NCBI GenBank assembly: GCA_023380585.1
Contig: JAMCRN010000017.1
Span: forward strand, 1 to 38,589
From: Candidatus Parvarchaeota archaeon
GTDB lineage: Archaea; Nanobdellota; Nanobdellia; Parvarchaeales; Parvarchaeaceae
Direction of reading: 5' to 3'
DNA length: 38,589 nucleotides
The position numbers were made by a program, and so were the translations under genes. The notes below the pieces were generated by a model. That model did no database searches. It was not told the origin of the DNA and saw nothing but the letters and a program-made list of their open reading frames with translations. Positions 1 through 38,589 of this stretch are shown here, in pieces. Numbering within the stretch: position 1 is the stretch's first letter; every line of letters starts with the position of its first letter.

Positions 1-29
1 TTTATATAAGTACATGTCTATACTAATAC

Positions 30-440
30 ATGGAAAAACGAAGAAGTATAAGTATAGGCGCGTATAGAATGAAAAAGGACGGTATACGGCAGATAAAAGA
101 AGAATATGAAAGATTAAGAGACGAGATGAAAGGCCACTTAAACTACGAAAGAAGCAGGCTTCGCGAATATAGCAATAGAGTCGGTGCTGCGAACTTTCGC
201 GCATCTGCGACATGGGACATGGATAAGTACATGCATGAAAGCGTATCTGCGAGACACGCGTATAAAAAACAGAAGGAGCTTGTGGAAGCTATGGAAAGAC
301 AGTATAAAGCAAAGCTTAACCTGGCCAGAGCGAACATAGAGAAATACAGAGATGAGATCCGAAATGACCCTTTCGGCTTATATAAACCTAATATGAGCCA
401 GAAGGAAAGGCTCTCCGTACTTGAAAGAAGACTTTATTAG
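30..440 (+). CDS. Hypothetical highly charged helical protein
   Basis: A 136-residue protein of unknown function that I do not recognise. It is rich in Arg, Lys and Glu with regularly spaced hydrophobics, so most of it should be alpha-helical, and residues about 15-50 and 75-110 look like coiled coil. It has no signal peptide, membrane segment or Cys pair. A TATA-like TTTATATA at 1-8 lies about 26 nt before the ATG, which supports a leaderless start here. The next gene has its own promoter, so this is probably a single-gene unit. Codon use (AGA/AGG, ATA) matches the neighbours, so I take it as real. A structural or nucleic-acid-binding role is possible from the charge but unproven. Confidence 0.6.
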   Translation: MEKRRSISIGAYRMKKDGIRQIKEEYERLRDEMKGHLNYERSRLREYSNRVGAANFRASATWDMDKYMHESVSARHAYKKQKELVEAMERQYKAKLNLARANIEKYRDEIRNDPFGLYKPNMSQKERLSVLERRLY

Positions 441-483
441 TGATTGTTAATTATAAATATAGGCCGTCTTCATCCATATAGTA

Positions 484-1353
484 ATGAGTGTTCCTGGCAA
501 AAGAAGCAAAATATATAGGCATTTAGATGACCTTGTTTCAGAGAACTTAGATAGTATAAAATCAAAAGGCATACGTCAGCTCGATAAACTGCTCCCTGAC
601 AGATCTGCCTACAAATTCAGAAAAATCCGCGAATCCGGCGTCTCTGGTTTATATGATAAAATTAAAGGTAGGAAAACTATAGTGCTGAATTATGATGATC
701 TAAAATCAAGATGCGACCATGAAATAAATTATGTAATAGGACACGAAACCGCTCATTTTATGAACGATTCTAATGGGAGAGTCAAGGACCGTATAAGATC
801 AGAGAGTCTGCAACACGGGATTTACTGGATATATTTCGCCAAACTTATAGGATGTGAAATACCTGCGGTTTACGTAAAGTGTGACAGGTGTAAAGAAGAA
901 TTCGAGCCGCGAGAAATATCTTATTATCCTGAAACTGGAGAATTAAAAATCGATTCCCACCATAGAAAAGACGCTAGAGCTGTTCTTATAAATATGGAAT
1001 ATTTTAAAGAATTGTATCTAGAACCCGACACATATGAGAATTACTTCATGTTATCTAGAGTAATATCTGAAGCGTTAAACAAAAAGAAAAGTTTAATCAT
1101 TTTGGACAGAGCAAAGAATATTATTATGTCAAGTAGGGGCAGATTCTATGATACCGATTTATATTACCAGAAAGGGCAGTTCAAAGTAAGGTTTAAAAGA
1201 ATATCGTATGGTGACTTCCTATCACATATTTTCTATGATACTGACTATCTTAATTATGGTTGGAAAAAAGACAAGATAAACATGTATAAAGAGAAGTTTA
1301 AGCACTGCCTGAAGGAACATAGTAACTTAACTGCACCGTCCACAGATGCTTAA
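484..1353 (+). CDS. Hypothetical protein with HExxH zincin-like motif
   Basis: A 289-residue soluble protein with HETAH at residues 87-91, inside a hydrophobic run (YVIGHETAHFMN). This is the HExxH zinc signature of zincin metallopeptidases. A CxxC at 133-136 (CDRCKEEF) follows, but I see no second CxxC, so a full zinc ribbon as in SprT/Spartan proteins is not evident. The third metal ligand cannot be assigned by eye. The C-terminal half (about 160-289) is Tyr- and Lys-rich and unrecognised. There is no signal peptide, so action would be cytoplasmic. A TATA-like TTATAAATAT at 451-460 lies about 28 nt before the ATG. Seen: the motif. Inferred: a zinc-dependent peptidase. It could instead be an inactive relative that only binds metal. 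Confidence 0.6.
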   Translation: MSVPGKRSKIYRHLDDLVSENLDSIKSKGIRQLDKLLPDRSAYKFRKIRESGVSGLYDKIKGRKTIVLNYDDLKSRCDHEINYVIGHETAHFMNDSNGRVKDRIRSESLQHGIYWIYFAKLIGCEIPAVYVKCDRCKEEFEPREISYYPETGELKIDSHHRKDARAVLINMEYFKELYLEPDTYENYFMLSRVISEALNKKKSLIILDRAKNIIMSSRGRFYDTDLYYQKGQFKVRFKRISYGDFLSHIFYDTDYLNYGWKKDKINMYKEKFKHCLKEHSNLTAPSTDA

Positions 1354-1386
1354 ATCAAGCGCAATGGATTGTCCAGACGATTTTAT

Positions 1387-2178
1387 TTAGACTTTTATAA
1401 ACTTTGGTGACCAGCTGCCAGTTCCATCTGGTAGCTCTTTCCTTTCAAAGTCTTGATACAGTAATGGATACCTATCTTTTACTTTTTTGGCGACTTCATC
1501 AAAGACCTTCCTTATCTCTACTTCGGCATACTCAGATGTACGCATAGTTATCACGTGCCTTATGGTCCTGTGATTAGCGGTCCATATAATATTCGTAGCC
1601 ATTCCATTAGGCAGTATGCGCCTCAAAGCTGATGTAATTTTTTTCTTCTTGTCGAAGTCCATACCTTCCCAGACATATCCGCTTTCCAGCTCTCTATACG
1701 AGAGCTCTATGTTCTCTAGGATATTGATGAATGCTTTATCGTTCTCTACCTCGGGCGGCAGCCACATCTTTATCTCCTTAGGTCTTACATACCTCATTGA
1801 TTCCTGACTTATCGCAGTACCGGCTCTATGCCTTACTAGTTCATGTGTAAATACTCTGGAGACATTAAGAAAGGCGAATGTACATGTGGAATGCTCTAAT
1901 ATGGACCCATCTCCTTTTGCCAAGATATTTTCTAGATAGTCTTTCGACGTAGACCTTATTTTTGTAACATTAGGATTAAGCCCGACGCCGTAACTCTCAT
2001 AGCACATCCTACCTGCGACCTCTATTAAGTACTCGCCGTCGCTAGTAGAATTTTTGCTAGTTGAATCGTACCAGTCTTTGCTTATTTTGCCGCCCAGGTT
2101 ATCCAGCATCTTCTCCAGACCTTCTCTTACGAGCGATGTCTCCGCTATAAGGTATACTTCTGGCTGCACCTTCTTCAT
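1387..2178 (-). CDS. thyX: Flavin-dependent thymidylate synthase ThyX
   Basis: ThyX makes dTMP from dUMP using methylene-tetrahydrofolate, FAD and NADPH, replacing ThyA. The protein has 263 residues. The signature is at residues 116-130: RHRAGTAISQESMRYV. The family motif is usually written RHR-x7-S; here RHR (116-118) is followed by eight residues before Ser127, one more than the textbook spacing, while the downstream SQxSxR part is intact. The N-terminal part has the usual pattern around GRMCYES and EHSTCTFAF. A TATA-like TTTAAATAAT (reverse strand, 2201-2210) lies about 27 nt before the start, so the mRNA is probably leaderless. It is transcribed alone, convergent with the HExxH gene. Family identity is secure; the effect of the longer spacing is unknown. 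Confidence 0.93.
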   Translation of the reverse strand: MKKVQPEVYLIAETSLVREGLEKMLDNLGGKISKDWYDSTSKNSTSDGEYLIEVAGRMCYESYGVGLNPNVTKIRSTSKDYLENILAKGDGSILEHSTCTFAFLNVSRVFTHELVRHRAGTAISQESMRYVRPKEIKMWLPPEVENDKAFINILENIELSYRELESGYVWEGMDFDKKKKITSALRRILPNGMATNIIWTANHRTIRHVITMRTSEYAEVEIRKVFDEVAKKVKDRYPLLYQDFERKELPDGTGSWSPKFIKV

Positions 2179-2433
2179 AAAAGAATGTGGTTTAGCTGGT
2201 ATTATTTAAACTTTTCACACCGGCCGCGGATTAGGTAATACAGCGTAGTATTAGGCACTAGATAAAGCAATTAATATATTTCAAGTGGAAACTCAACACA
2301 AAAGGCAATAAACCGCCTTAAGGTTTAATAACGGGTGTATAGATCTAACCGCCGAATGAGTCGGAGTTGCAACTATTTATAATGACTCTACATCACAAGA
2401 AAGCTATTTAAATGTCTCTCTAGTAATATCACA

Positions 2434-2610
2434 ATGCCACACGTAGTGATAAAATCAACTAAAAATGGCCCCAACCTTGTAATTGTCGACGGCAAGACGG
2501 TGTACGCATTCTGCAGATGCGGACATTCCAAAAATAAGCCGTTCTGCGATGGCACGCACCATGAAATCGGTTTTGGAGCAGAAGAGAAAGAAACTGTTGT
2601 GCTAGAGTAA
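2434..2610 (+). CDS. CDGSH-type [2Fe-2S] protein, 58 residues
   Basis: A 58-residue protein with a complete CDGSH iron-sulfur signature: Cys27, Cys29, Cys38 and His42 in CRCGHSKNKPFCDGTH, matching C-x-C-x2-S-x3-P-x-C-D-G-T-H. Such 3Cys-1His domains bind a labile, pH-sensitive [2Fe-2S] cluster and act in redox signalling or cluster transfer. This one is a single minimal domain with no membrane anchor, so it should be cytoplasmic. A TATA-like CTATTTAAATG at 2403-2413 lies about 26 nt before the ATG, so the unit looks monocistronic and leaderless. The cluster would be supplied by the Suf proteins encoded at 32-33.5 kb. The partner is unknown. The preceding 2220-2403 holds only weak inverted repeats and no gene I can support. 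Confidence 0.9.
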   Translation: MPHVVIKSTKNGPNLVIVDGKTVYAFCRCGHSKNKPFCDGTHHEIGFGAEEKETVVLE

Positions 2611-2791
2611 TTTTGCGCGATGATGGATTTAATTTATACTCGCTGATTATACAAAAGTTCTACCAAAGTATAATGAAATTTCGTTCTTTATGTTCTTCTT
2701 ATCATGAGCCTGGTGTTTCCGTTTTATTTAAGCACTTTGGAAGAACTAAAACTAGTAGGATAAGATAAATTTTAAGAGAAGAGGTTAGAAC

Positions 2792-4846
2792 TCACTCTAC
2801 AAATATCTTGAAGTCAACTGCTACGGTCCTATTTTCAGAGATTACAACAGGATTAAGATCTATATCCTTTACATTTTTGTTTGCTTCCATGAACTTTCCA
2901 AGTCTTATTGCATAAGCTATAAATGTGTCAAGCATTTGGTGCCCGCCTACTGAAACTATTAGTTTACCAACCTTTGTATTTTTTAATTCTTTTATCTTCT
3001 GGTCAGATATCTGTGGTAAAACAAATTCTACTTCATCAATCTCATTTGCGTGCACTCCGCCGATTCCAAGTGCAATCATCGGTCCAAAGACGGCATCCCT
3101 ATGGCCGCCAAGTAGTATCTCAACTGGATTTGTCTTTCCTTTAGTCGCATCTTCATAAAGCTCTAGTTTTGCGTCATTAATCTTTTCATCTCTTATTTTC
3201 TGGCTCAAACCTTTGAAGGCTTTCTCTAATTCATTATAGTTCTTTATGTTAGTTATAACTCCACCTATCTTATTCTTATGTGCCACCATCTTAGATGATA
3301 TCTTCAAAACGCATTGATAACCGATTTTTTCGGCAGTCCTTTTAAGGCTGGCCTCCTCGCTTATCACCGCTCCGTTAACTGTGTTTATCCCTATCTTATC
3401 AAAAATTAGCTTAGCATCCATTCCAAAAGTGTTGACCTTGCTTTTAAAGGATGTTATTTTTGCTTTCTCCCTATCGTACCTATAATAGGTGGAGTTTCTA
3501 TGCGAGTAGTAGAAGTGAAGCCCGCTTATTATATCTACGGCCTCGTTCGGATACTCATAAACAGGTAATGCTCTCTCTACCAGAAATCTCCTGGCCTTTT
3601 CCACATTAGTTCCCCCTAAAAACACTGATAATAATGGAAGACTTGGCTTTTTTGTATGAATATTATATATAACCTTCGCAGTTTCAATCGGCATTGACAT
3701 CTCTTGGGGTGAGAATACGACTATAATTGGCTTTTTTAGTTCTGCTAAAACTTCGAGTGTGTTCTTGTATCTGTCCGGAGAAGCATCACCAAGCATATCT
3801 ATCGGGTTATGTAAGTTTGATTCGGGCGGAAGAATCTTGGACAAATCCAGTACAGTCTTGTCACTGATTTGCGCCATCTTAAGTCCTTTTTCATTTATGT
3901 GGTCAGAGGTTATAACTCCTCCCCCACCGGCATTCGTTGCTACAATAACTTCATCAGTTTTTATATCGAATTTTGATGCGTCTCTCATAAAATTGAACAG
4001 ATCATCAACGTTAGATACAGTAATTGCTCCGGCTTTTTCGAACGCAAGCTCGTACGCCTTGTAATCTCCTGCTAAAGAGCCTGTGTGTGACATTACGGCT
4101 GAGGATGTCTTATTTGATCTCCCGCCTTTAAGAATTATGACTGGTTTCTTCTTTGTTGCTTCTTTTAAGGAACGTAGAAACTTCTCCCCATTATTCAAAC
4201 CCTCTAAGTAAAGAACTATGGATTTAGTCTTCTCGTCTTCTCTTAGGTAATCAAGTAAGTCAGCTTCGTCTATGTCAACCGCATTTCCAACGCTTATTAT
4301 CTTGCTGAAGCCTATATCGCTCTCTGATGCATCATCTACTATAGCACTTAGCAACGCTCCACTCTGCGATATAAAAGCCGTGGTTCCTTTGAAGATTTTT
4401 GTATTCGGATCTACAAATGTCATATTTACAGGCGGGTCTAGACTTATCACTCCTAAACAGTTTGGTCCTATGACCCTCATCTTTGAGTTCTTGAGAAATG
4501 CCCTCAACTCTGCTTCTCTTTTAGAGCCGGCTTTTCCGATCTCCTTAAAGCCAGCACTTATTATTATTGCGGCTTCAACTTTTTTCTTTTCGCAGTCTTT
4601 CAATGCCTGTAATACCTCATCCGCGGGTATGGATATCACTGCAACATCTACCTTTTCTTTTATGTTTGTAATTGATTTGTAGCTCTTTATTTCTTGTATC
4701 TTATCCGCAAATGGGTTTACTACAAATATTTTTCCTCCATAAGTCGACCTTATATTCTTAAGTATTGCGCTTCCAACCTTATTTGGGTTTCTAGACGCGC
4801 CTATTACAACTATCGACTCTGGGTTCAGTATCTTTTCAATTGACAT
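2792..4846 (-). CDS. acd: ADP-forming acetate/acyl-CoA synthetase, fused alpha-beta
   Basis: Converts acetyl-CoA (or another acyl-CoA), ADP and phosphate to the acid, CoA and ATP. This is the archaeal substrate-level phosphorylation step that ends sugar, peptide or organic-acid breakdown. The 684-residue protein holds the whole enzyme in one chain: CoA-binding Rossmann domain (VVIGASRNPNKVG, about 13-25), ligase-CoA domains with IGPNCLG and FISQSGALLS (about 126-168), the phospho-acceptor His254 in SHTGSLAG, then a beta-type ATP-grasp domain from about 460 with KIGGV, PVEILLGG, FGPMIALGIGGV and the C-terminal DLNPVVI. In Pyrococcus the two parts are separate subunits; here they are fused alpha-beta. 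Substrate range cannot be read from sequence. It is probably transcribed alone, just upstream in its strand of the CDGSH locus. Confidence 0.92.
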   Translation of the reverse strand: MSIEKILNPESIVVIGASRNPNKVGSAILKNIRSTYGGKIFVVNPFADKIQEIKSYKSITNIKEKVDVAVISIPADEVLQALKDCEKKKVEAAIIISAGFKEIGKAGSKREAELRAFLKNSKMRVIGPNCLGVISLDPPVNMTFVDPNTKIFKGTTAFISQSGALLSAIVDDASESDIGFSKIISVGNAVDIDEADLLDYLREDEKTKSIVLYLEGLNNGEKFLRSLKEATKKKPVIILKGGRSNKTSSAVMSHTGSLAGDYKAYELAFEKAGAITVSNVDDLFNFMRDASKFDIKTDEVIVATNAGGGGVITSDHINEKGLKMAQISDKTVLDLSKILPPESNLHNPIDMLGDASPDRYKNTLEVLAELKKPIIVVFSPQEMSMPIETAKVIYNIHTKKPSLPLLSVFLGGTNVEKARRFLVERALPVYEYPNEAVDIISGLHFYYSHRNSTYYRYDREKAKITSFKSKVNTFGMDAKLIFDKIGINTVNGAVISEEASLKRTAEKIGYQCVLKISSKMVAHKNKIGGVITNIKNYNELEKAFKGLSQKIRDEKINDAKLELYEDATKGKTNPVEILLGGHRDAVFGPMIALGIGGVHANEIDEVEFVLPQISDQKIKELKNTKVGKLIVSVGGHQMLDTFIAYAIRLGKFMEANKNVKDIDLNPVVISENRTVAVDFKIFVE

Positions 4847-4888
4847 AATCCTGTATAGAATTACTTAGTTATATTCATAAGCATGAAC

Positions 4889-4961
4889 TAGCCCCGACCG
4901 GATTTGAACCGGTGTTCCAGGCTCCAGAGGCCCGTGTACTTGGCCGCTATACTACGGGGCT
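4889..4961 (-). tRNA. tRNA-Gln (anticodon CUG)
   Basis: On the minus strand the sequence folds as a full cloverleaf: acceptor AGCCCCG/CGGGGCT, D stem GTA/TAC, anticodon stem CGGGC/GCCTG with loop CTCTGGA (anticodon CUG, reading CAG), four-nucleotide variable loop and T arm ACCGG-TTCAAAT-CCGGT. The discriminator base is A and CCA is not encoded. No intron is present. An AT-rich TATA-like block at 4988-5000 lies about 30 nt upstream. The gene stands alone between the acyl-CoA synthetase and pyrophosphatase genes. Confidence 0.95.
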
Positions 4962-5158
4962 GTAACAGGATTTATTCGTTCTTTGTGCTTATAATTATAT
5001 CAGGACCGTTCTCTTCCTTGTTTGACAAAATTTCTATGGGCCAGTTTTGTAACATGGATTATGGAAGCCCTGTCTCGGAGGATTTTTAATTTCTATCGAT
5101 CTTATCGCCGTACTGTGGCGACATTTTCTTGTGTATTTACACCCAGATGCTTTAGAAG

Positions 5159-5668
5159 TCATTTTCTCTCTGCGGCTTCCCTTATCTGCGCTATCGCTTC
5201 TTCCTTTCCCTTAAACCCATGGAATTTCATGAATTTGCCTTTCTCAAGTTCCTTGTAATGCTCAAAGAAATGCTTTATCTTCTGTTTCAGGGTCTCGGGA
5301 ATATCTGCCTCGGTCTTTATTGAAGATGAGAAAGGATCTACCTTCTCTACCGGAACGGCTATCACCTTGTTATCTTCCCCCTCTTCGTCACTCATCTCAG
5401 CTATTCCGACCGCCCTGCACTTGACTACAATCCCCGAGGCTATCGACACTGAAGAAATGACCATCACGTCCAGCGGGTCCCCGTCTTTGCCTTTTGTTGA
5501 TGTGATAAACCCATAGTTTGTCGGATATACCATGGATGTAAAAAGCACCCTGTCCAGCTTTATCGTCTCCAATTCCTCGTCATATTCGTACTTGCAGTTA
5601 CTGCCGGTAGGTATCTCTATAAACGCATAAAAAGTTTCCGGAAAATCTTTTGTTTGTTTAGACTCCAT
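5159..5668 (-). CDS. ppa: Inorganic pyrophosphatase (soluble family I)
   Basis: Hydrolyses pyrophosphate to phosphate, pulling forward tRNA charging, nucleic acid synthesis and acyl-CoA formation. The 169-residue length is typical of prokaryotic family I enzymes. The metal-binding signature DGDPLDVMV is intact, preceded by YPTNYGFI, and YEYDEELETIKLDRVLF matches the conserved N-terminal part that carries substrate-binding Lys and Arg residues. The C-terminal HFFEHYKELE...GF pattern is also conserved. A TATA-like TTTAAATACA (reverse strand, about 5689-5698) sits about 25 nt before the ATG, so expression is probably leaderless and monocistronic. The enzyme is cytoplasmic. Confidence 0.95.
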   Translation of the reverse strand: MESKQTKDFPETFYAFIEIPTGSNCKYEYDEELETIKLDRVLFTSMVYPTNYGFITSTKGKDGDPLDVMVISSVSIASGIVVKCRAVGIAEMSDEEGEDNKVIAVPVEKVDPFSSSIKTEADIPETLKQKIKHFFEHYKELEKGKFMKFHGFKGKEEAIAQIREAAERK

Positions 5669-5892
5669 CCGTATATTACATGTTTAGTGTATTTAAATTT
5701 TAGCCGTATTTACACAGTATCTATGGACTTTGTCGATATACCGACCGATTCCTGAAAATGATTGCGATTTTGATGCAATTATAACCGTATTCTCATAGAG
5801 CTGAACTCTAAGACGGCGATTTCGAGCGATAATCATCGTCTGGGCTTCCATAAGAAGCAGTAAACCAGAGATAAGTTGCAAATCATCGGTGT

Positions 5893-7308
5893 TTATTCGC
5901 TGCAGCAGCTTAAATCCTCTATATTATGGTAAAATGATAAAGCCGCGAGTTTTGTTATCTCGCTTAATGTTGGAAACACGTGGACCGTATCTATTATATC
6001 ATCTACTGTAAGCCTAAATTTTACAGCTAATGCGGCTTCGTGTATTAGATCCGCGGCGTTCTCCCCCACTATCTCCACCCCTAGTATACGTTTTGTATTG
6101 GCGTTTATGACCATCTTTATCAACCCTCGCGTATCTTTTATTATGCTGGCTTTCGCCAGGTCTTTGAACATAACTGGCTGGCAGGCGCATTTTATGCCCT
6201 TGCCATTTGCTTCTTTGTCCGTTAGTCCTACCCTGGCTACTTCCGGAAAAGTAAAAACAGCGGAAGGTACAGAATTTAAATCTATCGCTATCTTTTTGGC
6301 ACTAAACGCATTTATAGTCGCTTTGTTGCCTTCTGCAGCTGCTAACGCTTCCAGCATAGGCTCCCCGGTTACGTCTCCCGCAGAATAAATACCGCTTATG
6401 GATGTTTCCATATATTTGTTTATTTTTATAAAACCATCTTTATTTAATTTTATACCTGTCCTGCTCAAGTTTAATTTTTCTATGTTTGGGCTTCTTCCAG
6501 CAGCAAGCAATATTTCCTCTGCAGTCGCTTTCTTTTTTATCCCCTTTACAGAAAAAGATACCTTTACAAGGCCGTTTGCCTTCGAAACTTCGTTTATATC
6601 CACGCTGGTTATTATCTTTATTCCTTCCTCTTTTAAGTACTGTTCAAGGTAATAGCTCACTTCTGGTTCCCAACCAGGTAGTATCCTCTCGTTTCTCTGG
6701 AGCAAGGTCACATTTACTCCAAAATGCGCAAACATCTCTGCAAACTCAAGCCCGAGGGCTCCTCCGCCTATAATAATGATTGATTTTGGCAGCTTCTTCA
6801 TAGAAAGCGCTTCTTCATTTGTCAGGTACTTTACTTTGTTAAGACCTTCTATCTTCGGTATTTTGGTCCTCGCGCCGGTTGCTATCAATATTTTCTTCGC
6901 TTTTATCTCGCTTCCGTTTACTATCAAAGTATTTTTATCCTTGAAGCTTGCAAACTCATTTATATATTTTACATTTTTTAGTTTGCCGAGAACTTTCTGA
7001 TATTTAGAGAAACGCATGCTCCCTACTAGAAATTCCTTTTCCCGTATTATTTTGGGGAAATTTTCTATCTCGGCAGAATAATATAACCCGTCGAATCTTT
7101 TAAGATTTATTTTATCTAAAAAATTGCCTACTTTTATAAGCCTTTTGCTCGGTACGCATCCTACATTTATGCATGTTCCACCTAAAAGCGTGCCTTTTGT
7201 TTCATTTTTTCCTATTATAACAGTTTTGATACCTAATTCATCTGCCTTTAAGGCTGCAGCAAATGCGGCTGCACCTTGTCCCACTATTGCGTATTCATAT
7301 TCTTCCAT
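5893..7308 (-). CDS. merA: Mercuric reductase MerA (no N-terminal metal-binding domain)
   Basis: A flavoprotein disulfide reductase that should reduce Hg(II) to volatile Hg(0) with NADPH. The redox-active pair is in GGTCINVGCVPSK (Cys46 and Cys51 from the chosen start), FAD and NAD(P) sites are AIVGQGAAA and IIIGGGALGLEFAEMF, and the dimerisation domain ends in LSCCSE. The vicinal Cys468-Cys469 at the extreme C-terminus, in the context KLAALSFYHNIEDLSCC, separates MerA from dihydrolipoamide dehydrogenase. The N-terminal GMTCxxC domain found in many bacterial MerAs is absent, as in other archaeal forms. I use the ATG at 7308 rather than 7332: it is preceded by GGGAGAGGAAG and puts the FAD motif at the usual distance. 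It overlaps the ArsR gene by 14 nt and is last in a four-gene operon. Confidence 0.88.
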   Translation of the reverse strand: MEEYEYAIVGQGAAAFAAALKADELGIKTVIIGKNETKGTLLGGTCINVGCVPSKRLIKVGNFLDKINLKRFDGLYYSAEIENFPKIIREKEFLVGSMRFSKYQKVLGKLKNVKYINEFASFKDKNTLIVNGSEIKAKKILIATGARTKIPKIEGLNKVKYLTNEEALSMKKLPKSIIIIGGGALGLEFAEMFAHFGVNVTLLQRNERILPGWEPEVSYYLEQYLKEEGIKIITSVDINEVSKANGLVKVSFSVKGIKKKATAEEILLAAGRSPNIEKLNLSRTGIKLNKDGFIKINKYMETSISGIYSAGDVTGEPMLEALAAAEGNKATINAFSAKKIAIDLNSVPSAVFTFPEVARVGLTDKEANGKGIKCACQPVMFKDLAKASIIKDTRGLIKMVINANTKRILGVEIVGENAADLIHEAALAVKFRLTVDDIIDTVHVFPTLSEITKLAALSFYHNIEDLSCCSE

Positions 7309-7618
7309 TATCTTCCTCTCCCAAAACACCACACTTTTTCAAGTATGCCTCATATGTTTTAACATGTGTCATAATCATAGAAACTATCTCTTTTATCTCA
7401 TGATTTATACTGTATATCCTTTTCCTTCCGTCTCTCCTGACATTTATAATTTTACAGTTAAGAAGGCAGCTTAAGTCATGTGAAAGGTGCGTCTGTTCTA
7501 TCCCTAAGGTTTTTTGTAGCTCCCCTGCACATAACTCTTTTTTCCTGAGCTCCGTAAGTATATCAAATCTGTTTTTATTCGCAAATGCATCAAAGAAGAG
7601 ACTAGTTGAGTTTTTCAT
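7295..7618 (-). CDS. ArsR/SmtB-family metal-responsive repressor (MerR-like role)
   Basis: A 107-residue winged-helix protein of the ArsR family, with N-terminal helices (FFDAFANKNRFDILTEL), helix-turn-helix (GIEQTHLSHDLSCLL) and a beta wing (INVRRDGRKRIYSI). Four Cys residues (30, 51, 55, 96) are suitable for thiophilic metal sensing; Cys51-x3-Cys55 lies in the recognition helix and Cys96 near the C-terminal helix. In Sulfolobus the mercury regulator is also an ArsR-type protein rather than a bacterial MerR, which supports a Hg(II)-derepressed repressor here. Its ATG overlaps the end of the thioredoxin-like gene by 4 nt and its end overlaps merA. The likely operator is the inverted repeat at 8665-8686, which implies autoregulation of the whole operon. 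Hg specificity is inferred from context. Confidence 0.82.
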   Translation of the reverse strand: MKNSTSLFFDAFANKNRFDILTELRKKELCAGELQKTLGIEQTHLSHDLSCLLNCKIINVRRDGRKRIYSINHEIKEIVSMIMTHVKTYEAYLKKCGVLGEEDNGRI

Positions 7619-8169
7619 AAACCGTCCTTTGATATAATATTTTCAAGATTTCCTATCCCGTTTGCGATTCCTTCTCCGACATAAAGTATTTTGCCGTTTG
7701 GACTTATGAGATAATATATATCAAGTTGGAACGTCGGCGGGGTGTTATAAGCTAAAGTCATGTTGTAACTTGCGATTCCTCCTTCTATATATGTATTGTT
7801 ATTTCCGTACTGTGAAACAAATTGTGAGATTGACGGACCGGGACTTCCAAGGTCATCGTACTGCTCTAGCTCTATAATTTTTACACCGTGTTCTTTAAAG
7901 AATGGTATGTTGTCTGCTACGGCGGTATTGCCTTGTGCGCAGCTACTGCACCAAGTAGCTACAAACCATAAAAGCAGTGGGTTTCCCCTATAATTACTTA
8001 TGCTCTCTGTACTACCATTAGCGAGTTGAAACGCGTAATCTGGAGCAGTTTCCCCAACCGAAAGATATTTGGTCGGTCTTGCTTTGTTCAATACAAAGAG
8101 GTTCAGTATAATTATCAAAGCTATTATTGCAACTGCAACGTAGAGGAAATACTTTATTTTTATTCTCAT
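7615..8169 (-). CDS. Membrane-anchored TlpA/redoxin-type thioredoxin-like protein
   Basis: A 184-residue protein with one N-terminal membrane helix (about 7-27) and an outward-facing thioredoxin-like domain. The active site is WFVATWCSSCAQG (Cys74, Cys77), preceded by the redoxin start GETAPDYAFQLANG and followed by a cis-Pro region at TPPTFQLDIYYLI. TlpA/ResA proteins are extracytoplasmic thiol oxidoreductases. Its position between a Cys-Cys membrane protein and the ArsR-MerA pair, with 4-nt overlaps on both sides, ties it to that operon. It could carry or reduce thiol-bound metal outside the cell, taking the place of the small MerP protein of bacterial mer operons; that role is inference. 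A general disulfide function is the alternative. Confidence 0.85.
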   Translation of the reverse strand: MRIKIKYFLYVAVAIIALIIILNLFVLNKARPTKYLSVGETAPDYAFQLANGSTESISNYRGNPLLLWFVATWCSSCAQGNTAVADNIPFFKEHGVKIIELEQYDDLGSPGPSISQFVSQYGNNNTYIEGGIASYNMTLAYNTPPTFQLDIYYLISPNGKILYVGEGIANGIGNLENIISKDGL

Positions 8170-8660
8170 TTTTTAACCTCGCAGTCGCAACTTTTATTGA
8201 TATTTTTAGTTATTTGTATTAAACCGAAAAAGGCGATTATAGCGCCTGCTGCTATAAATGCAGGTCCATAAGTGGAGAAGACTGATTGCACCTTCCCCGT
8301 GTTTCCTATTATAAAAGAGGTTGAAAATCCGAATACGGCCATCAAAGACGGGACTATGCTTGTACAGCAAAGGCTGCTTGGGAGTATAGCACCAATTATC
8401 GAGCTCAGAGCGAGTCTTTTGCTTGTTTTTGTCCTTATCCTATAGGAATATACGTTAAGTGTTATGACCAAGCTTACTAAAATGGAGATTATAACTGCGG
8501 AAAGTAAATCAAAGTATATATAATAACCTTTGAAGTCTATTATCCCTGTTGCTGAGCTTTCGAGGAGATAAAAATATAGTGTAAATATTGCAACGGATAA
8601 GATCAAGAAAACTGATGCGTATTCTTTTACTTTTATTACTTTTTTTATATCCCGAATCAT
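8166..8660 (-). CDS. Four-helix membrane protein with Cys-Cys motif, candidate mercuric ion importer
   Basis: A 164-residue membrane protein with about four helices (near 14-33, 49-71, 86-118, 133-151). The third helix carries a vicinal pair, Cys98-Cys99, in LPSSLCCTSIVPSLMAVFG, and the tail ends in CDC (Cys158, Cys160). MerT, MerF and MerC importers share the logic of a Cys-Cys pair in a helix followed by Pro and Gly, plus a second cytoplasmic-side Cys pair that hands Hg(II) to MerA. It is the first gene of the operon that ends in merA. I cannot claim homology to MerT from sequence alone; overall similarity looks low. TATA box TTTATATA (reverse strand, 8683-8690) and the operator precede it, and the ATG at 8660 is probably leaderless. 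Confidence 0.7.
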   Translation of the reverse strand: MIRDIKKVIKVKEYASVFLILSVAIFTLYFYLLESSATGIIDFKGYYIYFDLLSAVIISILVSLVITLNVYSYRIRTKTSKRLALSSIIGAILPSSLCCTSIVPSLMAVFGFSTSFIIGNTGKVQSVFSTYGPAFIAAGAIIAFFGLIQITKNINKSCDCEVKK

Positions 8661-8664
8661 TCGT

Positions 8665-8690
8665 TATATGAAAATTTTATCATATATAAA
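8665..8690 (-). promoter_or_regulatory. TATA box and inverted-repeat operator of the mercury operon
   Basis: Arms TATATGA (8665-8671) and TCATATA (8680-8686) form a perfect 7-bp inverted repeat with an 8-nt spacer. On the minus strand the TATA box (TTTATATA, 8683-8690) overlaps the distal arm, and the start codon at 8660 begins 5 nt beyond the proximal arm. A dimer bound here would block TBP or the polymerase, the usual mode of ArsR-type repressors in archaea. Seen: the repeat and its placement. Inferred: binding by the operon's own regulator. Confidence 0.65.
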
Positions 8691-8888
8691 CTTTAAAAAT
8701 CGTCCTAAGTCTTATTAAGAATTCATTATTCTGGTGCAGGGAGCGATAATCTAAAATTTTCTTGCAGACAGAGGCACACTCTGTATATAACGCAATAAAG
8801 ACTGTGTAAAGAATATTACACTACGCTTATATGGATTAATCACTTCTGTTAGACAAAATATATAAAGTAGTAATTTGTTGGTACTATT

Positions 8889-9500
8889 ATGTTTGTAGAC
8901 GAACTCGCATTTGATTTATTCGTGCTGGCATTCGGCGCGTTTCTTCTTGCTTACTTATTAAGTGATGTATACTTATCGTACAGGAAAAAGCATTTAGAGG
9001 TTAAGAGCAGACTTCTTGGTCTTTCAGTCCCAATCGGTATCATAGGGGTATATCTACTAATAGTCGGCATTGTATCTCAATTATCTTGGTTCTTACCAGG
9101 ACCGTACAATATGCTTTTTTATGACCCGATGGTAGCATTTGGACTGATATTAGTTGCATTCTCACTCGGAATAAGGTACAATCTCAAGCTTGATTATATT
9201 GGGTTCTTAGCGCTCATGGCGGGCATAATGACCATATGGTACGGCATTTCCGGCTACAAGTTAGGACTTACAAAAACACCTCTTGAATTTTTGGGGTTAT
9301 TTGTTCTCTATGGCGTGGCTGGGATATTAACATGGCCGGTACTGATGATGTTTAATAGAGTACATAGAGGTATAAAGACCATCCCTCTCAGCTGGCAAGT
9401 GATTATCGCAACTCTCTGGGTAGTCTTGATACTTTCAGGCATAGCCGCTGCTATTATAGGAGGGTTTGCCTTGCCGGGACATTTAGCTAATCCACCATAG
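8889..9500 (+). CDS. DUF981-like integral membrane protein
   Basis: A 203-residue protein with about six hydrophobic helices and short loops. The segment LPGPYNMLFYDPMVAFG after helix 3 resembles the characteristic loop of DUF981 membrane proteins, which I know mainly from acidophilic and thermophilic archaea and some bacteria; their function is unknown. No catalytic or metal-binding motif is visible. A TATA-like ATATATAAAG at 8861-8870 sits about 24 nt before the ATG, giving a leaderless start. The gene is divergent from the mercury operon and separated from it by a 228-nt spacer that contains a 6-bp hairpin at 8768-8784 (ACAGAG/CTCTGT) of unknown meaning. Confidence 0.65.
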   Translation: MFVDELAFDLFVLAFGAFLLAYLLSDVYLSYRKKHLEVKSRLLGLSVPIGIIGVYLLIVGIVSQLSWFLPGPYNMLFYDPMVAFGLILVAFSLGIRYNLKLDYIGFLALMAGIMTIWYGISGYKLGLTKTPLEFLGLFVLYGVAGILTWPVLMMFNRVHRGIKTIPLSWQVIIATLWVVLILSGIAAAIIGGFALPGHLANPP

Positions 9501-9591
9501 TTTCTTTGCTCGCTCATAAACTGTAGTTGGATAATTTAATCTTTCAATCATAATTTGATTAGTTCTAGTGTATTTAACGGAGTTTCGATCA

Positions 9592-9695
9592 TTGGCCAAA
9601 ATCGCCACAAAACGGCTAGGCAAATTTACACTATCAATATTTAAGAATTGGCCACGATAGGCTATAGAAAGCGGTTTACGAAGTTAATTGGCCAA
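9592..9695. repeat. Three TTGGCCA copies upstream of 5S rRNA
   Basis: The near-palindromic TTGGCCA occurs at 9592-9598, 9648-9654 and 9688-9694, the first and third extending to TTGGCCAA. They lie within about 100 nt of otherwise non-coding sequence before the 5S rRNA promoter. The region 9501-9730 has no open reading frame I can support. Clustering of a GC-rich 7-mer in AT-rich spacer suggests protein-binding sites, but no factor is known. Confidence 0.4.
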
Positions 9696-9759
9696 AAATT
9701 ACTTTGCCAACTACTGGACAATGGAAAAGCTTTTAAAGTATACGGAAGCTCTAATTATC

Positions 9760-9873
9760 TGATAGCGTCCATAGGCCGGTGGCAAATCCCGTTCCCATTC
9801 CGAACACGGAAGATAATCGCCGGTGCGTCTTACTGGTACTCCGTAAAAGGGGAAAAGTAAGTTGATGCTATCA
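9760..9873 (+). rRNA. rrf: 5S ribosomal RNA
   Basis: The 114-nt sequence has the conserved 5S core CCATTCCGAACACGGAAG (loop B/C region) and closes with a ten-pair terminal stem between TGATAGCGTC and GATGCTATCA, including one G-U pair. A TATA-like CTTTTAAAG at 9730-9738 sits about 25 nt upstream. No 16S or 23S gene is nearby, so the 5S gene is unlinked, as happens in several archaea. The gene ends only 19 nt before the uS13 start, so read-through into the ribosomal protein operon is possible. Ends are set from the stem and may be off by a few bases. Confidence 0.92.
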
Positions 9874-9892
9874 CTTAGGATTAAAAGAGGAT

Positions 9893-10450
9893 ATGCAGAC
9901 ACAAAAACAGCATCCCAATACACAAAAATTGAAAGAGAAGACGAGACCTGAAGGGCTAGGCGAAAAAAAGATAATAAGGCTAGCGGACAGCGACTTGGAT
10001 GGAAGCAAGAAGGTACGTGATACTTTAAGATCGATATATGGTATAAGTTTCGCTTATGCTAATGCAATCATAAGAGCCATAAACATTTCGGGCAATGAAA
10101 AACTGCAGGACTTGGACCAGCAGACTACTGACAAACTGAAGGATGTGCTTTCAGATCCTAAGAAATATGGTATACCTCACTGGCTTTATAACTGGCAGAA
10201 AGATGAAAACACCGGTGAGGACATGCATCTAGTAGGAAGCGAACTTAAATCCAAACACACGATGCATATACAGCTTATAAAATCCAGTGGGTCTTACCGC
10301 GGATACCGACATTCATTTAATTACAAGATGCGCGGACAGAGAGTAAAGTCACGCGGCGCCAATTTCAGAGGGCGTATAGGCACTACTGTAGGGGTTACAA
10401 AAAAGGCTGCGCAGCAAGCTGCCGCTCAGAAGACAGAGGAGAAGAAATAA
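9893..10450 (+). CDS. rps13: 30S ribosomal protein uS13
   Basis: uS13 sits in the head of the small subunit and contacts the P-site tRNA and the large subunit. The 185-residue protein has the archaeal N-terminal core (IIRLADSDLDGSKKVRDTL, RSIYGISFAYANAII) and the conserved C-terminal HSFNYKMRGQRVKSRGANFR. It carries about 25 extra charged residues before the core and a long Ala/Lys/Gln-rich tail. GAGG at 9887-9890 is too close to the ATG to be a normal Shine-Dalgarno site. It heads the uS13-uS4-uS11-RpoD operon, the usual archaeal order, and lies just after 5S rRNA. Confidence 0.95.
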   Translation: MQTQKQHPNTQKLKEKTRPEGLGEKKIIRLADSDLDGSKKVRDTLRSIYGISFAYANAIIRAINISGNEKLQDLDQQTTDKLKDVLSDPKKYGIPHWLYNWQKDENTGEDMHLVGSELKSKHTMHIQLIKSSGSYRGYRHSFNYKMRGQRVKSRGANFRGRIGTTVGVTKKAAQQAAAQKTEEKK

Positions 10451-10451
10451 G

Positions 10452-10979
10452 ATGGGGACTAGCAAGAGACAGTCAAAGAAGTATAATTCGCCACTTAGGA
10501 TATGGGATAAGCCACTGATAAAGAGAGATATAGAACTCAAAAGGAAATATGGCTTCAAGAATAAGAAAGAACTGTGGAAAGTAGAATCGGAACTTAGGAG
10601 TATAAGAAAGAGAGCTAGAGACCTTGTAGGATTGAAAGCCATCAACGTAAAACATGGCGAAGAAGAGTTTATAAAAAAGCTAAACTCTATGGGGCTCGTA
10701 AAAAGTGACGCGAATGTGGACAATGTCCTTGACCTTAAATTAGAAGACTTACTACAGAGGAGGCTACAGACGATAGTCCTGAAGAAAGGTATGGCTGCTA
10801 GCATAAGAGAAGCTAGACAACTTATAACCCATAGACATATAACTGTAGGTAGAAAGATAATAGATGCTCCTAGTTATTTAGTGAAGAAAGATGAGGAGGA
10901 GTTGGTAGACTTCTCCCCTGGCTCGGCAGTTAGTTCAAGCGAGCATCCAATAAGAAGCAGAATGAAGAAAACCGTATAG
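10452..10979 (+). CDS. rps4: 30S ribosomal protein uS4
   Basis: uS4 is a primary 16S rRNA binder that nucleates small-subunit assembly. The 175-residue length is usual for archaea. The N-terminus has SKKYNSPLRIWDKPLI and the central S4 RNA-binding domain includes RQLITHRHITVGRKIIDAPSYLV. It follows uS13 after a single base and precedes uS11 by 2 nt, so all are surely one transcript. No Cys zinc site is present. Confidence 0.95.
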   Translation: MGTSKRQSKKYNSPLRIWDKPLIKRDIELKRKYGFKNKKELWKVESELRSIRKRARDLVGLKAINVKHGEEEFIKKLNSMGLVKSDANVDNVLDLKLEDLLQRRLQTIVLKKGMAASIREARQLITHRHITVGRKIIDAPSYLVKKDEEELVDFSPGSAVSSSEHPIRSRMKKTV

Positions 10980-10981
10980 AT

Positions 10982-11371
10982 ATGGAAAATAAACATGTGG
11001 GAAATGCTCATATATACTCTACTATGAACAATACGATAATACACGTAACTGACATAAGTGACGCTTATACTTTTTCGATTCGTACTGGTGGATCACAGGT
11101 AAAAGCGGACAGGCTTGGCTCATCCCCACGCGCTGCTATGGACGCAGCAAAGAAAGTCGCGGAGGATATATTACTGAAGGGAATAAACACCGTCCACGTG
11201 AAAATGAGAGCTGCTGGAGGTATAAGGTCCAGAACTACCGGACCTGGAGCGCGTTCAGTGATAAAAGCTCTTGAAAGAGCTGGTGTAAAGATAGTTAGCG
11301 TGGAAAACGTTACGCCAATACCACATGACGGGTGCAAACGCAAGGGTGGGAGAAAAGGCAGGAGGATGTAG
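10982..11371 (+). CDS. rps11: 30S ribosomal protein uS11
   Basis: uS11 lies on the platform of the small subunit near the mRNA exit. The 129-residue protein carries GNAHIYSTMNNTIIHVTD at the start and the conserved C-terminal VTPIPHDGCKRKGGRKGRRM, with GIRSRTTGPGARSVIKAL between. The stop codon is directly followed by the RpoD start, so translation of the two is probably coupled. Gene order and sequence leave no doubt about identity. Confidence 0.96.
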   Translation: MENKHVGNAHIYSTMNNTIIHVTDISDAYTFSIRTGGSQVKADRLGSSPRAAMDAAKKVAEDILLKGINTVHVKMRAAGGIRSRTTGPGARSVIKALERAGVKIVSVENVTPIPHDGCKRKGGRKGRRM

Positions 11372-12124
11372 ATGGAAGTTTCTCTGATAAATACGAATGG
11401 GGATAGTGCGACGATTGTTTTGGAGGGAGCAATGCTGTCACAGATAAACGCTATGAGGAGGGCAGTCATGAATAGTGTTAGGACGATAGCCATAGACGAC
11501 GTGGTTATATATAAAAATACAAGCTCGATGTATGACGAAGTACTGGCCTCAAGACTTGGACTTATACCTATAAAGAGCTTTCCTGAATTGGACAATGGAA
11601 AAAGGACATTTTCTTTCAAACTGAAAGAGCGTGGACCAAAGGCCGTACATGCTTCTGACATAAAATGTGCTGATGACCGAGTAGTGCCAGTATATCCATC
11701 TATGCTGATAATAGAATTAAAGGAAGGTGAGGGAGTAGATTTGGAAGCCACTGCTAGTTTTGGTGATGGCAGCGAGCATATAAAATTCTCTCCTGCGCAT
11801 GTGACTTACCACTTCTACCCAAAGATAACCATAACAAAAGATAAGGTGAAGGGCGCGTCCAAGATTGCTTCGCTATGCCCAGTGGATATTCTTTCAGGAG
11901 AAGAAGAAAAACTAGAAGTCAAGAAAGGCAAACTCCAAGACTGTATATTATGCAATGCTTGTGAGGACTACGCAGGCCAAGAAATAATAAAGATAGATTC
12001 AGAAGACGATAAAGTAGTGATGAATATAGAGACTTGGGGTCAGCTTAGCATAAAGGAGATACTTGATAGTGCGATATCCAAGCTGCAGGAAGAATTGGAA
12101 GTCATAGAGAAGGAAACCACATAG
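11372..12124 (+). CDS. rpoD: DNA-directed RNA polymerase subunit D with Fe-S domain
   Basis: Subunit D is the archaeal counterpart of the bacterial alpha N-terminal domain and Rpb3; with subunit L it forms the platform for polymerase assembly. The 250-residue protein has the dimerisation core (INAMRRAVMNSVRTIAIDDVV at the start, ASRLGLIPI) and a ferredoxin-like insert with Cys169, Cys191, Cys194 and Cys197 (LCPVDIL, CILCNACED). That set can ligate one Fe-S cluster, as shown for Sulfolobus D. The second cluster seen in some methanogen D subunits is not evident. The usual downstream genes of this archaeal cluster (uL13, uS9, RpoN) are not here; an unrelated secreted protein follows after 3 nt. 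Confidence 0.95.
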   Translation: MEVSLINTNGDSATIVLEGAMLSQINAMRRAVMNSVRTIAIDDVVIYKNTSSMYDEVLASRLGLIPIKSFPELDNGKRTFSFKLKERGPKAVHASDIKCADDRVVPVYPSMLIIELKEGEGVDLEATASFGDGSEHIKFSPAHVTYHFYPKITITKDKVKGASKIASLCPVDILSGEEEKLEVKKGKLQDCILCNACEDYAGQEIIKIDSEDDKVVMNIETWGQLSIKEILDSAISKLQEELEVIEKETT

Positions 12125-12127
12125 AAT

Positions 12128-12589
12128 ATGCAAAACAAAAAAAAGCATAGAAAGAGCTTTTATTACACGTCTGGCGTTGCGCTTACTGTTATAATATTCG
12201 CCATTATAGTATACGCCGTCATTTATACGACGCTCTACCTTAATGGTGAAATAAACGGCCAGGAATTCAGGGTTCCAGTAGGTATAGCCAGTTTTTACTG
12301 CAATCAGACAAGCGCGGTAGTACAGCTGAGGAACAACCTGCCGCAACCTATAGGTATAAACATATTACTGCTATCATCCAACAAAGCAATATTAAATATG
12401 TCTGGTACAGGTACTTTTATAGGCCCGTATGGGGAGAAGCTCTTCGCTTCAACATATCCATTGTGCTCGAGTCTTTACAACCAGACGTTCTTCTTGGATG
12501 TAGGATACACGAGTTACACTTCTCTTACTTACAGTTACATTGGTTATAGGCTTAACCCTGACATAGCCACCAGCAGTACTATAAGCTGA
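12128..12589 (+). CDS. Secreted or membrane-anchored beta-domain protein of unknown function
   Basis: A 153-residue protein with a basic N-terminus (KKKHRK), one membrane helix at about 19-41 and an outer domain with several N-x-S/T sites. The outer domain has the pattern Cys, V-Q-L-x-N-N-L-x-x-P-I-x-I, then TFIGP and a second Cys, and looks like a small beta-sandwich. The same order of features occurs in the pilin-like protein at 24608-25819 (C, L-S-L-G-N-x-L-x-x-P-I-x-I, TFISPG, C), so the two probably share a surface-protein module. It starts 3 nt after rpoD and should be co-transcribed with the ribosomal operon, an odd partner. It ends 1 nt before the convergent aIF1A gene. Confidence 0.65.
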   Translation: MQNKKKHRKSFYYTSGVALTVIIFAIIVYAVIYTTLYLNGEINGQEFRVPVGIASFYCNQTSAVVQLRNNLPQPIGINILLLSSNKAILNMSGTGTFIGPYGEKLFASTYPLCSSLYNQTFFLDVGYTSYTSLTYSYIGYRLNPDIATSSTIS

Positions 12590-12590
12590 T

Positions 12591-12884
12591 TCATTGTATA
12601 AGGTCATCTGGTATTAGCCCTTTGGCCTTTAAGTCGGACCATGCATTTCGGTCGTATTTGTACATTATATCACCTTTCTTGTCCTTTTCTATGTCCCACG
12701 GCCTTACTATGACGAGGTCGCCTTCACTTACCCATAGGTACCTGCTTATACTTCCTTTTATCTGGCATATCCTTATCTTCTTATCCGTGCATTTTACATA
12801 CATTCTGCCAAAACCAAGGAGCTGTGTAACGTAGCCTATCATTTCATTGTTCCTTGGATACCTGAAATGGGGAGCTTCGACCAT
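12591..12884 (-). CDS. eif1A: Translation initiation factor aIF1A
   Basis: aIF1A binds the decoding centre of the small subunit and promotes tRNA and mRNA placement during initiation. The 97-residue protein is an S1-like OB fold: EMIGYVTQLLGFGRMYVKC, KIRICQIKGS, YLWVSEGDLVIVRPWDI. The short basic tails of the eukaryotic factor are reduced, as usual in archaea. A TATA-like TTAATAAC on the reverse strand (about 12906-12913) suggests its own promoter, although it follows the MCM-to-DUF424 genes by 56 nt and may also be read from them. Confidence 0.94.
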   Translation of the reverse strand: MVEAPHFRYPRNNEMIGYVTQLLGFGRMYVKCTDKKIRICQIKGSISRYLWVSEGDLVIVRPWDIEKDKKGDIMYKYDRNAWSDLKAKGLIPDDLIQ

Positions 12885-12940
12885 TTATTTTAATAAGATG
12901 CTTATGTTATTAACCTTTTTTTTATGCGTTGGACGGGCCA

Positions 12941-13255
12941 CTACTCCGGTATCGTATATATCTGTGAGTGTTTGACGCCGTCTATAACCAATACATTCTC
13001 TTCGCGCACTATCCCTTCCTTTATGACAGCGTCTATTATATTGTTACCTATAAGGTTGATATTATCTGCGTGCCGTATGAAGTCAAGCACCTCTCCTGCT
13101 TCATATTCGTCGCTCCCATAGAATTCTTCCGATACTGTAAACTCTATCTCTTTTCTCGCATCTCTCAGGGTCCTACCTATGAGATCAGGGTCACTTACGG
13201 CAACTACTTTTTGGTCGGAGAAAGAATCGTGCACTCTCATCCTGAACCTTGCCAT
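12941..13255 (-). CDS. DUF424 family protein
   Basis: A 104-residue archaeal protein matching the DUF424 pattern: an N-terminal MRVHDSFSDQKVVAVSDPDLIG, a middle helix with FYGSD, and GNNIIDAVIKEGIV near the end. Members are found next to aIF2-beta in many archaea, as here, which suggests a link to translation, but no activity is established. It begins 1 nt after aIF2-beta, so the two are co-transcribed. No metal or membrane motif is visible. Confidence 0.82.
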   Translation of the reverse strand: MARFRMRVHDSFSDQKVVAVSDPDLIGRTLRDARKEIEFTVSEEFYGSDEYEAGEVLDFIRHADNINLIGNNIIDAVIKEGIVREENVLVIDGVKHSQIYTIPE

Positions 13256-13256
13256 A

Positions 13257-13661
13257 TCATTTCAGCCTTCCAACAGGGTATTCCGCGCCGCACCCTAGGC
13301 ATTTTATGAAGGTGTTGTTGTCAATCTTTATCATCTGCGTATCAGGGGAATTGCACTGTTTGCAGAAAACGTAAGTCTTAAGGTAGGAGTCTATCTTCTC
13401 TTGCACCTGCTTCTTAGAGAACCTCCCGCCTATAATTATCCTGCCAGTTTCGTCTATCTGCCCGGGAGCAGTAAGCTCATGCATAAGAAATTTCGCAAGA
13501 TGTTTTATATCCCTGTTTATGTATTTTGTAAGCTTATCAACAATTATCATTGTCTTTTGACCCGACTGAAAGATTTCAACTTGAGGTGGTACGAATCTGT
13601 CGGCTTTTGTCTCTTTCTTGTTTTTAAGGACATTGGAAAGCAGAGCCTCGTAGTCTGTCAT
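13257..13661 (-). CDS. eif2b: Translation initiation factor aIF2 subunit beta
   Basis: Part of the aIF2 heterotrimer that brings initiator Met-tRNA to the ribosome. The 134-residue protein has the central domain (RFVPPQVEIFQSGQKTMIIV, LAKFLMHEL, IIIGGRFSKKQVQEKI) and a C-terminal C2-C2 zinc ribbon (CKQC ... CLGCGAEYPV). Length and features are those of archaeal beta subunits, which lack the eukaryotic Lys-rich N-terminus. The ATG overlaps the end of the OB-fold gene by 4 nt, giving likely translational coupling in the MCM-OB-aIF2-beta-DUF424 operon. Confidence 0.95.
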   Translation of the reverse strand: MTDYEALLSNVLKNKKETKADRFVPPQVEIFQSGQKTMIIVDKLTKYINRDIKHLAKFLMHELTAPGQIDETGRIIIGGRFSKKQVQEKIDSYLKTYVFCKQCNSPDTQMIKIDNNTFIKCLGCGAEYPVGRLK

Positions 13662-14053
13662 GTAGATACCTCTCTCAGTATCCTTAGACTCTCCAGCTTA
13701 TTAAAACAGTATCTCTCCAGAGTTATACTTTTTATGACAGTAAGTGACATCGTCACGCTATCGTTGTATATGTCTATGCTGCCTAACATCTCGACAAGAT
13801 CCCCTTTCTTCATGTCTTCCACGTACTTGAAAATTGGCTGCTGGAAATGCACTAAGATAGTGTAGAATGTGTCATCTAATATAAGATACCCGCTGCCGGT
13901 TTCATGGTTGATCTCTATGGCTGCAATCGAGCCCACTAAGTGTAGTCTATAGATCTTTCTCTCATTAAAAAGCAGGAATGTGCCATTCTCATCGGATCCT
14001 CTCTCAGCTTTCTGTATTATAGAAAGAGGTAGCATATAAAAAGTGTAATCCAT
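13658..14053 (-). CDS. OB-fold protein, probable single-strand DNA-binding or replication accessory protein
   Basis: A 131-residue protein that looks like a single OB fold: beta-rich YRLHLVGSIAAIEI, then GSGYLILDDTFYTILVHF, then KKGDLVEMLGSIDIYNDSVTMSL. The spacing of strands and the DD-x-T and G-D-L-V-E-M-L-G-S elements are like the small RPA subunit (RPA32/RpaB). It lacks the winged-helix tail of RPA32. It lies directly after the MCM gene (1-nt gap) and before aIF2-beta (4-nt overlap). A role with MCM at replication forks is inferred from fold and neighbour; binding to RNA is the alternative given the translation genes beside it. Confidence 0.6.
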   Translation of the reverse strand: MDYTFYMLPLSIIQKAERGSDENGTFLLFNERKIYRLHLVGSIAAIEINHETGSGYLILDDTFYTILVHFQQPIFKYVEDMKKGDLVEMLGSIDIYNDSVTMSLTVIKSITLERYCFNKLESLRILREVST

Positions 14054-14054
14054 A

Positions 14055-16085
14055 TCACAGTAGCCTGTAAAAATTCAATTTCGGCTCGAATATCTCACCC
14101 TCCTTCTTCAATATAGACAGGGCATTGTCCACGGACGTCTTGGAGATCCCGACCTTGTCAGCGTTTTCGTACATCTTTGTTACAGAGACCATGGAGCCTT
14201 CTGGCAGGTTTTCCAACTCCGCCCTTAGAATGGACTTTATTGTCAACGCAGTGTTCCTCTGTGATGAAGATAGACCAGTCATCACTCTATCGATATCGAA
14301 CTCTCCAGTGCTCCTATCGAACCCTACCTCGCTGAGATAGTCCATCGTAAGGTCGACTGCTCTCTTCGCATCATCTACAGTCACTATGTTCGACAGCCTT
14401 ACTTTCGCACTGCCCTCGCTGAGCCTGACCATCGCCTCCAGCTGCCTTGCTGATATCGGGATCGGCTTTACTCCCTCTCCCTCGTTAGAATACTGCGACC
14501 TCAGGTTGAGATAAAACTCTTGTATTACCTTCATTGCCTCGATCGACAACTTTGGGTGAATGTTCTGTTTTGAGTACGCTATATACTTTTTAAACAGGTT
14601 CGAGTCTATCTCCGGCTTGTTCTTGTTTATGTCCCTGTTAGCTTCCAATATCCTATCTGATACAAGCCGATCTGTTTCCTTGTCGGGTTTGTCCTTTAGT
14701 ATGAATATCAAATCGAAACGATTTATTAGCGTGGGAGGCAGGTCTATTTGAGAAGAGACTTGGTCAAAGAGGTTGAACCTGCTTAGTTTCGGGTTAGCGG
14801 CCGCTAAGACGCTTGTCTGGGAGATGAGGGTAGCATGTATATTGGCTTTTGATATGCTTATGGTCTGCTGTTCTAGACTCTCGTGCATTGCGACTCTGTC
14901 GTCTTTGTTCATCTTGTCTATCTCGTCTATCATCAAAAGGCCTTTGTTTGTCAAGGGCAGTGCTCCAGCCTCTAGTATGTAGCTTCGTGTGGCCTCGTCT
15001 TTTATTATAGTCGCCGTAAGTCCCGCGGCGCTTGAGCCGGTTCCAGTTACGTATCTTGCTTTTGGGGCTATGCCAACGACATACTTGAGGAGGGAGCTTT
15101 TTGAAGTTCCTGGGTCTCCGACCAACAGGATATGTATATCGCCGCGTATAACACTGTTCCCTGCAGAGGCCGCCTTTCTCACTCCTCCAAAAAGTTGTAG
15201 CACTATCGCGTCCTTTATGTTGTCATATCCAAATATATTTGGAGCTATGGAATTCCTGAACTTGGTGTATATCATCTTATCACGAGAAAGTTCTTTTATA
15301 GCGGCTTCCTCGTCGTGTGTTATCTCTATCTCCTCGAAACCCTGTTCTACTGCTTCTATGAATGATGCGTTTATTATTATATCAGAGGTGTTGGACTTTT
15401 TACCGCTTGGGTAGAATATAGGAGATTCTGTTATTATGCCAGTCACGGTCACCTTGTTCCCGGGTATTATGTTCCGCTCGAACTTCGGGTCCACGAGGTC
15501 CTTTTTCAGCATCACGTCTATGTGCTCAGGCTGGGCTCCGCCTTCAAGGTCCTCCGGCGCCTCCTCAAGGACTATTCTCTGAGTGTCGACAAGCTTCTTT
15601 TCCACGATTTTGAATCTGCCTTTCCTCCCACAATTAGGGCATATTTGTGGGGTTTTTATGGTCTTTTCCTTCTGCTCTACTTTCGTTATGTGCCCGCAAC
15701 TCTGGCACTCGAAATTTATGCTCACAGCGACTGGTTTCACACTGACAGCAACTTTTATCAGTCCGGATACCTGAACCATCTTCCCTATATGCTTGCTTCG
15801 TATCTGCCTTATCAGTATATGGAAATTTTCTGGGAGATTCCTTATCCTTACTTCGAGATCCAGCTCCTTCAAGGTCTGGTTATATTCATATATCGCCTGT
15901 TTCAGCTCCTCAAGTTTTTCTTCCGGTTCGGATAGGAGATAGTCGCCGAACTGCGGAGAAAAATCGTCTATATCTTTAAAGTCGATGACCACTGCTCCCT
16001 TGTTTGAAGCAAGTATCTCTCTCAAAGGCTCAGAAAGCTTCTTGCTCACAAAAGCAGAAAGCAACGTATCAAACTCAGATTTCAT
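14055..16085 (-). CDS. mcm: Replicative DNA helicase MCM
   Basis: The hexameric archaeal replicative helicase. The 676-residue chain shows an N-terminal OB/zinc domain (CQSC about 28 residues before CPNC), Walker A GDPGTSKSSLLKY, Walker B LLMIDEIDKM, sensor-1 Asn in SVLAAANPK, and the arginine finger in LINRFDLIF. A C-terminal winged helix (TKMYENADKVGISKTSVDNAL) completes the normal layout. There is no intein. The ATG is about 28 nt from a TATA-like TTATAATA (reverse strand, 16110-16117). It is first in an operon with an OB-fold protein, aIF2-beta and DUF424. An inverted repeat flanks its promoter (16113-16142). Confidence 0.97.
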   Translation of the reverse strand: MKSEFDTLLSAFVSKKLSEPLREILASNKGAVVIDFKDIDDFSPQFGDYLLSEPEEKLEELKQAIYEYNQTLKELDLEVRIRNLPENFHILIRQIRSKHIGKMVQVSGLIKVAVSVKPVAVSINFECQSCGHITKVEQKEKTIKTPQICPNCGRKGRFKIVEKKLVDTQRIVLEEAPEDLEGGAQPEHIDVMLKKDLVDPKFERNIIPGNKVTVTGIITESPIFYPSGKKSNTSDIIINASFIEAVEQGFEEIEITHDEEAAIKELSRDKMIYTKFRNSIAPNIFGYDNIKDAIVLQLFGGVRKAASAGNSVIRGDIHILLVGDPGTSKSSLLKYVVGIAPKARYVTGTGSSAAGLTATIIKDEATRSYILEAGALPLTNKGLLMIDEIDKMNKDDRVAMHESLEQQTISISKANIHATLISQTSVLAAANPKLSRFNLFDQVSSQIDLPPTLINRFDLIFILKDKPDKETDRLVSDRILEANRDINKNKPEIDSNLFKKYIAYSKQNIHPKLSIEAMKVIQEFYLNLRSQYSNEGEGVKPIPISARQLEAMVRLSEGSAKVRLSNIVTVDDAKRAVDLTMDYLSEVGFDRSTGEFDIDRVMTGLSSSQRNTALTIKSILRAELENLPEGSMVSVTKMYENADKVGISKTSVDNALSILKKEGEIFEPKLNFYRLL

Positions 16086-16112
16086 ATCCCCGCTAAATTA
16101 TTTGTATATTAT

Positions 16113-16142
16113 TATAAGATCTGTCTATTCTTAAATCTTATA
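16113..16142. promoter_or_regulatory. Inverted repeat at the mcm promoter
   Basis: TATAAGAT (16113-16120) and ATCTTATA (16135-16142) are perfect 8-bp inverted arms 22 bp apart centre to centre, about two helical turns. The proximal arm overlaps the upstream edge of the mcm TATA box, where the BRE lies; the distal arm is fully upstream. A regulator dimer could bind here. Because the arms are AT-rich and TATA-like, chance or two alternative TATA boxes is also possible. Confidence 0.4.
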
Positions 16143-16176
16143 GGAGCGAAGCGGCTTATATAGCCATAGAATGGCC

Positions 16177-16887
16177 TTATTTTTTGTTTTCCTTCTCTGA
16201 TAGGTAGACCATTCTATCTGCGCCGACTATCTCAGGAAGGACAACCTCTGCTGCCCCAAGTTCCCTGAATTTATTTATGTTCTTGAGGGAATTGCACCTG
16301 GTTATCACTTTTACTTCTTTGTTCGCCTCCTTTGCATTCAGGACGACTATAAAATTGTCAACGTCCTGGCCTAGCGCCGCAAATACCATCTTTGCCCTCT
16401 TTGTGTTGGCCATGACGAAACTCTTCTCATCCAGAGAGTTCTCTTTCAAGACCTTGAAACCAAGACGCTTGAGTTCCATCGCCCTGCTTTCGTCGTTCTC
16501 TATTATGAGCACCTGCTTGCCCCTTTCTTTAAGGAGCCATGCAACGCGCTCTCCTATCCTTCCGCCACCGCAAACTATATAGTGATTGCGGAGACCTATG
16601 TTCTTTGCCATGTATATAACACCTCCAAATTCATCCCTTACTACTGATATGACAAATTCAAAAAGATAAACAGAAAATACTCCTAGAAAAAGAGAGAGGA
16701 AAAGAAGGAACAGTCCGAAATTAGACTTGAAATTGAACGTTTCTAGTGCAGTGATGACGCCGGCAGAACCTGCAAATATGCTCGTGTTCTGCTCGCTTGC
16801 CGTAAGTGCGCTTACTATGAAGAAGATTACCAGCACGATTGAAGCGGCTATAATCACCTTCTGCAGATTCTCCTTTATCTGGTCCAT
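16177..16887 (-). CDS. RCK/TrkA-N domain membrane protein lacking a K+ selectivity filter
   Basis: A 236-residue protein with two membrane helices (about 9-29 and 56-82) followed by a Rossmann-type RCK domain (HYIVCGGGRIGERVAWLL, residues 102-119, with IIENDESR for the nucleotide ribose). This is the layout of Kch/MthK-type potassium channels. The pore loop between the helices should contain TVGYGD, but reads SIFAGSAGVITALETFNF, so the filter is missing. It may be a regulatory subunit, a different transporter partner, or a degenerate channel. The RCK_C domain of many channels is also absent. A TATA-like ATTTTAAAT (reverse strand, about 16906-16914) is about 24 nt before the start. Confidence 0.75.
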   Translation of the reverse strand: MDQIKENLQKVIIAASIVLVIFFIVSALTASEQNTSIFAGSAGVITALETFNFKSNFGLFLLFLSLFLGVFSVYLFEFVISVVRDEFGGVIYMAKNIGLRNHYIVCGGGRIGERVAWLLKERGKQVLIIENDESRAMELKRLGFKVLKENSLDEKSFVMANTKRAKMVFAALGQDVDNFIVVLNAKEANKEVKVITRCNSLKNINKFRELGAAEVVLPEIVGADRMVYLSEKENKK

Positions 16888-16934
16888 CTAATAATAACGT
16901 ACCTGTGATTTAAAATCTTAAAATTACACGGATT

Positions 16935-17246
16935 TTAGCTGCCGCTTATCTCCATCTCTATGTTGACTTCCTTTGGCACGCCGGCTTTCATTATAAGGTG
17001 CAGGGCCTTTGGGTCGGCCTGCATGTCTATTATCCTCTTGTGCAGTCTCAACTCCCATGTTTCGTAGCTTTCCCTTCCGCTTCCACCAGGAGCCCTTCTA
17101 GTCGTTACTTTTATGCGCTTAGTCGGTAATGGTATAGGACCAGTCAAAGTAGTGCCTAGTTTCTTCGATATGTCGACTATATCGTCGCACACTGCTTTCA
17201 GTTTGGCCGAATCCGTTGATGTGAGTTTTATCCTTGCTTTTTGCAT
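16935..17246 (-). CDS. rps10: 30S ribosomal protein uS10
   Basis: uS10 is in the head of the small subunit. The 103-residue protein shows the archaeal form: MQKARIKLTSTDSAKL at the start, GPIPLPTKRIKVTTRRAPGG for the extended loop that penetrates the subunit, and WELRLHKRIIDMQ near the end. In many archaea this gene follows elongation factor 1A; here it is separate, with its own TATA-like TTTAAATACC (reverse strand, about 17270-17279), and is followed by the RCK gene. A 10-bp palindrome, CTTGTACAAG, lies at 17285-17294 just beyond the TATA box. Confidence 0.96.
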   Translation of the reverse strand: MQKARIKLTSTDSAKLKAVCDDIVDISKKLGTTLTGPIPLPTKRIKVTTRRAPGGSGRESYETWELRLHKRIIDMQADPKALHLIMKAGVPKEVNIEMEISGS

Positions 17247-17434
17247 AATAGAGTAGAATATGTTAATCCGGTATTTAAAGCTTTCTTGTACAAGTACGTT
17301 TTAAAAGGCGCTTTTCAAAGATCGTGCTCATTCGCTCGATTCGAGGGGTTATAGACGCAAATGTGTGTGAGAATATCCGATAAAAAACTTAAAATAATAT
17401 GAAAACAATGCTCTTTTATCCCGTTATACTCAAA

Positions 17435-18460
17435 ATGGAAAAACAGAATAAAGAATGGAAGGTGGCGGTACTACCAGGAGACGGCGTAGGCCCAGAAGTC
17501 ATGTCTGCGGCCATGGGAGTTCTAGAAGCAGTAAAAAACAGATTCGGGCTTGATACAAAGACTGAAAAAGGAGAAGCCGGGCTTCACTGCGTGGAGAAAC
17601 ATGGAACTAACCTTCCAAAGGAAACGATAGACCTTCTGAAAAGAAGCGACTGCGTGCTTAAGGGGCCTATGACCACGCCTGAAGGCACTGGCTCCCTAGT
17701 TAGTGCGGCAGTGCAGATAAGGAAGATGTTCGATCTTTATGCTAATGTAAGGCCAAGCAAAACTCTGCCAAAAGTGCCAAGCTTGAAACCGGGTGTTGAT
17801 ATGGTGATAATCAGAGAGAACACGCAAGGCGCATATTCTGGGCTCGAATTCAGTATTGGTAAGGATGCTGCGATAGGTATAAGGATGATAACACGGGATG
17901 CCTGCCAGAGAATATGTAGATTCGGGTTCGAGCTAGCAAGAAAGAGAAAAAAACACCTCACACTTGTGCACAAGGCGAACGTCCTAAAAGCTTCTGACGG
18001 CCTTTTCAAAGACGTATTCTATAAGATGGCAGAGGAATACAAAGACGTGAAGGCCGACGATGCCCACATAGATGCTATGACGCAGTGGCTGATAAAACAG
18101 CCCGACGCATACGATGTGATTGTTACAGAGAACCTATTTGGAGACATAATATCTGATGAAGCTGCGATGGTCGTTGGAGGCATTGGCACTGGTGGCTCCG
18201 CGAACATAGGAAACAAATATGCCATGTTCGAGCCGATACATGGTTCGGTCCCAAAATATACGGGCATGGACAAAGTGAACCCGATAGGCATGGTGATGGC
18301 TATGAAGATGATGTTCGAGTGGATGGGGTATGAGGAAGCGGCAACTGCAGTGGAAAAAGCAGTGTCTGAGCTACTCGAGAGCGGAAAGGTCCTTACATAT
18401 GATCTTGGCGGAAAATCTAAATGCTCTGAAGTTGGTAAAGCGATAGCCTCGAAGATATGA
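17435..18460 (+). CDS. icd: Isocitrate dehydrogenase, probably NADP-dependent
   Basis: Oxidises isocitrate to 2-oxoglutarate and CO2, supplying NADPH and glutamate precursor. From the chosen ATG the protein has 341 residues. It shows the beta-decarboxylating dehydrogenase pattern: LPGDGVGPEV (13-22), SAAVQIRKMFDLYANVRP (90-107) for substrate binding, VHKANVLK (178-185), and the Asp cluster DIISDEAAM. In the cofactor region HGSVPKYTG, Lys274-Tyr275 match the Lys-Tyr pair of NADP-type enzymes such as E. coli Icd; NAD-type enzymes and isopropylmalate dehydrogenases have Asp-Ile there. An upstream ATG at 17399 would add 12 hydrophobic residues but lies only a few bases after the likely TATA box (17387-17396), so 17435 is preferred. 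Isopropylmalate or homoisocitrate dehydrogenase is less likely. Confidence 0.88.
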   Translation: MEKQNKEWKVAVLPGDGVGPEVMSAAMGVLEAVKNRFGLDTKTEKGEAGLHCVEKHGTNLPKETIDLLKRSDCVLKGPMTTPEGTGSLVSAAVQIRKMFDLYANVRPSKTLPKVPSLKPGVDMVIIRENTQGAYSGLEFSIGKDAAIGIRMITRDACQRICRFGFELARKRKKHLTLVHKANVLKASDGLFKDVFYKMAEEYKDVKADDAHIDAMTQWLIKQPDAYDVIVTENLFGDIISDEAAMVVGGIGTGGSANIGNKYAMFEPIHGSVPKYTGMDKVNPIGMVMAMKMMFEWMGYEEAATAVEKAVSELLESGKVLTYDLGGKSKCSEVGKAIASKI

Positions 18461-18464
18461 TCGC

Positions 18465-19055
18465 TTAAACCACCATCTCAGCCTGGGCCTTGAGATTATA
18501 CATATCTCTTTCGAATATCATGTCTGTCTTGTCTTCGACATAGCCGTTCTGCTCTAACAAGTCGCTTACCCTCTTATAAGCCGAATAAATCCTGCTTAGA
18601 GACTCTCCGCTTTGATTCTTGAAGAAATTGGTCTTCACTAGGAAATAATATAACTCTTCGAAACGCATCTGGATATCCGGCCTCAGGAAAGGCCTTATTA
18701 TTTTAGAAGTCATTTCCGACTTGCTATCACAGTAGCCGATGTATGATTCGATTGTATCGGCTATCATCTCGATTATCTTGGGCATATCGAGGGTCTCTAT
18801 CTTAGAGCGGAAAAGCGATATTTCACCGACAGATTTCACAAAGTCTAATTTAATATCTCTACCAAGATTCGGGATTATGTCGTTCAAATAGACTTTTGCC
18901 TCAGAGGTATAGTTCGGTATGGAGGCACATTCCACCTGGCTAGCTTTCTCCACAAGACGTTTTCTCAGGTAAAGCACACCAATCGTCTTATCTGTGTATA
19001 TATCAGTCAGTATATCTTTTCCCTCCTTTAAAAGCCTGTCCAAATCTGCTTCCAT
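18465..19055 (-). CDS. Unknown protein, paralogue A of a tandem pair
   Basis: A 196-residue, mostly helical soluble protein of unknown function. It is a diverged paralogue of the gene immediately upstream (19058-19624). Shared features include an N-terminal LLKEGKDIL.TDIYTDKT stretch matching LLSEGYRIIEALSTEKT, and a central Y-x3-CD-x2-SE-x-T-x5-PF-x2-P with Arg and Tyr after it. No enzymatic motif or membrane segment is visible. The 2-nt gap to its partner makes co-transcription almost certain. It ends 4 nt from the convergent isocitrate dehydrogenase gene. Confidence 0.6.
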   Translation of the reverse strand: MEADLDRLLKEGKDILTDIYTDKTIGVLYLRKRLVEKASQVECASIPNYTSEAKVYLNDIIPNLGRDIKLDFVKSVGEISLFRSKIETLDMPKIIEMIADTIESYIGYCDSKSEMTSKIIRPFLRPDIQMRFEELYYFLVKTNFFKNQSGESLSRIYSAYKRVSDLLEQNGYVEDKTDMIFERDMYNLKAQAEMVV

Positions 19056-19057
19056 TT

Positions 19058-19624
19058 TTAGACTACGAAGTTATCTATGTGCTTCGTCTTCTGCCTAACC
19101 TTTATTACCGGACTGAAGAATATCGATGAGGTTACTGAGTCATCCGTAAGGTCTTTAATACCTAAGTAATTGCGTCTTATCTCGTTTATATCGGAATCAG
19201 GCACGTCAAAGAGCCCTAATTCGATTTTCTTCTCTACACTTCTATAGTAGTTATCTATACGCGACTTTAATTCTGGGTCTATGAAAGGTTTAACAAGCGC
19301 CCCTGTCTTTTCCGAGATCTCATCACACTTGGTGTGATAGTCATCTATAAGCCTCATCATTCTGCCAGATATCCCACATACATCAGTACCAGCTCCGTCG
19401 AAAAGTCTTGAATTCTCCATGTTTTCCCACATACTTAGGTACTCTTCAAACAAGTTCTTTGAGAGTGGAAGTCCATTTTTATAGCCTTCAGATATGATTG
19501 GTGTTTTGTCCTTTTCGATAAGCAAAGAATTAAGGAAAGTAAGATACATTGTCTTTTCTGTAGACAGAGCCTCTATTATTCTGTAGCCCTCGGAAAGAAG
19601 AAGTTTCTCCACCCTATTTTCCAT
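19058..19624 (-). CDS. Unknown protein, paralogue B of a tandem pair
   Basis: A 188-residue, mainly helical protein, paralogous to the downstream gene: it shares LLxEGxxI near the start and the central CDEISEKTGALVKPFIDPEL block, which aligns with CDSKSEMTSKIIRPFLRPDI. A longer reading frame opens at 19711, but the ATG at 19624 (MENRVEKLLLSEG) has a TATA-like TATAAATAT about 28 nt upstream (reverse strand, near 19648-19657), and the extra N-terminus would lie over the promoter and the inverted repeat at 19685-19701. I therefore choose 19624. Function is unknown. The pair may form a heterodimer, which is an inference from duplication and coupling only. Confidence 0.6.
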   Translation of the reverse strand: MENRVEKLLLSEGYRIIEALSTEKTMYLTFLNSLLIEKDKTPIISEGYKNGLPLSKNLFEEYLSMWENMENSRLFDGAGTDVCGISGRMMRLIDDYHTKCDEISEKTGALVKPFIDPELKSRIDNYYRSVEKKIELGLFDVPDSDINEIRRNYLGIKDLTDDSVTSSIFFSPVIKVRQKTKHIDNFVV

Positions 19625-19684
19625 ATTTATTAGTTGATAGAATTTAGTATAAATATGTAAATTTGATAATATAACTATAGGATT

Positions 19685-19701
19685 ATTGTAATATTTACAA
19701 T
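19685..19701. promoter_or_regulatory. Inverted repeat in the divergent promoter region
   Basis: ATTGTAA (19685-19691), TAT, TTACAAT (19695-19701) is a perfect 7-bp inverted repeat with 3-nt centre. A further ATTGTAA half-site follows at 19714-19720. It lies between the promoter of the paralogue pair (minus strand) and that of the deaminase-like gene (plus strand, TATA-like CTATTTATATT near 19743-19753), so one regulator could control both. The arms are AT-rich, but length and placement favour an operator. Confidence 0.5.
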
Positions 19702-19775
19702 CATTCTCCACTTATTGTAAAGTATAGCTCTATGGCATAGAAACTATTTATATTGGCGGTTTTCTAGACATATCA

Positions 19776-20366
19776 ATGCCAAATGAAAACTTAGAAGAGA
19801 TAGTGTCAGACGAACGATTAAAAGAAGGTTTAAAGGCTGCGATAAACGCTAGGGAGAGAGCAAAGACATTCAGGTCTAAGGTCGGGGTTGCCTTTGAGAT
19901 GTACGATGGAAGGATAATACCTGGATTTAATATAGAAACTTACGGCCATAAGGGCAACCATGCTGAGGAAGTCGGTTTGATAGTAGCGATGTCAGAAGGT
20001 TATAATGGAACTGACTTCAAGAGGATGATAGAGATATTTCAGGACGCTGGTCATGATGATGTGGAAGTATTCCCCGCCTGTCCTCTTGACTGTTGGGGAC
20101 GGCTGCTAGAATTTACTCATCCTTACCTTGAAATAGTCGTCGCAGACGTTAGAGGAAAAGTACATTATAGAACGACGCTAAAAGAGATGACGAGCGGCAT
20201 AAAGCCGCCTGCGCAGGTTTACCCTTCCAATAAAATAAGGCTTGCTAAGCCGAAGTCTAACATCACTCCAAAACTACCCCTGGACAAATCGCTTAGACCG
20301 GCGTACGATTCGGATCTTTGGTTCAGACAATACTGTGACGAGATACTTAAGGTAAGACTGGACTGA
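19776..20366 (+). CDS. Cytidine deaminase-superfamily protein with atypical zinc motif
   Basis: A 196-residue protein with the zinc deaminase layout: His62-Ala-Glu64 in GNHAEEVGLIVAM, then Cys102 and Cys106 in PACPLDCWGRLLEF. Classical cytidine deaminases have P-C-x2-C; here the two Cys are separated by three residues, although the following helix (WGRLLEF) fits the family. Residues 33-55 (RSKVGVAFEMYDGRIIPGFNIE) match the substrate-binding strand region that in cytidine deaminase carries the Asn and Glu. A C-terminal extension of about 60 residues is not typical. A role in pyrimidine salvage (cytidine to uridine) is likely but the substrate is uncertain. A TATA-like box near 19743-19753 gives a leaderless start. 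Confidence 0.65.
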   Translation: MPNENLEEIVSDERLKEGLKAAINARERAKTFRSKVGVAFEMYDGRIIPGFNIETYGHKGNHAEEVGLIVAMSEGYNGTDFKRMIEIFQDAGHDDVEVFPACPLDCWGRLLEFTHPYLEIVVADVRGKVHYRTTLKEMTSGIKPPAQVYPSNKIRLAKPKSNITPKLPLDKSLRPAYDSDLWFRQYCDEILKVRLD

Positions 20367-20443
20367 AATCGCCACTCTACAGGTTTTTAAACTTTATAAA
20401 GGAGCCTAATCATAGATATTGTATAATATATAGTTAGAACTGT

Positions 20444-20463
20444 CCTCATGGGAGACCGTGAGG
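20444..20463 (+). promoter_or_regulatory. Hairpin with GNRA tetraloop in the dnaG leader
   Basis: CCTCATGG (20444-20451), GAGA loop, CCGTGAGG (20456-20463) forms an eight-pair stem including one T-G pair and is capped by a GNRA-type tetraloop. A TATA-like TGTATAATATATAG at 20419-20432 would start transcription at or very near this hairpin, leaving about 95 nt of leader before dnaG. Most genes here are leaderless, so the leader is unusual. A strong GGAGGTG at 20531-20537 then precedes the dnaG ATG. Confidence 0.45.
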
Positions 20464-20542
20464 AGATATAAGTTAACATAATAATCAACAACAAGGAGTT
20501 TTCACACGGAAACATCCTTCTTGGGATTTGGAGGTGTAGTGG

Positions 20543-21727
20543 ATGGCAAAGATAGGACCAGCTTCTTTTAAGTATGTAGTAAGAGCCAAGTTCGTGGCAG
20601 ACAGTCTCGTTGACAAGCCAGATGTGATAGGGGCTGTCTTCGGACAGACAGAAGGCCTGCTTGGTGAGGAATTAGACCTGCGGGAGGCCCAGAAAAACGG
20701 GAAAATAGGGAGGATAGATGTACAGACTTCGTCTTCCGGGGGTAAGACCAGCGGGGAGATAATACTGCCAACTTCGCTTGACCTTGCAGAGACTGCCTTA
20801 ATAGGTGCTGCAATAGAGACCATAGACAGGATAGGACCCTCAAAGGCAAGTGTTACGGTTGAAAAAATTGAAGATGTCAGGACCTCCAAAAGGCAGTATA
20901 TAATAGGAAAGGCGCAGAAACTCTTGAACGAAGCGCTTAAGACCAGCGCTGTCGACACGACAGAACTGCTGCAAAAACTTTATGAAGATGTAAGACAGAA
21001 AGAATTCGTAGAGTACGGTCCAGAAAAACTGCCTGCCGGCCCTGATGTGAAAGAATCAGAAGATATAATAGTTGTAGAGGGTAGGGCTGACGTGATGAAC
21101 ATGCTAAAGCATGGATTTACCAATGTTATAGGGATGAACGGCACGAACATACCACAGACAGTTATAGACTTAAGCAAAAAGAAGATTATCACACTTTTTG
21201 TAGACGGAGACAGAGGAGGAGAGATGATAATAAATTCTCTTATGCAACAAGGCCACGTTGATTTTATAGCGCGTGCGCCTAATGGCACTGAAGTCGAAGA
21301 ACTTTCGAAAAAAGAGATAAACCAGGCTCTGCGCGCTAAGGTCCCCGCAGAAGAATTCGACGCGGGGCAGACAAAACGAGAGGCTCCAACTGAGAAAAAG
21401 AGGGCCGCACCTTCGAATGCAGAGACCCCTGCTGCCATAAAGGAAAAAGCACCAGCGCTGATAAATGAAATAATAGGCACGAGAGGGGCTTTTCTACTGA
21501 ACGAAAAATTCGAGATAATGGGAAAGATACCTTACAAAGAAGTAGAAGTGTCGATACTCAACATAGAGAATATATATATGCTTGTATTGGACGGGCCGAT
21601 ATCCGATGAGATAGCAAAAGCAGCAGAAGAGAGTGGAGTCAAGTATGTCATCGGAAGCAGAGTATATGGAAGCTCCAGTGATACTATGCTGCTATCATAT
21701 GAAGATGTGGGATACAGATATCGATAA
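20543..21727 (+). CDS. dnaG: Archaeal DnaG-like TOPRIM primase
   Basis: A 394-residue archaeal DnaG homologue. In archaea this protein has primase activity in some species and is a core partner of the RNA exosome. The TOPRIM domain (about 170-255) has the catalytic Glu in DIIVVEGRADVMNM and the DxD in LFVDGDRGGEM. The N-terminal archaeal domain (GPASFKYVVRAKFVADSLVDKPDVIGAVFGQTEGLLG) is characteristic. After a Lys/Glu/Ala-rich linker, a C-terminal domain (about 305-394) completes the normal archaeal form. Start choice is firm: a near-ideal Shine-Dalgarno GGAGGTG lies 5 nt before the ATG. The leader holds a GNRA hairpin and a possible 7-codon open frame (ATG at 20448), which I do not call as a gene. 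Confidence 0.95.
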   Translation: MAKIGPASFKYVVRAKFVADSLVDKPDVIGAVFGQTEGLLGEELDLREAQKNGKIGRIDVQTSSSGGKTSGEIILPTSLDLAETALIGAAIETIDRIGPSKASVTVEKIEDVRTSKRQYIIGKAQKLLNEALKTSAVDTTELLQKLYEDVRQKEFVEYGPEKLPAGPDVKESEDIIVVEGRADVMNMLKHGFTNVIGMNGTNIPQTVIDLSKKKIITLFVDGDRGGEMIINSLMQQGHVDFIARAPNGTEVEELSKKEINQALRAKVPAEEFDAGQTKREAPTEKKRAAPSNAETPAAIKEKAPALINEIIGTRGAFLLNEKFEIMGKIPYKEVEVSILNIENIYMLVLDGPISDEIAKAAEESGVKYVIGSRVYGSSSDTMLLSYEDVGYRYR

Positions 21728-21740
21728 CACAAACGATATA

Positions 21741-23021
21741 CTATCTTGCAGGAGACTTACCGCCTAGTTTTATCGTTTTCTTAGCTTCCTTAAAGAAAAA
21801 GTTCCTGCTGCCTTTTACGCTGGCTATTCCTTGGGATACGGCTTCTTCTGCTACAGCTGCAGCTACAGACGGGTAAAGGTCTTTGTCTAGCATCTTCGGC
21901 AGTATTTTATTTGGACTAATCCCTCTCTTCCTAGCAAAAGCAGCTAACTCCTCGGCAGCGGCTATCGCTAGTAAATTGTTTATCTCGGCAGTACGGGAAT
22001 CCAGAGTACCCCTGAACAAGCCAGGAAAAACAAGGCTGTTGTTTATCTGGTTCGGAAAATCAGAGCGGCCTGTACCTACTATATAGGCCCCAGCTCTTTT
22101 TGCCTGATGAGGGAATATCTCTGGTGTGGGGTTGGAATTAGCAAAGACTATCGGCCTCTTTGCCATACTGCGTATCCATTCCGGTCCTATAACTCCGGGC
22201 CCGGGCCTGCTAAAGGCAACGACTGCATCAGCACCCTGGAACGCTTTTTCAACTGTTTTTATATCGTATTTGTTTGAAAGCCGCATAGCATTGTATTTCC
22301 ATATATTTTCTTTTGATATGAGCTCTGCATCGTCCCTACCAGCATAAAGAACGCCCTTGCTATCGATTAATATTACATTACCGATGTCTGTGCCGTAATC
22401 CTTTAGAAGATTAAACAAAGATATATTGGCAGCGCCTGAACCGACTAGTATTATTCTAGCGCTTTTAATGTCCTTTCCGGCCAGTCTAAATGAATTTATC
22501 AGCGCAGCTAAGCTGACTGCAGCCGTGCCTTGCTGGTCATCATGCCATACCGGCACCTTAAGTTCTTTCTGCAGGCGTTCAAGCACAGCAAAACAGAAAG
22601 GGGAGGATATATCTTCAAGATGTATACCGCCAGATGCTACTGAAATCGCTTTTACTACGTTAACAAATTCGCCTTCATCTTTGCTCTCTATAGGTATTGG
22701 AACGGCGTTTACTCCTCCAAGCGTCTTGTAAAGCAATGATTTCCCCTCCATGACAGGCAGAGATGCTAGTGGGCCTATATCTCCTAAACCGAGCACTCTT
22801 GTGCCATTAGTGATTATAAAAATCGTGTTCCATCGCCATGTAAGCGCATAAGAGGCCTCTGGCTGTTTCCGGATAAGTTCTGATACGGCTGCGACGCCAG
22901 GTGTATAGACTATTAAAAAGTCTTTTGGGGACTTTATCTTAAAATTAGGTTTCAGACTTATCTTCCCTCCTATTTTCCTTGACAGTGCTATTGCTCTATT
23001 GGAGTAATCTGCGGTTTTCAT
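21741..23021 (-). CDS. Malic enzyme (malate dehydrogenase, decarboxylating)
   Basis: Converts malate to pyruvate and CO2 with NAD(P). The 426-residue length fits the short prokaryotic malic enzymes. Conserved blocks are VYTPGVAAVSE (catalytic Tyr), GDIGPLASLPVMEGKSLLYK with the catalytic Lys region, GGIHLEDISSPFCF, VPVWHDDQQGTA for metal binding, and the Rossmann ILVGSGAANIS. No phosphotransacetylase domain is fused. It is second in an operon behind the zinc-finger gene, 17 nt away, with AAGGAGCC just before the ATG. With isocitrate dehydrogenase and succinate dehydrogenase it forms part of the window's TCA-linked carbon flow. Cofactor preference cannot be read with confidence. Confidence 0.92.
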   Translation of the reverse strand: MKTADYSNRAIALSRKIGGKISLKPNFKIKSPKDFLIVYTPGVAAVSELIRKQPEASYALTWRWNTIFIITNGTRVLGLGDIGPLASLPVMEGKSLLYKTLGGVNAVPIPIESKDEGEFVNVVKAISVASGGIHLEDISSPFCFAVLERLQKELKVPVWHDDQQGTAAVSLAALINSFRLAGKDIKSARIILVGSGAANISLFNLLKDYGTDIGNVILIDSKGVLYAGRDDAELISKENIWKYNAMRLSNKYDIKTVEKAFQGADAVVAFSRPGPGVIGPEWIRSMAKRPIVFANSNPTPEIFPHQAKRAGAYIVGTGRSDFPNQINNSLVFPGLFRGTLDSRTAEINNLLAIAAAEELAAFARKRGISPNKILPKMLDKDLYPSVAAAVAEEAVSQGIASVKGSRNFFFKEAKKTIKLGGKSPAR

Positions 23022-23038
23022 GGCTCCTTGCGCCCGTA

Positions 23039-23269
23039 CTACTTTTTCTTGAATTTCGATAAAAGCTTTGAGAAGAATCCTTTACCGTGATCTTTGACCA
23101 CGCCTGTGCCGTGCGACGTCGCTGCATGATCCTCGAGCTTTTGTCTATCCTCAAATTCCAAACCACATGTCTGGCATTTAACCACAGACTCTGCTCTATG
23201 TTTGTCCAACTCTTCCTGCGAAGCAAATGATTTTCCACAAGTTTTGCACTGAAATATTGTCGTATCCAT
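23039..23269 (-). CDS. Two-finger C2H2-type zinc-finger protein
   Basis: A 76-residue protein with two zinc-finger-like units. The second is a full C2H2 finger: Cys32, Cys35, His48, His53 (C-x2-C-x12-H-x4-H, with LEFEDRQKLEDH). The first has Cys8, Cys11 and His24 (C-x2-C-x12-H) but no second His in range, so it is C2H or uses another ligand. The C-terminus is basic and amphipathic (FFSKLLSKFKKK). Small C2H2 proteins are known in archaea, mostly uncharacterised, and can bind DNA. It heads the malic enzyme operon, and an inverted repeat lies between its TATA box (TTAAATA, reverse strand, 23291-23297) and its ATG. Autoregulation is possible but not shown. Confidence 0.8.
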   Translation of the reverse strand: MDTTIFQCKTCGKSFASQEELDKHRAESVVKCQTCGLEFEDRQKLEDHAATSHGTGVVKDHGKGFFSKLLSKFKKK

Positions 23270-23271
23270 CG

Positions 23272-23286
23272 AATAACATGGTTATT
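23272..23286 (-). promoter_or_regulatory. Inverted repeat between TATA box and start of zinc-finger/malic enzyme operon
   Basis: AATAAC (23272-23277), ATG, GTTATT (23281-23286) is a perfect 6-bp inverted repeat with a 3-nt centre. It begins 2 nt upstream of the start codon at 23269 and ends 4 nt before the TATA box. A bound protein would occlude the transcription start. The placement matches that of the mercury operon repeat at 8665-8686, though the sequence differs. Confidence 0.5.
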
Positions 23287-23402
23287 ATTTTATTTAAGCA
23301 TTTTCTGCAGGTTTCAGTGCGATGCTCTGCAGTTTGAACTATTTTTTATAGTACGGCAGGTATAAATATTAGAAAGTTTAGACTTTAGTGTAAAACAGAC
23401 GT

Positions 23403-23795
23403 ATGGACTTCAAAATAGCGGGTATAAATGAATTAAGAGCAGGAGATTCAATACTTGTAGATGACAAATTCATCTGTAAGATAACAGACATAACACTAAG
23501 TGCGCCGGGAAAGCATGGGCACGCTAAAGCTCGGGTAGAAGCGGTGGGGATAATCGATGGAAAGAAGAGAGTATTCATTATGTCCGCGGAGGACAGGGCA
23601 AAAGTACCGATAATCGAAAAAAGAACTGCTCAAGTGATAAGTGTAAATGGGAACAAAGTACAATTAATGGACCTTGACAGTTATGATGTCTTTGAAACGG
23701 ACGTGCCTGAGGACTTGAAGGAGAAGATTGTCGACGGCGCACAAGTGACTTATTCTGACCTGATGGGGCAAAAAATTATAAAAGGATTGAAGTAA
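23403..23795 (+). CDS. eif5A: Translation factor aIF5A (hypusine-containing)
   Basis: aIF5A helps the ribosome form difficult peptide bonds, such as in poly-Pro stretches. The 130-residue protein has the N-terminal SH3-like domain with the hypusination loop APGKHGHAKARVEAVG, where Lys37 is the modified residue, and a C-terminal OB domain (VQLMDLDSYDVFETDVPEDL). A TATA box TATAAATATT at 23361-23370 is about 35 nt before the ATG, so the leader is probably about 10 nt. The same promoter string, AGGTATAAATATTA, recurs before the next gene. Deoxyhypusine synthase is not in this window. Confidence 0.96.
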   Translation: MDFKIAGINELRAGDSILVDDKFICKITDITLSAPGKHGHAKARVEAVGIIDGKKRVFIMSAEDRAKVPIIEKRTAQVISVNGNKVQLMDLDSYDVFETDVPEDLKEKIVDGAQVTYSDLMGQKIIKGLK

Positions 23796-23880
23796 TTTAC
23801 TCGCTCTTTTGATGCTGTCGGCCGTATTTAGATCTAGACTCTATAATAAGGTATAAATATTATAAAGTCGAGTAAAGTAG

Positions 23881-24495
23881 ATGACACTCACGTCTTTCCA
23901 GTACGGTAATGTTGGCACTGGTTCCTCTTACACCTATCCAAGCTATAACATAGGAATATCAGCTTACAGTGGATATCTTATAGCAGCCATAGTTATAGGC
24001 ATAATAGCAGGCATCGTAGTAGCGTGGTATCTAAATAAAAACAAAAAATTCGGTCTTGTAAAAGGCAGATTCTATTCGGTGCTTTTCTGGTCACTTTTGG
24101 TAGAGATAGCAGCCTCTATTTATCTTTTAGCTACGGATGCTAACCTGCAGAAGTACTCACAGGTCCACTGGTACGCACTGCTGGTGTTCGCCTTTGTGGA
24201 TATAGTCCTGATAGAACTCTACCTTATGCACGCAGGCAAGACAAAGCCAATGTATATGGCCATCGCAGGCTGGTCTCTGATTGGGTTTCTAGCTGTGTTA
24301 CTGGACGCGGTTCTTGCGCTCCCATTGAGTCAGTTTGCAGGCAAAATCGGCTCTCCAGAAGGTTTCCAGTATCTCTTCGGATTCGGAAGCTATGGTAGCA
24401 CAGTCGGGATGTCTACTGCTGTGACCCTTATATTAGTCTTCTCACTAGTTTCTTTAGTGATGTCGCTGTATACTCTTAAGAAGAAAAAGCTATAA
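23881..24495 (+). CDS. Hypothetical integral membrane protein
   Basis: A 204-residue protein with about five hydrophobic helices (near 30-52, 65-85, 97-115, 125-150, 178-198) and a short Tyr/Ser/Gly-rich N-terminus that should be outside. No family, Cys pair or catalytic motif is recognised. A TATA box GTATAAATAT at 23851-23860 lies about 25 nt before the ATG; it shares the string AGGTATAAATATTA with the aIF5A promoter. Codon use matches the rest of the window. It may be lineage-specific. Confidence 0.6.
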   Translation: MTLTSFQYGNVGTGSSYTYPSYNIGISAYSGYLIAAIVIGIIAGIVVAWYLNKNKKFGLVKGRFYSVLFWSLLVEIAASIYLLATDANLQKYSQVHWYALLVFAFVDIVLIELYLMHAGKTKPMYMAIAGWSLIGFLAVLLDAVLALPLSQFAGKIGSPEGFQYLFGFGSYGSTVGMSTAVTLILVFSLVSLVMSLYTLKKKKL

Positions 24496-24607
24496 GCTTT
24501 AGAAAGTATCTCGTTTGAGAGATGGTTTTCTGTTAGAGAAGATTAAATAAATAATTTATAAAAAGAGGTAAAAATTATAATTCTATAGTCAACTAGATGA
24601 AAACGCT

Positions 24608-25819
24608 CTAAGGCAGAACCCATGTTACATTATACGGTATACCATTGTCGTTATTCCCGCTGTAATCTCTTGTATTACCATCCAAAGGCCACCAACCGGC
24701 TAAACCAGTATTAAATAACGGAGACCCGGAAAGGCCTTCACTAAACAAAAGACCTATCTGGTGGCTGGTCAAAGTTGTATTATAAATCTGTACGTTTGCC
24801 AAAGACCCATTAAAGTTCCTTGAGCCTAGAATACTCTTGTTAAACGGTAAAACTTCCGCTCGTGCCCCAAAGATAAGAGGCGCAATCGAATTGAATAATC
24901 TACCTGATATCTTGTATGTATTTACGACGTTACCATCTAAATACACACTTTCATTCCCAGAGTTAATATTATAACTAAAAGCCATCATATGCCAAATATG
25001 GTATAACGTTGATGGTTTCGCATAATAGTGGACACCACTATTAGTGGTCCATTCCTCCGAATCTGTGGAAGAATTAACCACAAAACTCCTGAGCGAAAAA
25101 TTTCCAGGAGAGGTACATGCGGTACCTAAATCCATCAGATAACTCTCGTAATCTCCTCCAGGAGTTGTTTTACTTATTAGTCCAAAATCATCACAGCCTT
25201 GTCCACTTATATTACTAGATGCGTCATTGAACCATATTATTAAGGTAAAGTTATAAAAATCGAATCTTGATTGATTCCCGACGTATATGAAACTGCCGTG
25301 ATAATCTCCATAAAAGTTATTGGGAGGGATTCTCTTAAGATATGCAACTGAACCTAGTGATGACACAATACCTGAAACTCTCCCTGTAGAAATATAAGGA
25401 CCCGGCAACTGGGTACTTGGAATAACATATTTAATTATAACCTTATTCGAGAAGCTTAGTCCTGAGAAATTAGAACAAGCCTGAGTCAGAGTGAAATAAA
25501 CTGAACTTCCCGGGGAAATAAAAGTCGAAAAATTCTGGGATACGATTTTGCCACTTGAGCTGGATGTATTAATTCTGGTAATTTCTATTGGGGTACCAAG
25601 CGCGTTGCCGAGAGATAAAACAAGACCTCCTCCAGGAAAACATTGAACCGAAACGCTTCCGAGTCCTGCGAAGCCTGTGACTGCGGCTGATATACTTGAG
25701 GATGGGGAGAAGATACCGAAAGAGTAGAGGACTGCGGCTACGATGACTATTATGAGGATGGCCCAGCCATAGGTCATCATGTATTCCAGGGCTGATTGCG
25801 ACTTGTGCGCGGGAAGCAT
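24608..25819 (-). CDS. Pilin-like class III signal protein with LamG/ConA-like domain
   Basis: A 403-residue surface protein. The N-terminus has an archaeal class III (type IV pilin-like) signal: basic KSQSALEYMMTYG followed by a 20-residue hydrophobic helix (WAILIIVIVAAVLYSFGIF). Residues about 55-130 form a small two-Cys domain, and about 190-403 resemble a LamG/concanavalin A-like jelly roll (FDFYNFTLIIWF, WHMMAFSYN, VYLDGNVV, NGSLANVQIYN, GLAGWWPLDG). Many N-x-S/T sites suggest glycosylation. A longer frame opens at 25876, but the ATG at 25819 directly precedes the signal and has a TATA-like TATTTATTC (reverse strand, 25842-25850) about 27 nt upstream. It may bind polysaccharide on a partner or host cell; that is inference. 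Confidence 0.85.
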   Translation of the reverse strand: MLPAHKSQSALEYMMTYGWAILIIVIVAAVLYSFGIFSPSSSISAAVTGFAGLGSVSVQCFPGGGLVLSLGNALGTPIEITRINTSSSSGKIVSQNFSTFISPGSSVYFTLTQACSNFSGLSFSNKVIIKYVIPSTQLPGPYISTGRVSGIVSSLGSVAYLKRIPPNNFYGDYHGSFIYVGNQSRFDFYNFTLIIWFNDASSNISGQGCDDFGLISKTTPGGDYESYLMDLGTACTSPGNFSLRSFVVNSSTDSEEWTTNSGVHYYAKPSTLYHIWHMMAFSYNINSGNESVYLDGNVVNTYKISGRLFNSIAPLIFGARAEVLPFNKSILGSRNFNGSLANVQIYNTTLTSHQIGLLFSEGLSGSPLFNTGLAGWWPLDGNTRDYSGNNDNGIPYNVTWVLP

Positions 25820-25876
25820 ATAAAAGAGAGATAGCGAGAGTGAATAAATAGTTTTCAAGAGCGCGACGGCAGTCAA

Positions 25877-26071
25877 ATGTCGCTGCCTTCGGATACAGAA
25901 AGGATATTAGAAGAAACGGAAATGATTGAAGAGGTAAAGAGTAGGTATGTCATGTTGATAGGCACGGAAAAGATAAGAAATTATGTTGTCGTAGAAGAAA
26001 GAGAGAAGGTGACAAAGGAGGGATATGCCAATACATCGCTGAGGGATTCTCATGGTTACTTGAGGAATTGA
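25877..26071 (+). CDS. Doubtful small ORF, 64 residues
   Basis: A short Glu/Lys/Arg-rich frame in the spacer between the divergent pilin-like gene and the end of sdhB. Arg is all AGA/AGG and Ile mostly ATA, as in real genes here, and AATAAATAG at 25843-25851 could serve as its TATA box. I recognise no family or motif. The start could also be the ATG at 25922. From 26072 to 26167 I see nothing further. It may be a real small gene or chance. Confidence 0.3.
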   Translation: MSLPSDTERILEETEMIEEVKSRYVMLIGTEKIRNYVVVEEREKVTKEGYANTSLRDSHGYLRN

Positions 26072-26167
26072 ACAAGCCTACAATATTTTCATAGAGACCT
26101 CATCATGTTTCAACAGGGTACTTTCTATGATAGAGGGGTGCGGGAAGGTAGCGGCGTTTTATTCTGT

Positions 26168-27175
26168 TTATTTGTTTTGATGATCTTTCTGAGGAAAAAT
26201 ATCGTTTTTTATCGCCTCCGCCTTAAGCAGCTGTATCGCAAAGGCCGGATCCACTCCCTTCGGGCAGACCTTGGAGCAAGAATCGGAGAACTCACAGTCC
26301 CATATACCATTTACCAAGTCTACGTTTTCTATCCTCGAGACTCCAGCTTGGTCTCTTGAATCCGCGTAATATCTATAGGCCTGTGACAGAGCTTGGGGTC
26401 CTATAAATGTAGGGTTTGTGTTGACTACAGGGCATGCATCGAGGCACAATCCGCACATTATACAATAAGAAAAAGGAAGGAACCTGTCCAGCTGGTCTCT
26501 AGTCTGCTTGTATTCTTTTTCTGCTGAATACTTCTCCGCTACGGCTTTCCTATAAAGATAAGGATTCACCAACAGGTGTTTTTCAAAGAAGTCATCAAAA
26601 TCTGTGACCAGGTCTCTAAGCATTGGATGCCCGCGCATCGGCTCGACATCCAAGCCGTTGTCCTCCGTATTTTTCCAGATATTTGTCTCGCATGCTAATA
26701 CAGGTTTTCCGTTCACCACCATCCCGCATGAACCGCATACACCCATGCGGCAACTGTAACGCAGCGAGAGGGTTGGGTCCTGAGTGTGTTTTATCCACAG
26801 GAGCCCATCAAGGACCGAATCGAACCTGTCCGCCGGGAGAGAATACTCATGCTCTTCAAGCGATTTGCTCTGTGGGTTGAACCTTTTTATCCTGAACTTT
26901 ACGGCTTTTGAATTTTTAGGTGTTTTGAAGTCTTTTCCATGTCGTATCGTCTCTGCCTCCTCAAATAATGGCATTGCCGGCCGCTTCTTTACGAGAAATA
27001 TGTGTCTCATGCCGAAGATTCCGAACCCCAGCAGTCCTAACATCGCCAGGCTGAGCGAAAACGCTCTCAAAAAGGACAATCCTGGGATGAAAGAAAGCAT
27101 GTATATGTAGAGCATCGCTGGCACGCCGAACATCGGCACGTAAGCTGTAAATAATGAGATTACTGATTCTCTCAT
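26168..27175 (-). CDS. sdhB: Succinate dehydrogenase iron-sulfur subunit with N-terminal membrane anchor
   Basis: SdhB carries electrons from the flavin to quinone. The Fe-S ligands are complete: [2Fe-2S] in SCRMGVCGSCGMVVNGKPVLAC, and the two C-terminal clusters in CIMCGLCLDACP and CEFSDSCSKVCPKG. The 335-residue chain is about 90 longer than a normal SdhB because its N-terminus has two membrane helices (about 9-33 and 38-62), followed by the ferredoxin domain at about 90. Start: the ATG at 27175 overlaps the sdhC stop as ATGA; the frame is open to 27217 but that lies inside sdhC. The fused helices may supply part of the quinone-binding anchor. His in GMRHIFLV at the end of helix 2 could be a heme ligand, which is only a suggestion. 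Confidence 0.9.
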   Translation of the reverse strand: MRESVISLFTAYVPMFGVPAMLYIYMLSFIPGLSFLRAFSLSLAMLGLLGFGIFGMRHIFLVKKRPAMPLFEEAETIRHGKDFKTPKNSKAVKFRIKRFNPQSKSLEEHEYSLPADRFDSVLDGLLWIKHTQDPTLSLRYSCRMGVCGSCGMVVNGKPVLACETNIWKNTEDNGLDVEPMRGHPMLRDLVTDFDDFFEKHLLVNPYLYRKAVAEKYSAEKEYKQTRDQLDRFLPFSYCIMCGLCLDACPVVNTNPTFIGPQALSQAYRYYADSRDQAGVSRIENVDLVNGIWDCEFSDSCSKVCPKGVDPAFAIQLLKAEAIKNDIFPQKDHQNK

Positions 27176-27594
27176 ACAGACCACATATATACTAGTGCTG
27201 CGAATCCTCCGGCCCACAACACAAGAACTAAATACGGGATAGTTCTATATACTGCCTCTTTAGCGGGGGATTTTTTCATCAGGTCAAAATACGCCTTGTT
27301 TAGCCTCCCAAAAACGGTGCCTTTACTTAGTATCATTACGACGCCTTTTACCGCCTCGAACAGCTGCGGAGTCACCAACACCCAGATTAAAAGTATAAGG
27401 AAACCGAGGGCTCTCACTAAAATATTGCTGGCCGGATAGACAAGACTCAGCAGAAAGACTATGAAAGTGACCAATGAGGTTATCACCAATATCCGGTAAA
27501 ACAGCATGTGTATGAAACTCTCTTTGTTGAATCTGAACTGCCTGACAAGGTTTTTCTGCGTCCCCCTCACGTCATAAGTCTCCTTGGTTTCCAT
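27172..27594 (-). CDS. sdhC: Succinate dehydrogenase membrane subunit (SdhC-like)
   Basis: A 140-residue protein with about three membrane helices (near 29-53, 59-83, 112-136), lying between sdhA and sdhB. It is too diverged for a clear family match, but position and topology make it the membrane anchor. His in SFIHMLFY at the start of helix 1 is the only His near the membrane. The ATG at 27594 overlaps the sdhA stop as TAATG, which is better than the longer frame from 27621 inside sdhA. With the two helices of SdhB it gives five helices, the number in single-anchor (type B) succinate:quinone reductases. No separate sdhD is present. Confidence 0.75.
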   Translation of the reverse strand: METKETYDVRGTQKNLVRQFRFNKESFIHMLFYRILVITSLVTFIVFLLSLVYPASNILVRALGFLILLIWVLVTPQLFEAVKGVVMILSKGTVFGRLNKAYFDLMKKSPAKEAVYRTIPYLVLVLWAGGFAALVYMWSV

Positions 27595-29333
27595 TAATAC
27601 ACCCTCTCCACTGGTTTCCACTTAGTTATCTTTACAGGTATGTAAGCCAGCCCTATTTTACCGCGGTTCTTGAATATCAGAGTGTGCTTCAGCCAGTCCT
27701 TGTCGTTCCTCTTGGGATATTCCACTACTGCGTGCGCGCCTCTCGTCTCTTTCCTGTGCATAGCACCTATCGCTATCGCTTCTGCTATATCCAGAAGATT
27801 GCCTATCTCCAGTACGTCTCTCAAGTTCGTGTTAAAGCTGCGGGATTTGTCTTTGACATAGACATTTGAGAACCTTGCTTTCAGCTGCTCTATTTTGTCT
27901 TTTGCTCTTGTCATCCCTACCCTGTTCCTGTATACATATAGGTACTCATCCATAGCTTCTTGCATCTCTTCCTTTATCTTGTATGGATCCTCCCCGCTTT
28001 CCCTGGACGCTAGCTCCTCTAGTCTATCTCTCTCTGTCTCCGCTAGTTTCTCTGCTTCTCCTTTGTTGAAGCCTTCAGAGGAAGCGTAAGCCGCGATCTG
28101 TTTACCGACAAGCCTGCCCCATACAGCACACTGACTCAGGGAATTGCTCCCAAGCCTGTTGGAACCATGCACGCTAACGCAGCCGCATTCTCCTATAGCC
28201 CACACCCCTTTTACAACGTTGCCGTTTTCATCCGCTACTGCCCTGCCGTGTATATCCGTGTTTATGCCACCCATAGTGAAGTGAGCGGCCGGCCTCACTG
28301 GAAGGGGCTCGTCAACCGGATCTATCGCTATACTCTTTATAGATATCTCTTTTATCATCGGAAGATGATCATCTATTATTTTCTTACCGAGATGGCGCAA
28401 GTCTAGATGCACATACTTCAGACCGCTTTCTGTGTGGGTAAAACCTCTACCCTGCTCTATTTCAGTTATTATCGCTCTTGATACTATGTCACGTGGCGCA
28501 AGCTCCATCTTACTCTTAGCATAGTCCTCCATGAAACGCTTTCCCTTAGAATTAAGAAGGTAAGCACCTTCTCCCCTAGCAGCTTCCGTTATCAGTATCC
28601 CATTCGGGACCAGCGCTGTCGGGTGGAACTGTACGAATTCCATATCCTTCAAAGGTATACCTGCTCTGTAAGCTAGGGCTATCCCATCGCCAGTCGTTGA
28701 ATGCGAAGTAGTCGTAAAACCATACACTCTAGAAGCGCCGCCTGTCGCGATAACGCATACTTTGGCTTTTATGAATCTTGATTCGCCGCTTGCCAGATCC
28801 ATGCACACAAGGCCTGAAAACCTTCCTCTCTCTATTATCAAAGAGTAGGCGAAATGCTCATGGAATATAGAAACGTTCTTATGGCTTGAGATCTCATCAT
28901 AAAGCGCCCTCATTATGAAAAATCCCGTCTTATCCTGGGCAAAGGCAGTACGTGGCTGGCTCATGCCGCCGAAAGGCCTCTGCAGTATCCTTCCCTTTTC
29001 GTCTCTGCTCCATGCGACGCCCAGATGGTCAAGAAAACGTATCTCTTCCGGTGCATTCTTAGCCAGAATTTCGACGGCGTCTTGGTCAGCTAGAAAATCA
29101 GAACCTTTGACTGTGTCATAAGCGTGCAGATCTATGGAATCACCTGAAACTTCAGGATAAAGCACTCCAGAAACGCCACCTTCAGCTGCTACTGAGTGGC
29201 TCCTCATCGCATGTAGTTTTGTCACTATCGATATTCTAAGCTGCCTGTTGCTCTCGTTGCTTGAGTGGATTGCCGTGGTAAGGCCCGCTATACCACTTCC
29301 AAGTATGACTATATCGCATTCGATTGTTTCCAT
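27594..29333 (-). CDS. sdhA: Succinate dehydrogenase flavoprotein subunit
   Basis: SdhA oxidises succinate to fumarate with covalently bound FAD. The 579-residue protein has the dinucleotide site VILGSGIAGLTTAI, the FAD-attachment His46 in MRSHSVAAEGGV, active-site blocks FVQFHPTALVP, EAARGEGAYLLN and HFTMGGI, and GSNRLGSNSLSQC near 390. The C-terminal helical domain ends in the usual basic strand. The TATA-like TTTTTATATTT (reverse strand, about 29357-29367) is about 28 nt before the start. Just upstream of it a weak inverted repeat, ACATAT/ATATGT (29367-29372 and 29384-29389), may be regulatory. It is first in the sdhA-sdhC-sdhB operon, with all genes overlapping. Confidence 0.95.
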   Translation of the reverse strand: METIECDIVILGSGIAGLTTAIHSSNESNRQLRISIVTKLHAMRSHSVAAEGGVSGVLYPEVSGDSIDLHAYDTVKGSDFLADQDAVEILAKNAPEEIRFLDHLGVAWSRDEKGRILQRPFGGMSQPRTAFAQDKTGFFIMRALYDEISSHKNVSIFHEHFAYSLIIERGRFSGLVCMDLASGESRFIKAKVCVIATGGASRVYGFTTTSHSTTGDGIALAYRAGIPLKDMEFVQFHPTALVPNGILITEAARGEGAYLLNSKGKRFMEDYAKSKMELAPRDIVSRAIITEIEQGRGFTHTESGLKYVHLDLRHLGKKIIDDHLPMIKEISIKSIAIDPVDEPLPVRPAAHFTMGGINTDIHGRAVADENGNVVKGVWAIGECGCVSVHGSNRLGSNSLSQCAVWGRLVGKQIAAYASSEGFNKGEAEKLAETERDRLEELASRESGEDPYKIKEEMQEAMDEYLYVYRNRVGMTRAKDKIEQLKARFSNVYVKDKSRSFNTNLRDVLEIGNLLDIAEAIAIGAMHRKETRGAHAVVEYPKRNDKDWLKHTLIFKNRGKIGLAYIPVKITKWKPVERVY

Positions 29334-29403
29334 CTCTTACAATTATAAAAGATGCAAAATATAAAAACATATTCTGAGCACAGATATGTCTAAAAACCAC
29401 GTT

Positions 29404-30222
29404 TTAAGGTTCCAGCCTAGAAATCTCCGGCCGGCTGCATGCCGGTGCAACGTTGTTTATATCTTTGCAAATTAATGCTGATATGTAATCCGCCTCTTTA
29501 GATATCCCTTGGTTTATTAGCGAGCCTGACTGATTGAATGCCGATATTATCTTCTCTGGCAGCATACCTGTTCCGTTTGAATAGAATATTATTGGATGCC
29601 CATTAGAGAGAAGACTCGACCCTGCGCCTACCTCGAAGAAGTTTCCTCCTATAACGGTAAAAGGCACAGAGCCGGAAGGATCATATCTGTTCAGGAATTC
29701 TGTGTCTAGTCTTGTAGGCAGTTCCAGCTGCTGATCTGCATTGTTAAGAAGTTCAGATTCCGTGAAATTTACATAGTCTGACTGATAAGATAGGTGTGGG
29801 TTGAGAAAATTAAAAGTCCAGTCCCCCTCTGCCGCATGATAAAACAATGAGAATGGTTCTGGATTGGCGGTAAGGTTGGAAACTGGCGCATTACTTAAGT
29901 TTATCGCCTTACCATAATATGTCCAGTTACCGAAATTGCTCAAGGCATACAAGACAGCGTACCTCTCTGCGGCGCAATACTCGCACGCTTCTATACCTAT
30001 GAAATTAAAACTCACTTTCCCGTTCACGGTGTATGGCGCAGCGCCTTTAACTTCATTCCACCCATTTCCCACCCTTACGGTAGAGTTTCCATTGACAAAA
30101 AAGAACAGATATATTATTATTACTGCAATAACCACCACCAGAACTAAGAATAGATATAACAGCTTCTTTATCTTTATACCGCTCTGCTTAGTGTAGTCTT
30201 GAGCTACCATTTCTTCAGACAT
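29404..30222 (-). CDS. DUF929-like membrane-anchored thioredoxin-fold protein
   Basis: A 272-residue protein with one N-terminal membrane helix (about 21-43) and an outer domain. FNFIGIEACEYCAAERYAVLYALSNFGNW contains a CxxC (Cys80, Cys83) in a thioredoxin-like setting, and matches my recollection of DUF929 proteins from Sulfolobales and other acidophiles. Other pieces (GSVPFTVIGGNFFEVGAG) fit the cis-Pro side of such a fold. Several N-x-S/T sites agree with an outside location. Two more Cys near the C-terminus (CKDINNVAPAC) may form a disulfide. The role is unknown; oxidative folding of surface proteins is plausible. The gene is transcribed alone. Confidence 0.8.
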   Translation of the reverse strand: MSEEMVAQDYTKQSGIKIKKLLYLFLVLVVVIAVIIIYLFFFVNGNSTVRVGNGWNEVKGAAPYTVNGKVSFNFIGIEACEYCAAERYAVLYALSNFGNWTYYGKAINLSNAPVSNLTANPEPFSLFYHAAEGDWTFNFLNPHLSYQSDYVNFTESELLNNADQQLELPTRLDTEFLNRYDPSGSVPFTVIGGNFFEVGAGSSLLSNGHPIIFYSNGTGMLPEKIISAFNQSGSLINQGISKEADYISALICKDINNVAPACSRPEISRLEP

Positions 30223-30321
30223 CTTTACTTTTAGAAACTTGTACTATTTAATATTTACAGCGATAGACCGTGATAACTTAAAACTATAAATGGTCTCAGA
30301 AATTATGTTTTATATCTTGGT

Positions 30322-31365
30322 ATGGAAATAGAGCTTAAGTATAACCCGGAGAGGGGGGTCTATATGCTCAATGGCTTTCGAGTCATACTCTTACCATCTG
30401 GTGGGCTAGAAAGTATCCAGGAGGCCGTCAACAGCATATTAGGTCTGGCGACCAAGAGCATATTCGAAGACTCTATGGCAGTAACAACATATTCGCTGCT
30501 TCTGGATCTTATAAACAGCAAAAAACTAAAAAGACACGGTGAAGAGAGGATGGAGGCAGAAATATTCGACCTTTTTAATAGTATGGGCTTTGGATATATA
30601 AACATCTACAGAAACGATGGAAGAGGGTTCTCTGTGATAAGAGTAAGCAAGAATTTCAACTCTATCCTTGGATTGATGAAAAGCTATAATTACTGCTTCC
30701 AGTCGCTCGGGCAGATGGCTTCGATATTCCGTGTTGTTTTCGGAAAAAACGCCAGTGTGGAGGAAACACACTGCAAGTCTACTGGAGACAGCGACACAGA
30801 CACATTTAATATAAGTATAAAGGAGGAAAGTGGGGAGTATGCGTATATCCCTTCTCAGAAGGAACAACTTTTCCCAGGTGAGTATAGTAAAGTAGAGATA
30901 AAAAGATTTAACAACTCCGTTCTCGTCAATGACATACCTGTAGAAATAGTACCAGTCGGATTCTTTCCCTATCTTTTTGGTAAACTACATGGGATAGTCG
31001 GCCAGGGTGTCTACGGGATAGAGAACAGCATGGGCAGGGCTATATCTAGGATATATGATGATAGTGCCTTTGAAAGAATCTCCTCAGAATATGCGGTCGA
31101 GGGGTTCGAGATGTTGTCTCCTCTTATGGGGATCGGGAAGGTCACGGTAGAAAAAGGGGAACTCGGGTCTACTAAAAGCATAAACATAGACGACGATTTC
31201 AATTCGCTCCATATCGATAATAACATCGAAAAGAGGTGCTTCTTGACGGCTTCCCTCCTCTCCGGGTTATCATTCAGATTGAGTGGCTCCACAATGAACA
31301 TAAAAGAGACGGCCTGCTCTGCTGAGAACAATGGGTCTTGTGTTTTTGGTTTTGGAGGAGAATAA
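30322..31365 (+). CDS. Tandem V4R-like domain protein
   Basis: A 347-residue protein that appears to contain two copies of a V4R (4-vinyl reductase-like) domain. Copy 1 spans about 1-160 and ends in VEETHCKSTGDSDTDTF; copy 2 spans about 185-347 and ends in IKETACSAENNGSCVFGF. V4R domains end in a pattern E-x2-C-x3-G-x2-C-x-F; copy 2 keeps it while copy 1 has lost the second Cys. Both halves also share a hydrophobic start (YMLNGFRVILLPSGG and VLVNDIPVEIVPVGFF). V4R domains bind small ligands and often sense them. It has no DNA-binding domain. A TATA-like CTATAAATGG at 30284-30293 lies about 33 nt upstream. The assignment rests on pattern reading. Confidence 0.6.
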   Translation: MEIELKYNPERGVYMLNGFRVILLPSGGLESIQEAVNSILGLATKSIFEDSMAVTTYSLLLDLINSKKLKRHGEERMEAEIFDLFNSMGFGYINIYRNDGRGFSVIRVSKNFNSILGLMKSYNYCFQSLGQMASIFRVVFGKNASVEETHCKSTGDSDTDTFNISIKEESGEYAYIPSQKEQLFPGEYSKVEIKRFNNSVLVNDIPVEIVPVGFFPYLFGKLHGIVGQGVYGIENSMGRAISRIYDDSAFERISSEYAVEGFEMLSPLMGIGKVTVEKGELGSTKSINIDDDFNSLHIDNNIEKRCFLTASLLSGLSFRLSGSTMNIKETACSAENNGSCVFGFGGE

Positions 31366-31421
31366 GATATCTGATCAGATTAAAACTTTTATATAAAACA
31401 TATATGTAAGATAATTGTCGC

Positions 31422-31492
31422 GGAGTCGTTGTCTAACGGTAAGACCTACGGTTGAAGCCCGTATTATGGGAGTTCAAATCTCCCCGACTCCA
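31422..31492 (+). tRNA. tRNA-Phe (anticodon GAA)
   Basis: Full cloverleaf: acceptor GGAGTCG/CGACTCC, D arm GTC..GAC, anticodon stem TACGG/CCGTA with loop TTGAAGC (anticodon GAA, G37 as expected for Phe), variable TTAT, T arm GGGAG-TTCAAAT-CTCCC, discriminator A. CCA is not encoded and there is no intron. A TATA-like TTTTATATAAA at 31387-31397 is about 30 nt upstream. The stretch 31493-31594 after it shows no gene. Confidence 0.9.
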
Positions 31493-31594
31493 CTTATTTC
31501 AGTAAAGGGCAAAAGTACTAAGCGGCTAAAATCCATAACAAAAGTCCTCTTAAATAATTAGATCCTTTTGAAATGATTTTTAAAACTGACGGCA

Positions 31595-31945
31595 TCAACA
31601 ATCAGAAGGGCCGGCTGACTGGCTATACCCATTGTAGGTAGTATAGTTGCATACTCCGTCGGGTGGATATATATAAGAGCCTTGATATTCGCTGTAACAG
31701 TGATAAGTCTGCCCGTCTTGTACGGCAGTAGCCTGACAAAACAGCGTATAAGCTGGGGTTGGGTTTACTGCAATCGAGCAGTAGTGTTCACAGTATATCG
31801 CGAAGGCGCTTATATTAGTTGCCTGCGGGGCTGGAAAATGCGTAGTGGCCGCCGGCAGGACTATAAAAACAAGCGCCAAAACGAGTATAACCAGCCCCAT
31901 GACTATCAATACTATCGTCGAGACCGGAAGCTCCTGCGCCTTCAT
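31595..31945 (-). CDS. Small Cys-rich surface protein with class III-like signal
   Basis: A 116-residue protein starting MKAQELPVSTIVLIVMGLV, a short charged start followed by a 24-residue hydrophobic helix, resembling class III signal sequences of DPANN archaea. The outer part has six Cys, Tyr-rich segments and N-x-S/T sites, so it is probably disulfide-bonded and outside the cell. A much longer frame extends upstream to 32248 but overlaps the SufU gene; the ATG at 31945 directly before the signal, with a TATA-like TTTATAAT (reverse strand, 31968-31975) about 26 nt upstream, is the better start. The function is unknown. Confidence 0.65.
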   Translation of the reverse strand: MKAQELPVSTIVLIVMGLVILVLALVFIVLPAATTHFPAPQATNISAFAIYCEHYCSIAVNPTPAYTLFCQATAVQDGQTYHCYSEYQGSYIYPPDGVCNYTTYNGYSQSAGPSDC

Positions 31946-31968
31946 TTTACTTATATTGATTTTCGTTA

Positions 31969-32352
31969 TTATAAATCTGCCTGATGTCCGACTAACAAGG
32001 CCTGCTTTATTGTCTCTAGACCTATAGTCGCACATTTCACCCTCGACACACTTATATTCTGTATCCCTATAAGATCTTTTATGTCTTCTATGTCCATCTT
32101 CTCCACTTCCTGCGCCGTTTTTCCAATGACGTAGCCGCATACTTTTGATATCGATACTGTTGAGACTACACACCCGTCTCCCCGGAAGGAGATATTCTTT
32201 ATACGTCCTTTTTCGAGTTTTATAAAGACTTTGAACCTGTCTCCGCATGATGAGGAATAACCTTCACTACTCCTATCAAAATCTTCAAGTTCGCCCTGAT
32301 GCTCTGGATTCCGGTAAATTTCCATAAGCTGGTAAAACCTATCGTCGTCCAT
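31969..32352 (-). CDS. Fe-S cluster assembly scaffold, SufU/IscU family
   Basis: A 127-residue scaffold on which Fe-S clusters are built from sulfur delivered by the cysteine desulfurase. The three conserved Cys are present: SSSCGDRF, FRGDGCVVS and VKCATIG. The Asp after the first Cys is retained. It overlaps the end of sufS by 14 nt, so the two proteins should be made together. The insertion between Cys 2 and 3 typical of bacterial SufU is short here, so I cannot separate SufU from IscU type. It is cytoplasmic and would serve SdhB, the CDGSH protein and RpoD. Confidence 0.9.
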   Translation of the reverse strand: MDDDRFYQLMEIYRNPEHQGELEDFDRSSEGYSSSCGDRFKVFIKLEKGRIKNISFRGDGCVVSTVSISKVCGYVIGKTAQEVEKMDIEDIKDLIGIQNISVSRVKCATIGLETIKQALLVGHQADL

Positions 32353-33556
32353 ATTTTCTAACTATAGATTTCAATTCACTTAGGAATATATCTATTTCCT
32401 CCTTTGTATTGTAGAAGTATGTGCTAGCCCTGGCCGTCCCTTCGATATGAAGCTTGTCCTCAATAAATGGCTGGGCGCAGTGGAAACCTGACCTTATAGC
32501 TATACCTTTTTTGTTCAAAAAATAAGCGACGTCGTGTGAATGAAGACCGTCCACATTGAATGAGAAAATAGAACCGTACTGTCTGCTCTTACCGCTGTAT
32601 ATCTTTATCCCTTCGATCTTCCTGGCCTCGTTATACAGGTATCTTGTAATACCTTTCTCATAATTCTGTATTGTTCTCATCCCTATTCTTTTTAAATAAT
32701 CTACCGCGACCCCATAGGCATACGCACCGCTTATGTTCTGTGTCCCAGCTTCGAACATCTGCGGGGGGGACTCGTACGTTATTTTGTCTAATTTCACACT
32801 TTTTATCATCTCTCCCCCTCTGAGGTAGGGTTTCATTATAGGTTGGACACTATTTTTGATGTATAAAACTCCTATTCCGAATGGAGCAAGCATTTTATGG
32901 CCAGACATAACTAGAAAATCTGCATCTATATCCTTGACATCTATCTCCATATGCGGCGCAGACTGTGCTGCATCGATAAGGATATACGACCCATTTTTGT
33001 GCACGTCTTTAGCTATTTCCTTTACATTATTTATTGTTCCGGTCACGTTAGACTCTTGAGAGACTGCTACCAAACGCAGGTCTTTTCTTGGCTTACTGTA
33101 GTAAGCCATATCTAATTCGGAGTTCCCATCGACTCCAACCACGTCTACTTTTATACCTGCGGCCTTAAGCTCAAGCCATGGTAGAAGATTCGAATGGTGT
33201 TCGATATAAGACGTGGCTACTCTATCCCCTGGCTTGAAAGGAAAGCTGAATGAGACTAGGTTTATGGCTTCCGTTGCGTTTCTAACAAAAACTATTTCGT
33301 CCTGCTCCGCATTCAAAAACTCCGCTATTTTCTTCCTTGAATCCATGTACACCTCAGTAGCCTTTTCTGCTAGAGTGTGGACGCTCCTCAATGGATTTGC
33401 GTTAATGTTTTCATAGAAGTATTTTATAGAGTCGATAACTTGTTTAGGTTTTTGGGACGTAGCTGCATTGTCCAAATAGACCAGTTTATGGCCGTTTATT
33501 TTCCTATGAAGGATAGGGAAATCTTCCCTCACTATTCTAGGGTCGAGTATTTTCAT
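32339..33556 (-). CDS. sufS: Cysteine desulfurase SufS
   Basis: A pyridoxal-phosphate enzyme that takes sulfur from cysteine for Fe-S cluster assembly. The 405-residue length and motifs are those of group II desulfurases: VYLDNAATSQKP, RNATEAINLV, the PLP-binding Lys in MSGHKMLAPFGIG, and the active Cys in IRSGFHCAQPF. It is first in a two-gene unit with the scaffold protein. A strong Shine-Dalgarno AGGAGGT (reverse strand, 33566-33572) lies 9 nt before the ATG, so this mRNA has a leader, unlike many here. A 16-bp palindrome at 33599-33614 lies in the divergent spacer shared with spt5. SufB and SufC are not in the window. Confidence 0.95.
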   Translation of the reverse strand: MKILDPRIVREDFPILHRKINGHKLVYLDNAATSQKPKQVIDSIKYFYENINANPLRSVHTLAEKATEVYMDSRKKIAEFLNAEQDEIVFVRNATEAINLVSFSFPFKPGDRVATSYIEHHSNLLPWLELKAAGIKVDVVGVDGNSELDMAYYSKPRKDLRLVAVSQESNVTGTINNVKEIAKDVHKNGSYILIDAAQSAPHMEIDVKDIDADFLVMSGHKMLAPFGIGVLYIKNSVQPIMKPYLRGGEMIKSVKLDKITYESPPQMFEAGTQNISGAYAYGVAVDYLKRIGMRTIQNYEKGITRYLYNEARKIEGIKIYSGKSRQYGSIFSFNVDGLHSHDVAYFLNKKGIAIRSGFHCAQPFIEDKLHIEGTARASTYFYNTKEEIDIFLSELKSIVRKYGRR

Positions 33557-33598
33557 ATCTTTAATACCTCCTAGAGATATTTAATATGTAGTATTGCA

Positions 33599-33614
33599 TA
33601 AAAATGCATTTTTA
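33599..33614. promoter_or_regulatory. 16-bp palindrome between sufS and spt5
   Basis: TAAAAATGCATTTTTA at 33599-33614 is a perfect palindrome centred on ATGCAT. It lies between the divergent sufS (start 33556) and spt5 (start 33686) genes, upstream of the spt5 TATA box at 33641-33650. It could act as an operator or as back-to-back TATA-like elements. The outer part is A/T only, so chance is not excluded. Confidence 0.4.
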
Positions 33615-33685
33615 AACATGGTATGTATGCTTAGAAACGCTTTTATATATGCGAAGTGATAATCAAAGATAGTTCTCTGTTATTT

Positions 33686-34168
33686 ATGGAAGATCTTGAA
33701 GAGAAAGTGCCTAGCGAAGGTTCGCACTATTTCGTGATAAGAGTTACGATAGGGAGAGAAACCCAGGCTTTAGAAAGACTAGAATCCCAATTGGCCAGGG
33801 TGGCCGGGATATACTCTATAATAAAGTCCTACTCCCTAAAAGGATACTTGATAGTTGAAGCGGACGGGTATGAAAGTGTATCTAAGCTTATCTACAACAT
33901 AAAGCATATAAGAGGAATAATAAACAAAGAGCTCAACATAAATGAAGCCCTAAAAGCTATAGAAAAGAAGCAGCAGAAGATAGTCATAAAAGCAGGCGAT
34001 ATTGTGAAGGTGGTATCAGGACCGTTCAAAGGTGAGACGGCGACTGTGAAGACCGTCAATAAAGAGAAAGATGAGGTAACCGTGATGTTTCTGGAATCGG
34101 CTGTGCCTATAAATGTAAACATAAAGATATCGGACGTATCTACGATAAAAAGCGAGGAAGAAAAATGA
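33686..34168 (+). CDS. spt5: Transcription elongation factor Spt5 (NusG family)
   Basis: Spt5, with Spt4, clamps RNA polymerase and aids elongation. From the chosen ATG the protein has 160 residues: an NGN domain (HYFVIRVTIGRETQALERL to about 90) and a KOW domain (KAGDIVKVVSGPFKGETATVKTV). An in-frame GTG at 33656 is only about 10 nt beyond the TATA box (TTTTATATAT, 33641-33650) and would precede the transcription start, so ATG 33686 is preferred. It overlaps the uL11 start by 4 nt. The SecE gene that often precedes spt5 in archaea is not present in the spacer. Confidence 0.94.
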   Translation: MEDLEEKVPSEGSHYFVIRVTIGRETQALERLESQLARVAGIYSIIKSYSLKGYLIVEADGYESVSKLIYNIKHIRGIINKELNINEALKAIEKKQQKIVIKAGDIVKVVSGPFKGETATVKTVNKEKDEVTVMFLESAVPINVNIKISDVSTIKSEEEK

Positions 34169-34605
34169 AGACTAAACTTACTATAGTAGTGGATGGGGGA
34201 AAAGCAACGCCTGCTCCGCCGGTCGGCCCACAGATAGCTGCATTGGGTCTAAAAGCACCGGAAGTCATAAAAAAGATAAACGATGCCACTAAGGCTTTTG
34301 AGGGGATGAAAGTCCCTGTAGAGATAGAAGTCGATAAAGCTACTAAAGAATACACTATTGAATCTATGATGCCGTCAGTAGCCCAACTTCTTATAAAAGC
34401 GGCCGGCCTAGAGCATGGTTATGGCGACAGAAAAGAGACTAAAAGCGTATCTATGGAGGAGATTAAAAGGATAGCAAAAGAACATTCCAAATACTCATTA
34501 GCAAAAACTGAGCAGGGCCTGATAAACGAAGTTCTTGGCTCGTGCTTGAGTCTTGGTTTAAAAGTAGACGATAAAGACCCTAGAGAACTGATAAAGAAGG
34601 TGTGA
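34165..34605 (+). CDS. rpl11: 50S ribosomal protein uL11
   Basis: uL11 builds the base of the factor-binding stalk on the large subunit. The 146-residue protein has the N-terminal GGKATPAPPVGPQIAALGL and the C-terminal rRNA-binding domain (SVAQLLIKAAGLEHG, EIKRIAKEHSKYSL, GSCLSLGLKV). It follows spt5 with an ATGA overlap. In most archaea uL1, uL10 and P1 come next; here a DedA-family gene follows after 1 nt, so the operon has been rearranged. Confidence 0.95.
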   Translation: MKTKLTIVVDGGKATPAPPVGPQIAALGLKAPEVIKKINDATKAFEGMKVPVEIEVDKATKEYTIESMMPSVAQLLIKAAGLEHGYGDRKETKSVSMEEIKRIAKEHSKYSLAKTEQGLINEVLGSCLSLGLKVDDKDPRELIKKV

Positions 34606-34606
34606 A

Positions 34607-35227
34607 ATGCTATTTGGGATTGAACAGATATTATCGTCGATAGAGAGCCAGAGCTACCTGGCCATCTTTATATTGATGTTCTTGGAATCGGTAGTACTTC
34701 CCATACCAAGCGAGGTAGTGCTCCCATTCACAGGTTTCCTGATAGCTATAGGGAAGATAAACCCTTACTTAGGATTTGGGGATGCTGTTTTTGCTTCAAT
34801 ATTGGGGAGCTTAGTCGGCTTTTTATTGGGTTACTTTCTTGGTATAGACATATTCCTAAGATACTCTAAAAGATTCGGCTTCGGCTATTCCGAGTACAAA
34901 AAAGGGATAAAGTGGATAAAGAAGTATGGTAATTACTTCGCTTTTATAACCAAGCTTTTACCAGCTGTGCGTTCTGTGGCCGGGATAATATGTGGAGCCT
35001 TTAAGATGGATATTAAAAAGTTCATCGCATATTCCTCAGCAGGTATATTAATATGGTCAGCTTTCTTGATTTACAGCGGTTACTATCTCTCGAGCAATTG
35101 GGAATCGATAGCAAATGTCTTCGAAAAAGCGGGTGCGTATGTAGCCATTATTTTTATCTTGTTCTTTGTGGTGTATATATACTGGAAAAAGATTACCAGA
35201 TTTTTTAGCGCCAAACGGCGAAAATGA
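34607..35227 (+). CDS. DedA/SNARE-associated family membrane protein
   Basis: A 206-residue integral membrane protein with the DedA pattern: FLESVVLPIPSEVVLPFTGF near the N-terminus (Glu and Pro-x-Pro-x-E), a G-rich stretch (ILGSLVGFLLGYFLG), and TKLLPAVRSVAGIICGAFKM, where the Arg and Gly are conserved. DedA proteins act as lipid scramblase or flippase-like transporters for lipid carriers in bacteria and archaea. About five helices or re-entrant segments are visible and the C-terminus is basic (FFSAKRRK). It starts 1 nt after uL11 and is likely in that operon. The substrate is unknown. Confidence 0.88.
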   Translation: MLFGIEQILSSIESQSYLAIFILMFLESVVLPIPSEVVLPFTGFLIAIGKINPYLGFGDAVFASILGSLVGFLLGYFLGIDIFLRYSKRFGFGYSEYKKGIKWIKKYGNYFAFITKLLPAVRSVAGIICGAFKMDIKKFIAYSSAGILIWSAFLIYSGYYLSSNWESIANVFEKAGAYVAIIFILFFVVYIYWKKITRFFSAKRRK

Positions 35228-35332
35228 AGATTTAAAGGACGCGTACTTTGCTTCGTTTTTAACCGCGTAAAAAGACAAGAAAACTCTGGTAAATAAAGTT
35301 ATATCTATAATACTATCATGTAGTCCTATGTC

Positions 35333-35442
35333 GGCGAGTTGACAGAACGGCCTTGTATTCGTCTGCAAAAGGCAAGTGCTGTCGTACAGCATTTTTACAT
35401 GGCTGATAACGAAGTAAGGGGGTTCGACTCCCCCACTCGCCT
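35333..35442 (+). tRNA. tRNA-Cys (anticodon GCA) with 39-nt intron
   Basis: Acceptor GGCGAGT/ACTCGCC, D stem ACA/TGT, anticodon stem TTCGT/ACGAA, T arm GGGGG-TTCGACT-CCCCC, discriminator T. Loop CTGCAA+A gives anticodon GCA, and U73 is the expected tRNA-Cys identity base. An intron at 35369-35407 sits at the canonical 37/38 site. A bulge-helix-bulge fits: outer helix CGT/ACG, 3-nt bulge A-T^A (35406-35408), central helix CTGC/GCTG with one T-T mismatch, and 3-nt bulge A-A^A (35367-35369), both cut after the second base. The intron holds its own hairpin (TGCTG/CAGCA, 35377-35391). A TATA-like TATCTATAATA near 35302-35312 is upstream. The CysS gene is about 780 nt downstream. CCA is not encoded. 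Confidence 0.92.
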
Positions 35443-35480
35443 ATGTGTTTCCGAGGGAAAATTTTGTGGCTACCAGAACT

Positions 35481-36164
35481 TTACTTGGGGGGCACTACCT
35501 GCTTTATGTATCTTTTTTCCTCTGCTTTTGAAGCTATGGCTCCAACTACGAGTAAGATCACGCCAGTTACTCCGAATAAAATATCCAACATAAGTATAAC
35601 GCTGACGAATGGAGTAAAAAGATTGGGTGGGATACGTATAGATATGTTTGAAATATTTATTTTGAAAAGCAGAGGCAGTATGAAAACTAACGGTACATAA
35701 GTATCAACAAATGAAAGTATAGCGACCGTTAATAAATTCCTACCGAGCGCTTGGAATCCTCTTGTAAACTTATAGCCCAAAAATATAAGAACGGCGCCTA
35801 TTATCGCAACTAAAAGAGAAAGCCACTGGTAAGTTTGCACTGCGCTCTGAGTAAGAAAGGGAGAGATTGACGAACTTTGAGAATTTACTGAAAGAAGACA
35901 TAATACATTACAATTAGGATTGGAAGATATTTTGGAAAGTGCTTGGGATATTATTGCGCTTTCATTGCTGGCAGATATGGAGGAGGTAGTCAGAACATTT
36001 GAAGAGTTAGAGGAATAGTTTATTATCGAGCTTATGGCAGTATGCAGGAACCCGGGCGACAATGCACCTGATGAATTCAAAGCGTACATGAACACAAAAG
36101 CAGAAAGCCCGAAGAACACCATGATTCCACCCACCCAGCCTAAGACTCTTGTCGCCGTACCCAT
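35481..36164 (-). CDS. Hypothetical membrane protein with Ser/Asn-rich outer loop
   Basis: A 227-residue protein with about four membrane helices (near 8-30, 112-134, 141-165, 185-215). Between helices 1 and 2 is an 80-residue Ser/Asn-rich loop with several N-x-S/T sites and a Cys pair (CNVLC), so it is probably outside and glycosylated. The C-terminus is basic and cytoplasmic. I recognise no family. It lies between tRNA-Cys and cysS on the opposite strand and is transcribed alone. Confidence 0.6.
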   Translation of the reverse strand: MGTATRVLGWVGGIMVFFGLSAFVFMYALNSSGALSPGFLHTAISSIINYSSNSSNVLTTSSISASNESAIISQALSKISSNPNCNVLCLLSVNSQSSSISPFLTQSAVQTYQWLSLLVAIIGAVLIFLGYKFTRGFQALGRNLLTVAILSFVDTYVPLVFILPLLFKINISNISIRIPPNLFTPFVSVILMLDILFGVTGVILLVVGAIASKAEEKRYIKQVVPPK

Positions 36165-36223
36165 ACTTAATGCTATAAGCCAGCCTTAATAAAGTTTAAT
36201 TACCATTATCTAAATATTCTTAT

Positions 36224-37612
36224 ATGCTAAAAGTATATAATACACTGACAAGAAAAACTGAGGAATTCAAGTCTATAGAGCCTAAAAAAGTCAAGATGTA
36301 TTGTTGCGGGCCAACCGTTTACGATTTTGTCCATATAGGGAACTTGCGCACGTTCATCTTTTATGATATCATCAGGAGAGTATTAGAATACGATGGGTAC
36401 TCAGTAGAACAAGTGATAAATCTGACAGATGTTGACGACAAAACAATAAAAAAATCCGTGGAACTAGGCATAAAACTATCAGAATATACAAAAATTTATG
36501 CTGATTATTTTTTTGAGGATATATCAAAACTAAATATAAAACCGGCGACAAAAAATCCAAGAGCAACAGAAAACATAGAAAAAATGCAGGAGATGATCTC
36601 TACTCTAAAGGAAAAAGGGTACGCGTATGAAGCTGAGGACGGCGTATACTTTTCTATTTCTAAATTCAAGACGTATGGTGCACTATCTGGATTGAGTATA
36701 GGCGGAACCGCTTATCGTATAAAAAATGATGAATATGACAAAGAGAACGCGACGGATTTCGCTCTGTGGAAACTTTGGGATAAAAAGGACGGGGATGTGT
36801 ACTGGGAAGGTACTCTGCCGAAGGGCCGCCCTGGCTGGCACATAGAGTGCTCCGCTATGAGTATGAAATTACTTGGTGATACGATAGATATGCATTGTGC
36901 AGCTGTGGACCTTATATTCCCTCATAACGAAAACGAAATAGCGCAAAGTGAGGCTTTCTCAGATAAAAAGTTCGTAAATTATTGGCTCCATGGAGAGCAT
37001 CTGCTTGTTGAGGGAAAGAAAATGTCAAAAAGCCTGGGTAACTTCTATACTATAAGAGACTTAGAGAAAATGGGCTTCGACCCTATGTCTTTCCGGTTAA
37101 TGGTTTTAGATAACAATTATCACACAAAATTAAATTTTTACATTGAGCTGCTTAAAAAATACGAGAAGACTTTTAACGATATAGATATAGCTGTGCATGG
37201 ATTGGAAATCCTAAGTAGAACCGGCGAAGCGGTGGTCAATAATGATATATACGCATTGGTATCTTCGTTTGAGGAGAGTATAAATAACGATTTTGATACA
37301 CATGCTGCCTTGGTAAGTTTCTTCAGCGTAATCAGTATTATAAACGGGCGGATTAAGACTGGTAATATTCCTTTGGTCTTGTATAAAGATATAAAAGAAG
37401 CAATAGAGAAAATGGATAGTGTTTTAGGGCTGTTGGATGGTTACGAGATACCGGCAGATATAAAAGAGAAAGCGAAAGAGAGGGAGGCATTCAGACTTAA
37501 TAAAAATTGGGTAGAAGCCGACAAGCTCAGAGAACAGATAAAAAATAACGGATACAGAATAGTCGATTTAAAGGACAGATATGTTATAATAAAGGATAGG
37601 AAATACGCCTAG
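36224..37612 (+). CDS. cysS: Cysteinyl-tRNA synthetase
   Basis: Class I synthetase that charges tRNA-Cys with cysteine. The 462-residue protein has the HIGN signature (CCGPTVYDFVHIGNLRTF), zinc-ligand Cys in CCGPTVY and GWHIECSAMS with HNE further on, and the KMSKS signature (KKMSKSLGNF, near residue 267). The C-terminal helical domain ends with LREQIKNNGYRIVD, as expected. A TATA-like TTTAATTA near 36195-36202 is about 26 nt before the ATG. The gene for its substrate tRNA lies about 780 nt upstream on the same strand. Presence of CysS means the indirect SepRS/SepCysS route is not needed. Confidence 0.96.
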   Translation: MLKVYNTLTRKTEEFKSIEPKKVKMYCCGPTVYDFVHIGNLRTFIFYDIIRRVLEYDGYSVEQVINLTDVDDKTIKKSVELGIKLSEYTKIYADYFFEDISKLNIKPATKNPRATENIEKMQEMISTLKEKGYAYEAEDGVYFSISKFKTYGALSGLSIGGTAYRIKNDEYDKENATDFALWKLWDKKDGDVYWEGTLPKGRPGWHIECSAMSMKLLGDTIDMHCAAVDLIFPHNENEIAQSEAFSDKKFVNYWLHGEHLLVEGKKMSKSLGNFYTIRDLEKMGFDPMSFRLMVLDNNYHTKLNFYIELLKKYEKTFNDIDIAVHGLEILSRTGEAVVNNDIYALVSSFEESINNDFDTHAALVSFFSVISIINGRIKTGNIPLVLYKDIKEAIEKMDSVLGLLDGYEIPADIKEKAKEREAFRLNKNWVEADKLREQIKNNGYRIVDLKDRYVIIKDRKYA

Positions 37613-37617
37613 TCAAT

Positions 37618-38109
37618 TCAGTCGTATTCAGGTCTTGGAACCCTGTCGAATTTATTTTCCGATGCTTTGTACCATATCCCGTTGAATTTTATAAATGAAT
37701 CTTTTCTCTTGTTGACCACTCTCTGAGCGAGTGGACTATCTCTCTGAAGTATGTATCCAGCCTGCTTGACTATTAATTGTTTGGGTGCTGGAGGAGCGTT
37801 ATTACTTGACATATAAACTTTTATGCTATCATGCTTAGGCACGTTTACATTTTTCTTCTTGCTTACGTAAATCTTTATTATTTTTGATCTGTGCTTTAGC
37901 ACCAAAGCTGCAGAGAAAAATGCTATTATGACAACAGTGAGATAAGCGATTGCATTATCAAAGATTGAGACCAGTATGCTAGACGCGACAAATGGGATGT
38001 CTTTTCTCTGAAGTAGGAGAACGGAGACTGTTAACCCAAAGTCCAAGAAAGAGGAGTAGACGGATAGTTTTATTGCAATATTTGACAGACGTTTATGCCA
38101 CTCTTCCAT
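37618..38109 (-). CDS. Hypothetical protein with two membrane helices and a basic cytoplasmic tail
   Basis: A 163-residue protein. Two hydrophobic helices (about 16-34 and 51-70) are followed by a basic tail of about 90 residues with KKKNVNVPKHD and a Pro-rich NNAPPAPKQ. The C-terminal FIKFNGIWYKASENKFDRVP may be a small folded unit. I do not recognise a family. A TATA-like ACTTAAATC (reverse strand, 38131-38139) is about 25 nt before the ATG, and a 21-bp inverted repeat lies just upstream of it (38147-38167). It ends 5 nt from the convergent cysS gene. Confidence 0.6.
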   Translation of the reverse strand: MEEWHKRLSNIAIKLSVYSSFLDFGLTVSVLLLQRKDIPFVASSILVSIFDNAIAYLTVVIIAFFSAALVLKHRSKIIKIYVSKKKNVNVPKHDSIKVYMSSNNAPPAPKQLIVKQAGYILQRDSPLAQRVVNKRKDSFIKFNGIWYKASENKFDRVPRPEYD

Positions 38110-38146
38110 GTTATTATGACACCACTCATAGATTTAAGTTTTTATT

Positions 38147-38167
38147 AAGTATTACTAAGTAATACTT
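38147..38167. promoter_or_regulatory. 21-bp perfect inverted repeat upstream of TATA box
   Basis: AAGTATTACT (38147-38156), one A, AGTAATACTT (38158-38167) is a perfect inverted repeat with 10-bp arms. It lies 8 nt upstream of the TATA-like box of the 37618-38109 gene and 26 nt after the end of the 38194-38589 gene. No T-run follows on the minus strand, so a terminator is less likely than a binding site for an activator or repressor. Confidence 0.55.
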
Positions 38168-38193
38168 TACCGTTTATTTAAATGTATCTATCC

Positions 38194-38589
38194 TCAATTT
38201 AGATTAAAATCATATAAGTGTTTTATTCGGAGTACGCTTATATTCGCCAAAGCTTCTGGCTTTGAAATTAAAAGCAACCTTGAGTATATGTCTTTTTCAC
38301 TCATCTCATCGTCGATTATATCTATAACCAAATCGAATTTAGTCTCCAGTATCTTTGATAGTGCATTTCCATCATCCATGAAAACTATGTATATTTTTCT
38401 TAAACCTTTGAGCAAAAGACCTGAATCATCCCCTGAAAAAGCTACCGATCGTTTCTTGAGTATAGAGATTGTCGCGTCTTTTATTATTTTTTTCAAAAGA
38501 TCGGTTTTCTGCAATGGTTTAAATTTAAATCCGAGTTCTTTTTCTGCCACTTCTGCGGATTCGCTGTCCATGAAAAGGAATTTTGAAGG
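38194..38589 (-). CDS. Partial unknown protein, N-terminus beyond the window
   Basis: The frame is open to the window edge; the first Met inside (38571) is preceded by PSKFLF in frame, so the gene probably starts outside. The visible 131 residues include FLFMDSESAEVAEKELGFKF, then KPLQKTDLLKKI, which loosely recalls the end of a response-regulator receiver domain (strand, then Lys-Pro). A second strand-like KIYIVFMDDG and FDLVIDIIDD follow. No firm family can be given. Receiver-like proteins without a partner kinase do exist in archaea, but this is only a suggestion. Confidence 0.5.
   Translation of the reverse strand, partial: PSKFLFMDSESAEVAEKELGFKFKPLQKTDLLKKIIKDATISILKKRSVAFSGDDSGLLLKGLRKIYIVFMDDGNALSKILETKFDLVIDIIDDEMSEKDIYSRLLLISKPEALANISVLRIKHLYDFNLN

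Follow-up and report, generated by a model that had tools for sequence, protein, structure and literature searches.

A mer operon of Candidatus Parvarchaeota with a candidate import pair in place of MerT and MerP

MerP has the heavy-metal-associated (HMA) fold. In the accepted relay, Hg(II) is passed from Cys33/36 of MerP to Cys24/25 of MerT, then to Cys76/82 and finally to Cys558/559 of MerA (PMC5715351). Among the other mer membrane proteins, MerF and MerE have two helices and MerC has four (PMC3466566), and the first helix of MerE carries a cysteine pair (PMC5715351). MerP and MerT were reported to be absent from Archaea save for one merP homologue (Boyd and Barkay 2012, PMC3466566), and that survey left open the route by which Hg(II) reaches MerA in archaea. 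The merA gene itself has already been reported in Parvarchaeota and Micrarchaeota (10 and 22 genomes, PMC8261052; also PMC7779479). In the papers searched we found no account of its neighbours in these groups, and none linking merA with TlpA or DUF3105 proteins.

Here we describe a locus in a 38,589-nucleotide stretch of DNA (the window) from a Candidatus Parvarchaeota genome of 0.70 Mb (31 contigs, 83% complete). Relatives in the same family are filed as Candidatus Parvarchaeota or Nanoarchaeota MAGs. We put at about 0.7 the probability that the locus is a mer operon with a previously unrecognised import pair, which would replace MerT and MerP.

The operon, its reductase and its regulator

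Four overlapping genes on the minus strand occupy positions 5893-8660, and all four open reading frames were found where the preliminary description had placed them. They encode a membrane protein with a cysteine pair (CC protein), a thioredoxin-like protein, an ArsR-type regulator and MerA (Table 1). The operon is flanked by a pyrophosphatase gene (5159-5668) and by a divergent gene for a DUF981 protein (8889-9500), beyond which lies a ribosomal protein cluster that we read as S13/S4/S11. The same order of four genes recurs in other species in different genomic settings, and the arrangement is therefore not due to chance.

Table 1. Features of the operon and its upstream region (positions in the window)
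Feature	Position	Strand	Description
CC protein	8166..8660	-	164 aa with four membrane helices; MerT-derived, candidate for Hg(II) import
Thioredoxin-like protein	7615..8169	-	184 aa, TlpA/ResA-like fold, membrane-anchored, extracellular; candidate Hg(II)-binding MerP substitute
ArsR/SmtB repressor	7295..7618	-	107 aa, winged-helix family; NF033788 74.2 bits, cut-off 55
MerA mercuric reductase	5893..7308	-	471 aa; TIGR02053 533 bits; 4ywo E=5e-108
TATA box TTTATATA	8683..8690	-	conserved across 11 aligned upstream regions
22-bp palindrome TATATGA-N8-TCATATA	8665..8686		candidate ArsR operator

The residues diagnostic of MerA are the CxxxxC redox pair, a C-terminal cysteine pair, Tyr264, and Tyr or, in archaea, Phe at position 605 (PMC3466566). 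When the window protein was aligned with 4ywo and 5x1y, all of these were present: the redox pair as GTCINVGC, the vicinal pair as LSCC, Tyr264 (Bacillus numbering) in an SKY motif and, within VFP, the Phe characteristic of archaea. The NmerA domain is absent. The five best PDB sequence matches were all mercuric reductases, and the next family, dihydrolipoyl dehydrogenase, followed at 6e-72. The protein scored 533 bits against TIGR02053 (cut-off 454) and 376 bits against the lipoamide dehydrogenase model, under the latter's own cut-off of 409. These scores, together with the PDB matches, rule out a dihydrolipoamide dehydrogenase. By its sequence the protein is thus a genuine mercuric reductase, as its C-terminal cysteines had suggested in the preliminary description, and it groups with mercuric reductases rather than with dihydrolipoamide dehydrogenases, the grouping that would have told against that description. 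Since most orthologues are 471 aa long, the ATG at 7308, and not the GTG at 7332, is most probably the start codon.

In the ArsR protein Cys51 and Cys55 are conserved in 79 of 79 sequences and Cys96 in 77 of 79. We take these three to correspond to the thiol site of CmtR, which comprises two cysteines in the region of the recognition helix and one at the C terminus. CmtR is a Cd/Pb sensor of the ArsR family; the score against its model NF047906 was 33 bits with a cut-off of 150, and the protein was therefore not filed as CmtR.

A TATA box lies approximately 30 nt before the first ATG of the operon, which implies a leaderless transcript. The upstream regions of 11 species were dissimilar except for TTTATATATGATAAAA-TTTCATATAA immediately before the ATG. 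The 22-bp palindrome TATATGA-N8-TCATATA overlaps the TATA box and ends 4 nt before the ATG. It has a single match in the window (0 expected). Of 22 family genomes, 12 contain exactly one copy, always at the operon start by coordinates and nowhere else. No copy was found in searched genomes lacking the cassette, and the reversed control gave 0 matches. The exact palindrome was missing from four cassette carriers (G004, G006, G028 and G030). From its position and distribution it is likely to be the ArsR operator.

The CC protein and its thioredoxin-like partner

Hydropathy and charge pattern predict four helices in the CC protein, with both termini inside as judged from the positive N-terminus, middle loop and C-terminus; the C-terminal tail is accordingly placed in the cytosol. 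Helix 3 contains Cys98-Cys99 and the tail Cys158/Cys160, which bears out the membrane pair and CxC tail noted in the preliminary description. The window protein has no other cysteines, and in 25 of 25 homologues cysteines are confined to the membrane pair and the tail.

The preliminary description had seen no obvious overall similarity to MerT, and this proved wrong for the C-terminal half. Of the MerT, MerF, MerC and MerE models with which a search had been proposed there, only Pfam MerT (PF02411) gave a match, a weak one over residues 82-156 (20.2 bits, E=6e-4) that did not reach the cut-off of 32.9; the other three were not listed at E<=1 in Pfam and NCBIfam scans, and membership of the MerC, MerE or MerF families was dropped. 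CcdA/DsbD families were likewise not listed in these scans. Five of 24 homologues matched Pfam MerT at E<=0.1, the best at 6.6e-5. When a profile of 24 family members was compared with nine MerT sequences, all from Eremiobacterota genomes, residues 78-159 aligned with MerT TM1-TM2 over 72 columns (hhalign probability 97.4%, score 73.6). As E-values from pairwise hhalign are not database E-values, column shuffles served as the control: in 60 of them the score reached at most 23.9 and the probability at most 8%. Reversed MerT scored 21 and windows of an unrelated membrane protein at most 17, and with all cysteines masked the probability was still 92-93%. The N-terminal half had no MerT counterpart (0.2%), and MerT TM3 had none in the CC protein in the profile-profile comparison.

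These profile comparisons show homology between the C-terminal half of the CC protein and the TM1-TM2 core of MerT, and a wholly new family is ruled out for this half. The importer is thus not the unrelated newcomer first supposed; as deduced from its sequence it belongs to the MerT superfamily but has been remodelled into a new architecture, since the third MerT helix is missing and two helices have been added at the N-terminus. Structure prediction, also proposed at the outset, returned a four-helix model of moderate confidence (AlphaFold, pLDDT 69). A fold search of the PDB with this model found nothing under E=1, a result that is uninformative at such a pLDDT, and a PDB profile search with the family returned a single match at chance level.

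The thioredoxin-like protein was modelled with higher confidence (pLDDT 88) as a ResA/TlpA-type fold with a membrane anchor helix at residues 2-28. The family scan placed it in the AhpC-TSA/Redoxin family, with no HMA-fold match, and ResA was the best structural match in Foldseek (2.8e-11). The motif WC74SSC77 is kept, and a helix begins at its two cysteines. In the HMMER alignment with PDB ResA, the ResA segment LPTTFLI lies over the family segment lDiYYLi, such that Asp150 stands where ResA has its cis-proline. In the model Asp150 opens strand 150-155, the strand that normally bears the cis-proline. In 93 cassette proteins this position was Asp in 87, Glu in 6 and Pro in none, and CxxC was present in all; the placement of ResA in this 93-protein alignment agrees with that obtained with PDB ResA. 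In the literature a cis-proline is credited with keeping CxxC free of metal (2007 paper), and because it has been replaced the protein may be a metal-binding substitute for MerP. That an exported thioredoxin-like protein could take the place of MerP had already been proposed, and the missing cis-proline lends weight to this proposal; Hg(II) binding is put forward here as a prediction from the alignment.

Distribution and linkage of the cassette

A CC orthologue was present in 16 of 32 genomes of the source family, the relatives being 54-75% identical. In the Parvarchaeota loci, including that of the window, the thioredoxin-like gene was adjacent in 16 of 16, ArsR in 15 and merA in 13. One pair-carrying genome (G030) has merA on a different contig, and in two others, G013 and G028, whose assemblies are 83% and 77% complete, none was found. 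An importer without a reductase is expected to be harmful, and these two genomes count against the import reading.

The CC family profile also matched 70 of 295 Micrarchaeota and 17 of 149 Eremiobacterota genomes. The CC and thioredoxin-like genes were adjacent in 49 of the 50 Micrarchaeota loci examined (45 with merA) and in 15 of 17 Eremiobacterota loci (13 with merA). Over the 83 loci of the three groups, this gives adjacency in 80 and merA in 71. Homologues of the CC protein lying mostly away from merA, a pattern that would have weighed against the preliminary description, were thus not observed. Contig ends cut five of the nine merA-less Micrarchaeota and Eremiobacterota loci (5/12 of merA-less loci overall); in four loci (L147, L154, L159 and L162) the pair is present but no clear MerA lies inside roughly 3.5 kb, and some merA genes, in G015 and G021, have no pair nearby. 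The genomes are mostly MAGs, so that absence is weak evidence, and group labels were taken from record titles or from the phylum of the search centre.

Plasmid carriers were reached with the thioredoxin-like protein as query; a direct search of plasmids with the CC protein gave no match, its relatives surfacing only through their partner. The order merA, redoxin, 'hypothetical protein' was found on plasmids of Acidithiobacillus ferrooxidans YQ-N3, Acidiphilium multivorum AIU301 (pACMV1) and JZ-6; in AIU301 the pair is ACMV_RS17225 and ACMV_RS17220. A plasmid of Halorussus vallis carries merB, merA, ArsR, a DUF3105 protein with a thioredoxin-like domain and a 'hypothetical protein'. The CC proteins found in this way have the motifs ALLCCTPILP..SCAC, TLLCCSPILP..YCTC and PLLCCSPLLP..TECSV. 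Against the family profile they gave E-values of 2e-15 to 8e-20, with alignment along their full length (hhalign 99%). Where the cis-proline would stand, the partner proteins read VDVY or PDIF. A Pfam scan of the two proteobacterial CC proteins called no MerT, and viral contigs gave no match to the system. The Eremiobacterota loci and the bacterial plasmids rule out an archaea-only system, and with Acidiphilium, Acidithiobacillus and Halorussus among the carriers it is not the speciality of a small archaeon that it had appeared to be. The carriers include tiny acid-mine archaea, unrelated bacteria and salt-loving archaea.

Gene order within the cassette varies, with MerA before CC in some loci and TlpA before CC with a divergent MerA in others, and the linkage of CC, TlpA and merA is therefore not just inherited synteny. 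The flanks differ among Parvarchaeota species; several cassettes adjoin a primase-like and malic-enzyme gene pair, and the window contains copies of this pair (20543-23021) without a cassette. Parvarchaeota and Eremiobacterota each formed a clade of their own in midpoint-rooted FastTree trees of CC and MerA, a rough check made without outside references, and these trees give no support to the idea that the cassette recently moved from one domain to another.

The CC and thioredoxin-like genes are the most constant unit of the cassette and occur in a few genomes without detected merA. Together with the TlpA/ResA ancestry of the thioredoxin-like protein, this would suit a thiol-redox conduit, in which cytosolic electrons pass through the CC protein to its partner and repair mercury-blocked or oxidised thiols outside, MerA dealing with Hg(II) that leaks in. 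We consider this unlikely: every protein of the alignment has Asp or Glu in place of the cis-proline, a residue that matters for disulfide exchange, the CC protein is a MerT homologue by profile comparison with no CcdA/DsbD family listed, and merA is present in most loci. It is also improbable, and slightly more so, that the CC protein imports Hg(II) as MerT does while its partner is an ordinary disulfide reductase whose only task is to hold the importer cysteines in the reduced state under acid, oxidising conditions. The retained WCxxC and ResA-like fold agree with such a role, but the loss of the cis-proline is invariant and the importer cysteines, being in the membrane or the cytosol, would be hard to reach from outside. 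Service to another soft metal, or export, by a pair that is only co-regulated with MerA is very unlikely, for although eight Parvarchaeota paralogues with FCC in a membrane helix (L041-L048) lie beside merA or TlpA in 0 of 8 loci and thus indicate that CC family members can do something else, the cassette form is strongly tied to merA across phyla, and in Halorussus to merB too.

Proposed mercury route and comparison with known systems

We return to import of Hg(II) as the preferred reading. From the identities, linkage, conserved positions and MerT-core homology described above we infer Hg(II) binding, its direction and hand-over, and derepression, as follows. The anchored thioredoxin-like protein would capture extracellular Hg(II) with its CxxC, where Asp or Glu in place of the cis-proline would let the site hold metal. 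On the model of MerP and MerT, the Hg(II) would then move to Cys98-Cys99 in helix 3 of the CC protein, from there to the cysteines of the cytosolic tail, and from these to the C-terminal cysteine pair of MerA, which, identified by its sequence, would reduce it to volatile Hg(0). The ArsR protein, with Cys51/Cys55/Cys96, would sit on the palindrome over the TATA box and leave once Hg(II) binds. Of the complete import-and-reduce system first proposed, MerA, the pair and their linkage are confirmed, and the transport step is retained as a prediction.

A broader proposal, which we hold to be evenly balanced, is that a disulfide enzyme of thioredoxin fold became an extracellular mercury carrier through replacement of its cis-proline by Asp or Glu and, paired with a four-helix MerT relative, forms an import system spanning archaea and bacteria that would fill the supposed absence of transporters from archaeal mer operons. 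The pair would offer a concrete and widespread candidate answer to the question left by the 2012 survey, and points to a way in which a thioredoxin fold might turn into a metal carrier. Current annotation misses it under the names 'hypothetical protein', 'redoxin' and 'DUF3105'. The pair occurs in Acidiphilium multivorum, Acidithiobacillus ferrooxidans and Halorussus, all of them in culture, so that tests of the proposal need not depend on growth of the archaeon itself, which is uncultured.

Compared with the MerP-MerT-MerA relay, the present proteins would supply an equivalent for each station. Like MerT (PF02411), the CC protein carries Cys-Cys within a membrane helix, has a further helix after it and places additional cysteines in the cytosol. 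MerT, however, has three helices with its cysteine loop between TM2 and TM3, whereas the CC protein has four, with these cysteines in the C-terminal tail, and its partner is not MerP. It shares the number of four helices with MerC, and a cysteine pair within a helix with MerE. The thioredoxin-like protein is, like MerP, exported, provided with CxxC and encoded beside a transporter and MerA, but unlike MerP it is a membrane-anchored thioredoxin fold; with ResA and TlpA oxidoreductases it shares that fold and WCxxC, and it differs from them at the cis-proline position in 93 of 93 proteins. Archaeal mer operons of the Sulfolobus type, with merA, an arsR-type regulator and a TRASH protein, have in common with the present operon an ArsR-family regulator and an archaeal-type MerA, in which Phe takes the place of the bacterial Tyr605; unlike them, the present operon includes a candidate transporter pair.

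Position and flanks of the mer cassette

In Parvarchaeota relatives (loci L027, L029-L031, L033 and L037), the mer cassette is bordered by a gene pair encoding a primase-like protein and malic enzyme, and the window contains a copy of this pair without the cassette. The mer cassette has therefore changed position among relatives.

The window and three Micrarchaeota loci (L148, L150 and L151) each have a gene for a soluble inorganic pyrophosphatase close to the cassette, possibly by chance. A DUF981 membrane protein gene adjoins the cassette in the window and at one Micrarchaeota locus, the two proteins being 48% identical.

Coordinates of genes discussed in the text
Feature	Location
Primase-like and malic-enzyme pair	window 20543-23021
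Pyrophosphatase	window 5159-5668
DUF981 protein	window 8889-9500
DUF981 protein, Micrarchaeota	L078:8873-9553
CC paralogue, example	L043:5125-5649
Thioredoxin-like gene, G006	L038:1730-2425
merA, G001	L029:8380-9748
CEYC protein	window 29404-30222
DUF3105 fusion, Halorussus	L191:4515-5966

Paralogues and variant genes

A second group of CC-protein paralogues (L041-L048; identity 24-29%), with the motif PFCCNVLIPL, was found in eight Parvarchaeota genomes, in none of which was a merA or TlpA gene adjacent. Genome G015 carries a different ArsR-merA pair (L049; MerA 48% identical), which is surrounded by transposase-like and ATPase genes and lacks a CC-TlpA pair in its vicinity.

In G006, about 45 residues surrounding the segment NTPPTFQLDIYYLI are repeated within the thioredoxin-like gene, through either a true duplication or an assembly fault. 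In G001, merA is broken into two frames that overlap, the result of either a frameshift or a sequencing error.

Other CxxC proteins

Beside succinate dehydrogenase genes, the window encodes another membrane-anchored protein that has a CxxC-type motif (CEYC). In Halorussus, the thioredoxin-like domain is part of a fusion protein, encoded next to merA and merB, that also contains a DUF3105 domain and CxxC repeats resembling zinc fingers.
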